A stretch of 64,000 bases of DNA, taken from contig NZ_CP039396.1 of NCBI RefSeq assembly GCF_004803915.1, positions 1,922,001 through 1,986,000 of the forward strand, read 5' to 3'. The notes beneath the pieces are model-generated. The model made no database searches and had not been told where the DNA came from. It was given only the letters and a program-made list of their open reading frames with translations. Made by a program: the position numbers and the translations under genes. The stretch is from Duncaniella dubosii (GTDB lineage: Bacteria > Bacteroidota > Bacteroidia > Bacteroidales > Muribaculaceae). Positions 1 through 64,000 of this stretch are shown here, one piece after another; the first letter of the stretch is position 1, and every line of letters starts with the position of its first letter.

Positions 1-405
1 GCCAATTTCCTGCGTCTGCTCCGTCTGCCCGCAGAAGTTCAGTTAGGGCTGCGCGACAAGCGCATTGACATGGGCCATGCGCGCGCGCTGCTGAGCATCG
101 ACGATCCCAAACTTCAGCTGAGACTCTACGAGGAAATCCTCAGACACGGGCTTTCGGTGCGCAAGGTCGAGGAGCTTGCCAAGAAATATCAGCAGGCCGC
201 CCTCGAAGGCAAGACTCCGGCCGATGAGAGCAAAAGACTTTCTAACAATGATTATGATATTTTAAAAAATCATCTTTCACAGCGCTTCAGCACCCCTGTA
301 AAGCTAACATGCGATGCTTCCGGCAAGGGTAAAATCTCATTTTCTTTCCGCGACGAGGCGGAACTTGAAAGATTAATTGCTATCTTTGACACTGCAAAAC
401 AGTGA
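1..405 (+). CDS. parB: Chromosome-partitioning protein ParB, C-terminal part (5' end outside window)
   Basis: The reading frame is already open at base 1 and runs to a TGA at 403-405, giving the last 134 residues. The sequence shows the end of the ParB DNA-binding core (LRLP..VQ..LRDKRIDMGHARALLSI), a hallmark of the KorB/Spo0J helix-turn-helix region that binds parS sites. It is followed by a short linker and a C-terminal segment of the dimerisation type. In the family, ParB is a CTP-dependent clamp that spreads around parS and works with ParA in chromosome segregation. The following genes (DUF5683 protein, LysM lytic transglycosylase) match the usual Bacteroidales parA-parB neighbourhood. 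The first ATG in frame at 70 is internal and is not the start. Confidence 0.93.
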   Translation, partial: ANFLRLLRLPAEVQLGLRDKRIDMGHARALLSIDDPKLQLRLYEEILRHGLSVRKVEELAKKYQQAALEGKTPADESKRLSNNDYDILKNHLSQRFSTPVKLTCDASGKGKISFSFRDEAELERLIAIFDTAKQ

Positions 406-478
406 ACGGCCGGACCTGTTTATTCCTCCGGTCTTTGCGGGTTTGTATAATGGTTTGTAAGCCAGTTGAATAACTAAG

Positions 479-1384
479 ATGCAATCAGCAGCGGAAAAAG
501 ATCATAACCACATAGGGCCTCTGTTTGGTGTGCTTGTCGGCATGATGATGATCGTGCTGACATGTCCTTTTAACATTTTTTCTGAAACTCCGCCGCCGGC
601 AGCTCCAGTTGCGGCGATTGACAGCGCCGGCCGCAATCTGCCGGTGCGCCCAAACAGACCGGTGCGTCCCAAGAAGCGCCCGACATCGCCCATCACCGTC
701 ATGCCCGACAGCATTCCCATCGGACGGCCTCTGACAGAGCCTTCGGTTGTCGTTGTCGACAGTCTTTCGGTTCATGGCGATTCGGTCTCCGTAGTCCCTG
801 TCGACTCTGCCGCCGTGGTCAACGCACCGCTCCCCAATCCAAATGATTCCGTGGCCGGCCTCTATGTCGAAAAGACTTTCACCTTTGTCCCCAATCCGAC
901 AAAAGCCGTGTGGATGTCGGCTCTCTTCCCGGGGCTCGGACAGCTCTACAACCGGCGCTACTGGAAACTGCCGATCGTAGTCGGTGCATACATGGGACTT
1001 GGCTATGCCACAAACTGGAACAACACCATGCTGCGCGACTACACACGCGCCTATTCCGACATAATGGACAGCGACCCCAATACAAACAGCTACATGGATT
1101 TCTTCGCACCGACAGTCAATGAGGCCGATCTCGACAAATCGTGGCTCACTGACCTGTTGCGCCGCCGTAAGAACATGTACCGTCGCAACCGCGACCTATG
1201 TATAATATGTATGGTCGGTGTCTATGCGATCGCCATGATCGATGCCTATGTCGATGCCCAGCTTGCCCATTTCGACATTTCGCCTGACCTTAGTGTCGAC
1301 ATCGCGCCGACGCTTCTTCCCGGCGACACTTCGGGGCGGTTCACGCTGCCGAGCGTGGGATTCTACTGGGCGCTCAATTTCTGA
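479..1384 (+). CDS. DUF5683 domain protein, membrane associated
   Basis: This 301-residue protein begins at an ATG about 70 bases after parB. An N-terminal hydrophobic stretch (about residues 15-33) is a signal anchor. A Pro/Arg- and Val/Asp-rich linker of roughly 100 residues follows. The conserved DUF5683 core (about 135-270) opens with N-P-T-K-A-V-W-M-S-A-L-F-P-G-L-G-Q-L-Y-N and contains two more hydrophobic segments (about 162-178 and 240-258). The motif GLGQ-YN-R is typical of this Bacteroidetes family, whose function is not established. Its fixed position between parB and the lytic transglycosylase suggests a cell-envelope or division role, but that is inference. It is probably co-transcribed with both neighbours. 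Confidence 0.85.
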   Translation: MQSAAEKDHNHIGPLFGVLVGMMMIVLTCPFNIFSETPPPAAPVAAIDSAGRNLPVRPNRPVRPKKRPTSPITVMPDSIPIGRPLTEPSVVVVDSLSVHGDSVSVVPVDSAAVVNAPLPNPNDSVAGLYVEKTFTFVPNPTKAVWMSALFPGLGQLYNRRYWKLPIVVGAYMGLGYATNWNNTMLRDYTRAYSDIMDSDPNTNSYMDFFAPTVNEADLDKSWLTDLLRRRKNMYRRNRDLCIICMVGVYAIAMIDAYVDAQLAHFDISPDLSVDIAPTLLPGDTSGRFTLPSVGFYWALNF

Positions 1385-1418
1385 ACTCTCATCAACTCTC
1401 CAATCAAAATACCGTCAC

Positions 1419-3209
1419 ATGAAAAAATCAATCCTTGCCACATTGCTTGCTCTTGGGCTTTCGGCCTCGATGACGCTCAGTGCGCGGTCGATACTCGACA
1501 TCAAGCAGTCAATAACCGACGACAATATAATCGCTCCCGAAAGCTTCGAGACACAGACTCGTCTGCTTGAAGAGAACTTCTATATAAAGAACTACGTAGT
1601 GCCGGGAATGGACCTCGGCGAGCCGCAGCCCGCATCTCCTGCTGAATACGAGGAGCGGCTCAAGGTGCTACCGACCGTAATCGAGATGCCCTACAATTCG
1701 CTTGTCGGCAATTTCATCAACATGTATCTGACCAAGAAGCGCACACTTGTGGCCGACATGCTCGCCCTCCACAGCTACTACGGTCCGATATTTGTCGAGG
1801 AGCTTATCAAGGAAGGGATGCCGACTGAGCTGCAATATCTCCCGGTGATCGAATCGGCCATCAATCCCAACGCGATTTCGCGTGCGGGCGCGGCCGGACT
1901 CTGGCAGTTCATGCCCGCCACCGCAAAGGGGCTTGGCATGGAGGTCAACTCGCTCGTCGACGAGCGCAGGGACGCACGTCTTTCCTCGCGCAACGCCGCC
2001 CGCTACCTGAAGCAGCTCTACGACATCTACAACGACTGGTCGCTTGCGATCGCCGCCTACAACTGCGGACCCGGCAATGTCAACAAGGCCATGCGCAGGG
2101 CAGGGGAGGGGAAGAAGGATTTCTGGGAAATCTACGAGTTTCTTCCGGCAGAGACCAGAGGCTATGTCCCCGTGTTTATCGCCGCCAACTATGTGATGAA
2201 CTATTATGGCAAACACGGCATTACCCCGACCATCATCAAGCGCCATCTCACCACCGACACTGTCACTGTCGACAAATACATACACTTCAACCAGATTGCG
2301 GCTGTGCTCAACATCCCTGTCGATGAAATCCGCATGCTCAACCCGCAGTTCCTCAAGGACGTGATTCCCGGAGACTACCGGCCATACACGCTCACTCTGC
2401 CGACCCAGCAGTGTCTGAGCTACGTGATGAGCGAGAAGCGCATCGCCGACTACGATTCCGAGCTTTACGCCCGCCGCTCGCATGTCGAGCCGGGGGCGCA
2501 GCCCGCCGACCCTGTGCTGCCCGAGAGCGACCACGGCGCTGCCAACCTTGCCAGCGCGAGCCGCCAGAGCGTAAACGCCGAGACAAACAACGAGCTTGCA
2601 CATACCGGCCTTGTCGAACAGATGACGGTCAGGACCCACGTCGTTGGCCGTGGCGAAAGCATCCGCGACATAGCCCGCAAATATGGAGTCTCAGCCACCG
2701 ACATCAAGCGATGGAACCACCTCCGTCGCGGAAAAGTGCGCGAGGGCGACTCTTTGCGCATCGAGACTTTCGAACGCATGAATCCTGAAAACATCAAGGT
2801 CGTGGCCGCTGCGGAAGTCGCACAGGTCACTCCTCAGGAACTCCGCGAGGCCGGTGCTACCGAGCTTGTCGTTGCCGTAGCCAAGGCTTCGGGCCAGTCG
2901 TCAGCCTCGACACCGTCAACGTCCGGGCAGGATGCGGCCGCATCGCCGGCTTCCGCCGAGCCTGCCACTCCGGCCAAAACACCTGCCAAGACTACAGCAG
3001 CGCCTAAGAAAGCAGCCCCGGCGACTACTGTCTACAGAGTCCGCAAGGGCGACAACCTCGGCAAGATCGCCGCGCGCTACGGCACGACGGTCGCCGCCAT
3101 TCAGGCTGCCAACGGCATGGGGTCGAAAACGGCCCTCCAGATAGGACAGAAGCTCAAGATTCCGCCGAAAAAGGCCAAGAAATCGACTTCTCGCCGCCGT
3201 CGTCGCTGA
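1419..3209 (+). CDS. Membrane-bound lytic murein transglycosylase (MltD-like) with two LysM domains
   Basis: The protein is 596 residues. The ATG at 1419 is chosen because it is followed by a signal peptide (MKKSILATLLALGLSASMTLSA); the frame is open further upstream into the previous gene. The SLT/goose-lysozyme-like domain lies at about residues 115-270, with catalytic Glu145 in PVIESAINP and the conserved blocks GLWQFMP and AYNCGPGNV. A first LysM lies near 405-450 and a second near 538-582, separated by an Ala/Pro/Thr-rich linker, and the tail is very basic (K/R-rich). The family cleaves peptidoglycan glycan strands to form 1,6-anhydro ends, and LysM modules bind the wall. A strong terminator follows, so this closes the parB-side transcription unit. 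Confidence 0.93.
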   Translation: MKKSILATLLALGLSASMTLSARSILDIKQSITDDNIIAPESFETQTRLLEENFYIKNYVVPGMDLGEPQPASPAEYEERLKVLPTVIEMPYNSLVGNFINMYLTKKRTLVADMLALHSYYGPIFVEELIKEGMPTELQYLPVIESAINPNAISRAGAAGLWQFMPATAKGLGMEVNSLVDERRDARLSSRNAARYLKQLYDIYNDWSLAIAAYNCGPGNVNKAMRRAGEGKKDFWEIYEFLPAETRGYVPVFIAANYVMNYYGKHGITPTIIKRHLTTDTVTVDKYIHFNQIAAVLNIPVDEIRMLNPQFLKDVIPGDYRPYTLTLPTQQCLSYVMSEKRIADYDSELYARRSHVEPGAQPADPVLPESDHGAANLASASRQSVNAETNNELAHTGLVEQMTVRTHVVGRGESIRDIARKYGVSATDIKRWNHLRRGKVREGDSLRIETFERMNPENIKVVAAAEVAQVTPQELREAGATELVVAVAKASGQSSASTPSTSGQDAAASPASAEPATPAKTPAKTTAAPKKAAPATTVYRVRKGDNLGKIAARYGTTVAAIQAANGMGSKTALQIGQKLKIPPKKAKKSTSRRRRR

Positions 3210-3232
3210 CAGCGGTCTCGCCTTTTCCGGCG

Positions 3233-3288
3233 AAACATATCGCTCCGGCCATACCTGTTATATAATATGTGGCCGGAGCGATATGTTT
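3233..3288 (+). terminator. Strong intrinsic terminator after the lytic transglycosylase
   Basis: An inverted repeat of 19 bases per arm (AAACATATCGCTCCGGCCA at 3233-3251, complement at 3270-3288) encloses an 18-base AT-rich loop. The arms begin with A-rich and end with T-rich sequence, so it could stop transcription from either side. A second smaller hairpin (CCCGTGTC/GACACGGG, 3292-3321) follows at once. Confidence 0.8.
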
Positions 3289-3559
3289 TATCCCGTGTCG
3301 CGACCTTCGGCCGGACACGGGTGTCGCGGAAAACCGTTAACGATTTTTTGCAGACACTTCCTTGCGCACCTCGGAAATTATGCCTAACTTCGAGCCAAAT
3401 TCGCCTTTAGCTTGTCAGGTCACTGTCTGAAACACACAATTCATGACACTATCTAAAGCACACGTATCCGAAATCGACCCCGACCAAAACGGTTTTTAGG
3501 GTAATTGCTATAGTCAAACACATTCTGACGGCGATTTTTCGCAGATTGTAGGGAAAACA
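3289..3559. other. Intergenic region up to the insertion sequence
   Basis: About 270 bases without a credible gene. It holds the small hairpin at 3292-3321 and ends in the left copy of the 9-bp target duplication (3551-3559) of the ISAs1 element. I see no promoter of the TAnnTTTG type here. Confidence 0.5.
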
Positions 3560-3579
3560 CACGGCTCTTTCATTTAAGA
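3560..3579 (+). repeat. Left terminal inverted repeat of the ISAs1 element
   Basis: A 20-bp sequence identical to the reverse complement of 5077-5096. Confidence 0.92.
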
Positions 3580-3684
3580 CAAAAAATAGAGACATATCTT
3601 CCCTTACCCGGTTCATTTCGAATCGGGTAATTTTATTGATGTTGTATGTCAGGGATTTATCTTTTTGTCAAAATCTTAATTTTT

Positions 3685-4974
3685 TCATTTTTGGCACAGG
3701 AACCGCATGAGTTTAGTAAAGCTCATTGAGACATGCCTCATGAGCTCTGCCACTCCTTTTCTTTTGTCCGACCGCTTTTTGCGAAGCCCTTTCCATATTG
3801 AAAATACCGAGAGGACTATTCTCTGGATGGTGTCAAGATTGCGGGCAGCTTTAGACGACTTACGTTTGATCCTGTCTTGCAGGAGATTGACATCCAGCCC
3901 CCAGTGCATGCTCTCTATCGACCAGTGGTCTCGCACATATGCCCCGAGAGCGGGCGTGTCGGTTGGCAGACTGCTCACATACAGCCTTTTTTCGGAGGTA
4001 TGCGCGCCTGTTGACTTCCTTACCGTGTCGGCTTCATATTCTATTATCGTCATATTGCCGCCCCATTTCTCCTTGTCTGCTATGACTTCAAGCCCGTCGT
4101 AGACACGATAAGTCCGGGTCTCGATTCTGCCGTGTCCGAGTTCCGGCCCTTCGGTATATGAATAGACGGGCGTGAGCCCCTCAAGTCTGTCTTCCACGCC
4201 GTAGCGCAGGGAGCGCTGGTTGGCCTTGAGTTCTATCAGGAAGTCACCGCCTTGCTCCCTGATTCTGTCGATTATCTCCTTCTGCATGGACATGGCGTCT
4301 GCGGTTACGATCTTTCCGGATATGTCGATTTTGTCAATCAGTACCGGGACTGCCTTTATCTCGTTGCTCTTTTCCTGACATGCTTCCGTTGCCACTGTAA
4401 TGCCGGCATTGAAAGAATATGCCGACACAATATCCGGATTGCGCCCGTTTTCCTGAACGGTGCCACGCTCGGCCTTACCGTCCACACAGACTATTTCCCT
4501 GTCGCGGCACGCCTTAAGCAGCTCATTGCGGAAGCCCTCGGCGAACGCCTGCATCCTGTCGGCCATGGATAAATCGTCGACACCGTTCTCCACCCGACAA
4601 AGGGTAGCCTCCGAAGGGATTCCATTCTTCAGTAGACCCATTTTACGGAGTTTTTTGAGATTGTGTCTGCCGAACGCTATTATATCAGCACGTCCGACAT
4701 ACCCGCAGGTCCGTCCCAGTATCATCAGAATGATGATGTCACTGAGCCGGTGACGGATGTTTCCTTTATCACACCTACGGAAATCAGGGACTGACCAGGC
4801 AAAATTCATCAGGCGTTCCAGGATACTGCCCTGTGGTATGAATTTATTTAGTACTTTTGCGGCATGATTGGGCTTACGTGCCTCAATCGAATGTTTTTGG
4901 TCAAGCGGATCCATTTTTTGCGTAACTATTTGATTTTCACCTATAAAGTTACTAAAAATCTGCCGCTTGGCCAA
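3685..4974 (-). CDS. ISAs1-family DDE transposase
   Basis: The 429-residue protein has the N-terminal DDE_Tnp_1-associated region (about 45-140, with RCDKGNIRHRLSDIIILMILG) followed by the DDE catalytic core. Visible catalytic residues are Asp165 (CVDGKAERG), Asp226 (VTADAMSMQ) and Glu354 (HWSIESMHWGLDV). The family-typical blocks GGDFLIELKANQ and HGRIETRTYRVYD also match ISAs1/H-repeat transposases. Length is normal for the family and nothing is broken, so the enzyme should be active. A methionine at residue 21 is an alternative start. It acts in the cytoplasm, cutting and joining the element ends. Confidence 0.93.
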   Translation of the reverse strand: MAKRQIFSNFIGENQIVTQKMDPLDQKHSIEARKPNHAAKVLNKFIPQGSILERLMNFAWSVPDFRRCDKGNIRHRLSDIIILMILGRTCGYVGRADIIAFGRHNLKKLRKMGLLKNGIPSEATLCRVENGVDDLSMADRMQAFAEGFRNELLKACRDREIVCVDGKAERGTVQENGRNPDIVSAYSFNAGITVATEACQEKSNEIKAVPVLIDKIDISGKIVTADAMSMQKEIIDRIREQGGDFLIELKANQRSLRYGVEDRLEGLTPVYSYTEGPELGHGRIETRTYRVYDGLEVIADKEKWGGNMTIIEYEADTVRKSTGAHTSEKRLYVSSLPTDTPALGAYVRDHWSIESMHWGLDVNLLQDRIKRKSSKAARNLDTIQRIVLSVFSIWKGLRKKRSDKRKGVAELMRHVSMSFTKLMRFLCQK

Positions 4975-5076
4975 ATTTTATGAATGCTTATTTTATTAAT
5001 AATCAGGGAAATAGTCACATCTATACACGCAGGATGCCCTCTATAAAATAGCACATTCATTGAGTGTGCAACGTAT

Positions 5077-5096
5077 TCTTAAATGAAAGAGCCGTG
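5077..5096 (-). repeat. Right terminal inverted repeat of the ISAs1 element
   Basis: A 20-bp perfect complement of the left repeat at 3560-3579. The 9-bp target duplication copy follows at 5097-5105. Confidence 0.92.
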
Positions 5097-5124
5097 GGGA
5101 AAACATGTTTTTTTTCTTAAAAAA

Positions 5125-5156
5125 TTTGCTAAAAATTGGGGAAAGTCGTATATTTG
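5125..5156 (+). promoter_or_regulatory. Promoter of the pilus operon (Bacteroidetes sigma-ABfr type)
   Basis: A -33 box TTTG at 5125-5128 and a -7 box TATATTTG at 5149-5156 are separated by 20 bp. This matches the Bacteroidetes consensus TTTG-N19-21-TAnnTTTG exactly. It lies 28 bp beyond the right end of the ISAs1 element and about 290 bp upstream of the first pilus gene, so the transcript has a long leader. Confidence 0.7.
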
Positions 5157-5446
5157 TCACACCTAAACCGAAGAACTTTTATCATCCTGATTAACCTGAC
5201 GTTGATCTTATTTTAAAAGAACCTGCTCTTCAAACCAATCTGCTTATAGTAACTGACCACCATAACTTATCACATTATGTCTTGTATTGACCATAGGTTA
5301 TACACGCGCGTTCCGGCTCGCAGGGAGGTAAAAAATACCCCCCCCCGATTCGTGGCGTAAACGCCTGTGTGTCAGCGAATTGTGGCCGTCCGGCTATGCT
5401 CCGGAGCATATTGGGTGGACTCTACACGCTTATTCCAACACATTAT
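5157..5446 (+). other. Long 5' leader of the pilus operon with a C9 tract
   Basis: About 290 bases lie between the predicted promoter and the first pilus gene, with no credible gene. A run of nine C residues (5338-5346) sits about 100 bp before the start codon and is preceded by an A-rich run. The tract could slip during replication. I see no inverted repeats that would make the promoter invertible. Confidence 0.5.
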
Positions 5447-6031
5447 ATGAAGATTAAATTTCTCACGGCAGCGCTGCTGGGAGCCTTTTGTTGTATCCAT
5501 ACCTCAGCGCAGGACATCGCCGTAAAAACCAACCTTCTGTATGACGCTACCCTGACTATTAATGTCGGAGCGGAGATGCAGGTCGCCCCTAAATGGAGCG
5601 TCGACCTGTCGGGAAACTACAACCCGTGGACCCTCTCGGGAGGGAAGAAGTGGAAACACTGGATGATACAGCCCGAGGCGCGCTACTGGTTCTGTCAGCC
5701 TCTCGGCGGACACTTCGTCGGTCTCCACCTACTCGGCGGTGAATACAACATCGGCCACCTCGGCCACGGCTTCAAGTTTCTCAACAACGACGCCCACGCT
5801 CTCTCCGACCACCGCTATCAGGGTTGGTTTGCCGGCGCAGGCATAGCCTACGGCTACTCTTGGCTGCTCGGAAAACACTGGAACCTCGAAGCCGAAATCG
5901 GCATCGGATGGGCCTACACCCGCTACGACACCTTCGAGTGCAAGGGATGTGGCCGCAAGGTCCGTGCCAACAAGGCCCACAACTACGTCGGCCCGACTAA
6001 AGCCGCCCTCAACCTCGTATATGTATTTTAA
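5447..6031 (+). CDS. DUF3575 outer-membrane-like protein of the type V pilus operon
   Basis: The 194-residue protein starts at the ATG at 5447, directly before a signal peptide (MKIKFLTAALLGAFCCIHTSAQ); an upstream in-frame ATG at 5369 would add residues without signal character. The mature protein matches DUF3575: KTNLLYDATLTINVGAE near the N-terminus, then alternating aromatic beta-strand segments (WSVDLSGNYNPW, GYSWLLGKHWNLEAEIG) and a final strand ALNLVYVF ending in Phe, as in small outer-membrane beta-barrels. DUF3575 genes usually open Mfa/fimbrillin operons in Bacteroidales. An accessory role in pilus export or anchoring is inferred from context only. Confidence 0.85.
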   Translation: MKIKFLTAALLGAFCCIHTSAQDIAVKTNLLYDATLTINVGAEMQVAPKWSVDLSGNYNPWTLSGGKKWKHWMIQPEARYWFCQPLGGHFVGLHLLGGEYNIGHLGHGFKFLNNDAHALSDHRYQGWFAGAGIAYGYSWLLGKHWNLEAEIGIGWAYTRYDTFECKGCGRKVRANKAHNYVGPTKAALNLVYVF

Positions 6032-6070
6032 AAGCTAACCGTCAACCCCCATAACCAATACGAAAAGTAT

Positions 6071-7467
6071 ATGAGAACCATTCATACACTCCTCATGGCA
6101 ATGGCAACCGTCAGCGCCACCGCAGCCACCCAGTCGGTGACGGTCAGCGATGTAAACGTCGAACGCTCCGCAAGCTCCCTCGTCGTCACCATGAACCTCG
6201 ACGCAACCGCAATGAAGCTCAAGAGCGACCGTGAGATAAAATACATCCCCGTGATCACCAACGGCACAGAGCGCCGCGAGCTCCCAGAGGTTATCATCGC
6301 AGGGCGTAACCGCTACATACAGAACCAGCGCCACGACACCCCCGAAGCGCCCGCCATTCTCTCGCGTGCCGGACACACCGTCAGCTATTCAACCATCATC
6401 CCCTACGAGCAGTGGATGGAAGAATCGCGCCTTGTGCTCGTAGAGGACGAATGCGACTGCGGTGTCCTCACCCTCTCGTCGGGCCAGACATCCGAACTCG
6501 CCTCGATCGACTTCGTTGAGCGCGTTTTCGCCCCGCAGTTCGTTATGGTCACCCCTCCCGCAGAGCTTGAGAAAACCCGCTCGGCAAAAGGCTCGGCCTA
6601 TGTCGACTTCCCTGTCAACCGCACCGAAATCTCACCCACCTACCGCCGCAACCCCGAGGAGCTGGCCAAAATACGCTCGACAATCGATGTCGTAGCCAAC
6701 GACCCCGACTCGCGCATAACCTCCGTCTCCATCGTCGGCTTCGCATCGCCCGAAGGCTCTTATGCCAACAACGAGCGCCTTGCCAAAGGCCGTTCGGCTT
6801 CGCTCGCCGAATACGTCCGCGGACTCTATTCGTTTGACGCCGACATGATGCACACCTCGTGGGTGGCCGAAAACTGGAAGGACTCCGCAACTACGTGGCG
6901 ACATGCAGCCTCCCCGACACCACAGCCCTCCTCGCCGTCATCGACGACACATCTCTCGCTCCCGACGTGCGCGAATGGCGGCTCAAATCCAAGTTCCCGC
7001 AGGACTACGCATTCCTCCTCAAAAACGTATATCCCGGACTCCGACGTTCAGACTACACCGTCGACTACGTGGTCCGCTCCTTCGTCACAGTCGAAGAAAT
7101 CCGTCAGGTCATGGCGACCGCACCCCAGAAGCTCAGCCTCAACGAAATCTATGTCGTGGCTAACTTTCTTGAGCCTGACTCCGACCCCTATCGCGAGGCG
7201 TTTGAGCTTGCTGTCCGTATGTATCCCGACGACCCCGTTGCAAATCTCAACATGGCTGCCATTGCACTCCGTCGCGACGAGCTCAATGCAGCAGCGGGCT
7301 ATCTGGCAAAGGCCGGAAACTCCCCTCGTGCCACATATGCGCGTGGTGTCCTCGCTGCAAAGCAGGGCGACAATGCCACTGCCAACACCCTACTGAAGTC
7401 AGCTGCCGACGCAGGTATCGCCGAAGCAGCCGATGCCCTCGACCAGCTTCAGAAAATCAATAAGTGA
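6071..7467 (+). pseudogene. DUF3868 (OmpA-like) pilus accessory protein, frameshifted
   Basis: One protein is split between two frames. The first covers residues 1 to about 269: a signal peptide, then the DUF3868 N-terminal domain, then an OmpA-like segment (YVDFPVNRTEISPTYRRNPEEL and VGFASPEGSYANNERLAKGRS). At about 6875-6880 coding continues in the next frame with GLRNYV, a region with DYTVDYVVRSF and a C-terminal helical TPR-like part to 7467. Adding one G in TGGAAGG restores W-E-G-L-R-N-Y and a 465-residue product, the usual length. DUF3868 proteins accompany Mfa-type pili, where the OmpA-like domain is expected to contact peptidoglycan. Because a single base in a G run restores the gene, it may be intact in the cell and the shift a sequencing error. 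Confidence 0.8.
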
Positions 7468-7609
7468 ACGTAATTCCCCAAAATTTGCCCCCTCATCGTC
7501 ATTTATCCTGACTTTGACACACGCGCAAACCTACCCCGCTACAAACCCCTTGCACTGATCCCCTAACAGATCACCTAATTGTTTATTCCTCAGATTTTTT
7601 ATCCCAATT

Positions 7610-7651
7610 TTAGCTTGGCCGTCGGTAGCCTAACCCGACGGTCGAGGCTAA
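7610..7651 (+). other. Hairpin in the spacer before the major pilin gene
   Basis: The 250-bp spacer 7468-7717 has no gene. Within it, TTAGC (7610-7614) and GCTAA (7647-7651) bracket an inner perfect stem CCGTCGG/CCGACGG with a 9-base loop. There is no T run after it, so it may be a leader structure or processing site for differential expression of the pilin rather than a terminator. No TAnnTTTG promoter is seen. Confidence 0.4.
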
Positions 7652-7717
7652 TCCCTCAACCCCAGATTTAAATCAACTAATTTAGAAATTAACTAAAATA
7701 AACCAATTTTTACTAAC

Positions 7718-9304
7718 ATGAAGATTAACAAATTTCTTCTTGGTGCATTCGCCCTCTCAGTAGGGTTTGCATCTTGTTCAAATGAAGAGCCCATCAAGGG
7801 TGACAACGGCGGTGCTACTGAAGCATCAAAGTATATGTCCGTGGCTATAAGCAATCTTGCTAATGGTAGTCGAGCTGAAGATGATGATCCTGCTAAGAGT
7901 GAATTTGAAACAGCTGAGACCATCGAAGGTTCAATCTCGAAAGAAAATCTCTATTTCCTTTTTTATGATGGAAATGGTAAAGCATTCGGTCTTGCATACG
8001 CAAATGTCAATGCAGACAAAGATGATGTCATAACCAATATGGTAAAACCGGCTGAGCTTTCATCAAGTGAAGGTTATGGTGATGAAGAAGGTCTTAAAGG
8101 TGTGCTTGTTCTTGGAAAGCCAACAGCCCCATATGTAGGGCAACTTCCAGCAAAAGTGTTATGTGTGGCTAATCCTCGCACCGATGTGATGAAAAGTCTT
8201 GAAAATAAGAACTTGAATGTCGTAATTAATACACTGACAACAGCTCCGACTTCTTGGACAAAAGCAGGTGATTTTTTGATGACCAATGCTGTTTATGTTA
8301 AAAATGGTACTGTAATAACTGCTATTGATTTGGATGCGAGTGCATTTTCTGATACTCCGGAAGGAGCAAAAAATAATCCTGTAGTAATCAGCTTAGAGCG
8401 TCTAACTGCTAAAATCCGTGTTGCTTATGAAGAAAATTTCGATGTTCAGCGTCGTCCCGGTAAAAATGAGCCATCTCAGACAATTGAAAATCCCGGTAAA
8501 TTTAATCTTGATGGCGCAGACGCACGATTTACAGCGTCGATTGAAGGCTGGCAACTTGTAAATATTCCGTCACAAGCCAATGCTTTCAAGAAACTCGAGC
8601 CTGACAATTATGCTGGTTGGAATTGGAAATGGAATGATGTAAACCGTGGTCGTTCTTATTGGGCTGAGTCCACTACTGGTACTTTCACTAATAAAGATTA
8701 TGATATTTACAGTGAAAATCAATTCAAGAATCAATCTTTTGTATCAGGTACAGCGAACGTTCAGTATTGCTATGAAAATACGACTGTCCCCGAAGCAAAA
8801 GTTTCAGATCGTAATCCCAATGTAACCGCAATAGTTGTAAAAGCTACTATAAAGCATAATGGACAGCCTATTAATATGTACAAGTGGAGTGGAGCTTATT
8901 ATACAGAAGATCGTATAAAAGAAAAAGTTGCTCAACAGTATAATGCTGATGATCATCCTATTCAAGCAACTAAAGACAACGTAAGTTTTGAGCCTAACAA
9001 GAAAGGTGATAACACTCATCGTGCTATAGTAACAATTAATGATGTAGAAACGGCAGTTCCTCAGTTTAGTGAAGTTCAGCATTGGGTAGACGGTGTGACA
9101 TCTTACTATATGAATATTGAACATCTCGGTGGTTTGACAGGCGTGGTTCGTAATCATATCTATGATTATGTAATTGATGGTATTGTCGGACTGGGTACTC
9201 CGGGTAACGAAACTGAGAATCCAGCGGTTATCGAATCTTATCTTGCTGCGCATGTTCGTATTCTTAACTGGCGTACTGTTTCCAACACTGTCACTCTCGA
9301 ATAA
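7718..9304 (+). CDS. Mfa1-family major fimbrial subunit (type V pilin, lipoprotein precursor)
   Basis: The 528-residue protein has a lipoprotein signal (MKINKFLLGAFALSVGFASC, lipidated Cys20). It is followed by the Mfa1/P_gingi_FimA-type N-terminal domain (YMSVAISN, then NLYFLFYDGNGKAF) and a long beta-rich C-terminal domain. The end NHIYDYVIDGIVGLGTPGNE...VRILNWRTVSNTVTLE is typical of Mfa1 stalk pilins. In type V pili the lipidated precursor is cut by an arginine-specific protease and polymerises by donor-strand exchange; NGSRAEDDD (about residues 50-58) is a plausible cleavage region, which is inference. The gene is visibly more AT-rich than its neighbours, as expected for an exchangeable antigen gene. 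A terminator follows, which would let it be expressed above downstream genes. Confidence 0.9.
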   Translation: MKINKFLLGAFALSVGFASCSNEEPIKGDNGGATEASKYMSVAISNLANGSRAEDDDPAKSEFETAETIEGSISKENLYFLFYDGNGKAFGLAYANVNADKDDVITNMVKPAELSSSEGYGDEEGLKGVLVLGKPTAPYVGQLPAKVLCVANPRTDVMKSLENKNLNVVINTLTTAPTSWTKAGDFLMTNAVYVKNGTVITAIDLDASAFSDTPEGAKNNPVVISLERLTAKIRVAYEENFDVQRRPGKNEPSQTIENPGKFNLDGADARFTASIEGWQLVNIPSQANAFKKLEPDNYAGWNWKWNDVNRGRSYWAESTTGTFTNKDYDIYSENQFKNQSFVSGTANVQYCYENTTVPEAKVSDRNPNVTAIVVKATIKHNGQPINMYKWSGAYYTEDRIKEKVAQQYNADDHPIQATKDNVSFEPNKKGDNTHRAIVTINDVETAVPQFSEVQHWVDGVTSYYMNIEHLGGLTGVVRNHIYDYVIDGIVGLGTPGNETENPAVIESYLAAHVRILNWRTVSNTVTLE

Positions 9305-9352
9305 TCCTCTAAACTTGTCTTGATGTGTAATCAAGACCCATTGCAATAGCGA

Positions 9353-9391
9353 AAGAAGCCGGCCCATTGAGCCGGGTCGGCTTCTTTTTTT
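9353..9391 (+). terminator. Intrinsic terminator after the major pilin gene
   Basis: The stem AAGAAGCCG (9353-9361) pairs with CGGCTTCTT (9378-9386) and is followed by a T run to 9391. It probably separates abundant pilin transcript from the minor-subunit genes, with partial read-through. Confidence 0.8.
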
Positions 9392-9689
9392 CTTCTGACC
9401 CCGATAATCCTACCGAAAATCATTTCCGACCCCGTCCCCCAAGTCCAATCGGAAACCACCGAACCGGACTTCTTCTTAATACAGGTTAAACCGTCTCTCA
9501 CTCTCTTCGAAACAACTCAAAGATGCAGCGCCTGAATGACAGCCGCATCCTCCCCAACCGACGAAAACTCAACGCCATGCCGATAGCCGTGGCGACAATA
9601 TAACCGTCTTGTCCCGACCGAGACTCCCAAAAATCTGAATCAAAACCACAGTAAACAAATAAATAACCACATTATTATATCAGCCGGTC
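9392..9689. other. Spacer between pilin terminator and anchor-subunit gene
   Basis: About 300 bases without a gene or recognisable promoter. The A/T-rich last 60 bases before 9690 may hold a ribosome-binding region. I see nothing else in it. Confidence 0.4.
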
Positions 9690-10745
9690 ATGAAGCTACA
9701 TACTATTATAAAAAATACGGCCATTGCAGCCGCCTCAATGGCAACACTTTTGACTGCCACAGGCTGTCACTCAATCTTTGAGGACAGCGACTGTGTCGAC
9801 AGCTACAACATCGTAAGACTCACTTACGACCACAATATGAAATTTGCCGATGCCTTTGGCAACGAAGTCGACCGCGTCACCCTGCTTGCAGTCGATGCCA
9901 AGACCGGCAAGCTTGCCCGCCGATTCGACGTCGCCCGCAGTCAGCTCTCCGCCAATCACGAACTCGCCGTGCAGGTCGAGCCGGGAAGCTACGACTTCCT
10001 CGTCTGGGGCGGTGATTACTCCGGCCATTTCGACATAGCCGAAGGCGAGACCGGCAAATCGGCGCTCGAAGACTTCCACTGCAAGCTCCGACGCAATCAG
10101 GCCGGTGAATCCGACGCACAGCTCTCGCGACTGTTCCATACCCTGCAGCGCGTCGAGCTTCCTTATGCCTCCCCGTCGAAGCCCAACCACGTCACACTCA
10201 ACTTGAAGAAAAACACCAACACCGTCCGCGTCGTGCTTCAGCATCTTTCGGGCGAGCCAGTGTTTGCCGACAATTTCGACTTCACCATCACCGACAACAA
10301 CGGATGGCTCAACCACGACAACACCCTCCGCGACCGCGAGCAGCTTGTCTATCGTCCGTGGTTCACCAAGAGCGGACAGATTGATGTCAACGTCAATCCT
10401 CAGGATCCAAAGGGTGCGCCCGCAGCTCCGTTTGCAGTTCCGTCGCGTGCGGTGCTCGGCGCATCGCTCGCCGAGTTCACCACCTCGCGCCTCCTGACCG
10501 AAAACAAACCCATGCTCACCATCATCAACAAGGCCGAAAACAAGGTCGTGTTGAGCATCCCGGTCATTGACTACGCCCTGCTTGTCAAAGGCTACGAAAA
10601 CGCTTCGCTCTCCGATCAGGAATATCTCGACCGTCAGGATGAATACAACATGACATTCTTCCTCGACGAAGGCGGACGCTGGATCAGCGCTGTCATCATC
10701 ATCAACGACTGGCGCATTGTCCGTCATGAGACTCCAATCGAATAA
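9690..10745 (+). CDS. FimB/Mfa2-family fimbrial anchor subunit
   Basis: The 351-residue lipoprotein has a signal ending TLLTATGC (Cys26). The mature start D-S-D-C-V-D-S-Y-N-I-V-R-L-T-Y-D-H-N-M-K matches the Mfa2/FimB pattern of C, then R-x-x-Y-D-Y-N-M. In the family, two beta-sandwich transthyretin-like domains follow and the protein caps and anchors the pilus base in the outer membrane. VEPGSYDFLVWGGD is the typical first-domain strand pair. Unlike stalk pilins, these anchors are not cleaved after an arginine and so stay attached to the membrane. The gene follows the major pilin and precedes minor-subunit genes, as expected. Confidence 0.88.
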   Translation: MKLHTIIKNTAIAAASMATLLTATGCHSIFEDSDCVDSYNIVRLTYDHNMKFADAFGNEVDRVTLLAVDAKTGKLARRFDVARSQLSANHELAVQVEPGSYDFLVWGGDYSGHFDIAEGETGKSALEDFHCKLRRNQAGESDAQLSRLFHTLQRVELPYASPSKPNHVTLNLKKNTNTVRVVLQHLSGEPVFADNFDFTITDNNGWLNHDNTLRDREQLVYRPWFTKSGQIDVNVNPQDPKGAPAAPFAVPSRAVLGASLAEFTTSRLLTENKPMLTIINKAENKVVLSIPVIDYALLVKGYENASLSDQEYLDRQDEYNMTFFLDEGGRWISAVIIINDWRIVRHETPIE

Positions 10746-10807
10746 AACCATCCAATCTCTCTGCCATACACACAAATGATAGCAAATGGCTACGTTAAGA
10801 AATAATT

Positions 10808-12079
10808 ATGATACGTATACATCTCCCACATAACTACCTTGGACTGGTCGCGGGCTGCTTGTGTCTCGGTTCACTGGCCGTGTCGTGTGTCAGCGACGAC
10901 CTCGGATGTATCGAGGACCGGCCCGGCTACGTCGAAGGCAATGATATCTGGCTCACTTTCACCCTCAAGGGTGTGCCCGGCGTAGGGCGTTTGGCCTCCG
11001 GCATCTCGCGGGCCGACGACTCCGCAAATCATCCTGAAGAAGAGGCCACGGCTGCCGAAAACAAGATAAATACCGATGACATGCGCCTGATTTTATTCGA
11101 CGACAGGCGGAATGTCATCAAGGTGCTTGAGCGGAAAGACCTGATAAGTTTTATAACGACTGACGGAGAGAATAATTCTCGCTATGAAATCAAGGCACGC
11201 ATCAACAAGGCATATTTCGACTTTGCAACCACCTCGACCGGCGACATCGAAATATCCCTGATGCTCTTGGCCAACCTTTCATCCGGGGTGACATCATCGT
11301 CCAACGACCTGACCGACGCCCTTTTCATGAAAAGCGCTCAATGGATTGCGCAACAGAAATATGCTTTTCAGCCGGTTTGGTCAGCAGACAAGGAATGGCA
11401 TCCTGATGGCTCGACAACATGTATCCCTATGTCGGGTTGGGCACACTACACCATAAAGAGTACCGATCTTGACGAGGCCACGACAATTGAGAATGCCCAC
11501 CGTCTGACGACCGACGACTCGCCGTTGCTTATGCAGCGCGCAATGGCCAAGATTCGGGTATTCGACAATATAAATAAAGAAAATCCTGATGCTGCCACGG
11601 AGATTACTGCTGTGCGTATCGAAGGCGGTAATGCCTACGGTGCGTTTATCCCTGATTTTTCTCAGTCAGGTTGCACGGAGTGGGCAAACGGAACGACTAT
11701 GGTCGAAACTCCCACCATTGGCACTAATTGGTATGACTCTACCTTGACTATCAAAGCCCGTGAAGTAGGCAGTGATGAAGGAGGTGACTACACCGATGCT
11801 TATGACAATACTTTCACAGAAGCTTTTATCGCATATATGACAGAAGCCTCGCGCAATCAGAATGTGAAGCTCATAATAACCACTTATTCTGATAATGATA
11901 ATCCCAAAACAAAAGAATGGGAATTGTTCCTATCCAATATAATGATTCCTGTCACCGATATCACCCGCAACCATATCTATGAGTTCACCGTCACCCGCTC
12001 GATGAGCGCCGAACTCAATATCAACTACACCGTCTGCCCGTGGGTTTCAAACACAATTAATGTTCCTCCCTTTGATTAA
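10808..12079 (+). CDS. Minor fimbrial subunit (Mfa-like lipoprotein)
   Basis: The 423-residue protein has a lipoprotein signal ending LGSLAVSC (Cys27). It resembles minor or accessory Mfa-type pilins: an N-terminal strand NDIWLTFTLKG, an Arg-Ala site (SGISRADD, about residues 60-67), a segment MRLILFDDRRNVIKVL like the FimA-type N-domain, and the C-terminal NHIYEFTVTRSMSAELNINYTVCPW block seen in these families. Position and spacing (27 bp to the next gene) make it part of the same operon. An assignment to a distal stalk or adaptor position is inference from order. Confidence 0.78.
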   Translation: MIRIHLPHNYLGLVAGCLCLGSLAVSCVSDDLGCIEDRPGYVEGNDIWLTFTLKGVPGVGRLASGISRADDSANHPEEEATAAENKINTDDMRLILFDDRRNVIKVLERKDLISFITTDGENNSRYEIKARINKAYFDFATTSTGDIEISLMLLANLSSGVTSSSNDLTDALFMKSAQWIAQQKYAFQPVWSADKEWHPDGSTTCIPMSGWAHYTIKSTDLDEATTIENAHRLTTDDSPLLMQRAMAKIRVFDNINKENPDAATEITAVRIEGGNAYGAFIPDFSQSGCTEWANGTTMVETPTIGTNWYDSTLTIKAREVGSDEGGDYTDAYDNTFTEAFIAYMTEASRNQNVKLIITTYSDNDNPKTKEWELFLSNIMIPVTDITRNHIYEFTVTRSMSAELNINYTVCPWVSNTINVPPFD

Positions 12080-12106
12080 TCAGAGAAAAGACACAAACAA
12101 CGACCA

Positions 12107-15100
12107 ATGAAGACATTTATTGACATATTTAAAACTATAATGCTCGCAGCTGTCCTTGCTGTCTCTGTGGGGAGCTGTAGTGACGATATAGATTATCGCG
12201 GAAGTGTTGTCCCTGATGGAGAAGATGCAAAGCTCACACTGAAAGTCAGCGTCACCGAGGCGACCCACCTTTCGCGTGCCACATCTGACTCTTATGTAAA
12301 GAGTCTTTGGATCGGCATCTACAATGCGAAGAGTGGGGCATGTACGTTCAATCAGACCTTTGAGGAGAATAAAGAGGCCGGCAATCACATCCCTCAGTCT
12401 CTCTCGCTCGATTGCAAGTCGGGTGAGAGCTACGTTGTGGCCGTGGCCAACTACGATGAATTTTATGGTAAGAATCTGAAAACTAATGTAGAAAAGCCTT
12501 TGTCCGAGATGCTTGGCGAAGCCTTGACATGGGACGATTATTGTGCCATAGCCATCGAACAGAACATGTCGTCCGGCGATAATGACCTCTCGGTCGCAGA
12601 GCCGAGCGGTGAGTTTATAATGTCAGGTGCGTATGACAAGACAGACCATTCCGCAAGTCTGCCTTCAAATATCGAGGCAGTGGCCATTCAGGCCGGTACA
12701 TCGACACTTACGGGTGCGATACACCTGCGCCGTCTCTGGACTGAGAACACCCTGAATATCCGTGCCGACGGTGATATTATAGATATGGAGCTTCAGAACA
12801 TCGAAGTGTTCAATGTGCCTAAATACAGCTGGATTCAGGACCGTCAGCTTGCCGATGCCGGTATTATAGCCGAAGATATCGCTGTTGTCAATGCCGGTGA
12901 CATGATTGACTCGCGTCCGCTTGACAATGCGGCCTATCTGTCGTCAATGCGTTTCACTCCGCCGTCTGAAATTCAGGTCAGCAACGGTGTCTATACATTC
13001 AGGTTCTGGCAGTTTGAAAACAAGCGTACCGGCACTGCAACGTCCTATGAGGATCGTGAGCGTGAAGTTAAGGATAATGGCAAAAATACAGGCATATTTA
13101 CGAGCCTGTGTGCCACTCCGCAGGGTGATGCCAACAATAATGCGACTTATGTGAAAATCAACGCCACGATTACATACAGGAATCCCGGTTCGATGGTGAA
13201 TCCTGACGACGTACAGACCGGCAATAATGCCGGTCAGCTTCCGGTTTCGGCTACATCGCGTACGGCCGAAGTCACCTATATCGTTCATCTTGGTTATATC
13301 GGGAACGACCCTACAGATTTCAACTGCTATCGCAATTCGAAATACACTTATAATATAACTGCCGAATCTGTCAATAAGATTCTTGTGGAGGCGTTCAACG
13401 GCGATGAAAAGCAGCCGGGCGCTGAAGGCACTGTGACCGACGTGACCGACAAGATTGAAAATCTTGACGCGCATACGGGCGTGTTCAATATTTTCCTTAC
13501 CACCGAGCAGGTAAGTTCGTTCACATTCTCTATGCGTACTTATGCAAAAGGAGAGCCTAAGAGTTTCTATTATAACAGCGCTACTGACAGTAGCATTCCG
13601 GCTGCCACTGATGCTGATTTCAAATATTATAACTGGATTGAGTTTGTCCCGACCGGTCTGGATCTCGGACGTTCAGACAGGGATAAGACTGCCGATAACG
13701 AGAGGGTATTTGCTGCTTATCCGAATATCGTAAACGGTCGTACAGGTGTATATTATCCTCATGAATTGCCGACCTCCGGTCTCCAAGGCCAATGGTTTAC
13801 TGTCTACGTAAACGAATATACCTATGAAAAGCGTTACGGCGAGACCGGCTACGGAAATGAGACCGGTGTCGACTGGAAGGAATATGTAAACCAGCCAAAT
13901 CGTCAGGCATGGTTCAATGTCGCACAGGAGATCTCTCCCGATGGACACAGCGTATATTTCAAGTCGAAATATGCGTTGACGCAGAAATCAATTCAGACTT
14001 ATTATAATACAGCTGATGACGGTTGTGAAACAGCGCTTGGTATTGAGCATATAAATGAAAGTTTCGGTATGAACATCCGATGGAAGGGAAATGTCGGCCC
14101 AAGTGGTGATAATGGTCGGTATAATGGATGGTATGTCTTAGGAAATGATTATAATTGGGAGAAATACGTACAGTCTGACACGCAACAGCAAATAAATGCG
14201 ATAACTAATATCAAGCAAACAGCCAACGCAAGTTTTTCGGCTGAGGCAAGGACTTATGCTGTCCCGATGCACATACTTATGACTGATTTTAGTGGTTCAG
14301 GTACTGGCCATTATAATTCAGCCGCTTCAGCGGATTATGATCCTCAGACAGGTGATAATGCTCAGTATATAAATGCCGCTATTGCATGTCTTAATCGTAA
14401 TCGTGATGAAAATGGTAATGGTCAGATTGACGAAGAAGAACTTAAATGGTATCTTCCCGGAGCCGGTAAATACCTTCGTATAATTTTGGGACGCAATAGT
14501 TTGCAGACACCGCTGATGGACTATCAGCAGGTTAATCTTGCTGATAAATGTGGTGATGACGCGAATACACTATACCATTTTATATCTTCTGAAGCTAAGA
14601 TAATATGGGCTGATGAAGGCCTTTCGAGTAGTGAATTCATATCTAATGGAAATTGGTCACATGCTCCGTGGCAGCTTAGATGTATAAGAAATTTAGGTAC
14701 GGATCTTAGGGAAATATCAGATACAGGTGACGGTGTCACTCCTGCGTATGATGATACGGATTACGATAAATCAACTTTAGGTGGTATTGTCAAGGTATCG
14801 CATTATTATGGAACAGCCCTTAGAGAACCCACCTCTACTCCTCTTCCTATGCACAAGACAAGTGCTCCTGAAAATAAATTGGGACGTTATGGCTTTGAGA
14901 TTGCTCCACGAGGTAATATGAGATTTAATGAAACTCGGGAGGCGCCAGCCCAATTCTTTAAGTTAGGGGCTTATAATCGTTTTACGTTAGTGAATGCTTA
15001 TGCAAACTCTGGAGCGTCATACGAGGAATATTCAGATTCAATTGCGATAGCCTCTCCTTGCAGTCAGCTCCTGCAGACTACAGGTCGAAGCGGTTGGCGC

Positions 15101-15448
15101 ATCCCTAATCAGAAGGAAATTGCGATTATGATGCGTATGGGTATTTTGGGTGAAAGTGCTCATTGGGCCTCTGTAAATAACAATGGAAGATTGTCATGGG
15201 GAAATACTAATACAGACTATGGTTTCTTGACTTGTACACAGGAACATTGGACTAATTATGGCACTACTGTTGGAATCTCGACTGCACCTCTTAGTTGGAA
15301 TTATCGTATTGTAACTGTTGATGCTATACATAAAATTGGTCAAGCGGTTAACTATGAGAAAAATACAATTCCTGCAGTTAGGTGTGTCCGTGACCTTACA
15401 GCTGCTGAGGCAAATAAAACTTATGAGCAAATAGTGAATAATCGCTGA
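12107..15448 (+). CDS. Large pilus tip protein (DUF4906/Mfa5-like putative adhesin) with EF-hand loop
   Basis: The 1113-residue lipoprotein has a signal MKTFIDIFKTIMLAAVLAVS with lipidated Cys24. The N-terminal third has pilin-like folds (LTLKVSVTEATHLSRATSD; WIGIYNAKSGACTF). The middle contains the DUF4906-type segment, with RQAWFNVAQEISPDG. The C-terminal third has a domain with W-Y-L-P-G-A-G-K-Y and GWRIPNQKEIAIMMRMG, ending AVRCVRDLTA, related to domains repeated in Bacteroidales surface proteins. Residues 767-778 (DENGNGQIDEEE) form a canonical EF-hand calcium loop. Large last-subunit proteins in Mfa-type operons are tip adhesins; ligand unknown. Its stop overlaps the next start by one base (TGATG). 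Confidence 0.8.
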   Translation: MKTFIDIFKTIMLAAVLAVSVGSCSDDIDYRGSVVPDGEDAKLTLKVSVTEATHLSRATSDSYVKSLWIGIYNAKSGACTFNQTFEENKEAGNHIPQSLSLDCKSGESYVVAVANYDEFYGKNLKTNVEKPLSEMLGEALTWDDYCAIAIEQNMSSGDNDLSVAEPSGEFIMSGAYDKTDHSASLPSNIEAVAIQAGTSTLTGAIHLRRLWTENTLNIRADGDIIDMELQNIEVFNVPKYSWIQDRQLADAGIIAEDIAVVNAGDMIDSRPLDNAAYLSSMRFTPPSEIQVSNGVYTFRFWQFENKRTGTATSYEDREREVKDNGKNTGIFTSLCATPQGDANNNATYVKINATITYRNPGSMVNPDDVQTGNNAGQLPVSATSRTAEVTYIVHLGYIGNDPTDFNCYRNSKYTYNITAESVNKILVEAFNGDEKQPGAEGTVTDVTDKIENLDAHTGVFNIFLTTEQVSSFTFSMRTYAKGEPKSFYYNSATDSSIPAATDADFKYYNWIEFVPTGLDLGRSDRDKTADNERVFAAYPNIVNGRTGVYYPHELPTSGLQGQWFTVYVNEYTYEKRYGETGYGNETGVDWKEYVNQPNRQAWFNVAQEISPDGHSVYFKSKYALTQKSIQTYYNTADDGCETALGIEHINESFGMNIRWKGNVGPSGDNGRYNGWYVLGNDYNWEKYVQSDTQQQINAITNIKQTANASFSAEARTYAVPMHILMTDFSGSGTGHYNSAASADYDPQTGDNAQYINAAIACLNRNRDENGNGQIDEEELKWYLPGAGKYLRIILGRNSLQTPLMDYQQVNLADKCGDDANTLYHFISSEAKIIWADEGLSSSEFISNGNWSHAPWQLRCIRNLGTDLREISDTGDGVTPAYDDTDYDKSTLGGIVKVSHYYGTALREPTSTPLPMHKTSAPENKLGRYGFEIAPRGNMRFNETREAPAQFFKLGAYNRFTLVNAYANSGASYEEYSDSIAIASPCSQLLQTTGRSGWRIPNQKEIAIMMRMGILGESAHWASVNNNGRLSWGNTNTDYGFLTCTQEHWTNYGTTVGISTAPLSWNYRIVTVDAIHKIGQAVNYEKNTIPAVRCVRDLTAAEANKTYEQIVNNR

Positions 15449-16380
15449 TGATTTCAAAGCATACGACATTATGTTCAATTCTTATCTCCCTGTGTCTGCT
15501 TGGTTGCAGACAGGGGGATAAAGTTTCGGATAATAATCGCTCCGGTAACGGGGAACAGAAAAGTGTAAACACTGCTGAGCTCCCCATGCCCGATGTCCCT
15601 GACTCGTTGCAGTCGGTCGAGGAGCGGGCGGCCTATGTTGTCGCCCACTACTGGGACGCAATGGACTTCACCGACCGCGCCCTCAGCCTCGACACAGCCT
15701 TCATCGAGCAGAACTTTGCCAACTTCGCCGCCATCCTCCCCATGTCGCCCCCCGATGAAGCCGACCGCGCCGTCGCCACCCTCGTCAGCCGTGCGGGAGC
15801 CGACCCCGAAGCCTTCAGCCTCATCGCCTCGACCGCCGAAAAATATCTCGACGACCCCAACTCGCCCATGCGCGACGAGGAAACCTATATCCACTTCCTG
15901 CGCCACATCTCCGAAGCCCCCTTCCTCAGCGACGTAGAGCGCATCCGTCCGCGCCACCGCCTTGCCGACGCACTCAAAAACCGCCCCGGCTCACAGGCAG
16001 CCGACTTCGGATTTGTCGACCGCAGCGGCTCGTCGACCACCCTCATGCGCGAGCTCGCCCCCAACCCTCTCAACCTCCTCATCTTCTATGACCCCGACTG
16101 CTCACAGTGCAAGGAAATCATGGGCCGCCTCTCGGCTCTCGCCCTCCCGCCGGAAATCGGAATCATAGCCGTCGATGTCGAGGACGACCACGACGCATGG
16201 CAGCGCACCAAAGACTCTCTCCCAGCCCGGTGGCAGGTAGGCTTCGCCACAACACCCGTCCTCGACGACGGCCTCTATGTCCTCGCCGCCTCCCCGACGC
16301 TCTATCTCCTCGACTCCACGGGCAAAGTCATCCTCAAAGACCCCCCGGTCGACCAGGCCATCGCCGCCCTCACCCGCTAA
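15448..16380 (+). CDS. DUF5106 / thioredoxin-like lipoprotein coupled to the pilus operon
   Basis: The 310-residue lipoprotein (signal ending SLCLLGC, Cys20) has a DUF5106 region (about 45-180: VEERAAYVVAHYWDAMDF, FIEQNFANF, EKYLDDPNSPMRDEE). A thioredoxin/TlpA-like domain follows (about 182-305) with the redox motif C218-S-Q-C221 in LLIFYDPDCSQCKEI and the cis-Pro region SPTLYLLDSTGKVIL. The family is expected to reduce or oxidise disulfides in the periplasm. The start codon overlaps the stop of the tip-protein gene, which implies translational coupling and suggests it serves folding or redox state of pilus subunits (inference). The gene is more GC-rich than the tip gene. A paralogue lacking the thioredoxin domain lies at 59025-59498. 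Confidence 0.85.
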   Translation: MISKHTTLCSILISLCLLGCRQGDKVSDNNRSGNGEQKSVNTAELPMPDVPDSLQSVEERAAYVVAHYWDAMDFTDRALSLDTAFIEQNFANFAAILPMSPPDEADRAVATLVSRAGADPEAFSLIASTAEKYLDDPNSPMRDEETYIHFLRHISEAPFLSDVERIRPRHRLADALKNRPGSQAADFGFVDRSGSSTTLMRELAPNPLNLLIFYDPDCSQCKEIMGRLSALALPPEIGIIAVDVEDDHDAWQRTKDSLPARWQVGFATTPVLDDGLYVLAASPTLYLLDSTGKVILKDPPVDQAIAALTR

Positions 16381-16525
16381 TCACGCATTTCAGTTTTCAG
16401 CATAAATCTACCCCCGGTAAAATAAACATGTGTAACACTTCTGGCCTTTATACTTAATCTGATTTAATGTCTTTTCTCTAAGAGCTGACATACTTACTAA
16501 CCAATATCCCCATATGTTTTAATAG

Positions 16526-16560
16526 AGGCGGCCCGCTGCGTTGATGCAGCGGGCCGCCTT
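16526..16560. terminator. Bidirectional terminator between the pilus operon and lrgB
   Basis: The perfect stem AGGCGGCCCGCTGC / GCAGCGGGCCGCCT has a 6-base loop and lies between convergent genes. An A/T-rich sequence lies on the left side, suiting the minus-strand lrgB transcript, and TTACG follows on the right. Confidence 0.75.
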
Positions 16561-16587
16561 ACGTTATATCGTAAGTGGATGGAACAG

Positions 16588-17285
16588 TCACACCGTATAT
16601 CCCAGCAGATCAAGGATAAAAGGCGACAGCAGCGCCGTCAGCAGCCCGTTGAGCGTCAGCCCCAGCGACGAAAACGCCCCGTAGCGCTCACCGCGCTCCA
16701 TAGCCGAAGCCGTCCCTACCGCATGAGAAGCCGTCCCGATCGACAGCCCCGACGCAATCGGACTCTTGATGTGGCTCATCTTCACCATGCGGAAACCGGC
16801 CATGCCCCGAAGATACCCGTACAGACCACCACCGCAGCCGTCAGCGACGGAATCCCGCCCATCGCAGCCGAAATCTCCATCGCGATAGGGGTCGTCACCG
16901 CCTTGGGCGCAAGCGAGATGATCACCTCCTTCGTAGCCCCGAGCAGTTCGGCTATCAGAACCACCGATACAATCCCCACCACGCAGCCCGCAAGCTCCGC
17001 GAGCAGCAGCGGGAGCATCTGTTTACGTATATTCTCAAGCTGCCGGTAGAGCGGCACACCCAGAGCCACCACCGCAGGTTTCAGCCAGAATTCGATATAT
17101 TCTCCGCCCGCGGCATAAGTCTCGTAGTCCACTCCGCAGCTCAGCAGAATCACTATAAGCACGATGATTGAAATCAGAATCGGGTTGAGCAGAGCCACAC
17201 CAGTGCGCCGTTGAAGGAGCTTCGCTCCGAGGAAAACCACAAAAGTCAGCGCAATCAGAAAAAATTTGTTCTCAAGAAAATCCAT
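16588..17285 (-). pseudogene. lrgB: LrgB-family membrane protein, frameshifted
   Basis: The first frame (17285 to about 16800) encodes residues 1-160 with the LrgB pattern: six hydrophobic segments, KPAVVALGVPLYRQ, and SLAPKAVTTPIAMEIS. The frame then changes at about 16800 and continues with MVKMSHIKSPIASGLSIGTASHAVGTASA and GAFSSLGLTLNGLLTALLSPF, the conserved end of LrgB. One added base (GGGGCATGG read as GGGGCAATGG) gives a normal 232-residue protein. LrgB acts with LrgA; the pair has been described as antiholin-like and, in some bacteria, as a pyruvate or glycolate transporter. It is either a real frameshift or an indel error; both halves keep good coding character. Confidence 0.8.
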
Positions 17286-17351
17286 AGTCAGTTGAAATTG
17301 ATACCAATGGAAACAAAACGATAATTACTTTACGATATTTATTCTTGAAAC

Positions 17352-17744
17352 TCAGACCGCTTTCTCGTCGTCGCCCCCGGCATTGTGGGGGTGATGATGG
17401 TGAGGAGCGACCGTCCGTCTTACAATCTGATGAACCCATCCGGTCGAGGCGATGATCAGGAACGTACTGATGACCGAAGCCCCGACAATCGGCAGCCACT
17501 GCTCCGAAATCAGCCCGAGACACCTCATAAGTCCCACGCCGGCAGGTACAAAGAAGAAACCAAGGTTCTTGACGAGGAAATCGGCAACCTTGTCGACCCA
17601 CATGAGCCTCACGACGCGCAGTTTCAGCCCTGTGGCAAGCAAAAGCATACCGATGATGCTCGACGGGACAGGAATCCCCGTCGCATAGACAATAAATTCG
17701 CCCATCGCAAGAAAAGCGAAGAGCACGGCACATTGAAGAATCAT
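17352..17744 (-). CDS. lrgA: LrgA/CidA-family membrane protein
   Basis: From the ATG at 17744 the protein has 130 residues; an upstream in-frame ATG at 17798 would add 18 residues of poor membrane character. Four hydrophobic segments and the motif GIPVPSSIIGMLLLATGLKLR are diagnostic for LrgA/CidA, followed by VDKVADFLVKNLGFFFVPAGVGLM. The C-terminal tail is histidine-rich (A-P-H-H-H-H-P-H), unusual for the family and a possible metal-binding tail. It lies 66 bp upstream of lrgB in one transcription unit. In other bacteria lrgAB is controlled by the LytS/LytR two-component pair; here a LytS/LytTR pair lies about 7 kb away. Confidence 0.88.
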   Translation of the reverse strand: MILQCAVLFAFLAMGEFIVYATGIPVPSSIIGMLLLATGLKLRVVRLMWVDKVADFLVKNLGFFFVPAGVGLMRCLGLISEQWLPIVGASVISTFLIIASTGWVHQIVRRTVAPHHHHPHNAGGDDEKAV

Positions 17745-17946
17745 AATATCTGAAAAACAATCTTTTTTACAGAGGGCAAAATTACATAAAATCCTCAAAC
17801 CGAGGCATGATTATCGGAATAAATTATATCGCCGGGTATAAATCGTTGAGCAGTAGCCCCCAAACAGAGCGTGAAGCCCATCGCTACCGATGGACTCCAC
17901 GCCATGAGTCAGGCACTTGGCCCGAAAAATCAATAGACTGAAATGA

Positions 17947-17981
17947 ATCCGCATGTGATTGGAGATTATCCGCATGTGATT
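17947..17981. repeat. Two direct copies of a 14-bp motif, 21 bp apart
   Basis: ATCCGCATGTGATT occurs at 17947-17960 and again at 17968-17981, exactly two helical turns apart. It lies in the 270-bp gap between lrgA (minus) and the 3' end of the adenylation protein (minus), upstream of lrgA. The spacing suits binding of a dimeric regulator, possibly a LytTR protein, but this is inference. Confidence 0.45.
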
Positions 17982-18016
17982 ATAGAGCAATGGAAGGGCT
18001 TTGCATGTCTTACGTG

Positions 18017-19501
18017 TCAGATAGCCGTCTTCCCGTCTTTGAGCACGACAGGGAGCGCAAGCGGGTTGACCACACCCGCCGCATCGGTCGGCAGAGACTT
18101 CAGCAGCACGAAAAACTCCGGAATCATATAGGCCGGGAGATACTGTGCCATCGTATTCTTGACCCACGACAGCCTGAACGACTTCGTTTTTGGGACTACA
18201 TAGGCCACGAGATAGGCCGAGCCCTGCTCGTCGGGATAGTGGACCACCGTGCAGCCTTCGACCTCGTCGCTCTTGCGCAGAGCGCGTTCGACCTCGCCGG
18301 TTACCACCTTCTTGCCCAGAATGTTGACCTCGCTGTCCTTGCGGTGGAGATAGACATAGTTGCCGTCGGAAAGCTGACGGCCGATGTCGCCCGTGCGGAA
18401 CACACGGCGTCCGTCGCCTATGGTCACAAAGGGCTTCAGGTCGGCGCGATGGTCGCCGGTGTAGTAATCGGCAAGCCCGTCGCCGTAGAGGCATATCTCG
18501 CCCTCCTGACCCTGAGGAACTTCACGAAGCTCATCGTCGAGAATCATGATTTCAGTCCCGTTCATCGGCTTTCCGATAGGGAAAGTCCCGTCGGGCAGCA
18601 CCAGTCCCGTGTTGCAGCAATATGATGTCACGCTGACAGTCGCTTCAGGAGGGCCGTAGGTGGTATAGACAGGCACTTGTTCGAGCAGATGGCTGATAGC
18701 CGCCGCGTGGAGCACGTCGCCGCTGCTGATCAGCAGTCTGACAGTCACCGGCAGCGCGGCCACAGCGTTAAGCTCCTGCATCAGATAGGGGAAGCCGCTG
18801 ATGACCGTCAAATACTGGTCGTCGATGAACTTCACCAGTTTTTCAGGGTCGTTGCGTGTCTGCGGTGACGGAATCGCAACCACAGCCCCGTTGAGCAGAG
18901 CGCCGAACACCTCTTGGATAAAGATGTTCATGACACAGGCCGAGAACTGGAGCATGATGTCGTCGCCGGAGATATTGTAGGTCTGTCTGAACGCCTCCGC
19001 GAAGTGTGTCACCTGCGAATTGCCCACCGCCACGCCGAGCGGATAGCCGTCGGGGGTGGTCGAGTAGATGATATATGCGGGTCGGTCCGCACGCGAGCGG
19101 TCAGGCAGAGGGTGGAGGGCCGGGTCGACATATATGTCGCTCCCGATGATGAGCCGGTTGAAATCGTTGAGGATGCAGGCATGCTGTTCCTGAGTGATGA
19201 CAAAGTCAACACCGTTTTCAACGAGGAATGTCACGAGGCGTCCCGGCGGAAAGTCAGGCTCGACTGCCACAAATGCAGCCCCGGACTTGATGACAGCCAT
19301 AAGGGCGGCCACCATCTCCACGCTGTGGTCCATCACAATCCCGACACGTGCGGGAATGAATGAGGGAAAGCGTGAAATAAGGGTGTCGACCAGTCTGTCA
19401 AGACCGGCATAGGTGACACATGTGCGCTCGTCAATGACGGCAGGGTGATCCGGATCATTGTTGACGAGTTCCTTGAAGCGTGAGTAAATCGTCGGTTCCA
19501 T
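18017..19501 (-). CDS. Stand-alone ANL adenylation-domain protein with eroded catalytic motifs
   Basis: The 494-residue protein has the layout of an NRPS/DltA-type adenylation domain: A5-like YGPPEATVS (282-290), A7-like FRTGDIGR (368-375), A8-like RKDSEVNILGKKVVTGEVE (387-405) and the A10 region near 460-483. No carrier domain is fused or adjacent. Key motifs are altered. The P-loop (normally SGSTGKPKG) reads YSTTPDGYPLGV (146-157). The A10 lysine that closes the active site is missing: LPTDAAGVVNPLAL (470-483) has Val where NGK-Lys should be. It may be a non-adenylating binding protein or a decaying enzyme. The gene is long, uninterrupted and follows normal codon use, so it appears to be under selection. 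Substrate unknown. Confidence 0.75.
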   Translation of the reverse strand: MEPTIYSRFKELVNNDPDHPAVIDERTCVTYAGLDRLVDTLISRFPSFIPARVGIVMDHSVEMVAALMAVIKSGAAFVAVEPDFPPGRLVTFLVENGVDFVITQEQHACILNDFNRLIIGSDIYVDPALHPLPDRSRADRPAYIIYSTTPDGYPLGVAVGNSQVTHFAEAFRQTYNISGDDIMLQFSACVMNIFIQEVFGALLNGAVVAIPSPQTRNDPEKLVKFIDDQYLTVISGFPYLMQELNAVAALPVTVRLLISSGDVLHAAAISHLLEQVPVYTTYGPPEATVSVTSYCCNTGLVLPDGTFPIGKPMNGTEIMILDDELREVPQGQEGEICLYGDGLADYYTGDHRADLKPFVTIGDGRRVFRTGDIGRQLSDGNYVYLHRKDSEVNILGKKVVTGEVERALRKSDEVEGCTVVHYPDEQGSAYLVAYVVPKTKSFRLSWVKNTMAQYLPAYMIPEFFVLLKSLPTDAAGVVNPLALPVVLKDGKTAI

Positions 19502-19699
19502 AAAACATCCTTCTTTAGTTAATTTTGTAATCGAATTGTAACATCTTCGGTTTGTATTAGAATAACGGCAGACCCCTTGTCGATGTTCTACGCGAAATTG
19601 TTAAAAACGCTGATTATAAATGTATTTAAAGAAAAATTATCTACTGTTGCCGGCAGTGTTCACCGGTGTTTATATAGAAAATCGGAGCTTTTATACCGA

Positions 19700-19733
19700 A
19701 AAAAACAGGGATGACCATCGTCGGCCATCCCTG
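19700..19733 (-). terminator. Terminator of the SusC/SusD operon
   Basis: On the minus strand CAGGGATG pairs with CATCCCTG around a short GC loop and is followed by a T6 run. It lies 40-70 bp after the SusD stop. The rest of 19502-19770 is an A/T-rich spacer upstream of the adenylation gene without a recognisable promoter. Confidence 0.75.
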
Positions 19734-19770
19734 CTCGGAGTTAGTGTGATTGCATAGTATCGTCGGAGTG

Positions 19771-21513
19771 TCACCATCCGGTATTTTGTGTAAGATTCTT
19801 GTTTCTGTCAAGCTCGACGAGCGGTATGGGCCAAAGCTCGTGACGCTCCTGATAGCTCCGGGTATACATCAGGTTGCCGTATATGTCGGTAGCGTTTTTG
19901 ACCGACTCCTTCAGCTTGCCCCACCGGCGCAGATCCCAGTAGCGCTGTCCCTCTCCCGCGAGTTCGAAGGCACGTTCGCGCATGATGCGTTCGGCCATCT
20001 CCTCTTTCGAGCCGACAGCGAGCCATGTCGCCCCTGAGTTCAGCCCGGGCATTCCGACACGTGCGCGGATTTTGTTGACCTCGGTCACCGCTTTGTCGGT
20101 CTCGCCTTTTTCGTTGTAGGCTTCCGCAAGCATCAGGATGACATCGCCCAGACGGATTAGGGGAAATTCGTAAGGAGTGCGGTTATATTCGCCCCAGTAG
20201 CCGTCGAGATTGCCTGTCGGAATCCATTTGCGCCAGAAATATGAGTTCCAGCCCTCGGAATTTCTGATGAAGGCCATTGCTTCCATCGGAGCGCCGCCCT
20301 TTGTCGGGTCGGCCAGCACGAACTGCTTGTCCATCGGACTGGATGCGGCGTCAGTGCCGAGATAGTGTGAGTAGGGGGTGATGATGTTGAGACACAGACG
20401 CGGGTCGCGCAGGCGGTATGCGTCCATGACCTTTGTGGTGTCGCAGTCGAGTGTGCTTGTCACCACAGTGCTGCTCTGGTCGATTGCAACGCTCAGGCAT
20501 TTGCGGCGGAAGGTCTCGTCGCCGGCATTGAAACCAAGGAAAACGTCGTCCCAGTCAAAAGGCGAACCGTCGGTGTTTTCATACATGTCGGCGAGAGTGG
20601 TGGAGGGGACTATTGCGTTTCCGGCAATCAGACGCATTGTCGACTTGTTGCCGAAATATGAAACGATGTCAAGAGCATAACCGGAAGTGTTGCCGTCGAT
20701 TGACTGGATGGAGAAAATCATCTCATTGCTGTGTGCCCCGTTGTAGAGACGGAAAAGATTGTCGTAGCTGTCGTGGAGCGCATATCCGTAGTCGTTTGTG
20801 CGGTTATAGACTATCTCTTCGAAGTCGCTTGCCGCTTCATCCCATTGGCGGTTGTAGAGATAGACTTTTCCGCGCAGCGCATATGCTGCACCCTTGGTCG
20901 CGCGTCCGAGATCTGCGTCATCCCATCTGACGGGCAGTTTTTCGATTGCATCGTTAAGGTCGTCGAGTATATGTCCGCGGATTTCATCGGCGCTGCTTCT
21001 CGGAGAGTCGAGGTTGGCGAATTCATTGTTGATATCGCAGCTTTCGTCGTAGTACGGCACTCCGCCCCAGCAGTTGAGCATACGGAAATAGGCCATTGCA
21101 CGGAGGAACTTTGCTTCGCCGGTCACGCGGTCGATTGTTTCCTGACTGATTGGCATTGTGGCGACGTTGCGGATGACGGTGTTGGCTCTGTGGACAAGTT
21201 CATAGAGATATTGCCAGTGGTTCTGCACGCCACTGCTGTTGGACGCGAATGAAGACCCGCGTGAAATATCGGCCCAGGGCGAGGTCCCGTCGGCGATGTC
21301 GCTACACATGTCGAAGGTGAATTCCATGCCGAAACACCAAGGCGCTTTCATGGCGGCATACATTCCGACCGCTGCCTGACGGGCATGTTCTTCGGTTTTC
21401 CAGAATGTCTGTCCCGACATCTGGTCGGCGGGAGTGAAGTCGAGGCTTTCGCATGCGCTGAGAGAGACGGCGAGAGCGACGATCGAGCCTGCGAGTGATA
21501 TGTTGAATTTCAT
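19771..21513 (-). CDS. RagB/SusD-family nutrient-binding lipoprotein
   Basis: The 580-residue protein has a lipoprotein signal ending AVSLSAC (Cys21). It shows the SusD-like N-terminal domain (LDFTPADQMSGQTFWKTEEHARQA; YLYELVHRANTVIRN) with its TPR-type helices and the C-terminal RagB/SusD domain ending in RAFELAGEGQRYWDLRRWGKL and WPIPLVELDRNKNLTQN. SusD proteins sit on the outer face as a lid on their SusC transporter and bind glycans or peptides. It is cotranscribed downstream of SusC (74 bp gap). No glycoside hydrolase is adjacent, so the ligand cannot be read from the context. Confidence 0.93.
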   Translation of the reverse strand: MKFNISLAGSIVALAVSLSACESLDFTPADQMSGQTFWKTEEHARQAAVGMYAAMKAPWCFGMEFTFDMCSDIADGTSPWADISRGSSFASNSSGVQNHWQYLYELVHRANTVIRNVATMPISQETIDRVTGEAKFLRAMAYFRMLNCWGGVPYYDESCDINNEFANLDSPRSSADEIRGHILDDLNDAIEKLPVRWDDADLGRATKGAAYALRGKVYLYNRQWDEAASDFEEIVYNRTNDYGYALHDSYDNLFRLYNGAHSNEMIFSIQSIDGNTSGYALDIVSYFGNKSTMRLIAGNAIVPSTTLADMYENTDGSPFDWDDVFLGFNAGDETFRRKCLSVAIDQSSTVVTSTLDCDTTKVMDAYRLRDPRLCLNIITPYSHYLGTDAASSPMDKQFVLADPTKGGAPMEAMAFIRNSEGWNSYFWRKWIPTGNLDGYWGEYNRTPYEFPLIRLGDVILMLAEAYNEKGETDKAVTEVNKIRARVGMPGLNSGATWLAVGSKEEMAERIMRERAFELAGEGQRYWDLRRWGKLKESVKNATDIYGNLMYTRSYQERHELWPIPLVELDRNKNLTQNTGW

Positions 21514-21587
21514 AATCTGAATGCTGTGTGTGAGTGGTTGGGGTAATATTGTGGGATGCCGTTTGTGGGTTTTGAGGGAAGAGAGTG

Positions 21588-24500
21588 TCAGAATGTCACG
21601 TTGAGACCGACTGAATACTGACGCACTGCCGGGTAGCCGACCGTTGCTCCGACTTCCGGATCAAGGCCGGGAAAATCGGTGATGGTGAACAGATTGTCGA
21701 TACTCGTGTAGACTTTCAGGTTCTGCACGGAGAATTTCTTAGTGATTTCCGCCGGGATGGTGTAGCCGAGCTGTATGTTCTTGCATCGGAAATAGGCCGC
21801 GTTGTGTACGAACGCGTTGCTCGCGATGTTGTTCTTTCCGTTGGCGTTGTTGCGGAGAATCGGATAGATTGAGTTATATGGGTTTTCGGGAGTCCATGCG
21901 TTGTCGGTGATGTCCTTGTTGAGCGACTGTCCCATGACAGTCACGAATCGGAACGCCTGATTGTTGTAGTAGACCTTATAGTCTCCTACGCCTTGGAAAA
22001 GCATGCTGAAGTCGAAATTTTTCCAGCTGAGGCCGATGTTGCCGCCGTAGGTGAATGTCGGGAGCGGTCCGTCGCCCATCTCGATGCGGTCGTTGCTGTC
22101 AAGACTGCCGTCGCCGTTGGTGTCGGCATAAAGGAAGTCGCCGAGTTCGGGTCGCTGATAGGTGGCGAAATAGTTCGGGTTATTGTCGACGAGCGACTGC
22201 ACATAGGCCATATCAGCCTCGTCGCGAACGATACGGTCGACTTTCAAGACGTAGAGCTGGCGTATAGGCTTCCCTTCCTGCGTTTTGTAAACTCCGTCGA
22301 TCGATGGAATATCGCCTTGGAACTTCAGGACTTTGTTTTTGACAAAACCCATGTTGAATCCTACGGTGTAGGCTACATTTCCGATGCGGTCGTTCCAGTG
22401 TATGTCTAATTCAAATCCACGGTTGCGCACTTCGCCTGCGTTCTGGTTGGGGACTACGCTCGTGCCGTGTTCAAGCGGAGCGGGGAGAGAGATGAGGATT
22501 CCTTTGGTGTCTTTGTTGTAGATGTCGATAGAACCGTTGAGACGGCTGTTGAACAGTGCGAAGTCAAGGCCGAAATTTGTCATGTAGGTTTTTTCCCATG
22601 TTAGAGCCGGATTCGACAGGACGGTCTGGGCGAAACCGCCTGCGATGTTGCCGTTGAGAATGTAGCCGGCGGTTGCGAAAAGCGACTGGTACATGTAGTA
22701 GCTTGTGGTGGCGTTATTGCCGAGCGAACCGTATGAGGCGCGTATCTTAAGCTGGTCGAGCCACTGGCGGGAAGGGCTCATGAACTGTTCTTCGGAGAGT
22801 CGCCATGCGGCGGAGACGGAGGGGAAGTAGCCCCAGCGGTGGCCCGGAGCGAATTTTGACGAGCCGTCGGCGCGTAGATTGGCTTCAAGGAGATATCTGT
22901 CGTCCCACGAGAGGTTGACACGGCCGAAATATGATCTCATTGACCATTCGGTGTAGTTGCCGCCGATGGGGCCGTTGGTTGTGGCCGCGTCGATTGAGGT
23001 GAGAGAGTCGTCGATCAGGTCGTAGCGCAGGAAGCTTTCGTATTCGTTTTTGTCATATTCCTGACTCATGCCGGCGAGTACAGTTCCGCTCAGATGCGAG
23101 AATTTGAAATTGTAGGTGGCTGTCAGATCTGACGAACGGAAATTGTTGGCGTAGTTGTAGCGGCGGATGTATGTGCGGACCTTTCCTTCTCGGATGAGGA
23201 CAGGGCCGTCGAATGTGAACCTGTAGAGATTACGGTCAGTGAGATGTTGCTCCACGCGGCGTGTCCAGTAGTTGTATGTGAACGAGCCTTCGATTGTCAG
23301 TCCCTTTATCGGGCGCAGGGTTGCATGCAGCTTGGCCACCGTGCGACGGGTTTTGGTCGGGAAATCTGTCTTGTAGAACCACTGACGGCGATATGGGTTG
23401 AAATTGCTGACATTTTCCTCCTCCGGATTCTGGATGCCTCCGTAGAGACCTGTCTCGGGGTCATAGAGAGTCATGCCCGGAACGGTGTTGAACGCGCCTG
23501 AACCGAAAATCACGTCTCCGCCTGCAGCTGCGTTTTCAGACGAGGGGTTGTTAGAGTCGATATATCCGAAAACGTTAGCTCCGACGCTAAGCCACGGCTT
23601 GATGTTGATGTCGATATTGCTATTTAGCTGATAGCGCTTATAGTCGGTGTAATAAATCATACCGGGATTGTCGACATAGCCGACAGACACGTTGTAGCGG
23701 ACTCTGCGGCCACCGCCTGTGACAGAAAGGTTATGGTTCTGCACCACCGATGGGTTACGGTAGATGTGGTCCTGCCAGTCAGTGTTGGGATAAATGGTCG
23801 GGTTGCGTCCGGCATCGTTGCGCCATTCGTCGATTTTGCCCTGCGAGAACCGTGGAGCCTGTCCGTTGGCGATGAGACCTGCATTCTGGATTTCCATGAA
23901 GTCGGCATAGTCGGTGACGAGATTGAGGCGCTTTGCCACTTTCTCGAAAGACACGTTACCGCTGTATGTGAGGCGGGGTGCGGCTTCGACACCGCGGCGT
24001 GTGGTGATAAGGATTACTCCGTTTGCCGCACGCGAGCCGTAAATGGCCGACGAGGCGGCGTCCTTGAGAATCGAGATGTTTTCAATATCCTGCGGATTTA
24101 TGTCGCTGATGGCTATGCCGGTCATGCCGTCGACAACCACGAGAGGAGCGGCATCGTTGAGCGTTCCGATTCCGCGCACCCGGATAGTCTGTGCCTCATA
24201 GCCGGGTGTGTTGCCTCCGCTGTTTGTTACGGTCAGACCTGATGCGAGGCCGGCAAGGGCGTTGGTTGCATTGGTCAGCGGTCGGTCGGCAAGGGATGTC
24301 TTGCTGATTGATGCGACCGAGCCAGTAAGATTCACCTTACGCTGTGTTCCGTAGCCGATGACAACCACTTCGTCGAGCTGCGATTGGACCGGAGGCATTG
24401 AGACGGCATATTCCGTTGTGCCGTTAAGCACCGGTATCTCGACTGTCTCATATCCGATATATGAAATTCTGATAGTCGGTTTTTCGCCATCGATGTCTAC

Positions 24501-24767
24501 AAGGAGTTTGAAGCGTCCGTCGATGTCGGTGACGGTTGCGTTGAGCGAATCCTGTACGATTGATACGGATGCACCGATTATCGGCATGCCGTTTTCATCG
24601 ACAACCTTTCCGGATATGCGTCGTGATGTTTTGTCGGAGACCGGCTCAGTGATATGGATATCAGAATCGCTATCCATGTCAATATCGACCGGCATTGCTG
24701 TGGATTGTGCGGAGATGAATATGGAGCTTAAAAGCAGCAGAGATAAGAATAACAGTGATGATTTCAT
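21588..24767 (-). CDS. SusC/RagA-family TonB-dependent outer-membrane transporter
   Basis: From the ATG at 24767, which precedes a clear signal peptide, the protein has 1059 residues; the longer frame from 24905 starts in poor sequence. Order of domains: carboxypeptidase-regulatory-like domain (about 50-125, ISGKVVDENGMPIIGASVS), the SusC link LDEVVVIGYGTQRK (about 131-144), TonB plug (about 150-260, with IRVRGIGTLNDAAPLVVVDG), then the 22-strand barrel ending in Phe (YSVGLNVTF). It pairs with the SusD gene downstream. It diverges from the LytS/LytTR pair, which may regulate it. Intact and of normal length. Confidence 0.94.
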   Translation of the reverse strand: MKSSLLFLSLLLLSSIFISAQSTAMPVDIDMDSDSDIHITEPVSDKTSRRISGKVVDENGMPIIGASVSIVQDSLNATVTDIDGRFKLLVDIDGEKPTIRISYIGYETVEIPVLNGTTEYAVSMPPVQSQLDEVVVIGYGTQRKVNLTGSVASISKTSLADRPLTNATNALAGLASGLTVTNSGGNTPGYEAQTIRVRGIGTLNDAAPLVVVDGMTGIAISDINPQDIENISILKDAASSAIYGSRAANGVILITTRRGVEAAPRLTYSGNVSFEKVAKRLNLVTDYADFMEIQNAGLIANGQAPRFSQGKIDEWRNDAGRNPTIYPNTDWQDHIYRNPSVVQNHNLSVTGGGRRVRYNVSVGYVDNPGMIYYTDYKRYQLNSNIDINIKPWLSVGANVFGYIDSNNPSSENAAAGGDVIFGSGAFNTVPGMTLYDPETGLYGGIQNPEEENVSNFNPYRRQWFYKTDFPTKTRRTVAKLHATLRPIKGLTIEGSFTYNYWTRRVEQHLTDRNLYRFTFDGPVLIREGKVRTYIRRYNYANNFRSSDLTATYNFKFSHLSGTVLAGMSQEYDKNEYESFLRYDLIDDSLTSIDAATTNGPIGGNYTEWSMRSYFGRVNLSWDDRYLLEANLRADGSSKFAPGHRWGYFPSVSAAWRLSEEQFMSPSRQWLDQLKIRASYGSLGNNATTSYYMYQSLFATAGYILNGNIAGGFAQTVLSNPALTWEKTYMTNFGLDFALFNSRLNGSIDIYNKDTKGILISLPAPLEHGTSVVPNQNAGEVRNRGFELDIHWNDRIGNVAYTVGFNMGFVKNKVLKFQGDIPSIDGVYKTQEGKPIRQLYVLKVDRIVRDEADMAYVQSLVDNNPNYFATYQRPELGDFLYADTNGDGSLDSNDRIEMGDGPLPTFTYGGNIGLSWKNFDFSMLFQGVGDYKVYYNNQAFRFVTVMGQSLNKDITDNAWTPENPYNSIYPILRNNANGKNNIASNAFVHNAAYFRCKNIQLGYTIPAEITKKFSVQNLKVYTSIDNLFTITDFPGLDPEVGATVGYPAVRQYSVGLNVTF

Positions 24768-24963
24768 ATGGATGAATTTCGAATGTCGTAGACAAATGTG
24801 AGTGCAAATGTGTTTTGTTAATTCATAACAAATATTAACGCGAATATGTTCCGCAATTTGCGACAAATGTAAAAAACTACAGCAAATGTATGTGGTATTT
24901 ACCATACGTCAAAGCATGTGTAAATAGACGGCGTGAATGTGTTGATAAACGACAACGACATCG

Positions 24964-24995
24964 CTTGCGGAGGTCGTCCATAAGAGCTAACTTTG
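24964..24995 (+). promoter_or_regulatory. Promoter of the LytS/LytTR genes
   Basis: A -7 box TAACTTTG (24988-24995) with a partial -33 box CTTG (24964-24967) 20 bp upstream. The predicted start of transcription is about 20 bp before the ATG at 25021. The 253-bp gap to susC contains no further clear boxes. Confidence 0.55.
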
Positions 24996-25020
24996 CATAG
25001 TTTTTTATATTCTGACACAT

Positions 25021-26046
25021 ATGAAATTTCTTGAAAAAAGAATCGGCCGTATAATAGACCTTATATTCTGTCTTGTGTTCATCCCGATTATTTTTGTGCT
25101 TGGTTCCATGGACTATTGGATATATTATTCGCCTGAATTTACCTATCTGCTTATTGCATGGCTCTATGTATCATATTTCATAATAAGGCTTTTTAATATT
25201 CCTAAACTTTTTATCGAAAGGAAATATGTTTTCATCGCTCTGATAATCGGCGTGTTGATCTGCTGTGACTATATTCTTACTCTCTACCGTCTGCCGGAGG
25301 TTACTTTCAACGCTTATTCATTGACCGAACTTTATCACAGGATACAGACTGCAAGTCTTTCGCAGACAGTATGGCTGATGTGTTCGCTCGTCATGGGTTA
25401 TGCGGTCTCGATGTCGTTCATTCAGGAACTCTATCATCAGCTATTGCTTAAAAAGGATGTTGAGTTTCAGAAAAACAATGCGCAACTTGCCGTCTACAAG
25501 GCTCAGATTAACCCTCATTTTCTGTTCAATACACTGAATTCCATTTACAGCCTTATAATCGGCACTTCGGAAAAGGCTGAGGACGCTTTTATAAAATTCA
25601 TAGATATTGTCAAGTATACATATACGGGTGTCGGGCACGACAAAGTGGCTCTCAAGGAGGAGATCGCTTATATAAACAACTATATAGATCTGCAGAAACT
25701 CCGGCTGAATCATCATACATCGGTTGACTGGCGCTGTGATGTCGATGATGAGAACGAACAGATTCCGCCGATGATAATGATAACTTTCCTTGAAAATGTG
25801 TTTAAATATGGAATATCTGCCAATAAAGATTGCACTGTCCTGATTGAATTGTCGTTGAAGAATGGGCTGCTTGAATTCCGTACGGAAAACCGCGTCATGA
25901 AACGGCGTGGAGAGTCCCGTCATCAGCCAGTAGGCATAGAAAATTGCCGGGCGAGACTCGACAGCCTTTTTCCAGGCCGTTATACACTGACGGCTGAGGA
26001 GCGCGACGGACTGTTTAATGTTTATATGAAAATACAATTGTCATGA
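25021..26046 (+). CDS. LytS-like sensor histidine kinase (His_kinase/PF06580 type)
   Basis: The 341-residue protein has four hydrophobic segments (about 12-29, 41-59, 70-89, 113-133), then a short coiled linker and the His_kinase domain with phosphoacceptor His166 in QINPHFLFNTLNSIYSL. A HATPase-like C-terminal region follows with PPMIMITFLENVFKYGI (N-box) and GIENCRARL. It belongs to the Bacteroidetes YesM/LytS class, with no recognised periplasmic sensor domain. Its stop overlaps the start of the response regulator (ATGA-type overlap, 4 bases), so the two are translated together. The signal is unknown. Confidence 0.92.
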   Translation: MKFLEKRIGRIIDLIFCLVFIPIIFVLGSMDYWIYYSPEFTYLLIAWLYVSYFIIRLFNIPKLFIERKYVFIALIIGVLICCDYILTLYRLPEVTFNAYSLTELYHRIQTASLSQTVWLMCSLVMGYAVSMSFIQELYHQLLLKKDVEFQKNNAQLAVYKAQINPHFLFNTLNSIYSLIIGTSEKAEDAFIKFIDIVKYTYTGVGHDKVALKEEIAYINNYIDLQKLRLNHHTSVDWRCDVDDENEQIPPMIMITFLENVFKYGISANKDCTVLIELSLKNGLLEFRTENRVMKRRGESRHQPVGIENCRARLDSLFPGRYTLTAEERDGLFNVYMKIQLS

Positions 26047-26750
26047 ATGATAAAATCAGATGTATAGCCATTGACGACGAACCTTTGGCCCTCAACGTCA
26101 TCTCAAAGTTCTGTGAACGGCTTGGCGGGATTTCCTTGGAGGTCTATTCCGATCCCGAAGCCGGGCTGGAGGCTATCAGGAACGGTAATTTTGACCTCGC
26201 CTTTCTCGATATAGAAATGGAAGGCATAAACGGTCTTAAAATTGCGGCTGAACTTCCCGCGCATACATCTTTTATTTTTACGACAGCTTTTCTTGATTAT
26301 GCACTCGACGGTTTTAATCTCGATGCTATCGACTATCTGCATAAACCTTTCTCGTTTGACCGGTTCTCGACCGCTGTGTCGAAAGCCATGAGGCGCATAG
26401 GTTACGACAGAAGCAAAAAGGGTGAAGCTACGATAGTTGTGAAGCAGGAATACAACAACATCTCTATACCTGTAAAGGAAATAATCTATATAGAAGCGAT
26501 GGAGGGATATTCGAAGATATTCCGCACGGGGGGTGTCTGTACGATTTCGCGTGTGATACTAAAAAATCTCGGAGCAATGCTTCCTGAAGACCGTTTTGTG
26601 AGAATACACAGGTCATATATAGTTGCAGTCGACAAGATAAAGAGTTTTACCCGGCAGAATGTACTGCTTGTCTCAGGGGTGACGCTTCCTGTTGGAAGGC
26701 AATACAGCCAGACTGTGGCATCCATGATGATGGGGCGGCCAAACGTCTGA
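26043..26750 (+). CDS. LytTR-family response regulator
   Basis: The 235-residue protein has a receiver domain (1-120; acidic pocket Asp11/Asp12, phosphoacceptor Asp56 in LAFLDIEMEG, Lys104 in YLHKPFS) followed by a LytTR DNA-binding domain (about 140-232; IIYIEAMEGYSKIF, FVRIHRSYIVAVDKI, LPVGRQYSQ). Such regulators bind two direct repeats about 21 bp apart. It is the cognate partner of the overlapping kinase gene. Candidate targets in this window are the divergent susC/susD operon and lrgAB, but no site can be proven from sequence. Confidence 0.93.
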   Translation: MNDKIRCIAIDDEPLALNVISKFCERLGGISLEVYSDPEAGLEAIRNGNFDLAFLDIEMEGINGLKIAAELPAHTSFIFTTAFLDYALDGFNLDAIDYLHKPFSFDRFSTAVSKAMRRIGYDRSKKGEATIVVKQEYNNISIPVKEIIYIEAMEGYSKIFRTGGVCTISRVILKNLGAMLPEDRFVRIHRSYIVAVDKIKSFTRQNVLLVSGVTLPVGRQYSQTVASMMMGRPNV

Positions 26751-26762
26751 GAAACCGTGGAT

Positions 26763-26825
26763 AAACAGGACACCTCCGTCAACACAACTATCGGGTTGTG
26801 TTGACGGAGGTGTCCTGTTTATTTT
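26763..26825. terminator. Very long bidirectional terminator
   Basis: A perfect 26-bp stem (26763-26788 with 26795-26820) has a 6-base loop (TATCGG), with A-rich and T-rich ends continuing into TTATTTT. It lies between the convergent LytTR and oxidoreductase genes. Confidence 0.9.
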
Positions 26826-26839
26826 AGTTGTTGTCTGTT

Positions 26840-27382
26840 TCAGTCTGTTTTCGGCAGTTCCATACCTTTGAGAATGGCCTCCTTGTTGACTGGAAGCAGA
26901 TGGTGGTGGCGTTCGGGAAGAGTTTTTTTCAGACCTTTCATCACTGCTTCCACCGGGACTAAATTCCTGACTTTAAGCAGTGCGCCGAGAAGCACCATGT
27001 TGTATGCCTTGCTTGACGGAAGTTCGAAAGTTGCCTCCATTGCCTCGACCGGTACTATGGTTATATCAGTGCGGGTAGGGGCATGGTGGATGCTGTAGGG
27101 GTCGTAGATCAAAGTGCCTCCGGGCTTGACTTTTGATTCGAATTTGTCGAGACTCTGCTGGTTGAGAATCACGGCGGTATCATAGGAGTTGAGTACAGGA
27201 CTGCTGATTGGCGCATCCGAGAGGATTACAGTCACGTTGGCAGTACCGCCGCGCTGTTCAGGTCCGTATGCAGGCATCCAAGTCACTTCAAGATTGTCCA
27301 TCAGACCTGCGTATGCGAGTATCTTGCCCATCGAGAGGACTCCCTGTCCACCGAATCCGGCTATGATTATTTCTTCTTTCAT
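26840..27382 (-). CDS. 2-oxoacid:ferredoxin oxidoreductase, gamma subunit
   Basis: The protein has 180 residues starting at the ATG at 27382 (MKEEIIIAGFGGQGV); five extra codons upstream are unlikely. The glycine-rich GFGGQGVLSMGKILAYAG start and YGPEQRGGTANVTVILSD are typical of the gamma (POR/KOR gamma) subunit. The complex oxidises a 2-oxoacid to the acyl-CoA and reduces ferredoxin in the cytoplasm. It is the last gene of a four-gene operon (ferredoxin, alpha, beta, gamma). Confidence 0.92.
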   Translation of the reverse strand: MKEEIIIAGFGGQGVLSMGKILAYAGLMDNLEVTWMPAYGPEQRGGTANVTVILSDAPISSPVLNSYDTAVILNQQSLDKFESKVKPGGTLIYDPYSIHHAPTRTDITIVPVEAMEATFELPSSKAYNMVLLGALLKVRNLVPVEAVMKGLKKTLPERHHHLLPVNKEAILKGMELPKTD

Positions 27383-27413
27383 AAGCGTTGGTATCAACTG
27401 TTTTGTCCGATGG

Positions 27414-28193
27414 TCAGCACTGTTGTCCTGCAGTGGTGTCCTTTAAGTCGCCGACCGGGTATTTTGCAAACATGTTTTCTTCCATCCATTTATTGGACTT
27501 CTCGGGACTCATCTTCCATCCGGAGCTGCATGTCGAAACGATTTCGACAACCGAAGTGCCGAGTCCGGCCATGCTGTTTTCGAAAGCCTTGCGTATGGCT
27601 TTCTTGGCTTTGCGGACGGCCGGTGCTGTGTGGACGCTCTGACGTGTGACATAGCAAGTTCCGTCGAGCATCGAGAGAATGTCTGTAATGCGCAGTGGAT
27701 AGCCGTTGAGTTCTACACGTCGTCCATAAGGCGTGGTCGATGTGACCTGCCCTTCAAGAGTGGTGGGAGCCATCTGTCCGCCTGTCATTCCGTAGATGCC
27801 GTTGTTGATGAAGATTATGGCGATGTTTTCACCTCGGTTGGCGGCATGGATAGTCTCGGCAGTTCCGATTGCTGCGAGGTCGCCGTCGCCCTGATATGTA
27901 AATACGAGACGCGAGGGGTTGAGACGTTTTGCCGCTGTCGCGATGGCGGGTGCACGTCCGTGGGCAGCCTCTATCCAGTCAATGTCTACATAGTTATATG
28001 CCATAACGGCACAGCCGACAGGCGCAATGCCGATGGCTATGTGTTCAGCACCCATTTCTTCGATGACTTCCGCCACGAGTTTATGGACAACTCCGTGTGA
28101 GCATCCCGGACAATAGTGCATTGTGTTGTCGTTGAGCAGACGTGGTTTTGTCTCGACGATGTTGGCTGATTGCTTGATTTCTTCGGGTGTCAT
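27414..28193 (-). CDS. 2-oxoacid:ferredoxin oxidoreductase, beta subunit (TPP-binding)
   Basis: The 259-residue protein carries the thiamine pyrophosphate fold: MHYCPGCSHGVVHKL near the N-terminus, then the TPP-Mg motif GDGDLAAIG with INNGIYGMTGGQMAPTT. It ends with a basic/aromatic tail. The beta subunit pairs with the alpha subunit to hold TPP. The gap to the alpha gene is 7 bp and to the gamma gene 31 bp, so this is a tight operon. The family includes 2-oxoglutarate and 2-ketoisovalerate enzymes; the exact substrate cannot be told from sequence alone. Confidence 0.93.
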   Translation of the reverse strand: MTPEEIKQSANIVETKPRLLNDNTMHYCPGCSHGVVHKLVAEVIEEMGAEHIAIGIAPVGCAVMAYNYVDIDWIEAAHGRAPAIATAAKRLNPSRLVFTYQGDGDLAAIGTAETIHAANRGENIAIIFINNGIYGMTGGQMAPTTLEGQVTSTTPYGRRVELNGYPLRITDILSMLDGTCYVTRQSVHTAPAVRKAKKAIRKAFENSMAGLGTSVVEIVSTCSSGWKMSPEKSNKWMEENMFAKYPVGDLKDTTAGQQC

Positions 28194-28200
28194 GACGCTC

Positions 28201-29283
28201 TTACTTTTCGATTATGTTTTTAAGTGCTTCGAGCACGTCGGAGGGGTCCATGACGATGCCTCCCATGCGGCCGTAGTGGCTGACAGGGATGCGGTCTTCA
28301 AGGCTCAGACGGACATCTTCAATCATCTGGCCTGCGTTAAGCTCGACCACAAGGATTGACTTGACTTTTTTACTGAGGCGTTTGATTTCTTCAGAGGGGA
28401 AAGGCCAGAGTGTTATCGGACGGATTATGCCGACCTTGATGCCCATTTCACGCGCTTCTTCCATAGCTTTCTGACAGATTCGTGCGACAGAGCCGAAAGC
28501 TACGATGAGATATTCGCAGTCTTCTGTCCCATGCTCTTCAAAGCGGCATTCGTTTGCTTGGATGAGGCTATAGGTTTCCTGCAGACGGATGTTGTTGCGC
28601 TCCATTGCCACAGGGTCAAGCTCAAGGGTTGTCATGATGTTCGGTTTGCGGGAGGCGGGTTTTCCGGTGACAGCCCAAGGGCACTGGAGAGCGATTTCTT
28701 CGTCGGTGCGACGTGGGCGTTGCGGCGGCAGGACGACTTTTTCCATCATCTGCCCGACAATTCCGTCGGCAAGCATCATGACGGGGGTGCGGTATTTGAA
28801 TGCGAGGTCAAAGCCTAATCCTACAAAGTCGGCCATTTCCTGAACCGACGCGGGGGCGAGCACGATGAGATGATAGTCGCCGTGACCGCCACCTTTGGTC
28901 GCCTGAAAATAATCAGCCTGCGATGGCTGGATTGTGCCGAGTCCGGGACCTCCGCGCATGCAGTTGATGATGAGAGCCGGAAGCTCCCCGGCGGCGATAT
29001 ATGAGATGCCTTCCTGTTTGAGGCTTATACCGGGGCTTGACGAGGAGGTCATGCAGGCTTTTCCTGTGGCTGCACCGCCATAGACCATGTTGATGGCGGC
29101 AATCTCGCTTTCGGCCTGCAACACGACCATGCCCATAGTCTCCCAAGGCATAAGTTCTTCGAGGGTTTCGAGAATTTCGCTCTGAGGGGTGATGGGGTAG
29201 CCGAAATAGCCGTCGACACCGTAGCGCACGGCTGCATGGGCGACTGCCTCATTGCCTTTCATCAGTCTGATTTCTTCTTCCAT
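28201..29283 (-). CDS. vorB: 2-oxoacid:ferredoxin oxidoreductase, alpha subunit (VorB type)
   Basis: The 360-residue protein matches the alpha subunits annotated in Bacteroides as 3-methyl-2-oxobutanoate dehydrogenase subunit VorB: MKGNEAVAHAAVRYGVDGYFGYPITPQSE at the start, then GKACMTSSSSPGISLKQEGISY and GGPGLGTIQPSQADYFQATKGGGHGDYH. A C-terminal transketolase-C-like domain (YLIVAFGSVARI, GIKVGIIRPITLWPFP) follows. It contributes the pyrimidine-binding half of the TPP site and the CoA side. Substrate is a branched-chain oxoacid or 2-oxoglutarate. Confidence 0.92.
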   Translation of the reverse strand: MEEEIRLMKGNEAVAHAAVRYGVDGYFGYPITPQSEILETLEELMPWETMGMVVLQAESEIAAINMVYGGAATGKACMTSSSSPGISLKQEGISYIAAGELPALIINCMRGGPGLGTIQPSQADYFQATKGGGHGDYHLIVLAPASVQEMADFVGLGFDLAFKYRTPVMMLADGIVGQMMEKVVLPPQRPRRTDEEIALQCPWAVTGKPASRKPNIMTTLELDPVAMERNNIRLQETYSLIQANECRFEEHGTEDCEYLIVAFGSVARICQKAMEEAREMGIKVGIIRPITLWPFPSEEIKRLSKKVKSILVVELNAGQMIEDVRLSLEDRIPVSHYGRMGGIVMDPSDVLEALKNIIEK

Positions 29284-29371
29284 ATCTTGTCGGGCGTCTT
29301 ACGCCTTGTTTTTTATTTGGGTGGTTGTCTTCTGTGTGGTTTGTTTGGGGGATGATAAGGAAAGGAACATG

Positions 29372-29602
29372 TTATTTTTCCACGACGCGATAGACGGTGA
29401 TACAGCCGTCGGGACACACTGTTGCGCAAGCGGCACAGCCTATGCATTTGTCAGGATTTTCGTCGGTTACGAAGTGGTATCCCCTGTCGTTAACTTCCTT
29501 GGGCTGGAGCTTGAGGACATCGCAGGGGCAGGCGACCACACATAGGTCACAACCTTTGCAACGCTCCCGGTTTATGTCAACTGCTCCTATAACTTTTGCC
29601 AT
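29372..29602 (-). CDS. 2-oxoacid:ferredoxin oxidoreductase, delta subunit (2 x [4Fe-4S] ferredoxin)
   Basis: The 76-residue protein has two complete [4Fe-4S] motifs: C15-x2-C18-x2-C21-x3-C25 and C53-x2-C56-x2-C59-x3-C63. It passes electrons from the TPP site to free ferredoxin. First gene of the operon, 88 bp before the alpha gene. Confidence 0.93.
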   Translation of the reverse strand: MAKVIGAVDINRERCKGCDLCVVACPCDVLKLQPKEVNDRGYHFVTDENPDKCIGCAACATVCPDGCITVYRVVEK

Positions 29603-29684
29603 ATCGTTCTGCGATTAATTGAAAAATGAGGCCGGGGAGGGATGAATGTGCAAGCCTCGTTGTTGAAAACATACTTTTTCAACA

Positions 29685-29692
29685 CAAATTTA
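29685..29692 (-). promoter_or_regulatory. Probable -7 box of the oxidoreductase operon
   Basis: TAAATTTG on the minus strand about 80 bp before the ferredoxin start. No good TTTG -33 box is seen at the right distance, so this is only a partial match. Confidence 0.4.
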
Positions 29693-29811
29693 AAGATAAA
29701 TATTTGTTTACAGGCCGATTTAATAAAACTTTAACCATTTGCACATTAATTAGGCAATTGTGTAAATTTTATAAAATACCGTCAATGAAACCGTTAAGCA
29801 ACTCAAAATCG

Positions 29812-30507
29812 CTAATTATTCTTATAAAATGTAAAAATATCTTTATTAAGGTTGGTGTCTGCTATATGGATTTTCACGCCTTTTATCCCGGGGGCATTCC
29901 AGATTTCACCGATATCGAACGAGGCGAAGTAGGCTCGGTCATGATAGTCGGTCTCCTCGGCCATTATGTGGACAAGATAAAATTCGGGAGTTTCCGACTC
30001 GCGCGTAGCCGGGTCAAGGACGAGGTTGAAGATGCGCGGATCGTTGGAATATGTCAGTCGCAAATGGAAGTTTATATATGTTCCGGTTCGCCATGCGCTG
30101 TAGAGAAACACTTTGTCTCGATTCCATTTGTCGTAGTCCTCCTTCCATTCTGTCGCAGTTTCGCCGGTGTTTATCTTTGATGCGCCGAGAAGCTGTATGC
30201 GGTCAGAGACGTAGGCTTGGCCTCCTTCCGGGATATAACGTATCATGAGACGGGTAGGCGCTTCGAGATCCTGTAGGCCTAAATTAGATGTCAGTGTCAC
30301 GAGCGGGGAGTCATCGACCTGTCTTAGAGTGAACACAGAGCCTTGTCCGTCACTCCCTTTGCCTTCGTATGTCACGATGTCCCACAACTGCATTTCCACT
30401 GGGCCGTCAATGCCGTCGTCATCATTGCATGATGTCAGAGCTGATGAAATTAGGAAGGCCGGCACGATGGACAGTAAAAAGCGTTTCAGGTATGGGATTT
30501 GTGACAT
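29812..30507 (-). CDS. NigD-like lipoprotein
   Basis: The 231-residue protein has a lipoprotein signal ending SSALTSC (Cys27) followed by NDDDG, as in many Bacteroidales lipoproteins. The mature part (MQLWDIVTYEGKGSDGQGSVFTLRQVDDSPLV and LMIRYIPEGG) resembles the two-domain NigD family, in which an OB-like N-domain is followed by a beta-sandwich. The founding member was linked to bacteriocin production, but most homologues have no known function. The match is by pattern only. It lies between the ferredoxin promoter and lolD on the same strand; there is no evident shared function. Confidence 0.55.
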   Translation of the reverse strand: MSQIPYLKRFLLSIVPAFLISSALTSCNDDDGIDGPVEMQLWDIVTYEGKGSDGQGSVFTLRQVDDSPLVTLTSNLGLQDLEAPTRLMIRYIPEGGQAYVSDRIQLLGASKINTGETATEWKEDYDKWNRDKVFLYSAWRTGTYINFHLRLTYSNDPRIFNLVLDPATRESETPEFYLVHIMAEETDYHDRAYFASFDIGEIWNAPGIKGVKIHIADTNLNKDIFTFYKNN

Positions 30508-30560
30508 TTTGTTGGTTTGTTATTATCTTGGGTTAGGATATGTGTACGGATTGCTTGCCG

Positions 30561-31211
30561 TCAGACGATAAGCCCGTCTTTCATGTGGATCACACGATCG
30601 GCTTTGAGTGCGAAAGTGTCGTCGTGGGTTACGATGATGAATGTTTTGCCGGTTGCGTCGCGCAGGTCAAAGAAAAGTTTGTAGAGCTCTTCGCGGTTGT
30701 GGCTGTCGAGGCTGCCTGTCGGTTCGTCGGCAAGTATGACCTTGGGGTCGTTGACGAGTGCGCGTGCCACGGCGGCGCGTTGGCGTTCGCCTCCTGACAG
30801 CTGTGAGGGTCTGTGGTCAAGGCGGTTGCCAAGTCCGAGTTCGTCGAGGAGCTTGCGGGCATGGCTGAAAGCCTCGCTGCGTTTTGTGCCGCCTATGAGT
30901 GCCGGAAGGGCAACATTCTCTTCGAGTGAGAATTCAGGCAGGAGCTGATGGAATTGAAAGACGAAGCCCATGTTACGATTGCGGAATCGGGCGAGCTTCG
31001 AGTCTTTCAGTCCTGTGATTTCCTCTCCGTCAAATTTCACGCTGCCGCTGTCGGCACGCTCGAGAGTGCCGACAATCTGTAGCAACGTGGTTTTTCCTGC
31101 ACCGCTCGGCCCGACTATGGCCAGCATCTCTCCATCGTGGATGGAAAGCGACACACCCTTTATGACTTGGAGTTTATCGAAGCTTTTATGTATGTCTGTG
31201 ACCTCTATCAT
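30561..31211 (-). CDS. lolD: LolD-type ABC transporter ATP-binding protein
   Basis: The 216-residue protein has all ABC motifs: Walker A GPSGAGKT, Q-loop near FVFQFHQLLPEFS, signature LSGGERQR, Walker B VILADEPTG with SLDSHN, and the H-loop VTHDD. The LLPEFSLEEN segment is typical of LolD/MacB-type ATPases that drive release of lipoproteins from the inner membrane. The partner permease (LolC/E) is not in the window. Confidence 0.88.
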   Translation of the reverse strand: MIEVTDIHKSFDKLQVIKGVSLSIHDGEMLAIVGPSGAGKTTLLQIVGTLERADSGSVKFDGEEITGLKDSKLARFRNRNMGFVFQFHQLLPEFSLEENVALPALIGGTKRSEAFSHARKLLDELGLGNRLDHRPSQLSGGERQRAAVARALVNDPKVILADEPTGSLDSHNREELYKLFFDLRDATGKTFIIVTHDDTFALKADRVIHMKDGLIV

Positions 31212-31254
31212 GGTTTTGAGCCGGTGGGTTGTTTAATATTGTTTGATGCGGGTG

Positions 31255-32235
31255 TCAGATAGACAGGCGGCGGAGCGTTTCGAGAAGCTCGCGGTTGATT
31301 GGCTTGTCGTTCTTGATAGCCTTTGAGAAGGGGACGTAGACAATCTCGTCGTTACGGATACCGATCATCACGTTGCGCTGCTCCTCAAGAAGCGCGTCGA
31401 TGGCTGCTGCGCCCATTCGTGAGGCGAGTATGCGGTCGCAGGCGGTAGGAGAGCCGCCTCGCTGGAGGTGTCCGAGGATAGACACACGCACATCGTAGCC
31501 GGGATATTCTGTCTTCACACGTTGGGCAAGTCCCATAGCTCCGCCGGTGACAGGGCTTTCGGCCACGAGCACGATCGAGGAGTTTTTGCTCTTGCGGAAA
31601 CCGTTTTCAATAAGTTCGGCCAACTGGTCGACCTCGGTTGAGATTTCAGGGATGATGGCTGCTTCCGCTCCCGATGCGATTGCGCCGTTGAGCGCAAGGA
31701 ATCCTGCGTCGCGGCCCATGACTTCAATGAAGAAGAGGCGTTCATGGCTCGTCGCGGTGTCACGGATTTTGTCGACACACTCCATGATGGTGTTGAGCGC
31801 GGTGTCGTAGCCGATGGTCGAGTCTGTCCCGTAGAGGTCGTTGTCGATAGTTCCGGGGAGTCCGATAATCGGGAAATTGAATTCGTTGGCGAAGATACGT
31901 GCGCCTGTGAGCGAGCCGTCACCTCCGATGACTACGAGGGCGTCGATTTCGTGACGCTTGAGGTTGTCGTAGGCGAGCTGGCGTCCCTCAGAAGTGGTGA
32001 ATTCCTTACAGCGTGCGGTTTTGAGTATTGTTCCGCCCGCCTGTATGATATTGGAAACGTTCTGAGTCTTGAATTCCTGAATCTCATCTGTAATGAGACC
32101 TTTGTAACCTCTGTAGATGCCTTTGACGCGGAGACCGCCATAGATGGCCGAACGGGTCACGGCACGGATAGCGGCGTTCATGCCCGGAGCGTCACCGCCC
32201 GAGGTCAGTATGCCGACACATTTGATTTCTGCCAT
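31255..32235 (-). CDS. pfkA: ATP-dependent 6-phosphofructokinase
   Basis: The 326-residue protein has the PfkA hallmarks: [19 protein letters not shown] (ATP site), [11 protein letters not shown], the fructose-6-phosphate site [23 protein letters not shown] with the catalytic Asp, and [15 protein letters not shown] and the G in GGDGS indicate the ATP-type rather than the PPi-type. It catalyses the committing step of glycolysis. Length and motifs are normal. Confidence 0.95.
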
Positions 32236-32296
32236 AACGTTGAAGTTTTTATACGGTTGAGCTAAAGTACGATATAATTGATGTCGTGTGATTTTG

Positions 32297-32304
32297 CAAA
32301 GGTA
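32297..32304 (-). promoter_or_regulatory. Probable -7 box of pfkA
   Basis: TACCTTTG on the minus strand, 62 bp before the pfkA start. No clear -33 box, so a partial match. Confidence 0.4.
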
Positions 32305-32348
32305 GGGTTAAATTATGAGAACGTTCCCCACATTAACGCAAAAAAATG

Positions 32349-33194
32349 TCAAGGAAGCACGGTCGCCGAAAGTATGCGCACGTCTTCGATAGGGCGGTCG
32401 TTGCCGTCGGTTTCCACCTGCTGGATTTTGTCGACGACATCCATCCCGGAAAGGACACGTCCGAACACTGTATAGCCTCCGTCGAGGTGCGGTGTGCCTC
32501 CTTCGCGCATGTAGACATCGCGCTGTTCGGGTGTGAAGAATGTCGAATCGTTGGCGGTCAGGCGTTCAGTCTCTTCAGCGAGTTTGTCGCGAAGGGCATC
32601 GAGGCCTGCTTGGTCGCGGTTACGGCGCATTGACATGATGCTGTCGCGGTATTCAGCCGACAGGCGGTCGAACACCTGCTGTTTGCGCTGCATGACGGCT
32701 TTGCGGTCCATCGCGTCAAGCTGTCCGGGGGAGAATTTCTTTCCTGTGACGATATAGAACTGTGAGCCTGATGACTTGCGTTCGGGATTTACGGCGTCGC
32801 CTTGACGTGCGGCTGCGATTGCTCCGCGATGGTGGTAGTGTTTCGGAAAATCAATTTCAGCCTCGATTTCATATGGCATGTCGCCGCCACCGAGCATTTT
32901 GCCTTTAGGCGCGTCTTTCGATGACGGGTCGCCGCCCTGAACCATGAAGTCATTGATGACACGGTGGAAGAGCAGGCCGTCGTAGTGGCCTGATTTTACG
33001 AGTTTGACGAAATTTTCGGTGTGGCGGGGTGTGTCGCCGTAGAGAAGGATGATAATGTCGCCCAATGTGGTGTGGAGGAGCACTTTTACATCACCGGGAT
33101 TTGTTGTGTTTGTTTCCATTACAGGTGTTGAGTTATGAGCTTTGATGCCGATAAGGGCGGCAAACAGCAATAGGGTTGAAATAATATATTTCAT
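32349..33194 (-). CDS. Exported cyclophilin-type peptidyl-prolyl isomerase
   Basis: The 281-residue protein starts with a signal sequence (MKYIISTLLLFAALIGIKA). The cyclophilin core begins VLLHTTLGDIIILLYGDTPRHTENFVKL, with the catalytic region FHRVINDFMVQGGDPSS. The chain is longer than a minimal cyclophilin because of an inserted charged helical region (about residues 175-235, rich in R, K, E, D) before the last core segment YTVFGRVLSGMDVVDKIQ. Such insertions are common in Bacteroidetes secreted cyclophilins. It folds or isomerises proline bonds in the envelope. Confidence 0.9.
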   Translation of the reverse strand: MKYIISTLLLFAALIGIKAHNSTPVMETNTTNPGDVKVLLHTTLGDIIILLYGDTPRHTENFVKLVKSGHYDGLLFHRVINDFMVQGGDPSSKDAPKGKMLGGGDMPYEIEAEIDFPKHYHHRGAIAAARQGDAVNPERKSSGSQFYIVTGKKFSPGQLDAMDRKAVMQRKQQVFDRLSAEYRDSIMSMRRNRDQAGLDALRDKLAEETERLTANDSTFFTPEQRDVYMREGGTPHLDGGYTVFGRVLSGMDVVDKIQQVETDGNDRPIEDVRILSATVLP

Positions 33195-33253
33195 GATTGA
33201 AACGGAGTGCGGTGTTTACTACGGAAACGAATTGAACCTTAGAATAGTTCCGG

Positions 33254-33287
33254 CAAAGTTACGATTTTTTGCTCAACCTTAATCAAA
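33254..33287 (-). promoter_or_regulatory. Promoter of the cyclophilin gene
   Basis: Minus-strand -7 box TAACTTTG (33254-33261) with a TTTG -33 box (33284-33287) 22 bp upstream; 60 bp before the start codon. Confidence 0.5.
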
Positions 33288-33526
33288 ATTGTTAAAAAAC
33301 CGATTGATAATAATGATTGATGACCATAGAAAACGTTTAAGAGGCTAATGAAGCTATTCTATAATTTCGGGAACAGACACCCTCTAAGATTTTGTCATTT
33401 TGCCTGCTGTATGATTGATTGCTATGCGGTTGTTATGGCCCGGTGCGGTTGGATGTCTTGGCGGAGTCTTCTTCCAGTCATGGATATTAAATTCCGAAGA
33501 TACGCAAAAATCAACGTTTTTATATG

Positions 33527-33656
33527 ACAATAGTTCGGTAAAATTTGCATATTCAATTGAATATCAATAAGATGCAATAATAATTCAACATCAATGCAAA
33601 CTATTGTGTATCAGTGCGATACAGCTATGCCTGCTCAAAAATTACCGAACTGTTGT
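33527..33656 (+). mobile_element. 130-bp MITE, copy A
   Basis: A non-coding element with terminal inverted repeats ACAATAGTTCGGTAA and TTACCGAACTGTTGT, flanked by the 5-bp direct repeat ATATG (33522-33526 and 33657-33661). It is about 95% identical to copies at 44347-44475 and 63277-63406. Inside are palindromes ATTCAATTGAAT and GTATC-AGTGC-GATAC. Its ends closely match the ends of the IS4-family element at 42971-44341, the likely source of transposase. The rest of 33195-33757 holds only promoters and A/T-rich spacer. Confidence 0.85.
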
Positions 33657-33723
33657 ATATGACTTTCCTCTAAAGAAATATATTTCTTTATTCTGCCGGT
33701 GTAAAAGTCTCACGATTTATATC

Positions 33724-33731
33724 TACATTTG
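33724..33731 (+). promoter_or_regulatory. Probable -7 box of the glycosyltransferase gene
   Basis: TACATTTG, 27 bp before the ATG at 33758 and 68 bp after MITE copy A. No clear -33 box is seen. Confidence 0.4.
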
Positions 33732-33757
33732 CAATCCAAATTTTAAAATTTTCAATT

Positions 33758-34891
33758 ATGCGTATCGGTTTTGATGCTAAAAAGGCAGCCTCTAATCTTA
33801 CAGGGATTGGTAACTACAGTAGGAATCATATAAACCTCCTTGCCGGAAATAAAGATTTAGAATGTACGCTTTTTATACCGGGGCGTGGAAAAGAGGAGTG
33901 TTTGGAGGCTATAACCGGTCTTGATGACATGAAAATCATATCTCCGTCAGGCAATTCTTCTATAAATAGGACTTATTGGCGTAATTTTTCGATTGTAAAT
34001 GATATTAAAAAGTCAGGAGTTGACATCTATCATGGACTTAGCAATGAGTTGCCTTTCAGTATAAAGAAGGCCGGCTGTCTGTCTGTGGTGACCATACACG
34101 ACCTGATATTTTTACGTTATCCTGACACTTACGATTTCCTGCAACGTAAAATCCTTACGCTGAAAACTCGTTATGCGTGTCGTAATTCAGACGCTATCAT
34201 TGCTGTGAGTGAACAGACGAAGCGTGATATTGTGGAGTTTTACGGCATCCCGGAAGAAAAAGTAACAGTGATTTACCAAGGATGTCACAATGTGTTCAAA
34301 CAAGTGGTTCCATTAAGCGAGCGTGAGTCAATCAGGCAGCAGTATGGGTTACCTGAAAAATACATGATAAGTGTAGGGACAATTGAAAGTCGTAAGAACC
34401 ATCGTGCAGTTATCGAAGCATTTGCAGAGGCAGCCGAGGATATTACATTGGTTTTAGTCTCAAAACGTACGCGTATGCAAAAAGATATAGAGACACTTGT
34501 TGATTCCCTTGGAATAAAAGAGAAAGTCAGAATACTAAACAACGTGCCGTTGTCTCATTTGCCAGCTTTGTATCAGGGTAGCATAGGGGCTATATATGCG
34601 TCCTATTTTGAAGGTTTCGGCATTCCGGTTCTTGAGGCTGTTACTTCAGGAGTCCCGGTAATCGCTGCGACAGGCTCATGCCTCGAGGAAGCTGGCGGAA
34701 AAGGGGCGGTATATGTCAATCCGTTTAATCCGCATGAGATTGCCGAGGCAATAAGCAGAATTTCTAACGACAGTGAATTTTGCCGTGAGCTTGTCGAAGG
34801 GGGAAAGGAGCATCTGAATAATTTTACGGACAAAGCTCTTTCTTCAAAAATCTACGACTATTATAATATGCTTCTTAATAGAAGCTTATAG
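33758..34891 (+). CDS. GT4-family glycosyltransferase
   Basis: The 377-residue protein has the GT-B fold of family GT4: the N-terminal domain starts IGFDAKKAASNLTGIGNYSRN, the nucleotide-sugar side has VGTIESRKNHRAVIEAF (about 206-222) and the E-x7-E donor motif E285-GFGIPVL-E293. SVVTIHDLIFLRYPD is typical of mannosyl/rhamnosyl transferases of this family. There is no signal or membrane segment, so it acts in the cytoplasm. It stands alone, without other sugar-transfer genes, and is more AT-rich than the neighbouring housekeeping genes, which suggests acquisition by transfer. Acceptor unknown. Confidence 0.88.
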   Translation: MRIGFDAKKAASNLTGIGNYSRNHINLLAGNKDLECTLFIPGRGKEECLEAITGLDDMKIISPSGNSSINRTYWRNFSIVNDIKKSGVDIYHGLSNELPFSIKKAGCLSVVTIHDLIFLRYPDTYDFLQRKILTLKTRYACRNSDAIIAVSEQTKRDIVEFYGIPEEKVTVIYQGCHNVFKQVVPLSERESIRQQYGLPEKYMISVGTIESRKNHRAVIEAFAEAAEDITLVLVSKRTRMQKDIETLVDSLGIKEKVRILNNVPLSHLPALYQGSIGAIYASYFEGFGIPVLEAVTSGVPVIAATGSCLEEAGGKGAVYVNPFNPHEIAEAISRISNDSEFCRELVEGGKEHLNNFTDKALSSKIYDYYNMLLNRSL

Positions 34892-34910
34892 CCGTAGATT
34901 TTCAGTTCGT

Positions 34911-35288
34911 TTAGATGCCCTGTGACGGAGTGATGCGTTTATAGATGCGGCGGAAGTTGTCGTCGGTAGCGGCGAGTTCTTCGGCATGGTCGGCATAATC
35001 GCTTCCCCATATGGCAGTGATGAGGTCTGGAAGATAGCGGCGTTCGCGGTCTTTTTCGATTACAGTTGCAATCAGGCGCGAGATGTGTTCGGCATACGCT
35101 TCGGGATTTATCGCATAAAGGTAGCGTGCGGCAGATACCATGAACTGACCTGTAGGATCGACGAGTATCATATTGTCGACCAGTTCGCCCATGATGTTGT
35201 CACATTCGCCGATGTGGTTGGCTATATATTCATATGTGAGAAGCCCGTCGGGGTCAAGAGAGAGGCGTTTTTTTAAATCTTGTTCCAT
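34911..35288 (-). CDS. Small conserved-looking protein of unknown function
   Basis: This 125-residue soluble, acidic, helix-rich protein has no signal peptide. I do not recognise a family. It has good coding character and its own spacer on both sides; the 3' end is 20 bp from the convergent glycosyltransferase end. Features visible are a pair of GELVDNMILVDPTGQF and YLYAINPEAYAEHI segments typical of small helical-repeat proteins. Confidence 0.6.
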   Translation of the reverse strand: MEQDLKKRLSLDPDGLLTYEYIANHIGECDNIMGELVDNMILVDPTGQFMVSAARYLYAINPEAYAEHISRLIATVIEKDRERRYLPDLITAIWGSDYADHAEELAATDDNFRRIYKRITPSQGI

Positions 35289-35446
35289 GGTGTCGGATGC
35301 TTGATGAAAAAAATATATTGCGGTGCAAAAATACGGATAATCGCCAAATAATCCAAATAGCTGTGTGAATTGGCCATAACGGATACAGATGTGCTCTAAA
35401 TGGATAATTTTTTGGGTGATAGAGGCACAATATGATCTAAATATGC

Positions 35447-35454
35447 TAAATTTG
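35447..35454 (+). promoter_or_regulatory. Probable -7 box of the AraC regulator gene
   Basis: TAAATTTG, 48 bp before the start at 35503. A TTTG lies too far upstream (35411) to be its -33 box. Confidence 0.35.
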
Positions 35455-35502
35455 TGGAGTGAAGTAATGAACTGTTAACATAGACATTTTCTTTTTATTA
35501 AA

Positions 35503-36414
35503 ATGGGCAAGACTGTAGAGCTCTCTCAACTCGCCTTTCTCCAGAATTTTTCTACCGAGTTTTCGACGCTTGGCGACGATTACGTGTTCACGCGCATCAC
35601 TGAGTCTGACCGCAGACCCGGGGATTTTTCAGGTGGGCCGGTGCGGTTTGACGGAATGTCGTGGCTGCTTTGTTTCGGTGGTCGCCTTGACATTGAGGTT
35701 AACCTCGTTCCGTCGACGCTCAAGGCCAATCATATCGCCGTGACCCGTCCCGATTCTTTTTTTGAAGTGAAGGATATCGACTGGACCGGTCTTGACTGCT
35801 ATGTATTGTTCATTTCAAAAAATTTTATACGCGACATCAATTTTGACCTGAACATTCTCGGTGCATTGCCTGTTCCGACTTCGGGTGTCAATGTCAGTCC
35901 CGTACAGGAAATCAGTATTGAAGAGACAGAGTTGCTGAAAGAGTATTACGATATCCTTCACCACAATACCCGTAACTCCGACAGCAATTATTCAAAGTCG
36001 ATTGCCCGGTGTGTTATCGCAGCTCTGACCTATCAGCTGATTCAGATTATATCGCGACGGATTCCGGCCGAGAGCACCGAACGTCCCCGTTCGCGACGCT
36101 CGGCTTATGTCCACGATTTCGTCGAATTGGTTCATGAGCATCATTTGCGTGAGCGGTCGGTGGCTTTTTATGCCGACAAACTGTTCATCTCTCCAAAATA
36201 TCTGTCACTGATCATCAAGGAGGCACTCGGGCGTTCGGCCGCAGAGGTTATTGACGATTATGTGATTCTTGAAGCTAAAAATATGCTTAGGTTCTCAGGT
36301 AAGAACATACAGCAGGTGAGCTATGAGCTGAATTTCCCGAACCAGTCGTCGTTCGGTAAATATTTCAAGCATCTTGTCGGGATGTCGCCTTCCGAATACC
36401 AGCGTTCAAACTAA
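35503..36414 (+). CDS. AraC-family transcriptional regulator
   Basis: The 303-residue protein has an N-terminal cupin-like ligand domain (about 45-150, beta-rich, with GGRLDIEVNL and HIAVTRPDSFFEV) and a C-terminal AraC double helix-turn-helix (about 200-300; FYADKLFISPKYLSLIIKEALGRSAAEVID, then QQVSYELNFPNQSSFGKYFKHLVGMSPSEYQ). This is the common Bacteroidetes layout. It ends 27 bp before the AAA-DUF4435 gene on the same strand, so the two probably share a transcript. It may control that gene. Confidence 0.92.
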   Translation: MGKTVELSQLAFLQNFSTEFSTLGDDYVFTRITESDRRPGDFSGGPVRFDGMSWLLCFGGRLDIEVNLVPSTLKANHIAVTRPDSFFEVKDIDWTGLDCYVLFISKNFIRDINFDLNILGALPVPTSGVNVSPVQEISIEETELLKEYYDILHHNTRNSDSNYSKSIARCVIAALTYQLIQIISRRIPAESTERPRSRRSAYVHDFVELVHEHHLRERSVAFYADKLFISPKYLSLIIKEALGRSAAEVIDDYVILEAKNMLRFSGKNIQQVSYELNFPNQSSFGKYFKHLVGMSPSEYQRSN

Positions 36415-36441
36415 TACTCTCCACCAAATCATCAAGCCGTC

Positions 36442-38061
36442 ATGAAACTGATTCTTCCTCTACGCATAGGTGCTGCACCTCTTGAGGTCGACACTTCTGA
36501 AAACCGTCAGATAATCATTATCGGAGCAAACGGTTCGGGTAAGACCCGATTTGCAAACTGTATGATGCAGGACATCGGCGACAAGGCTTTTAAAATGTCG
36601 GCGATAAAGGCTCTCTACGGACGAGATGACGAGTCGCTGATGCCGGGTTCGATAGATATGCTCTACCGGTCGGTCACAGATGGCGGTTCAGGTATAATCC
36701 GCGCTGACATCAAGGGCGAATTTGACCGGATGCTTGCTCTGATGCTCCACGAAGAGATGGAGAATCTGATAGAATTCAAGTATCGGCCGGTGGCCGAGAA
36801 CGTCGTTGATGACAGGTCAGGTAAAATAAAAGCGCGGCATGTACGGCGCGACGTTTTGCCGTCAACAAGGCTTGACAGACTGATAGGTCTATGGCAGAAA
36901 GTTTTCCCGGACAATAAGATTCTGATTGAAAGCGGCCAGATGATATTCGCCAGCGACCGTTCCGACGACACTTATTCGTCATCGAAGCTTTCGGCCGGCG
37001 AGAGGGCTGTTCTATATTATATTGGAGCGTCAATGTTTGCTCCTGAAGGCGGTGTTGTTTTTGTCGAGTCTCCCGATCTGCTGCTGCATCCGTCGTCCAC
37101 CCGTTCGTTGTGGGACAGCATAGAGCAGCTTCGCCCTGACTGCACGTTTATCTATATCACGCATGATCTGTCGTTTGCATCTACGCGCGGCGACGGCACG
37201 ACAGTCTGGGTCAAAAGCTGTGACCCGGGGCGCGGAGAATGGGATTATGATTTCATGACTTCGGCCGACGGAATAAACGATGAGGTCTATCTTGCTATCG
37301 TCGGTGCTCGCAAGCCGGTGTTGTTTATTGAGGGGGATGGTGTCAATTCGATCGATGCGAAACTCTATCCGCTGATATTTCGTGAATACACGGTCAAATC
37401 GCTTGGCGGATGTGACCGTGTGATAGAGTCGACACGCACTTTCAACAGTCTGCGTGCGTTTCATAATCTTGACGCATGCGGAATTGTCGACCGCGACCGT
37501 CGCGACGAAGGCGAGGTGTGCTATCTGCGCAAGAAGCGTATATTTGTGCCTAATGTCGCTGAGATTGAAAATATTTTCATGATTGAAGCCGTCATCAGGG
37601 CGGTTGCACGCCACTACCGACGTGACGAAAATGAGGTTTTCGCCAAGGTGAAAAAATCTATAATGCGCCTGTTTGAGTCAGATTTACGGCAGCAGGCACT
37701 GATGCACACGCGCCATATTGTCAAAAAGACGGTCGAACACCGCATCGACGGGCGGTTTGCCAACATCAACAAACTTGAGGAACATATCAACGACCTCTGC
37801 CAGTCAATCAATCCGCGTGGAATCTACGAGCAGTATTGCCGTGACTTCCGCCGTTATGTCAGCGAGGGTGACTACGACTCGGTTCTGAGGGTCTACAACC
37901 GTAAGACCATGCTGTCGGAGAGCCATGTGGCCAGAGCATGCGGATTGCGTCGCGATGACAAGGATTCATATATCAGGGCAATTCTTACTATACTCAAAGA
38001 CGACAGAGGGCCGGCTTCGGCTATACGTTCTGCAATCCGTGCCACATTCGGTCTTGATTGA
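36442..38061 (+). CDS. AAA ATPase fused to DUF4435 (TOPRIM-like): OLD/PARIS-type candidate defence protein
   Basis: The 539-residue protein has an ABC/AAA_15-type ATPase in the N-terminal half: Walker A GANGSGKT (28-35), signature LSAGE (183-187), a Walker B-like strand VVFVESPDLLLHPS (205-218) and H-loop THD (240-242). The C-terminal half (about 285-470) matches DUF4435, with LFIEGDG (Glu298) and IVDRD (Asp350, Asp352), the acidic pattern of a TOPRIM nuclease, and VPNVAEIENIF. In PARIS, AriA is such an ATPase and AriB a DUF4435 nuclease; single-chain fusions are known. The Walker B reads V-E-S where I-D-E is usual, so the normal catalytic Glu is Ser. Activity is not shown. It follows the AraC gene by 27 bp. 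Confidence 0.75.
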   Translation: MKLILPLRIGAAPLEVDTSENRQIIIIGANGSGKTRFANCMMQDIGDKAFKMSAIKALYGRDDESLMPGSIDMLYRSVTDGGSGIIRADIKGEFDRMLALMLHEEMENLIEFKYRPVAENVVDDRSGKIKARHVRRDVLPSTRLDRLIGLWQKVFPDNKILIESGQMIFASDRSDDTYSSSKLSAGERAVLYYIGASMFAPEGGVVFVESPDLLLHPSSTRSLWDSIEQLRPDCTFIYITHDLSFASTRGDGTTVWVKSCDPGRGEWDYDFMTSADGINDEVYLAIVGARKPVLFIEGDGVNSIDAKLYPLIFREYTVKSLGGCDRVIESTRTFNSLRAFHNLDACGIVDRDRRDEGEVCYLRKKRIFVPNVAEIENIFMIEAVIRAVARHYRRDENEVFAKVKKSIMRLFESDLRQQALMHTRHIVKKTVEHRIDGRFANINKLEEHINDLCQSINPRGIYEQYCRDFRRYVSEGDYDSVLRVYNRKTMLSESHVARACGLRRDDKDSYIRAILTILKDDRGPASAIRSAIRATFGLD

Positions 38062-38077
38062 CAAGGGCTGTTTCTAT

Positions 38078-38120
38078 GTCTGAGAGGGTCGTACATTTGT
38101 TATGAAACACCCTCTGAGAC
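38078..38120. terminator. Bidirectional terminator between convergent genes
   Basis: A perfect 11-bp inverted repeat GTCTGAGAGGG / CCCTCTGAGAC encloses a 21-base loop, lying between the ATPase gene and the convergent mechanosensitive-channel gene. No strong T run, so strength is uncertain. Confidence 0.5.
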
Positions 38121-38122
38121 TG

Positions 38123-39459
38123 TCATGAGGCCGAGCCGGCCGCTGCATTTGGTGCCGGATTGTTGGTTTGAGCCGATGCCGGTGGGGTGAGTGTCACGGT
38201 TGTCACGTCTGTGCCAGATGGATCATTGAACAGGCGTAGTCCGAAATCAATTGCCGTTACAGCCACATGTTCGAAAACAGCACTCTGGATGGCTTCATAG
38301 GCTGTGAAATTGGTCGTTGCTGTGAAACACCATATCTGCAGCGGTATACCTTCGCCGGTCGGTGGCATAAGCCTGACGAGAATCTGTTCGTCGCTGCGTA
38401 TGGCAGGATTGTTGAGCAGCCACTGGCACATGTAGGCTCTGAAGAGTCCGAGATTGGTCTGGTTGGAGCCATTGACCACTGCGAGACCGGGATTGTAGTC
38501 ATTATGGCCGAGCGAGCCAATCTTATCTATATAGGCTTTGATGATCGGGTATTTCCCTGTTATCTCTGAAATCATTTCTTTGGTTGCGGGACAATGGTAT
38601 CGGAGTCAATGATGACGGAGCGGGCTATCTGGCGGCATCCGCTTTCGGTCATTCCACGCCAGTTCTGGAAAGATGTCGAGACGAGTGTATAGGGCGGTAA
38701 TGTCACTATGGTGTTGTCCCAGTTCTGGACTTTTACTGCTGTCAGATTCACATCGATCACAATGCCGTTGGCTATTGTTGAGGGGACGACTATCCAGTCG
38801 CCGACGCGGAGCATATCGTTTTGTGAAAGCTGGAGTCCGGCCACGAGCCCGAGTATACTGTCCTTGAACACGAGCATAAGTACGGCTGCAAACGCGCCAA
38901 GACCGGTGAGGAGGTTGACAGGCGACTTGTTTACTACGATTGAAATACAGATTATTACTGCGATAAACCAAATTATGCCGACGGCAGTGTCAAGGATGCC
39001 TCCGAGCGGGAGGTTTTTGCTGTTGCGGGTCTCGTCAAACCGCAGCCAGATGAATTTTGTCACAGTGCATATGGCACGGCATACAACAACGACGGTGTAG
39101 ATCAGCAGTCCGCGCAGGACAATCACGCGCAATGCAGTTTCCGATGTGAATGCGAAAGGCAACAGAGCGAGCAATACAAGCGGCGGGATGATGTGGCTGC
39201 ACCTGCTGAGCACTTTGTGGTCAATAAGCTCCTTGCCTACAGTGCTGTGGCGCATGAGCATGAATTTCCTGACACCGTAGAGGACGATGTTTCGTATGGC
39301 CCATCCGATAAACAGTGCTATGCAGACTATTATCGCCGCATAGATGACTTCTTCTATCGTCTGATTTTTTTTAAGTCCGACGGCATCGAGTAGATGATGT
39401 ATATGAACAAGTAGCCATTGTGCGACTCGGTTTGAAGGAATTAGTGCGCTTAACAACAT
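38123..39459 (-). pseudogene. MscS-family mechanosensitive channel (YbdG-like), frameshifted
   Basis: The first frame (39459 to about 38590, 295 codons) has several hydrophobic segments (about 35-60, 95-115, 155-175) and the MscS pore and beta domain (LTGLGAFAAVLMLVFKDSILGLVAGLQL, MLRVGDWIVVPS, VKVQNWDNTIVTLPPYTLVSTSFQNW). The stop is caused by a frame change at about 38586-38590. The other frame continues with EMISEITGKYPIIKAYIDK, then NLGLFRAYMCQWLLNNPAIRSDEQILVRLMPPTGEG and ends at 38123. Adding one G (CCGCAACC to CCGGCAACC) restores a 445-residue protein of YbdG length. Such channels release solutes on hypo-osmotic shock. Both halves look well conserved, so the shift may be an indel error. 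Confidence 0.8.
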
Positions 39460-39528
39460 AATTGACGACTTTATGTTAGTGGTTGGACGTGAGTATATAT
39501 TTCATTAACACTTAATTCAGCTGTGCTG

Positions 39529-39560
39529 TTTGCTCGTTTGATGAAAGCTTGCTAAATTTG
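39529..39560 (+). promoter_or_regulatory. Promoter lying directly on the start of the next gene (leaderless)
   Basis: The -33 box TTTG (39529-39532) and -7 box TAAATTTG (39553-39560) are 20 bp apart, a full consensus match. The ATG at 39567 is only seven bases after the -7 box, so transcription would begin at or within a few bases of the start codon. Confidence 0.6.
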
Positions 39561-39566
39561 TCGGTA

Positions 39567-40055
39567 ATGGATTCGTTAGATACACTTTTCATCATGCTCG
39601 CTGTGTTTGACAGCGTTGAGTTTTATGTGATAGCCGCCGTGGTTGCTGCCGCCATAATCGCTTTTTCTGCAAAGGGTGGGGCGGGAGGCCCTGCGCGTCA
39701 ATACCTCCTTCCCGGGATGCTTACGCTTGCCGATTCGCCTAAAGTCCCGGCTATTGAGCTGATTTGTTGCGACGATGGTTCGGTAGTGCTCCGTCGCCAC
39801 GGTGTTGCCGGTATGAATCGGAGCGGAGCTGTCAGCCTTGCTGTTGAAGTCCGTGGCTTCGATGTCATTCTCAAGGAGCGTATGGTCTCAGGTCGTCCGG
39901 GAGACATGGAAATAGTCGATACTGCCACATTCATTCTCGATTTTATGGGGGCGGAGCGATATTTCATCAGCTACACAGCCGAAGATGCCGGACTCTTCGC
40001 CGCCACTACCCTCCATAACCGTCCCGGCATCCGTGTGTTTAAACCGATGCAGTGA
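39567..40055 (+). CDS. Small membrane-anchored protein of unknown function
   Basis: The 162-residue protein is taken from the ATG at 39567 rather than the one at 39549, because the consensus promoter occupies 39529-39560. One hydrophobic segment (about residues 8-35) is an N-terminal anchor, followed by a soluble domain with IELICCDDGSVVLRRHGV, VEVRGFDVILKERM and FISYTAEDAGLF, rich in beta strands. I do not recognise the family. It probably makes a leaderless transcript. It has a terminator at 40130-40168. Confidence 0.6.
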   Translation: MDSLDTLFIMLAVFDSVEFYVIAAVVAAAIIAFSAKGGAGGPARQYLLPGMLTLADSPKVPAIELICCDDGSVVLRRHGVAGMNRSGAVSLAVEVRGFDVILKERMVSGRPGDMEIVDTATFILDFMGAERYFISYTAEDAGLFAATTLHNRPGIRVFKPMQ

Positions 40056-40129
40056 GGTGTAAGGAACTTGCTGATAGGCTCATCTGTAATTCTGCCTGAA
40101 ATTACTTATTCCAACCTTTAAGGAAACAT

Positions 40130-40168
40130 AAAGCAGGAACGCCGGATTTGCGGCATTCCTGCTTTGTT
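40130..40168. terminator. Bidirectional terminator between convergent genes
   Basis: AAAGCAGGAA with GCCG pairs with CGGC and TTCCTGCTTT around a short loop, followed by G-TTG-T. It lies between the small membrane protein gene and the convergent GH3 gene. Confidence 0.75.
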
Positions 40169-40198
40169 GTGTAAGTCAGCGATTGAATTTATTGATTG

Positions 40199-42418
40199 TT
40201 ATTTCAGTTCGAACGGGACTGTGGCACGGATGTCGGTTGACGATGAACCGATATAGGCACGGAATTTGCCGGGTTCGGCTATCCATGAAGCGGTCTTGTC
40301 GTCGTAGAATTTAAGAGCGTCGGGAGTGATTGTGAAATTGACTGTCTTTTCCTCACCGGGAGCGAGCTCAATTTTCTCGAAACCTTTCAGCTCTTTCAGT
40401 GGACGGAGGACAGATGCCTTGTCGTCGCCGATGTAGAGCTGGACTGTTTCTTTACCATCGCGGTCACCGGTGTTTCTGACAGGAATGGTGATGGTGAGAG
40501 ATTCGTCTGAGCCGATGGTCTTGGCCGATGCGACAGGTTTGCCATAATCAAACGATGTATAGCTAAGACCGTGGCCGAATGAATAATGGGCCGGAATCTT
40601 CTTGGTGTCGTGCCAGCGATAGCCGACGAGGATGTCTTCGAGATATTCCTGATTGATTGAGTCGCCGGGGTAGGAGATAGCGCCGAAGCTGTGAGCGCCG
40701 TTGTCTTCAAGTCGGACAGGGAAAGAGAAAGGAAGTTTGCCGGAAGGATTGACCTTTCCGCTGACAACATTGGCTATCGACTTTCCGGCCATCGATCCAA
40801 GATACCACGCCTGTGCGATGGCAGGTACTTTGTCTGCCCACGGCATCTCGACGGCATTGCCGCTCAGCAGGAGGACGATGAGGTTGGGGTTGGCGGCCTG
40901 AAGGGCTTCGATGAGTTCAGGCTGACCGAAGGGGAGGGCATAGCTCTCGCGGTCGCCGGCCTCGCAGTCCTGCTGATGGTTCTTGTTGAGACCACCCACC
41001 ATTATGACAACATCGGCATTCTTGGCCATTGCCACGGCTTCGGCCCGGAGAGAATCCTGAACAGAGGCCGGAATCTGCTCGACATGAGAGTACATCGGTT
41101 TGCCGGCACGGTAGCCCTGTGCATATTTCACCTTATCGCCATAGAGGGCGCGCAGTCCGGCAAGCGGAGTCACGTTGTCCTTGACCTTCAGTTCTGACGA
41201 ACCTCCGCCTTTCATGAGGTCGCGTGTTGCGTTGTCACCGACAACGAGTATCGATTTTACATCAGGTGATAGCGGGAGGAGGGGATTTCCGCCTTTGGCG
41301 ACAGGCGAGTTCTTGAGAAGGACGATGGCTTCGTTGCCGATTTGCTCGGCCACGGCATAATGTTCGGGTGAGGCGACAGAGCCGAGGGGCTTATTGCGTT
41401 TCATGGCTGTCAGGAAGTTGAGACGCAGCATGCGCCGGGCTTTGTCGTCGAGAGTTGACATTGGAAGTTCCCCCTTTTCAAGCATTTCAAGATAGGGGCG
41501 AGCCATGTAATAGTCGTCGGTAGTGAATTCAGATTCAGATGTCAGGCCGTTTGTATATGATCCCATTTCGAGATCCAGCCCGTAGAGCGCGGCTTCCTTA
41601 GTATCGTGCGCGCCACCCCAGTCAGTCATGACCACACCTTTATAGCCCCAGTCTTCTTTGAGGATTTTGTTGAGGAGCATCTCATTGTGGCATGCGTGCT
41701 GGCCACGGATTTTATTGTAGGCACCCATGATGGTCCAGCTGTCGCCGTCGATGACTGCGCTTTTGAATGCCGGGAGGTAGATTTCGTGGAGTGCGCGGTC
41801 GCTTAGATTGACATTGATATGTCCGCGCCAGAGTTCCTGATTGTTGAGAGCGAAATGTTTCACACTCGCGCCGACACCGTTCTGCTGCATTCCTTTGATA
41901 TACGGTACAACGAGAACCGATGCAAGATAGGGGTCTTCGCCCATATATTCGAAATTACGGCCGTTGAGGGGCGTGCGGTAGATGTTGACACCCGGGCCGA
42001 GCATCACGTCCTTCTCGCGATAGAGAGCCTCTTCGCCAAGCGCGTTGCCATATTCGAAAGAAAGAGTAGGATTCCATGTGGCTGCCAGCGCCGTGAGCGC
42101 GGGGAAAGCGGTAATCGAATCGTTGGTGCGGCCTGAATAGCCCCAGTCGTTCCAGTTGATTTCTGCACGCACTCCGTGAGGGCCGTCGCTCATCCACAGG
42201 TCGGGAATGCCGAGTCGCGGAACTCCGGGAGAAGAGAATTTACCCTGTGCGTGTATCATATTGATTTTTTCCTGTGTCGTCATGCGGGATAGGGCATCTT
42301 CAACTCGCTGCTCCATCGGCAGGCTTTCGTCCATATATGCGGGCAATTCCTTTGCCGCGAAGAGGCTCAGTCCCGAAAGCATCATTGGGATTGAGAAAAG
42401 GTAGCGGATAGGTTTCAT
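40199..42418 (-). CDS. GH3 beta-glucosidase-like enzyme (xyloglucan-type locus)
   Basis: The 739-residue protein has a signal peptide (MKPIRYLFSIPMMLSGLSLFA) and both GH3 domains: the N-terminal barrel with the nucleophile Asp266 in GVVMTDWGGAHD and the substrate segment HYALNNQE, then the C-terminal sandwich and a fibronectin-III-like end (GDRDGKETVQLYIGD). GH3 enzymes of this kind remove beta-glucose or xylose from oligosaccharides. In xyloglucan loci of Bacteroides (for example the characterised B. ovatus locus) GH3, GH2 and GH31 act together on xyloglucan oligosaccharides. It is the last gene of the minus-strand GH31-GH2-GH3 set. Confidence 0.93.
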   Translation of the reverse strand: MKPIRYLFSIPMMLSGLSLFAAKELPAYMDESLPMEQRVEDALSRMTTQEKINMIHAQGKFSSPGVPRLGIPDLWMSDGPHGVRAEINWNDWGYSGRTNDSITAFPALTALAATWNPTLSFEYGNALGEEALYREKDVMLGPGVNIYRTPLNGRNFEYMGEDPYLASVLVVPYIKGMQQNGVGASVKHFALNNQELWRGHINVNLSDRALHEIYLPAFKSAVIDGDSWTIMGAYNKIRGQHACHNEMLLNKILKEDWGYKGVVMTDWGGAHDTKEAALYGLDLEMGSYTNGLTSESEFTTDDYYMARPYLEMLEKGELPMSTLDDKARRMLRLNFLTAMKRNKPLGSVASPEHYAVAEQIGNEAIVLLKNSPVAKGGNPLLPLSPDVKSILVVGDNATRDLMKGGGSSELKVKDNVTPLAGLRALYGDKVKYAQGYRAGKPMYSHVEQIPASVQDSLRAEAVAMAKNADVVIMVGGLNKNHQQDCEAGDRESYALPFGQPELIEALQAANPNLIVLLLSGNAVEMPWADKVPAIAQAWYLGSMAGKSIANVVSGKVNPSGKLPFSFPVRLEDNGAHSFGAISYPGDSINQEYLEDILVGYRWHDTKKIPAHYSFGHGLSYTSFDYGKPVASAKTIGSDESLTITIPVRNTGDRDGKETVQLYIGDDKASVLRPLKELKGFEKIELAPGEEKTVNFTITPDALKFYDDKTASWIAEPGKFRAYIGSSSTDIRATVPFELK

Positions 42419-42970
42419 CTCGTTAATATAATTGTTGCTATGGTTGTTTATGTGGTGTTAAAAGGAGTTGATTACGGTTGTGTAGGGCAATAGTCCGGGG
42501 GATGTCGCGCGGACTGTGGCCGGACCTTGAGTGTTGTCGTTGCGTACAATCAGCATCGCTTTTCCGTAGAAAGCTTTACGCTTGTTATCCTTGAACCGTT
42601 CGAGCGATATCGGAGAACCGTTATCCACACCTTCGTTGCGTCCTGAGCCTGTGACATCGAATGTGACAAGATTATCAGCCCAAGGACACAGGTTGCCGTC
42701 TTTGTCAAGAATTTCGACGAGTACGTAGCTGAGGTCGTTGCCGTCAGCCTTGATTGAACTGCGGTCAGGAGTCAGACGTATGCGGTAAGGTTCGCCGGCA
42801 GTCCTGATTTCATCTGTCGCTACAATGCGTCCGTCCTTTCGGCTTACGGCTTTCACAGTTCCGGGTGTGAAGTCTACACGCCATGATGCGTGATATTTGC
42901 CCGGTTCAGGCTTGCGCACACCCTGAGACTCTCCATTGACAAACAGTTCTATTTCATCGGCATTGTTGTA

Positions 42971-44341
42971 ACAATGATTCGGTAAAATTTGAGGTTGTTC
43001 AGCCTAGGCTAAGCCGCTAACTGAGCCAACCGATGATTTATTTTCTGAATTATTTTGAGATGCGGAGATTTTCCGCAAGTCGAAATAATTGTTGAGGCGA
43101 GATAAGATTCAAACATAAGCCGTTTGAACTGTGCTAACGAAAGATCCGGATAATCCTTCCTTATGACCTCCTTGCAGACATTGAGTGCAGTGAAGGAAAG
43201 ATTGAATGCGAAGTCAAGCCGGTCTTTGTCGCGTGTCTGTTGCGACTGGAGTCCTGTAAACTGTTTGGCATCGCGTATGCCGAACTCAATCTGAAAGCGG
43301 GTGCGGTAGAAACCGATGATCTTTTCAGGCCTCATGTCGGTATCGGTAGAGAAGTAAAGAAGAGGCTCTGCGTTTTCAACCGGACAGACCACGATACGGA
43401 TGTCGCGTCTCAATGCCCTCGAATGTACGACCGCCGTGTGACATCGGTTTTTGTTTCCTTTGGAATCCTCATATATGAATGAAGTGAACACGGACATGTC
43501 AAGGTTGGAGAAATCCACTTTCTCTCCATACTTTTTCTTTCTGCCGCGTCTTCGCGGGGCGGAGGAATCCGGTATGGCCAGATACCTCAGATATGAGTTG
43601 GCACGTAATCTCCCGACAAATCGAAATCCCATGCCAATCACTTCATTTACAAACTCATATTTGGAGAAAAAGGCATCGGCAACCAGAATATCCGTCAGTG
43701 AGAGCAGCTCTGTCGCCTTTGACCTGACAAGTGCCACATACCAGTCAAGCATTGACATTTGTTTCTCGGATTCAAGAGTCCTGAAGTTCGGTGACTGGAC
43801 AGCACCGAGCATCACGCATGTATGTTTACTCAGACTTATTGCCCCGATCGCCATTATCTCCAGACCGCGTTTGACACGTTGTGCCACCCCAGACCAGAAA
43901 CGGCCTATGCCATACGTCAGTCTGCCTGCTTTTGAAATGAACGACGGATCGATTGCCACTGCCATGTCATCGGCCGGCCCAAAACAATCCTGCGCCATAC
44001 CTATGTTGACTTTCATCCAGTCTACGGATGTCTTGAAATTGGAGGCAAAGGTCTTGGCTGTACGACCGCCATAGCGCGACAGCCGGGTAAAATTGACTTT
44101 GCCCGGAATCAACGCTACAGTGCGTATTGTTAAAATCAGCCAGTTGAGGAACCTTTTGCTCATCTTGGTTGTAGTATTTTCAAATACCGACTTACACCGA
44201 AAGGTGAAGTCTTTGAGAATCGCCAATACGTTCATGGTATAAGTGTTTTATAATGAACGCTTTGGCGATTCATTTGTATTTGACAATTCGACATATTAAC
44301 TTAAGTTTCAACTACTTCGGTAATTTTTACCGAATCATTGT
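42971..44341 (-). mobile_element. IS4-family insertion sequence, 1371 bp
   Basis: The ends are 17-bp perfect inverted repeats ACAATGATTCGGTAAAA (42971-42987) and its complement (44325-44341). It holds one transposase gene. Its right end lies five bases from MITE copy B; together they occupy one target, bounded by GTA (42968-42970 and 44476-44478). No direct repeat is seen immediately around the IS alone. The terminal repeat differs from the MITE terminal repeat (ACAATAGTTCGGTAA) by only two adjacent bases in the first 15. Confidence 0.88.
43009..44235 (-). CDS. IS4-family transposase (DDE, YREK motif)
   Basis: The 408-residue protein has the DDE residues Asp96 (AIDPSFISK), Asp187 (ILVADAFFSK) and Glu317. 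It also carries the complete IS4 signature Y-x2-R-x3-E-x6-K at Tyr310, Arg313, Glu317, Lys324 (FYRTRFQIEFGIRDAKQ). The frame is intact. It should be able to move the element and perhaps the MITEs that share its ends. It acts on DNA in the cytoplasm. Confidence 0.92.
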   Translation of the reverse strand: MNVLAILKDFTFRCKSVFENTTTKMSKRFLNWLILTIRTVALIPGKVNFTRLSRYGGRTAKTFASNFKTSVDWMKVNIGMAQDCFGPADDMAVAIDPSFISKAGRLTYGIGRFWSGVAQRVKRGLEIMAIGAISLSKHTCVMLGAVQSPNFRTLESEKQMSMLDWYVALVRSKATELLSLTDILVADAFFSKYEFVNEVIGMGFRFVGRLRANSYLRYLAIPDSSAPRRRGRKKKYGEKVDFSNLDMSVFTSFIYEDSKGNKNRCHTAVVHSRALRRDIRIVVCPVENAEPLLYFSTDTDMRPEKIIGFYRTRFQIEFGIRDAKQFTGLQSQQTRDKDRLDFAFNLSFTALNVCKEVIRKDYPDLSLAQFKRLMFESYLASTIISTCGKSPHLKIIQKINHRLAQLAA

Positions 44342-44346
44342 AAAAT

Positions 44347-44475
44347 CAATAGTTCGGTAAAATTTGCATATTCAATTGGATATCAATAAGATACAACAAC
44401 AATTCAATATCAATGCAAACTATTGTGTATCAGTGCGATACAGCTATGCCTGCTCAAAAATTACCGAACTGTTGT
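44347..44475 (+). mobile_element. MITE copy B, joined to the IS4 element in GH2
   Basis: Homologous to copies A and C over its whole length, lacking the first base of the consensus end (TCAATAG in place of ACAATAG). The right end TTACCGAACTGTTGT is complete and is followed by GTA, the target duplication of the compound insertion. It supplies the stop codon of the truncated GH2 frame. Confidence 0.85.
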
Positions 44476-46559
44476 GTAATATGCCCACATGTCAATTTCC
44501 TGACCCTCTTCCCAGTTCCAGTGTGGGAAAAGATGGAGCACATTTTTGTCGGGTCTCCACTGAGACTGATACATATAATATATGTCCTTAGGAATCCCGG
44601 CGAGGTCGACTATGCCGAAATAAGAGCTGCGGGCAGGCCAGCCGAAAGGTGTCGGTTCGCCAAGATAGTCGAACCCGGTCCAGATGAACTGGCCTGAAAT
44701 AAAGTCTTTTTCGTTGACATGTCGCAGCGTCCCTTCGTGAGAATTTCCCCACGGGACATGGCAATTATCATAGGAGGAGCAGGAGAATGAAGGATCTTCA
44801 AAAGGAATGTCCCAGCGCTTGGGCCAGATGAAAAGACTGTCGGACGGCATGCGGTAGTAACCGCGTGTCATAAGTCCCGAAACGCTTTCCGTGATGATGA
44901 ACGGTTTGTCGGGAAACCATCCGGGAACGGAGTCGAACCAGTTGTCGTGGTAATTGTAGCCGATGATGTCGAGAGCGCCGGAGCGGAAAAGGTGGTTGCC
45001 GGGATCAGGCTCATTGCATCCGGCCGTGACCGGTCTTGATGGATCAAGTTCTCTCACCATGTCGGCGAGTTTTTTGGTGAGGAGTGAATTTACGCTCATG
45101 CTGTCGCTTTCGGATGCGAGCATTTCCTTGCCGTGGCCGAAATTGAGTATCAGATTGGCCTGTTCGAGAGATAGAGTGTCGGCTTTGGCATCGCTCCATT
45201 GTTCGAGCACTTCGTTTCCGATGCTCCACATGATGACCGAAGGATGGTTTCGGTCGCGGCGCACAAGGTCGCTCAGGTCTTTTTCGTGCCATTCGGGGAA
45301 ATAGCGTGAATAGTCGTGAGAAGTCTTTTTCTTACGCCACATGTCGAAAGTCTCGTCCATGACAAGTATGCCCATACGGTCGCAGAGGTCGAGGACTTCG
45401 GGAGCGGGAGGATTGTGTGACGCACGATAGGCGTTAGCACCCATTTCCTTAAGAATTTCGAGCTGGCGCTCTATGCCACGTGTATTGACTGCCGCTCCGA
45501 GCGCCCCGAGATCGTGGTGCATACAGACCCCGTTGATTTTCATCGGTTTTCCGTTGAGCGCAAAACCTGTCTTCGGATCGAAACTGAAATATCTTAGTCC
45601 TGTAGTGGTCTGATAGGTGTCAAGAAGCTGACCGGTTTTGACATCGCTGACAAATGTCATCAGAGTATAGAGATAAGGGTCTTCTGTGCTCCATAGATGA
45701 GGCGATTTGATGTTGATGACAGATTTGATTTCGGCATCGCGATGCTTCTTGTCAAGTCTGACGGTCTGAGTCGGACTTTTGCCGATCATTTTGCCAGTCT
45801 CGTCAATCAGCGAGGTATAGACGCTGACAGTCGCTGAGTTTTTTGACTTGCTTACAATTTCAGTGGAGATGTCGATTTGTGCATCATTGTCGGTTACTGT
45901 CGGGGTTGTGACATGCTGTCCCCAGAGCGGAATATGGATATCGCTCAATGTGCGCAGCCATACGTTGCGATAGATGCCGCATCCGCTATACCAACGTGAA
46001 TTGGGCTGCTCGGCATTGTCGACACGCACGGCAATCACATTTTCGCCGTCCTGATTAAGCCACGGTGTGATGTCGTAGCTGAACGAGGCATAGCCGTATG
46101 GCCTTGTGCCGAGTTCATGTCCATTGATGAAAACGGTCGAGTTCATGTATGCGCCGTCAAAATCGATAAAGATGTTTTTGCCGCGTTGTTCAGGCGTGAG
46201 TGTGAATGTCTTGCGATACCATCCGATTCCGCCGGGTAGAGCGCCACCGCCTGTGCCTGACGGGTTATCTTTGCTGAAGTCGCCCTCGATAGCCCAGTCA
46301 TGGGGGAGTGAAAGGCTGCGCCATGATGAATCGTCAAATTCCGGTTTTGCCATTTCAGGAGAGTCGGCGAGTGTGAAGCGCCATCCGTCATTAAAGCTGA
46401 GCGAGCGAGAATCGGCTGCGGCAGCTGAAAAAATGGCCGCCCCGCCAATCCAGACGAGGCAGGCCATTAAAATCAAATTTACCTTAGATAACATGACCTA
46501 TTGTGAGTCAGTGACTAAAAAATGGTATGAGGTTAGATATTGGTTTGAAAAAAGTGCGA

Positions 46560-49436
46560 TTAGAGTTTAACAGTTTTCGCAGTTCCGTTATAGGCCACTT
46601 CCACACCTTTGTTTTCACGTCCATAACCGACCGGATGGTCTTTTGAAACCTTGATAATGTTGAATCGACGGTTACGGAGCATACCGGGATACTGACCTGC
46701 GCGTTCCCCGATTGTCAGAGTCTGCTTTTCGTCATTCCACTTGAACGGTATGACTGCGTAATTGCCTTTTTCATAGTTGTAGTTGACGTTTTCATCTTCA
46801 TAGAGGACGAATTCACCGTTTTCTCCGGCATAGACATACAGATTGATTATGTCGGCCGGTTTTTCATCGCTCCACTGCATAGCCGGGCCGAAAGGAATGA
46901 TCGAGCCGGAGCGCACGTAGAGAGGGATGCGTTCGTAGGGTGCTGCTACGCTAAGGCGCTGGCCTCCGTTGATTTCCTTGCCGGTATAGAAGTCATACCA
47001 GTCAGAACCTGCCGGGAAATATACTTCGCGCGAAGTAGCACCATAGTTGTAGACCGGGGCTACGAGGAAGGCCGGACCAAACATGTATTGGTCTCCGATG
47101 GAGCGCGTAGCCTTGTCGGCTGTGAAATCCATGACCATCGGGCGCATGATAGTGTAGTCATTAAAGTGGGTCATTCCTGCGAGTGAATATAGATAGGGCA
47201 TCATGTCATAACGCAGGTTGATGTAGTAGACCACAGACTTATAGGCCGGATGATTCTCAGGGGCGATGTTGAAGATCTCGCGGTAAGGCCATTGTCCGTG
47301 TGCGCGGAACATCGGTGCGAACGCTCCGAACTGATACCAGCGTGTGTTGAGTTCGCGCCATTCCTTCATGTCAGGAGTTTCTTTTCCTGTCTTGAGATAT
47401 TCTTTTGCGGCTGCTACGTAACGGTCCTCGACACAGAATCCGCCGATGTCCATACTCCACCAAGGAATTCCGGATGCCGCGAAATTAAGACCGGCTGAAA
47501 TCTGGGCTTTCATGTCTTCCCAGCGGGTAGCTATGTCGCCGCTCCATGTCGCTGTCGAGTAGCGCTGCTGTCCTGCAAAACCAGAGCGGGTAAGGAGGAA
47601 AACACGGTCGTCGTTAGTTTCGCGCTGTCCGTCGTAGATGGCTTCGGCGTTCATGAGACCGTAAGCGTTGAAATATTTTGTTGACGGCCCAAGTGCGGTC
47701 GGGGTTATGAGGTCTTTGCGATACTGAAGGTCGGTGCAGTCACGGATGTTTGGCTCTGAAGCGTCCATCCACCATGCGTCGATTCCTAAGGGAACATAAT
47801 GGTCTTTCATCTGATTCCAGAACAGTTTGCGTGCGTCGGGGTCGTAGGCATCATAAAATGAGCTGAGATAGCCCGGGCCAACCCAGTCCTTGATGCTGTC
47901 CTGAACAGGGAGTTTATACATCCACCCGTTCTTGTCGAATTCCTTGTAGTGTTCGGTTGTCACGTAGAATTTCGGCCATACGGAAATCATCACGTGTCCG
48001 TGCATGTCGTGAATAGAATCTACCATACCTTTCGGATCTGGGAAACGGTCACGGTCAAACTCGTGGCTTCCCCATGAATCCTGCTTCCAGTGTAGCCAGT
48101 CGATGACAATATTATCAATCGGGATGTTGCGTTTGCGGAATTCAGCGAGAGTGGAGAGCACCTCTTCCTGCGTGTTGTATTTTTCACGGCTTTGCCAGTA
48201 GCCCATCACCCATTTGGCCATGATGGGAGCTTTGCCGGTGAGGGTACGGTAGCCGCTTATAACGTCGTCCATGTCCTCTCCATATATAAAGTAGTAGTCA
48301 ATCTGGTCTTGCATTTCACCCCACCAGCTCATGTCGAGCTGTTTTTTGTCGTCGACAGGAGAATAGACACGCAGACCGCAATAGGCAACAGCGCCATTTG
48401 GTTTCCATTCGATTTTCAGAGGCACGCGTTTGTCTTTTTCAAGATTGACGGAAAATTTATAGGAATTGGGATTCCATGCCGTGCGCCAGCGTTCAGGCAC
48501 GACTTCTTTGCCGTCGACAAAGACAGATATGTAGCCTGAATAATAGAGTATGAATTTGAATTCACCGCTTTCCGACGGCTCGATTTCACCTTCATAGGTC
48601 ACGTGTGATCCATAGTAGTTGAAATCCTGAGGTAGATTTACCACATGTTTCAGTTCCTTTCGGATGAGGTGTTCGAAATAGATGGAGTCTTCACGCTGCA
48701 CAATGGTCTGCTCTTCCACTTTAGCAGGCACATAAGTGCCTGTAAGCGCACCTCCCTTACCGTCTTTGTCATAGAGCTTGAACACCTGTCCGAGCTGTTT
48801 ATAGGGGGCAGGATTGCCAAAACGGCAGAGCGAATAGCTGTCCCAAAGGATGCCATAGTTGTCGGTGGAGACGACAAACGGAACAGAAACTTTCGTATTG
48901 TACTGGAAAAGTTCTTCGTTCAATCCTTTATAGTTGAACTCGTCGCTCTGATGCTGTCCGAGGCCATAGATGCCTTCTTCGTCGTTGAGCGATTCAAAAA
49001 CCTGACGGACGGTGTAGCCTTTTGTCCCTTCGACCTCGATTGGAGAGAATGAGCGGCCGCCTTCGGCTTCCGAAACGATCAGCTTGCCGTTTCTGTCATA
49101 AAATTTAACATCGCCGGTTGAAAGTGACACTGTGGCTGTAACCGCAGAAGTGATGACAGAGAGGGTCGAGTCAGTTTCCGAGACAGTATATTCTGTGTTC
49201 TCTTTTTGCGGTACGGTTACAAGGCTGTTGTCGGGTGCGAATTTTTTATCAGGGGTTGCCGAGACACGGATAATCTTGTCATCCATGACCTGCAGACGAA
49301 CTTTTCTGACTGAATTTTCACCTGTCGGTGTGACGTTGACGGTTATTCCATGCTCCGATTTCTCATATTTTCCCGGATTACAGGCCATAGACATGACTCC
49401 GGCGAGAATCGAGGCTGATAAAACTTTTAGTTTCAT
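46560..49436 (-). CDS. GH31 alpha-xylosidase with PA14 insert
   Basis: The 958-residue lipoprotein (Cys19, GVMSMAC) has a GH31 N-terminal sandwich interrupted by a PA14-like domain (about 220-370: VTYEGEIEPSESGEFKFILYYSGYISVFVDGKEV), then the barrel with nucleophile Asp558 (WWMDASEPN) and acid/base Asp634 (WSGDIATRW), then C-terminal domains. This layout matches characterised xyloglucan alpha-xylosidases with PA14 inserts. It releases xylose from xyloglucan oligosaccharides. It is the first gene of the minus-strand enzyme set, and has its own -7 box. Confidence 0.95.
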   Translation of the reverse strand: MKLKVLSASILAGVMSMACNPGKYEKSEHGITVNVTPTGENSVRKVRLQVMDDKIIRVSATPDKKFAPDNSLVTVPQKENTEYTVSETDSTLSVITSAVTATVSLSTGDVKFYDRNGKLIVSEAEGGRSFSPIEVEGTKGYTVRQVFESLNDEEGIYGLGQHQSDEFNYKGLNEELFQYNTKVSVPFVVSTDNYGILWDSYSLCRFGNPAPYKQLGQVFKLYDKDGKGGALTGTYVPAKVEEQTIVQREDSIYFEHLIRKELKHVVNLPQDFNYYGSHVTYEGEIEPSESGEFKFILYYSGYISVFVDGKEVVPERWRTAWNPNSYKFSVNLEKDKRVPLKIEWKPNGAVAYCGLRVYSPVDDKKQLDMSWWGEMQDQIDYYFIYGEDMDDVISGYRTLTGKAPIMAKWVMGYWQSREKYNTQEEVLSTLAEFRKRNIPIDNIVIDWLHWKQDSWGSHEFDRDRFPDPKGMVDSIHDMHGHVMISVWPKFYVTTEHYKEFDKNGWMYKLPVQDSIKDWVGPGYLSSFYDAYDPDARKLFWNQMKDHYVPLGIDAWWMDASEPNIRDCTDLQYRKDLITPTALGPSTKYFNAYGLMNAEAIYDGQRETNDDRVFLLTRSGFAGQQRYSTATWSGDIATRWEDMKAQISAGLNFAASGIPWWSMDIGGFCVEDRYVAAAKEYLKTGKETPDMKEWRELNTRWYQFGAFAPMFRAHGQWPYREIFNIAPENHPAYKSVVYYINLRYDMMPYLYSLAGMTHFNDYTIMRPMVMDFTADKATRSIGDQYMFGPAFLVAPVYNYGATSREVYFPAGSDWYDFYTGKEINGGQRLSVAAPYERIPLYVRSGSIIPFGPAMQWSDEKPADIINLYVYAGENGEFVLYEDENVNYNYEKGNYAVIPFKWNDEKQTLTIGERAGQYPGMLRNRRFNIIKVSKDHPVGYGRENKGVEVAYNGTAKTVKL

Positions 49437-49488
49437 AGGCTGGGAGTAGGTAGATGTTTTAAGGTGATGAGGGTGTTTTCGAATGATG

Positions 49489-49496
49489 CAAAGATA
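49489..49496 (-). promoter_or_regulatory. Probable -7 box of the GH31-GH2-GH3 genes
   Basis: TATCTTTG on the minus strand, 53 bp before the GH31 start; no clear -33 box. HTCS activation often makes a good -33 unnecessary, which is inference. Confidence 0.4.
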
Positions 49497-49575
49497 TGAA
49501 TAACTCGTCTTTAAAAGCTGAAATTATGTTGACACCGCAGGCTGTAAATGATTTGCGGATGGTCGTAATGTTAAT

Positions 49576-52500
49576 TTATACGGAATAATTTGTTGCTTTG
49601 CTTTCCTGATTTTGGTAAACAGATGGCAAAACGCCAAATTCTTCCTTGAAATATTTGCTGAAATATTTCGGGTTGTTATATCCTAACTGGAACGCGATTT
49701 CCGATACGTTCAGCTGGCTTTCACGCAACATCTGTGCACCTCGTTTGAGTCGTATAAGCCTGATGAATTCTATCGGAGTCTTTCCGGTTGTCGCTTTTAG
49801 CTTTTTGTAGAGGTGTACGCGGCTCATTCCAAGATGGGCGCTGAGTTCTTCGACGGAAAGGTCAGTGCGTTTGATGTTAGTAACGACATATTTGACAGCT
49901 TTCTCTACCATTTTTTCATCAAGAGGTGTTATCTTGATTGTATCAGGCTCAGGATTGATGAGTGACTGCCCGTTTTTGCGTGTGAGATTGACCAGCTTTT
50001 TCATTTTAATGAGCAGCAGGTCAGTGTTGAATGGTTTTGTGATATAGTCGTCAGCTCCGATTGTCAGACCTTCGAATTTGGAATCCATGTCATGTTTGGC
50101 CGTAAGGATGATTACAGGTATGGAGTTTAAGGAACTGTCGGCTTTGATACGTCGGCAAAGTTCCATCCCATCAACTCCCGGCATCATCAGATCAGTGAGG
50201 ATGATAGCCGGACGTATGGACGAAAGAAGTTTCAAGGCTGATTCACCGTCGTTTGATGTAATGACATGGAATTCGGAACTAAGGCCGTCGCGCAGAAATT
50301 CAATCATGTCGTGGCTGTCGTCGACAATCAGGGCTGTCGGCTTCTCGGTAGAGTCAATGAATGTGGTTGGAGATTCTACAGGCGTTTCTTCGATATTTGA
50401 ATCAGTGTCGGTGATTTCTTCGGGTGAACTTACGGTCTCTGCTATTGCCGGAACCACATTTGATGCTGTCTGGGGTTTGATTATCGGTAGTTCGATGGTG
50501 AATATACTGCCTCCTCCGGGATTGTCGCAGACAGAGATTGAGCCTTCATGGAGTTTGACATATTCGCTTACCATGCTCAGCCCTATGCCGTTGCCGGTCA
50601 TTGAACTGTCGGCCGGAGTGATGTTTGTCTGGAAGAAGCGTTCGAATATATGCTCCTTGTCGTCATCGCTGATGCCTGTTCCGGTGTCTGACACGCGTAT
50701 GGCGATTGCCGACGAGTGTGTTGTCAGGCTCACTGTCACAGTCCCTCCTTCGGGAGTGAATTTGAATGCGTTTGACAGCAGGTTCATGATGGCTTTATTG
50801 AGCTTGTCTTCATCAAACATCATGTTGAGTTCCTGGCGGTCGGAATTGAATTTGAGGCTTATGTTCTTTCGTTCGGACATCCCGGCAAACGCATGGCAGA
50901 CGTTTCGGACAAAACCGACAATTTCCCCTTCCGACAGGTGAAGCGTCAGACCTGCCACCTCATTTTTCCTGAAATCAAGCAGCTGGTTGACGAGATTAAG
51001 CAGTCTCATGGCGTTGTTGCGCATGAGATTGAGTCTGCGGCGCTGCACTTCGTCGGTGGTTTCCTTTATCATGTTTTCAAGAGGGGAGACAATCAGAGTC
51101 AGCGGTGTACGTAGCTCATGGCTTACGTTTGTGTAGAATTTAAATTTCAACTGGTTGATTTCCTCCTGTTTCTGCATGGCATCCTGTTTGCGTTTCTCGT
51201 TGAAACGACGGCGCTCGCGCTGACGGATGACTCGATATGTAAGGTAGATGCACAGGATACCCAATGCTATGTAGATTGCTTTTGCCCAGCCCGTAAGCCA
51301 GAACGGCGGATGGACCACTATGGCCATCTCGGCAGTCTTGGCGCTTTCGTAACCATCGCTGTTGACAGCTTTGACCAGAAGGCGGTAGTTGCCCGGCGCA
51401 AGGTTTGTAAAACCTGCATGGTTAGAGCCCGGAGGGGTTGCAAGCCACTCTTTGTCGAGACCTTCAAGCATATAATAGAAGGTTGTCTTTTCCGGATGCA
51501 CATAGCTGTCGGTTGCAAAATAGACTGTAAACGATGAGTGCTCAGGCCATAAATCAAGCTGACCTTCGTGATTTGGAGAAGACTCCAGCAGGACGTGTCC
51601 TTTGATTTTCTCACCGATACGAACATCTTTAGCTCCGGCATATATGTCGGAAAACATTACATTCGGGAGATTGCGGTTATGTGGAATCTTGTCAGGGTAG
51701 TAGCCGTTTATGCCATACAGACCTCCCACAAGCATCTCGCCTGACGGAAGCATGGCAAACGATCGCTGGTTAAAGTCGCATTCCGGGAGTCCGTCGCTCG
51801 CATCGTAGCGGTGGAAAGTGTAGCTGAAGTCTCCGTTCTTATCGTCGAACTTTACGGAGAAGCTGATAAGATTGCCACCTTCGGCCACCCATACATTGCC
51901 GTTTTTATCCTCTTGGATGCCGAGAATCAGAGTTGAGTTCGAGTTTCGGCGGTCAAGTTTCACTGTGACAAGTCTGTCGCGCTGCGGGTCATAGACTTTC
52001 AGTCCGCGTGATGTGGCAATCCATACAAGTCCCCGGGAGTCAATTGACATATCGCTGATATTCACGCCGTCGAGCGGTTTTATTGACGAGAATTCACCTG
52101 AAGAAGCTTTGAATAATGTCACGCCGAGGGATGTGCCTATATAGTAGGTGTCTTTATTGTCTTTTTCGATTGAGACTACGTAGTCCGAACATAATCCTGA
52201 ATTTTTAGAATTGTATCCGTTGACCTTAAGCGTCGACGGATCGAAAACGAAAATGCCTGCTCCGAGTGTGCCGACGATGATTTTGTCGCCGTCTCCCTTG
52301 GCGAGCGCCCAGCAATAAGAGTTGTCAAGGGCGGAATTTGTGACAATGGTTTCTATTTTCCCATTTCTATAGCGTTTAAGGCTACGGTTAAATGAGCCGA
52401 TATAAAGAGTGCCGTCGGGAAATTCGAGCAGTGACGTGACAGCTTCCTGCAGCTGCCCGTTGCCGACTTTAATTGTGTTACGTTGGCCTGTCGCTGGATT

Positions 52501-53610
52501 CCATCTGATAAGTCCTGCCGCGTCTGTGCCTACCCACACATTCTGACCGTCACTTGAAGGAAGTATACAGTTTACATCATTGAATGGATAGAGATTGAAC
52601 TTGCGGGTACTTTGATGATGGTAGTAAAGTCCTTTTTTGTAAGTCCCTATCCAGACGATGCCGCTGTTGTCCTCATAGATTGATGTGACGGTATTTATGT
52701 CTTCCTGCGAAGGTTCAGAAGTAATTTTTTTGAAACTTATGCCATCGTTTGATTTGACTATCTGTTCAAGTCCCTGATGGTCCCGTCCTATCCACAGATT
52801 GCCTGAACGATCCTGCTCAAGAATTTTTACAAACCGCCTGTGATCCATCGGAGGGAGCATGTCGTTGAGCCATTTTCCGTCGGTCATGTCATAAAGCCAG
52901 AGTCTTTCATTGCTGAAAATCCATCCGAGCCTGTCACGGTCATAGACAAAGGTGAATACATAGGTGTTTCCTTTGCCAAGTTCGTCTGCAATGAAAGAGT
53001 CCGAACGGACTACCTTAAGGTCTACAGGGTCGATGATTTTCAACACACCGTTGTTGTCGAGTGTAACTATTCCGTCCGGTGTACTTTCTATATCGGTAAG
53101 CTGGACAGTCTTAAGGCTGTCGTCTTTGACCATCTCGGCATTCCTGAAATCCGGGCTTACGCGATACAGTCCCTGGCCTTGGATGTGTAGCCATATTGAT
53201 TTTGTCGAGTCGATATACAGTAGCGCCGGGGTTCCGGTGATGCCGCTTGTCCTGAGAATGCCGGAGATTTCAGTGGTCATAATGTCAGTCGACGGGTCGT
53301 ATACTGAATATTTCGACCCTGAAAAAATCCAAAGTCTGCCTTCAGAGTCTTCCTGAATTCCCTCGATGCTGTTATCGAAGGTGTCTTTATTCTCGGCTGA
53401 CTCAGGCTCGTAGTTTTTAAAGGTATAACCGTCGTATCTGTAGAGCCCTGATGAAGTCCCAATCCAAAGGAAGCCGTCAGAGTCTCTGAATATGGAATTT
53501 ATTTTGTTGTTTGACAGATGATTGATTGTATTAAGATGGTTAAGATAAAGACCTTCCGCCGACATAACGAGCGAAATTATAACCATCATGATAAAGGATG
53601 AGAATCGCAT
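49576..53610 (-). CDS. Hybrid two-component system regulator (HTCS) of the polysaccharide locus
   Basis: The 1344-residue protein has all HTCS parts in order: signal peptide, two beta-propeller sets of Reg_prop repeats (about 30-690, repeated DGFLWIGTSSGLYRYDG-like motifs), a Y_Y_Y domain, one membrane segment (about 775-796), HisKA with His831 in NVSHELRTPLTL, HATPase, a receiver with Asp1140 in LTDLMMPGVDG, and an AraC helix-turn-helix (about 1240-1335, ending FSKYFKEEFGVLPSVYQ). Such proteins bind oligosaccharides in the periplasm and turn on the adjacent utilisation genes. It is intact, unlike most of the genes it should regulate. Confidence 0.95.
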   Translation of the reverse strand: MRFSSFIMMVIISLVMSAEGLYLNHLNTINHLSNNKINSIFRDSDGFLWIGTSSGLYRYDGYTFKNYEPESAENKDTFDNSIEGIQEDSEGRLWIFSGSKYSVYDPSTDIMTTEISGILRTSGITGTPALLYIDSTKSIWLHIQGQGLYRVSPDFRNAEMVKDDSLKTVQLTDIESTPDGIVTLDNNGVLKIIDPVDLKVVRSDSFIADELGKGNTYVFTFVYDRDRLGWIFSNERLWLYDMTDGKWLNDMLPPMDHRRFVKILEQDRSGNLWIGRDHQGLEQIVKSNDGISFKKITSEPSQEDINTVTSIYEDNSGIVWIGTYKKGLYYHHQSTRKFNLYPFNDVNCILPSSDGQNVWVGTDAAGLIRWNPATGQRNTIKVGNGQLQEAVTSLLEFPDGTLYIGSFNRSLKRYRNGKIETIVTNSALDNSYCWALAKGDGDKIIVGTLGAGIFVFDPSTLKVNGYNSKNSGLCSDYVVSIEKDNKDTYYIGTSLGVTLFKASSGEFSSIKPLDGVNISDMSIDSRGLVWIATSRGLKVYDPQRDRLVTVKLDRRNSNSTLILGIQEDKNGNVWVAEGGNLISFSVKFDDKNGDFSYTFHRYDASDGLPECDFNQRSFAMLPSGEMLVGGLYGINGYYPDKIPHNRNLPNVMFSDIYAGAKDVRIGEKIKGHVLLESSPNHEGQLDLWPEHSSFTVYFATDSYVHPEKTTFYYMLEGLDKEWLATPPGSNHAGFTNLAPGNYRLLVKAVNSDGYESAKTAEMAIVVHPPFWLTGWAKAIYIALGILCIYLTYRVIRQRERRRFNEKRKQDAMQKQEEINQLKFKFYTNVSHELRTPLTLIVSPLENMIKETTDEVQRRRLNLMRNNAMRLLNLVNQLLDFRKNEVAGLTLHLSEGEIVGFVRNVCHAFAGMSERKNISLKFNSDRQELNMMFDEDKLNKAIMNLLSNAFKFTPEGGTVTVSLTTHSSAIAIRVSDTGTGISDDDKEHIFERFFQTNITPADSSMTGNGIGLSMVSEYVKLHEGSISVCDNPGGGSIFTIELPIIKPQTASNVVPAIAETVSSPEEITDTDSNIEETPVESPTTFIDSTEKPTALIVDDSHDMIEFLRDGLSSEFHVITSNDGESALKLLSSIRPAIILTDLMMPGVDGMELCRRIKADSSLNSIPVIILTAKHDMDSKFEGLTIGADDYITKPFNTDLLLIKMKKLVNLTRKNGQSLINPEPDTIKITPLDEKMVEKAVKYVVTNIKRTDLSVEELSAHLGMSRVHLYKKLKATTGKTPIEFIRLIRLKRGAQMLRESQLNVSEIAFQLGYNNPKYFSKYFKEEFGVLPSVYQNQESKATNYSV

Positions 53611-53641
53611 GGCGTTAACATTTAAGGTGGTTTGTATAGTA

Positions 53642-53673
53642 CAAAGTAAAGCATTGTCCGTTGATTGTGCAAC
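53642..53673 (-). promoter_or_regulatory. Possible promoter of the HTCS gene
   Basis: Minus-strand TACTTTG (53642-53648), one base short of the TAnnTTTG consensus, with GTTG (53670-53673) 21 bp upstream. A weak match. Confidence 0.35.
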
Positions 53674-53856
53674 AATTTATCTTTTTATCTTGTGATTAAC
53701 AAATGAAATTTTGATGTATAGCTTTGATTATTAGCGTGTAAATATTTAGATTGAAAACAATTAAATCTTCTAAATGAAACAAAACCGCCCCTCGTCGGCT
53801 ATTTTTACGACATATATATTACGCGAGAAGTTAGAGCTTGATTCGAAACAAATATT

Positions 53857-53864
53857 TACATTTG
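53857..53864 (+). promoter_or_regulatory. Probable -7 box of the former susC operon
   Basis: TACATTTG, about 170 bp before the SusC-like start codon. It would transcribe the remnant, the binding lipoprotein and the GH5 gene. The rest of the HTCS-susC gap (53611-54034) is A/T-rich with no gene. Confidence 0.45.
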
Positions 53865-54034
53865 CTCACTTTTATTTCGATTGTGGTCATTCAGAACCAG
53901 ATCTAAGCTGCGAACTGTTTCGGTCGTCCATCCGGCCTTCTTACCTTCCGTGAAAAAAATAACACTCACACATCAGAATCATCAGGAAATCTATCAACCA
54001 AATACTAAAACCTAAAAACTAAATCTATCTATCA

Positions 54035-54415
54035 ATGGGAAAGAATCTAATGGAACGATGCACACGTTTGCGTCTATTCCGCACGGCGTTGTTTGCCCTT
54101 CTCCTCATCACGGGAATGGCGACAGTTTCCGCTGCCCCGCTGACTGTATCGGGTACAGTCACACAAGCCTCCGACGGAGAGCCGCTGATAGGCTAAGCGT
54201 ACTAATCAAGGGCACGTCACAGGGTACGATGACCGATATAGACGGCAATTATACCCTTAAGCGAAAATGTCATGAGTATTGTCAACGAGACCGGTTCGAC
54301 CTTTAATTTCTATGGTATCAGCGCCCTCGTAGCGACTATACAGTTTGAAGGTTTCGCATCGTCAACCGATATTGCTGACGTTGTAGTTAATGTCACTTCT
54401 CTTACCATTGAATAA
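54035..54415 (+). pseudogene. Scar of susC (start only) joined to the end of another exported protein
   Basis: Codons from 54035 give a SusC signal region and the start of a carboxypeptidase-regulatory domain (APLTVSGTVTQASDGEPLIG), ending at a TAA at 54194. One base later the next frame continues the same domain (SVLIKGTSQGTMTDIDGNYTL, to about 54257). There the homology stops. From 54260 a different frame gives 51 codons (ENVMSIVNETGSTFNFYG to VVVNVTSLTIE, stop at 54413) that read like the end of an unrelated, beta-rich exported protein. The simplest reading is a deletion of most of susC, all of susD and the start of a following gene. An assembly join is the alternative. Confidence 0.7.
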
Positions 54416-54440
54416 TCTGTGTTCCAAGGGCTGAAATACA

Positions 54441-54470
54441 GCCGGTGTGAGGCTTAGTCCTCACACCGGC
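54441..54470 (+). terminator. Hairpin after the susC scar
   Basis: A perfect 12-bp stem GCCGGTGTGAGG / CCTCACACCGGC with a 6-base loop. No T run follows, so it is a weak terminator or a pause/processing site before the lipoprotein gene. Confidence 0.5.
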
Positions 54471-54515
54471 GGAACGCCCGGTTCGCGGTTCAAAAAAACA
54501 CAATAAAAAACAGTA

Positions 54516-57105
54516 ATGAAGACTAAGATATTTTTAATGATGTCGCTGTTCATGGGGTTGACTTTTTCCTCATGTAACGACGATGATGAATATTTCATCA
54601 ATGAAACCCCGGTTATCACAGAGGATTCCGTGGTTACAGGTTCTGCCGATCCGACAGCTACCACCCTTACGCTACACGGAACGGTCGACGGCCTTCAGAA
54701 CATGTCGGCCTCGGCATATACCGTCGGCTTCAACTACGGTTATTCGGCTGATGCTCTTACAGAGTCTGTCAGCGGTTCGCTTGCCGATGGTGTCATCACT
54801 GCTGAAATAACAGGTCTCACCGATAATACGACTGTCTATTATCAGGCGTTTGTGACTCTACAGCGCAAAGTGACATTCTATGGTGAAGTGAAAAGCATGA
54901 TTACCACCGACACAAAAGTGACGACAGTTGCTGCTTCCGAGCTTTCCCACTCCAAGGTTACGTTTGGCGGTAGTGTCAGCGGCGCTCCGGCAAATGCTAC
55001 TTACGGTATGGTTATTTCTCCAAGTTCTGAAACCGAGGATGTACGTGCCGGTCTGATTGTTCCCGCTGAGGTCAATGGATCGGATTTTACAGTTACCTAT
55101 GCAGGTCTCGTTCCTTCTACCACTTATTATTATGCAGCCTACGCCGATCTTGGCAGCGGTATAGTCTATGGTGATGTCCAGCCTTTCACCACTTCATCAT
55201 ATGCCGTTGACATCGACAATGACCTTGTTGATCTCGGCCTCTCGGTGAAATGGGCTAAGTTTAACGTCGGCGCTACTGCTGAAAATGAGTTCGGCGGACG
55301 TTTCGGTTATGGTGATGTCTCAGGAGTGAGCAATTCAATCAACCCTGCCGACTACGCTTCGGCTGATATCTACAAGACTGCTTCTGACGTTGCCAATCGT
55401 GCGTGGAGTGGGGCAGTGACTCTTCCGACCGCAGCTGATTTTGAAGAATTGTTTGCTCGTTGCTCAAAGGAATGGGCTGAGGTCGACGGTGTGGGCGGTT
55501 ATAAGCTTACCGGCCCTAATGGAAATTCGATTTTCCTCCCGGCAGCAGGCTCACGCACCATAAATACCGTTTCGGAGGATGGCGTAACTGGTATATATGC
55601 AACACTCGATAAATCCGTCTGACAGCCGGTTTGCAGTGTCTTTCCGTTTTGATGCAGCGGGCTCAAGCCGCACTTCGCCCCCTGTTTATGAAGCTCTTTC
55701 AGTGCGTCCGGTTTCTACTGCCCGCAATGCTGTTTTCAACAAGGAGCTTCTTTGCAAAACATGGGAAATCGACTATAACGACGGTAAAAGTTCTGTGTTC
55801 AACGGTCCTGTATGGTTCTATGGCACTGACGATTCATGGCGCACGGTGTCAAACAGCGAGCCTATCGTAGGCGATTCATGGCTGTGGGATGCCGACGCGT
55901 CCAATACTTGGGCTTTCGGTGATTGCACAGGCTACATGACTTTCACTGCCGACGGAAAAGTGATTGTGAAAAATCAGAACGGTGATGAGGTGACAGGTTC
56001 TTATACTATTGATGAAGCCAATAAGACCATTACTGCAGATGTCGATCTCCTCGCTCCAGATAATTTCGTGTCTCCTATGGTTGAAAACCGCAAGACATCA
56101 ATCAAGATTCTTGCGCTTGACAACGATAAGCTTCAGCTTGGTTACTTCCGCGATTCAGAACCTGCCACACTATCGGTCAATATGATTCCGCAGGTCAAGA
56201 AATATGGTTTCCCTGTCAATCTTCTCTGTGTGGGTGCTGACTGGAACGGTACTTGGGGCTCGGAAATCGGTAATTTCATGGCCTCTGACCTTGACGGTGT
56301 TCACACATCGGTTTACTCCGGATCATGTAATGGCGCTATGGTCTTCACTATTGACGTTGTCGGTCTGCGCAAGGCTTTCCCGAACGCTATTATGTCAATC
56401 AAGGACATACGTTGCGACGGCAAGTCAATCAGATTTGATGCCAACAAATTCTTCTATGGTGACATTGAGGACAACGGTAATTTCCGTATAGAACTGTTCA
56501 GCATCTGGGGTAAAGGTTCCGATAACGGAATGGTTACTTCTCCTTTCAGTCCTATCGTGGGTGATAAGGATGATAATTTCAACTTTACATCGACGCTTGA
56601 ATTTGACTATGTGATTGTCACAGAGCCTAAGTTTACACCGACATGGATTACGATTAATCCCGATTGGGGTGGTGACTGGAGCTATACTCAGGGTGAAAGC
56701 TTCAACATTGTTGTCAACGAGAATTCAAAGCTTGCGATTGAGCATCCCTCGTTTGACATTACTCTTGAAAATCCTGCGGTTGACTATTCGGCAGGTTCGA
56801 TAATGACTTTCGCTCAGGTTGATAATCTCTATAAATATTTCCCGCAGACCCATGCTACTCTCGATGCTCTTTATCTTGACGGAAATCTTGTGACGGGCTA
56901 TGATGCTTCCAAGATAATAGATGCACAGGATGGCGACAGTTACCGTCTTGAACTCTGGAATACTTATGGTGCTACGGCTAATGACTGTGCTTTTGGTAAT
57001 CCGGTTGTAATAAGTGGCATGAATGCCATCACCGAACTTGGATTCTCGAAATCGATGCGTGCTCAGTTCACTTTCCACAGTCTGTTCTCGACAATTGAAT
57101 GGTAA
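54516..57105 (+). pseudogene. Surface glycan-binding-type lipoprotein, frameshifted
   Basis: The first frame (54516-55622) encodes a lipoprotein (Cys20, then NDDDEYF), fibronectin-like repeats and the start of a FISUMP-like domain (LVDLGLSVKWAKFNVGA to LPAAGSRT). The frame shifts at about 55611-55613 (AAA where AA would keep NPSDSRFAVSFRF in frame). The rest continues from there to 57105: YEALSVRPV closes the FISUMP domain, and several beta-rich modules follow (WEIDYNDGK; WGGDWSYTQGESFNI). A one-base change gives 862 residues. The position between susC/susD and the GH5 gene matches the surface glycan-binding proteins of xyloglucan loci; the family itself I infer from context. An indel in a run of A is suspicious for error. 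Confidence 0.75.
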
Positions 57106-57122
57106 AATTTATCGGATTGAAA

Positions 57123-58880
57123 ATGAAAATACTTAAATCTATTTTTGCATCAATGTTGCTGGTGTCGGTGTGCGGTTTCGCCACCACATCATGCAATGAT
57201 GATGACGGCTATCCTAATAAGGTTGAATTTTTGTCAGGTGAGTTTGTAGTCAGCAAATCCGCTATGGCTCTTGCCGGCACTCAGCCACAGACGCTGACAA
57301 TCAAATCGCCTGTCCGCCCTTCGGTCAGTTCAGATGCCGCTTGGATTCATGTCGGAGAGGTCGAACGCTCGGTGTCATCGTCAATCTACACTTGTGTGAT
57401 ATCATGTGACGAGAATTCTGCCTACGATGTCCGTACCGGCTCTCTGACCGTGACAGCCGGAAGCGAAAGCAAGACCGTGACTGTCACGCAATATGGTGCC
57501 GAGACCGTTGAAATTGTTTCTATAAGTTCCGAAGGTGGTGTGCTTGCGCCTAACGGCGGTACTTTTACCGTCAATTATGCAGCTACCGGCGAGGTGAATA
57601 TCGAAGCTCCCCAATGGTTGACAATAGTCGGTTCGCGTTCGCTGAACGAATGCTCGGTTGAATTCAGATATTCGGCCAACAACGGCGAGGCTGGACGTTC
57701 TGGCGACATCGTTATTTCGCTTGTGTCAGACCCCGCGATTTCTCAGATTGTCACTGTTTCGCAGGAAAAGGCTGAAATTTCCACCGATATGAGCAGTTCT
57801 GCCATTGAGCTTGCCGCAAAGATGTATGCAGGCGTAAATATCGGCAACACTATGGAGCCACCGTCCGGCGAAGGTACATGGGGCACTCCCGTTGTCAATC
57901 AGGAATACATCCGCGGGTTGAAGTCTCTTGGCTTCAATGCTGTACGTGTTCCCTGTGCATGGGACAGCCATGTAAGCGATGCCGCAACAAACACGATTGA
58001 CCCTGCATGGCTTGATCGTGTGAGCGAAGTTGTGGGCTACATCGTCGCTGAAGATATGTATGCCATCGTAAATATCCATTGGGACGGTGGTTGGCTTGAA
58101 ACCTCCTGCGTCAATGGCTACGATGAGGCTGTCGATAAAAAGCAGCGTGACTATTGGACTCAGATAGCCAACAAGCTCAATGTCTATGACGAGCACCTTC
58201 TGTTTGCCGGAATGAACGAACCGGGTCAGCAGGATCAGGGCGCGGTAAACTCTTCTTCGATTAATGCGATAAAGGCTTATCAGCAGACGTTTGTCGACGC
58301 TGTGCGCGCGACTGGAGGAAACAACGCCAAGCGTTGCCTGATTCATCAGACACCTTATACAAATATAGATAAAGGTGTGTCATCCGAATATTCGCTTCCG
58401 TCAGATGCTGTCGAAGGCCGTTCGCTCGTTGAGGTGCATTTCTATGATCCGTCTGACTTTACCCTGATGGGTAAGGACGGTGAATGGGGTGCCGGTTCTA
58501 AGGTAAAGTTCTACTGGGGAGCTGCAAATCATATTGCAGGCTCTGACAGAAACTGCACATGGGGCGAGGAATCCTATGTTGATTCACAGTTCAAGAAAAT
58601 GCAGGATGCCTACGTGTCAAAAGGTATTCCGGTGATTGTCGGTGAATATGCGGTTGAAATCCGTTCGACTACCGATTTCCCTGAACTTGATTCCGACAAA
58701 TGGAAAGCCAGCCGTGCGTCATGGACAAAATATATCACGGAGTCGGCCAAGAACCACGGATGCGTTCCTTTCTATTGGGAGATAGGTGGCGATATTAACC
58801 GTAACAACGGTGCGGCCAAGAACTCATATCTCATTGATGCTTTGATGGAAGGCGCTAATGCCGGAAAATATCCCTTCTGA
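57123..58880 (+). CDS. GH5 endo-glucanase with BACON domains (xyloglucanase-like)
   Basis: The protein is 585 residues from the ATG at 57123 (an upstream ATG at 57099 overlaps the previous gene). It has a lipoprotein signal (Cys24, TTSCNDDDG) and two BACON-type sandwiches (about 35-125 and 130-210; PSVSSDAAWIHV, EAPQWLTIVG), which space the enzyme from the cell surface. The GH5 barrel (about 220-580) follows with acid/base Glu366 (GMNEPG) and nucleophile Glu508 (VGEYAVE). The same BACON-GH5 layout is that of the B. ovatus surface endo-xyloglucanase. It starts degradation outside the cell. Intact. Confidence 0.92.
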   Translation: MKILKSIFASMLLVSVCGFATTSCNDDDGYPNKVEFLSGEFVVSKSAMALAGTQPQTLTIKSPVRPSVSSDAAWIHVGEVERSVSSSIYTCVISCDENSAYDVRTGSLTVTAGSESKTVTVTQYGAETVEIVSISSEGGVLAPNGGTFTVNYAATGEVNIEAPQWLTIVGSRSLNECSVEFRYSANNGEAGRSGDIVISLVSDPAISQIVTVSQEKAEISTDMSSSAIELAAKMYAGVNIGNTMEPPSGEGTWGTPVVNQEYIRGLKSLGFNAVRVPCAWDSHVSDAATNTIDPAWLDRVSEVVGYIVAEDMYAIVNIHWDGGWLETSCVNGYDEAVDKKQRDYWTQIANKLNVYDEHLLFAGMNEPGQQDQGAVNSSSINAIKAYQQTFVDAVRATGGNNAKRCLIHQTPYTNIDKGVSSEYSLPSDAVEGRSLVEVHFYDPSDFTLMGKDGEWGAGSKVKFYWGAANHIAGSDRNCTWGEESYVDSQFKKMQDAYVSKGIPVIVGEYAVEIRSTTDFPELDSDKWKASRASWTKYITESAKNHGCVPFYWEIGGDINRNNGAAKNSYLIDALMEGANAGKYPF

Positions 58881-58900
58881 AAAGACTGATTCTTTCATAT

Positions 58901-58945
58901 AAAATAACTCCGCCGGATGTGTTGTCACAACGGCGGAGTTATTTT
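58901..58945 (+). terminator. Terminator of the polysaccharide operon
   Basis: AAAATAACTCCGCCG pairs with CGGCGGAGTTATTTT (15-bp stem, 15-base loop); the T-rich end follows. It lies 20 bp after the GH5 stop. Confidence 0.85.
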
Positions 58946-59024
58946 ATCATGGTAATGGATATCTTGCTAAACAAATGGATTGCGACATCCGTTTTAATTA
59001 TATTACGCATCAACTATTTGTGAT

Positions 59025-59498
59025 ATGAGACATTGTATTTTTCTGCTTGCATTAGCTCCGGGCTTCTTGGGACTGGTTGGCTGTGGGAGTTCCGGGAAGG
59101 ACAGCGCACAGTCACCGCTTGTTGAGGACAGTGTTGAAGAAGTCTTGACTTTGGTGCTGCCATCCATTCCGTCTACCATCTCGGAACCTGAGGACAAGGC
59201 AGGATTCATTGCCATTCATTTTTGGGATAATCTTGATTTCAGCGATGAAGAGAAGGTATCGGATGTCCGGTTTATGGAACAGAATTTCGTGGACTATCTA
59301 TCCATTTTCCCTGCCGTCATGGCAGCTGACCGTCAGGCGGCCTTTGACGTGTTGATGAGTCGTTCGGCGGTCAATCCGTCTGCGAGAGCTATGATTGTTT
59401 CCTTTGGCGAGAAATATCTCAACCATCAGGATTCGCCTATGAAAAACAGCGAGTATTACACTGATTTCAGAAATTCCGTAAGGCGTCAGGCCAGATAA
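59025..59498 (+). CDS. DUF5106 lipoprotein lacking its thioredoxin domain
   Basis: The 157-residue lipoprotein (signal ending GLVGC) matches the DUF5106 half of the protein at 15448-16380: GFIAIHFWDNLDFSD, FMEQNFVDYLSIFP, EKYLNHQDSPMKNSEYY correspond one to one. It ends (FRNSVRRQAR) just where the larger protein continues to a thioredoxin-like domain, and no such domain follows in any frame. It is either a naturally short form or a truncated copy; the gene stands alone after the polysaccharide operon terminator. Confidence 0.7.
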   Translation: MRHCIFLLALAPGFLGLVGCGSSGKDSAQSPLVEDSVEEVLTLVLPSIPSTISEPEDKAGFIAIHFWDNLDFSDEEKVSDVRFMEQNFVDYLSIFPAVMAADRQAAFDVLMSRSAVNPSARAMIVSFGEKYLNHQDSPMKNSEYYTDFRNSVRRQAR

Positions 59499-59537
59499 CG
59501 GATGGTTTGCTTTCAGCCGCCTGTGTCGGCAACAGCA

Positions 59538-60077
59538 TTACTCGAATTCCTCTTTCAGATTTAAGAATCTTTCAAAGCTGCCATGTGAAATGCGTTTCAT
59601 TGAGGCGAGCACTTTTTCCATGGGCTTACGTTTCATATCGCCACTTTTCGAATAAAATTTATCTGCATAGCAGATGAGTCGTTCGAGCTGTGTGGCCGGC
59701 ATAAAGTCGCCGTCGGGTGGAAGCGGAAGCCCCTGTGCGATGATCTCGTTTTTATCTATTCCTGCACCTGTGTGTCGTTCGGCCACGCGCGCGTCTCTTT
59801 CAGGCATTCCGTTTTCGCGCAGCAGGCGCGCACCGATGACTCCGTGGAGGATATATGGCTCTGACCCGTGACATTCTATCCCGGGTGCGTCGGTAAGGAA
59901 AATTCCTAAGTCGTGAAGCATTGCCGCCTCTTCTATTTCGTTTCTGTCGGTTTCCAAAGCCTTGCGGTCGGCAATCTCGATGGCGAGATTGGCCACTGAC
60001 CGGCAATGGCGCATATAAATATCCCGCAGGGGTGAGCCTGCGGGATAGTATTTGTCAATGATGTCTTGGTAATTCAT
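59538..60077 (-). CDS. HD-domain phosphohydrolase
   Basis: The 179-residue protein has the HD metal pattern: His24 (YMRHCRSVANLA), His55-Asp56 (AAMLHDLGIF), His78 (ILHGVIGA) and His100-region RHTGAGI. It is one of the small uncharacterised HD proteins next to ilvE; substrate is unknown, probably a nucleotide or phosphate ester. Only 15 bp separate it from ilvE upstream on the same strand, so they share a transcript. Confidence 0.85.
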   Translation of the reverse strand: MNYQDIIDKYYPAGSPLRDIYMRHCRSVANLAIEIADRKALETDRNEIEEAAMLHDLGIFLTDAPGIECHGSEPYILHGVIGARLLRENGMPERDARVAERHTGAGIDKNEIIAQGLPLPPDGDFMPATQLERLICYADKFYSKSGDMKRKPMEKVLASMKRISHGSFERFLNLKEEFE

Positions 60078-60092
60078 GCTTTGAGGCAGTGA

Positions 60093-61115
60093 TTATTCAA
60101 CGATGGTGTTCCATCCGTGGGTGTCCTCGATTTCTCCGAGGCGGATTCCATTGAGCGTTTCATAGAGCTTCGTGGTGATAGGCCCCGGCTCTCCGTTCTT
60201 GGAAATGATGTATTTTTCACCGGTGTCGAGGTCATGGATTTCACCGACTGGAGATGCGACGGCGGCAGTTCCGACAGCGGCAGCTTCATCGATTTCGCTG
60301 AGTTCGTCGACAGTGATGTGACGGCGCTCGACCTTTATTCCCATATCTTCTGCGAGTTGCATGAGACTCTTGTTGGTTATCGACGGCAGGATTGAGTTGG
60401 ACGCCGGAGTGATGTAGACACCATCCTTGATAGCCATAAAGTTTGCCGGACCGCATTCGTCGAGATATTTTTTCTCTTTCGGATCGAGATAGAGCACAGC
60501 GGAGTAGCCAAGCTCATGGGCGTGTTCACCGGCGGTCAGCGAAGCTGCGTAGTTGCCTCCGACCTTCCACAAGCCTGTGCCGTTGGGGGCTACGCGGTCA
60601 TACTGGCGCATGATGCAGATGTTGGTTGGCTTGAACCCGGTCTTGAAATACGGACCTACGGGTGTGACAAGTATCATGAACACATATTCGTTAGCGGGTT
60701 TCACACCGACCTGTGCTGAAATGCCGAGTTCGAGTGGGCGGATGTAGAGTGATGCGCCTGAACCGTAAGGAGGTACGAAACGTTCGTTGAGCTTGACAAC
60801 CTTCAACACCATTTCCTTGAATTTTTCTTCAGGCAGCGGCTCCATGAGGATGCCTTTGGCCGATTCTTGGAGTCGGCGGGCGTTCTCTTCGAGACGGAAT
60901 ACACGGATCTTCCCGTCTTTGCCACGGAAAGCCTTCAGACCTTCGAAAATTTCCTGTCCATAGTGCAGACATGTGGCGGCGATGTGGAGATTGATTTCTT
61001 CGCTTTGCGACACTTCTATTTCACCCCACTTCCCGTCGCGGAAGTAGCAGCGCACGTTGTAATCTGTTGGGATGTAACCGAATGAAAGGTTCCCCCAGTC
61101 CAAATCGTTGTTCAT
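60093..61115 (-). CDS. ilvE: Branched-chain amino acid aminotransferase
   Basis: The 340-residue class IV aminotransferase has HYGQEIFEGLKAFRGKDG (substrate loop), the PLP lysine Lys184 in GLWKVGGNYAAS and YLDECGPANFMAIKDG, all typical of IlvE. It makes leucine, isoleucine and valine from their oxoacids. The four-subunit branched-chain-type oxoacid oxidoreductase at 26.8-29.6 kb works on related oxoacids, but the two are not linked. A -7 box lies at 61143. Confidence 0.93.
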   Translation of the reverse strand: MNNDLDWGNLSFGYIPTDYNVRCYFRDGKWGEIEVSQSEEINLHIAATCLHYGQEIFEGLKAFRGKDGKIRVFRLEENARRLQESAKGILMEPLPEEKFKEMVLKVVKLNERFVPPYGSGASLYIRPLELGISAQVGVKPANEYVFMILVTPVGPYFKTGFKPTNICIMRQYDRVAPNGTGLWKVGGNYAASLTAGEHAHELGYSAVLYLDPKEKKYLDECGPANFMAIKDGVYITPASNSILPSITNKSLMQLAEDMGIKVERRHITVDELSEIDEAAAVGTAAVASPVGEIHDLDTGEKYIISKNGEPGPITTKLYETLNGIRLGEIEDTHGWNTIVE

Positions 61116-61142
61116 CTTGTGGTGTATTTTGTATGTTTACTG

Positions 61143-61150
61143 CAAAATTA
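61143..61150 (-). promoter_or_regulatory. Probable -7 box of ilvE
   Basis: TAATTTTG on the minus strand, 27 bp before the start codon; no clear -33 box. Confidence 0.4.
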
Positions 61151-61643
61151 CTACAAAATGTGAAATATTCTAAGTAAAACCATCGGAAATTTTTACAATT
61201 CGTAATGATGATATAATTGTTTAATAACTGATTTAAAAATTTGGCAAATAAAAAAATATGTTCTATTTTTGTTGATGAATCCACGCCGAAATGTTCTTTC
61301 ATGAACTGAAGGGTGGTGGGTTTTACATAATTAGAAGGCGTTTACTATGACGCTTTGTTCTTGACTTTCAGAAATCTGGCAGTTTCTAATTTCGTCAAAA
61401 GACAAAGCAACGGTAGATGTCTACGGGTATGATTATATCTGCTTGTGTAGTATGAGAATACTATGTGAGCATTGATTTTCATATCGGCGTGGGCCTCTGA
61501 CGTTGCTCGTCCTTGACGAAATGGGCAATGCCAGAGCCTCTGAAAGTGGGACGAGTGACAGGTACAGACTCCCACGTCTTTCATTTTATAACCAGTGCAG
61601 AATCTTGTGAGGGGAGGAGACAAGATTTATTTAAATTGGGAAT
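61151..61643. other. Intergenic region between ilvE and the exported cassette
   Basis: About 490 bases. A 92-codon minus-strand frame (61345-61623) ends T-S-R-Y-N-H-T-R-R-H, faintly like the end of an IS3-type integrase, but has no start context and no clear family, so I do not call it. Imperfect inverted repeats occur around 61492-61545. No promoter of consensus form is seen before the lipoprotein at 61644. Confidence 0.4.
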
Positions 61644-62182
61644 ATGTATATAAAATGGAAGAAAACACGTAGTTTATTACAGTTATGTGGGGTAATAATG
61701 ATAGCTGCAATACTTTTTAGTGGGTGTAATAACAATGTAGAAATACTGGCTATTATGAAGCCGAATGGATGTTGACAGATTCATTTCCGTTAAACGATAG
61801 TCTGATGACTGTGCTGAAGGCTCCGGAGTCAGTAATGTGTTATATTTTAAAGCCTTCTGACGGTACGGATGTATTTATTAGGGATTCAGTTACTTCGATA
61901 AAGCTAAATCCCGGACAATTGACAGTATTACAATATTTACTATTGTTTGATAATCGTAATTATACATGTGATAGCATAATTGTCCAATCTCCTAATATCC
62001 CAGCTGTTGAATTTGAAATGTATAAGATTGGGTATGGATCATTGAGCGTTATAGTTTCTTTGTCTGATTTTTCTTGGAAAATAGAACGTGAAAGTGAAGA
62101 AATATGCTCCTATAACTACGTGGAGCATAAAGAAATGAGTCGGTTTTGTAACTATTTTATTGATAACGCTATAAAAAAATGA
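61644..62182 (+). pseudogene. Lipoprotein of unknown function, frameshifted
   Basis: The ATG at 61644 starts a lipoprotein signal (LLQLCGVIMIAAILFSGC) followed by NNNVE. The frame then stops, but one base on, at about 61740-61743, the next frame reads NTGYYEAEWMLTDSFPLN and continues to a TGA at 62180. Adding one A (GAAATA to GAAAATA) restores 179 residues. The mature part is beta-rich (VMCYILKPSDGTDVFIRD, QLTVLQYLLLFDN) and matches no family I know. The stop overlaps the start of the caspase-like gene (ATGA), so the two are coupled. Strongly AT-rich, unlike the DNA to its left. Confidence 0.65.
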
Positions 62183-63291
62183 GTATGTATAGAATGTTTT
62201 ATGTCAGCCTTCTTTGCCTGTTGTCATATATCAATCTTAATGGACAGACCGTACACTTTGTATCAATGTTTGATACGAAGGATACAAAGCTCGGCTCAGG
62301 AATGGCGTATGAATGTGCCATGATAAACAATGAGTTTCAGACGATTGCTGGATATCTGGAAGATTTCGGTTTCGATAGTGAGATATCGGAGTATACAGGA
62401 GATAATTGCGGGAAAACACAATTGCTCACTGCGATAAATGGATTAGAGATTGCACCTGAAGATGTCGTATTGTTTTATTATGGCGGGCATGGTGGCCGTC
62501 CGGTAAATAGTACGGACAGTTTTCCTCAGATGTGTCTCGGACATCAAAATCAAGAAAATTTTGTTCCGGCTACTTTGATTAGAAATATTATAGAAAGTAA
62601 AAATCCTCAACTGACAATTGTAATAACTGGATGTTGTAACAGTGAGAGTCGAGGGATAAGTATTAAAAGTGTAGTAGCCCAATCACAGGGATATACAAGT
62701 GAGGGGAGTATCGATAAATCAAGGTACAAAAATCTGTTTACGGATTTTAAGGGTGTGATACAGTTTACGAGTAGCCGGCCAGGAGAATATTCATTTGCTG
62801 GAAATACTGGGAGCTGGTTTGCAGCGAACCTGCTTAATGTAATAGACGATATTGGTCGTGGAAAGGTTGGTGCGGATTGGAAATCGTTATGTGAGGAAGT
62901 TGGAAGGCGTGTTAGTGAAGAGGAGATTATTTTCGAAGGACAGAAATATCGAATGCACCCATACGCAGAAATAAAAACAACTTCTATTTCCGGAGATGGA
63001 AATAATGATAAGAAGTCGCATGACGGTAGTGTAAGGAAACGAGTAAACGATGATGACTATAACCTGATTGCTGAGATTAACGCTCTTCTTGACAAATCAA
63101 AAAGTAGGGAGCAACGTTTATGTCTTATTCCTTCTATTTTAGAAAAGCATTTTAATTATGGTGCTAAAGTCATTACTTTAGGTCGTGACATGGCAACTGT
63201 TGTAGACTACGAAGATGCGGATGTTTTTTTGAAAAGAATAACGATGTCGCCATATATCTCACAGATTAATATAGTAACAACAGTTCGGTAA
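62179..63291 (+). CDS. Exported caspase-like (C14) peptidase, C-terminus replaced by a MITE
   Basis: The 370-residue protein has a signal peptide (about 1-23, ending NLNGQ), then a caspase/metacaspase-like domain: the beta-strand VVLFYYGGHGGR with catalytic His104, and IVITGCCNSE with Cys152/Cys153 (by alignment with the D-x-C-x-S form, Cys153 is the likely nucleophile). MITE copy C begins at 63277 and supplies the last codons and stop (VTTVR). Excising the MITE and one AGTA copy gives a 384-residue protein ending KNSLITVHEVRTR. The gene is AT-rich and coupled to the lipoprotein gene upstream. Function unknown; such proteins are secreted and may process surface or competitor proteins, which is inference. 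Confidence 0.8.
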   Translation: MSMYRMFYVSLLCLLSYINLNGQTVHFVSMFDTKDTKLGSGMAYECAMINNEFQTIAGYLEDFGFDSEISEYTGDNCGKTQLLTAINGLEIAPEDVVLFYYGGHGGRPVNSTDSFPQMCLGHQNQENFVPATLIRNIIESKNPQLTIVITGCCNSESRGISIKSVVAQSQGYTSEGSIDKSRYKNLFTDFKGVIQFTSSRPGEYSFAGNTGSWFAANLLNVIDDIGRGKVGADWKSLCEEVGRRVSEEEIIFEGQKYRMHPYAEIKTTSISGDGNNDKKSHDGSVRKRVNDDDYNLIAEINALLDKSKSREQRLCLIPSILEKHFNYGAKVITLGRDMATVVDYEDADVFLKRITMSPYISQINIVTTVR

Positions 63292-63406
63292 TTTTTGAGC
63301 AGGCATAGCTGTATCGCACTGATACACAATAGTTTGCATCGATATTGAATTGTTGTTGTATCTTATTGATATTCAATTGAATATGCAAATTTTACCGAAC
63401 TATTGT
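63277..63406 (-). mobile_element. 130-bp MITE, copy C (reverse orientation)
   Basis: Reverse-complement copy with ends ACAACAGTTCGGTAA (63277-63291) and TTACCGAACTATTGT (63392-63406), flanked by the direct repeat AGTA (63273-63276 and 63407-63410). It interrupts the end of the caspase-like gene. Confidence 0.85.
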
Positions 63407-63488
63407 AGTAAAGCAGGAACAAGGAAAGAATTCTTTGATTACCGTCCATGAAGTTCGGACAAGATAATAACATTCAATTTGATAGACA

Positions 63489-64000
63489 ATGGATAAAAGA
63501 TTGGTAATTTTATGGTGGATAGTTGTATCTTTTATACTCTTTACACCTAATTTATCAGATATTGACAGAATCTGAAAAAGAGGCATTGCAGAGACGCGTT
63601 AAAGACAAAGTGGATGAATACCAGTTTTATTTAGGACAGCTTGCTGACAAACAATCAACAAGCTTGGAAGTTAAGAATAATGCGTTTAATCTGGCTATTA
63701 AACTGTTTATTGGAGAATGTAATGATTATCAGATTTTTAATACTGAAACTAATACTCCTCAGTTTAAAGCTGCTGTGAGAATGGAGACTTCAAGTAAGAA
63801 CACGGTTCAAAAGAGGCGTAAGAGAATGAAACTTTATCTTGATAACTTGCGCCATAACAAAAGTTATACGCAGATTGAAATTACAGATGTGGATGTCGTA
63901 AGAGTTGATAATATCTATAAAGTGGGAAATCATTATGAATGTATGGCATATTTCTGTCAGAAATTTGTAGGCTATCGTGATGGCCGGGTTATATATTCAG
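63489..64000 (+). pseudogene. Exported protein of unknown function, 3' end outside the window, possible frameshift
   Basis: The ATG at 63489 gives a signal-anchor (DKRLVILWWIVVSFILFTPNL) that ends at a TGA, while from about 63560 the next frame is open to the window edge. The open frame gives a helical, charged region (LTESEKEALQRRVKDKVDEYQFYLGQLADK, then a basic patch KRRKRMKLYLDNLR) and a beta-rich domain (YTQIEITDVDVVRVDN). A one-base change near 63570 joins the two. AT-rich like the caspase gene, and probably the third gene of the same cassette. No family recognised. It may be a whole gene with one indel error. Confidence 0.55.

Follow-up and report, generated by a model that had tools for sequence, protein, structure and literature searches.

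Tn10 is a composite transposon of the IS10/IS50 kind. Tn5 is named as a composite transposon in the matched portion of PMC10969869. Among the matches listed from the open-licence literature, the composites described in the matched text consist either of two IS or of two MITEs, and no IS-plus-MITE unit with hybrid ends was recognised there. As regards the IS4-related families, the matched text of PMC2266710 gives duplications of about 10 bp for IS4 proper, and AT-rich duplications of 5–6 bp, an incomplete YREK motif and an element length of 1500–2000 bp for IS1634. In the window, the whole stretch of 64,000 nucleotides of the gut bacterium Duncaniella dubosii that was analysed (contig NZ_CP039396.1, positions 1,922,001 to 1,986,000), a single unit of 1503 bp, composed of an IS, a linker and a MITE, interrupts a GH2 glycosidase gene (Table 1). 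We consider, with a probability of roughly 0.88, that this insert is a compound transposon moved by means of an IS end on one side and a MITE end on the other; its birth by target re-use is proposed with moderate confidence.

Table 1. Positions, within the window, of the interrupted GH2 gene, of the parts of the inserted unit and of the MITE copies standing alone.
Feature	Position	Strand	Remarks
Broken GH2, 3' part	42458..42966	-	End of DUF4982 and GH2 C-terminal domain 5
Target duplication TGTAA, left copy, 5 bp	42967..42971	.	Single site in orthologues
IS, 1369 bp	42972..44340	-	Inverted tips CAATGATTCGGTAA
Transposase ORF, 408 aa	43009..44235	-	Uninterrupted
Linker TAAAAT, 6 bp	44341..44346	.	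Identical in both units of this genome
MITE copy B, 128 bp	44347..44474	+	Tips CAATAGTTCGG and CAACAGTTCGG
Target duplication TGTAA, right copy, 5 bp	44475..44479	.	
Broken GH2, 5' part	44461..46494	-	677 aa; frame enters the MITE tip and stops there
MITE copy A, alone	33528..33655	+	Duplication TATATGA (locus L016)
MITE copy C, alone	63278..63405	-	Duplication TAGTAA (locus L007)

Owing to the insertion, the GH2 frame stops at residue 677, versus 842 in the joined gene, and the ORF listed for the 3' part begins at a GTG at 42919. The twelve orthologous GH2 rows L149–L160 have open frames of 842–888 residues. Alignment was carried out on 13 of the 15 orthologous-looking rows (L149–L160 and L175), leaving out L174, whose match stops at query residue 579, short of the insertion point, together with L161, which is the upstream half of the same gene in G054. 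In all 13 aligned orthologues, which belong to other species of the same genus, the site is empty and uninterrupted, a single site copy reads TGTAG, TATAG or TGTAA, and no MITE is present at this position.

The boundaries of the three parts were set at CAA...TTG because the base outside varies among copies. An earlier interpretation, hereafter the sequence-only reading, had described the GH2 gene as broken by an insert made of IS, linker and MITE; this holds, the insert lying between two GH2 pieces, and the existence of an identical copy with other flanks indicates more than a chance arrangement. Its limits for the parts (IS 42971–44341, a linker of 5 bases, MITE 44347–44475) are replaced by those of Table 1, and the GTA that it took for the flanking duplication lies, once the tips are set at CAA/TTG, inside the actual duplication TGTAA. 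Removing the insert with one TGTAA leads to the same result as it had obtained, a gene of 2529 bp with one terminal stop and 842 residues. A lone TGTAA pair surrounds the whole unit, and the IS is not bounded by a separate 5-bp duplication (TTGTAA on the left, TAAAAT on the right, with only TAA in common), so that there is one outer duplication and none at the inner ends. The outer tips of the unit are those of the IS on the left and of the MITE on the right, with 3 mismatches over the first 14 bases and 5 over 20; the two differences previously given for this pair fit the comparison of the IS left end with the MITE left end (2 of 20 bases).

A second IS-linker-MITE unit is found at C1:1813860-1815364 (locus L021), 151 kb away, identical to the letter and also with the linker TAAAAT. 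The identity covers 1505 bp and ends at most 1 base from the outer tips, and the flanks differ on both sides. As the copy at the second site matches right up to the outer ends and contains the same linker, we conclude that the unit moved as one piece. The two checks formerly proposed, a search for the unit at other sites and for an empty GH2 site in relatives, thus both gave a positive answer, the aligned orthologues including none with a lone MITE, and they speak for the joint movement through an IS end paired with a MITE end that the sequence-only reading had put forward. There are strong grounds to think that the IS transposase would pair the stop-codon-side end of the IS with the distal MITE end, moving all that lies between, and that the two inner ends would be passed over during this joint move.

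No target duplication is seen at L021, where the left flank ends in ATTTTA and the right one begins with TTGGCT; a later rearrangement may account for this, and other insertions of both elements likewise have less than 5 bp. Read outward from the IS, the left flank is TAAAAT, that is, the linker in inverted sense, which we take to be a coincidence between AT-rich sites since a single transposition would not produce it. Indeed, an origin of two inverted TAAAAT flanks from one intramolecular transposition was considered and rejected, a single event leaving the target and its complement. L021 was also rejected as the founding locus, its flanks matching neither TAAAAT-IS-TAAAAT-MITE-TAAAAT nor a fresh insertion. 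A search of 27 genomes of the genus, with up to 11 candidates scored in each, listed no match joining both flanks of L021 as an orthologous empty site would; its hits were IS and MITE copies, the receptor gene lying downstream, and short stretches. Moreover, viral contigs contained no match to the exact 28-base junction, and plasmids none to the IS-linker-MITE unit in a near-mode search.

The MITE has the features expected of one belonging to this IS group, namely a length of 128 bp, IS-like tips, 19 matches in the genome and duplications similar to those of the IS. Among 72 distinct insertions, duplications are of 5–6 bp in 19 of 26 IS and of 5–7 bp in 40 of 46 MITEs, the remaining 7 IS and 6 MITEs having less than 5 bp, whereas flanks matching by chance over at least 5 bp amount to 65 of 5112 mismatched left-right pairs (1.3%). 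This count was obtained after dropping five loci repeating the same places and the four halves of the two units of this genome; 12 loci out of the 80-locus listing entered it, and seven loci without an end pair in the size range were excluded. It includes one MITE row, L297, with a possibly chance end pair, and still holds three members of the tandems of another genome (G043) described below, without which the figures become 18 of 25 IS and 38 of 44 MITEs. Pooled IS and MITE target sites share a single palindromic, AT-rich pattern, which is what one enzyme would be expected to produce. Furthermore, some relatives of the IS bear a MITE-type tip at their stop side, CAATAGTTCGG in L036, L037, L038, L039 and L041 and CAACAGTTCGG in L043, the end of L037 being equal to the left 20 bases of the MITE. 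Their other end is exactly CAATGATTCGG in L037, L038 and L043, has one mismatch in L039 and L041 and was not seen in L036; mixed end pairs are therefore natural. Some other relatives (e.g. L031, L040 and L044) have CAATGATTCGG at both ends. Taken together, the similar 5–7-bp duplications and the MITE-type tips of IS relatives suggest that one transposase probably serves both elements. Every exact CAAYAGTTCGGTAA site listed for the genome coincides with an end of one of the 19 MITE matches, which leaves this IS as the only driver candidate seen.

The genome contains seven near-full copies of the IS, two of them inside the compound units; the IS of the unit differs at 12 alignment positions from the single copies most similar to it, and none of the seven is a closer sister. 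In an alignment of 11 transposase sequences, D96, D187 and E317 are invariant, as is a complete YREK motif (Y310-x2-R313-x3-E317-x6-K324); D96 and D187 are read from their position as the candidate catalytic aspartates. The predicted fold has Tn5 transposase as its best match, and no solved structure matches the transposase by sequence. The attribution to the IS4 family made at the outset is valid in the wide sense, considering the DDE triad, the complete YREK motif and the Tn5-like predicted fold, which the element shares with the IS4-related families (PMC2266710, matched text), but not in the strict one: 19 of 26 IS insertions have 5–6 bp, the other 7 being shorter or without duplication, unlike the approximately 10 bp of IS4 proper and like IS1634. 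From the latter it departs by its complete YREK motif and its length of 1369 bp, even though AT-rich duplications of 5–6 bp are common to both. The transposase passes the general Pfam models DDE_Tnp_1 and DDE_5, whereas three NCBIfam IS4 models score 36–46 bits against cut-offs of 115–250, and the best NCBIfam match, IS701_3 (NF049999), reaches 114 bits against a cut-off of 170; IS701 duplications are of 4 bp, those seen here mostly of 5–6 bp.

With regard to the origin of the unit, G043, a genome of another genus, contains two tandems, TAATAA-MITE-TAATAA-IS-TAATAA and IS-TATAA-MITE-TATAA, whose arrangements differ from that of the GH2 unit. In both (L035/L311 and L092/L318) the linker equals the flanking duplication, and these linkers are target duplications left by one element landing beside the other, which shows the probable origin of such pairs. 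No founder of the form TAAAAT-IS-TAAAAT-MITE-TAAAAT exists among the IS and MITE flanks of the D. dubosii genome, so the origin of its linker is argued by analogy: with moderate confidence, TAAAAT would be a fossil of the target duplication from a previous tandem insertion, in which the second element, IS or MITE, would have inserted into the 5–7-bp duplication of the first to give t-IS-t-MITE-t (t = TAAAAT), the middle t becoming the present linker. Tandems were found in only 2 of 397 genomes of the family, and subset searches within those 397 (1 of 14 and 2 of 117) gave the same two genomes. Many assemblies break at IS copies, and such pairs may be hidden there. That target re-use is a recurrent route to new compound transposons for this IS and MITE, with the linker as its fossil, has in our view about an even chance of being true. 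An explanation concerning the origin only, to which we give equal weight, is that target re-use reflects an ordinary strong preference for the target sequence, without special attraction to a resident copy. According to a sequence model, the L035 target is among the best-scoring 0.02% of window positions although an element tip adjoins it on one side, and an assumed tenfold intergenic bias raises the expectation up to 0.25 events, with a probability of 0.026 for two or more; without this bias 0.003–0.025 events are expected versus the 2 seen in G043, a modest excess, the model being small and built on 16 and 33 sites.

Concerning the movement itself, it is very unlikely that shared IS or MITE sequence allowed homologous recombination or gene conversion to carry a copy of the unit from one locus to the other. 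The seven near-full IS copies and the 19 MITE matches would offer substrates and the missing duplication at L021 is an effect that recombination can have; conversion, however, needs outer homology on both sides, while the identity stops at most 1 base from the outer tips, and the TGTAA duplication of the GH2 copy is confirmed by the orthologues. Less probable still is a stepwise history, in which the IS later landed at the start of a MITE resident in GH2, within its first bases or next to them, or the two arrived in the opposite order. Tandem insertion of IS and MITE does take place, as in G043, and TAA is common to the IS left flank and the linker at GH2, but a tandem formed there predicts a TGTAA linker, given that linker and flank coincide in G043, and the TAAAAT actually present refutes the simple form of this history. 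The recurrence of both elements and the linker in identical form at the second site and the 13 orthologues free of a MITE also oppose it; the landing of an IS in a resident MITE, which the sequence-only reading had kept as its alternative, is contradicted by the missing 5-bp IS duplication and by the same linker elsewhere. Least probable is an assembly artefact in which the interior of one repeat copy was borrowed from the other, for although the copies agree along all 1505 bp and are known from the assembly alone, the local GH2 junctions (TGTAA-IS tip and MITE tip-TGTAA) already require an IS end, a MITE end and one duplication, and the assembly has 5 contigs with a main contig of 3.6 Mb.

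If the reading as a compound transposon is true, both stages are visible in related genomes, the tandem arising via a shared duplicated target and then the joint move, and a MITE, commonly viewed as a passive relic, would be able to act in place of an end of the IS that drives it, a point relevant to the way in which IS/MITE pairs could capture DNA between them. Should target re-use be recurrent, an IS-t-MITE pair with hybrid outer ends would spread as a self-sufficient unit. Among known systems, the ISPsy19/MITEPsy1 tandem of Pseudomonas syringae (PMC3189936) likewise has an IS and a MITE adjoining, with MITE tips nearly equal to the IS tips of the same genome; unlike here, the matched text reports neither re-used target duplications nor joint movement. 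In the matched text of PMC6382973, MITEs similarly lie within composite structures, but Tn6645 has its MITE, MITEAba12, between two IS and the MITE-flanked integrons carry their cargo between two MITEs, both without pairing of an IS end with a MITE end. The TIME-COMP structures, as presented in the matched portions of PMC4133298 and PMC13367494, also use MITE ends as outer ends of a larger mobile unit with 5-bp duplications; theirs are two Tn3-family MITEs with a transposase in trans, whereas one arm here is an IS encoding its own IS4-like transposase. Finally, as in composites of the IS10/IS50 kind, the GH2 unit would combine two elements and one transposase, with the outer ends paired, the inner ones bypassed and a single target duplication, and it occurs at more than one site, in two identical copies, of which that at L021 has no such duplication. 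It differs from these composites in having arms of two kinds, an IS and a MITE whose tips are not alike, instead of two copies of the same IS, and in that it holds, in place of a passenger gene, a linker of only 6 bp.

Between the two pieces of the GH2 gene in the Duncaniella dubosii genome (3.69 Mb, 5 contigs) lie an IS with an uninterrupted transposase gene and a MITE; the 5' frame of the gene enters the tip of this MITE and stops there. As the base just outside CAA...TTG differs between the compared copies, the elements were taken to run from CAA to TTG. The GTA flanks described in the sequence-only reading do match on both outer sides, but are just the inner part of a TGTAA duplication. 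Deletion of the insert with one TGTAA leaves 2529 bp, 842 residues and a single terminal stop, the very values of that reading. The neighbouring ORFs within 40199-49436, all on the minus strand, comprise 739 aa on one side, which we take to be a GH3 enzyme, and 958 aa on the other, presumably a GH31 enzyme, so the region looks like a carbohydrate-use cluster.

Features of the GH2 insertion and related loci (bare coordinates are window positions; C1 is the D. dubosii sequence containing the window, at 1922001-1986000; G043 and G130 are related genomes)
Feature	Location	Strand	Description
GH2 3' piece	42458-42966	minus	DUF4982 end and GH2 C-terminal domain 5
Target duplication	42967-42971 and 44475-44479		TGTAA, flanks whole unit
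IS	42972-44340		CAA-to-TTG boundaries
Transposase ORF	43009-44235	minus	408 aa, uninterrupted
Linker	44341-44346		TAAAAT, 6 bp
MITE	44347-44474		CAA-to-TTG boundaries
GH2 5' piece	44461-46494	minus	677 aa, GH2 domains as far as TIM barrel
Second unit (L021)	C1:1813860-1815230 and 1815236-1815364		IS, then MITE
Lone MITE (L001)	C1:3220920-3221047		Duplication TCATGA; has rare base of unit MITE
31-bp elements	L136 (C1:1534106-1534136); L282 (G130); L076 2666-2696		Two IS tips back to back
91-bp elements	L126 (C1:835398-835488); L283 (G130 C2:373723-373813)		IS stop-side end repeated, inverted order
Tandem 1	G043		TAATAA-MITE-TAATAA-IS-TAATAA, resolved throughout
Tandem 2	G043		IS-TATAA-MITE-TATAA, contig terminates within IS

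The same unit of IS, linker and MITE was found at another site of this genome, which contains 11 matches to the IS (7 near-full copies) and 19 to the MITE. This second unit is identical to the GH2 unit over exactly 1505 bp and different beyond on both sides; this stretch comprises the 1503-bp unit and one base shared by chance at each end. Two separate origins with equal linker and MITE orientation are not credible, and therefore at least one move as a unit took place. The IS of the unit differs at 12 alignment positions from the nearest single copies (L022 and L023), no closer sister being present among the 7 near-full copies. The MITE of the unit has a base present in 3 of the 19 copies, the third carrier being the lone copy L001; in view of this rare base, the MITE could also have left the pair, or joined it, by itself. 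No target duplication flanks the second unit. At L145 9195-9861 (C1:1813194-1813860), only a few bases separate this unit from the start codon of a downstream 220-aa ORF, which resembles, by eye, a lipoprotein. A transposase-like ORF of 409 aa (by eye) is located nearby (L145 14599-15828). An IS copy just past the window (L026, C1:1987894-1989253) lacks a 5-bp duplication, and its transposase match is split into two pieces that overlap, the pattern a frameshift would leave.

In a protein search of the 27 genomes of the genus, 26 had GH2 matches at E <=1e-80, own genome and paralogues counted. Of 15 orthologous-looking rows, 13, from 13 genomes, were aligned; one of those left out ends short of the site, and the other covers the upstream half of a gene that was counted through another row. 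All 13 carry the site once, as TGTAG, TATAG or TGTAA, and without an insert. These orthologues belong to other species (~70-81% nucleotide identity), so that a brief stage with the MITE alone in the gene, within this species, is compatible with the empty sites taken by themselves.

The outer pair at GH2, one IS end and one MITE end, has 15 of 20 tip bases in common, and we infer that this hybrid pair was used by the IS transposase. Among 72 distinct insertions in this genome and its relatives, duplications of 5-6 bp flank 19 of 26 IS and duplications of 5-7 bp flank 40 of 46 MITEs, the remainder being shorter or absent; excluding three insertions that belong to the G043 tandems, the counts are 18/25 and 38/44. 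When the left flank of one insertion was compared with the right flank of another, at least 5 bp agreed in 65 of 5112 such mismatched pairs. A common AT-rich, palindromic pattern of approximately TNTN-TWATWA-NANA emerges from the pooled target sites. On the stop-codon side, the IS relatives L036, L037, L038, L039 and L041 carry CAATAGTTCGG and L043 carries CAACAGTTCGG; on the start-codon side CAATGATTCGG is exact in L037, L038 and L043 and has one mismatch in L039 and L041, this end of L036 lying outside the sequence retrieved. Other IS relatives (e.g. L031, L040, L044) have CAATGATTCGG at both ends. The MITE begins with 20 bases identical to the IS end of L037. Every exact CAAYAGTTCGGTAA site listed for the D. 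dubosii genome is at an end of the 19 MITE matches; thus no other autonomous driver was seen among these sites.

The two IS-MITE tandems of G043 differ in their facing ends from each other and from the D. dubosii unit. In the simplest reading, one element would have inserted precisely into the duplication adjoining the other. By analogy, the TAAAAT linker, whose 6 bp fit the class of the G043 linkers, is likely a fossil target duplication of this kind. A target model built from 16 five-bp and 33 six-bp sites of these insertions, G043 tandems excluded, and applied to the 13 MITEs and 25 IS ends of G043, puts the expected number of tandem events at 0.003-0.025 on target sequence by itself, and at 0.03-0.25 if a tenfold intergenic preference is assumed, for two observed (P from 6e-6 to 0.026). 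A strong target preference may therefore suffice to explain the tandems. Any two exact tips, tail to head with 2-12 bp between, were found in 2 of 397 family genomes, D. dubosii and G043, a figure that is no proof of rarity as many assemblies break at IS copies; two further searches inside this set (1/14 and 2/117) gave the same two genomes. The MITE is present at E <1e-50 in 8 of the 397, with weaker matches in 3 more. The exact junction of the unit was absent from viral contigs, and the unit from plasmids.

Residues D96, D187 and E317 and the complete YREK motif are invariant across 11 transposase sequences. The transposase passes Pfam DDE_Tnp_1 and DDE_5, scores under the cut-off of each of the 8 listed NCBIfam models, with IS701_3 as the best match, and its predicted model (mean pLDDT 81.3) best matches Tn5 transposase structures (E 3e-11, query TM 0.60). 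In PMC2266710, IS4 proper has a complete YREK and duplications of ~10 bp, whereas IS1634 has 5-6-bp duplications and an incomplete YREK. The present IS combines the complete motif of the former with the 5-6-bp duplications of the latter, so it is IS4-related, between the two and fully fitting neither as defined there; the initial "IS4-family" label holds for the YREK relationship and not for the duplication length. Miniature derivatives also occur: the 31-bp elements occupy three loci in different genomes, the flanks of L136 (CCAGTCTA / TAGACTGG) being inverted repeats themselves, and the 91-bp elements, with an inverted repeat near-perfect in L283 and diverged in L126, represent a second kind.

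Taken together, the compound-transposon reading of the GH2 insert is well supported: the joint movement first proposed is borne out by the identical unit elsewhere, the one TGTAA pair and the empty site in 13/13 orthologues. The absent founder locus and the missing duplication of the second unit remain unexplained by it. No unit that moved with an IS end on one side and a MITE end on the other appeared among the matches listed from the open-licence literature, as far as the excerpts go. In the excerpts concerned, TIME-COMPs are bounded by two MITEs (PMC4133298, PMC13367494), a MITE lies within an IS-bounded composite (PMC6382973), integrons are flanked by MITEs (PMC6382973, PMC10969869), and a tandem insertion of ISPsy19 and MITEPsy1 is described along with IS-MITE neighbours (PMC3189936).
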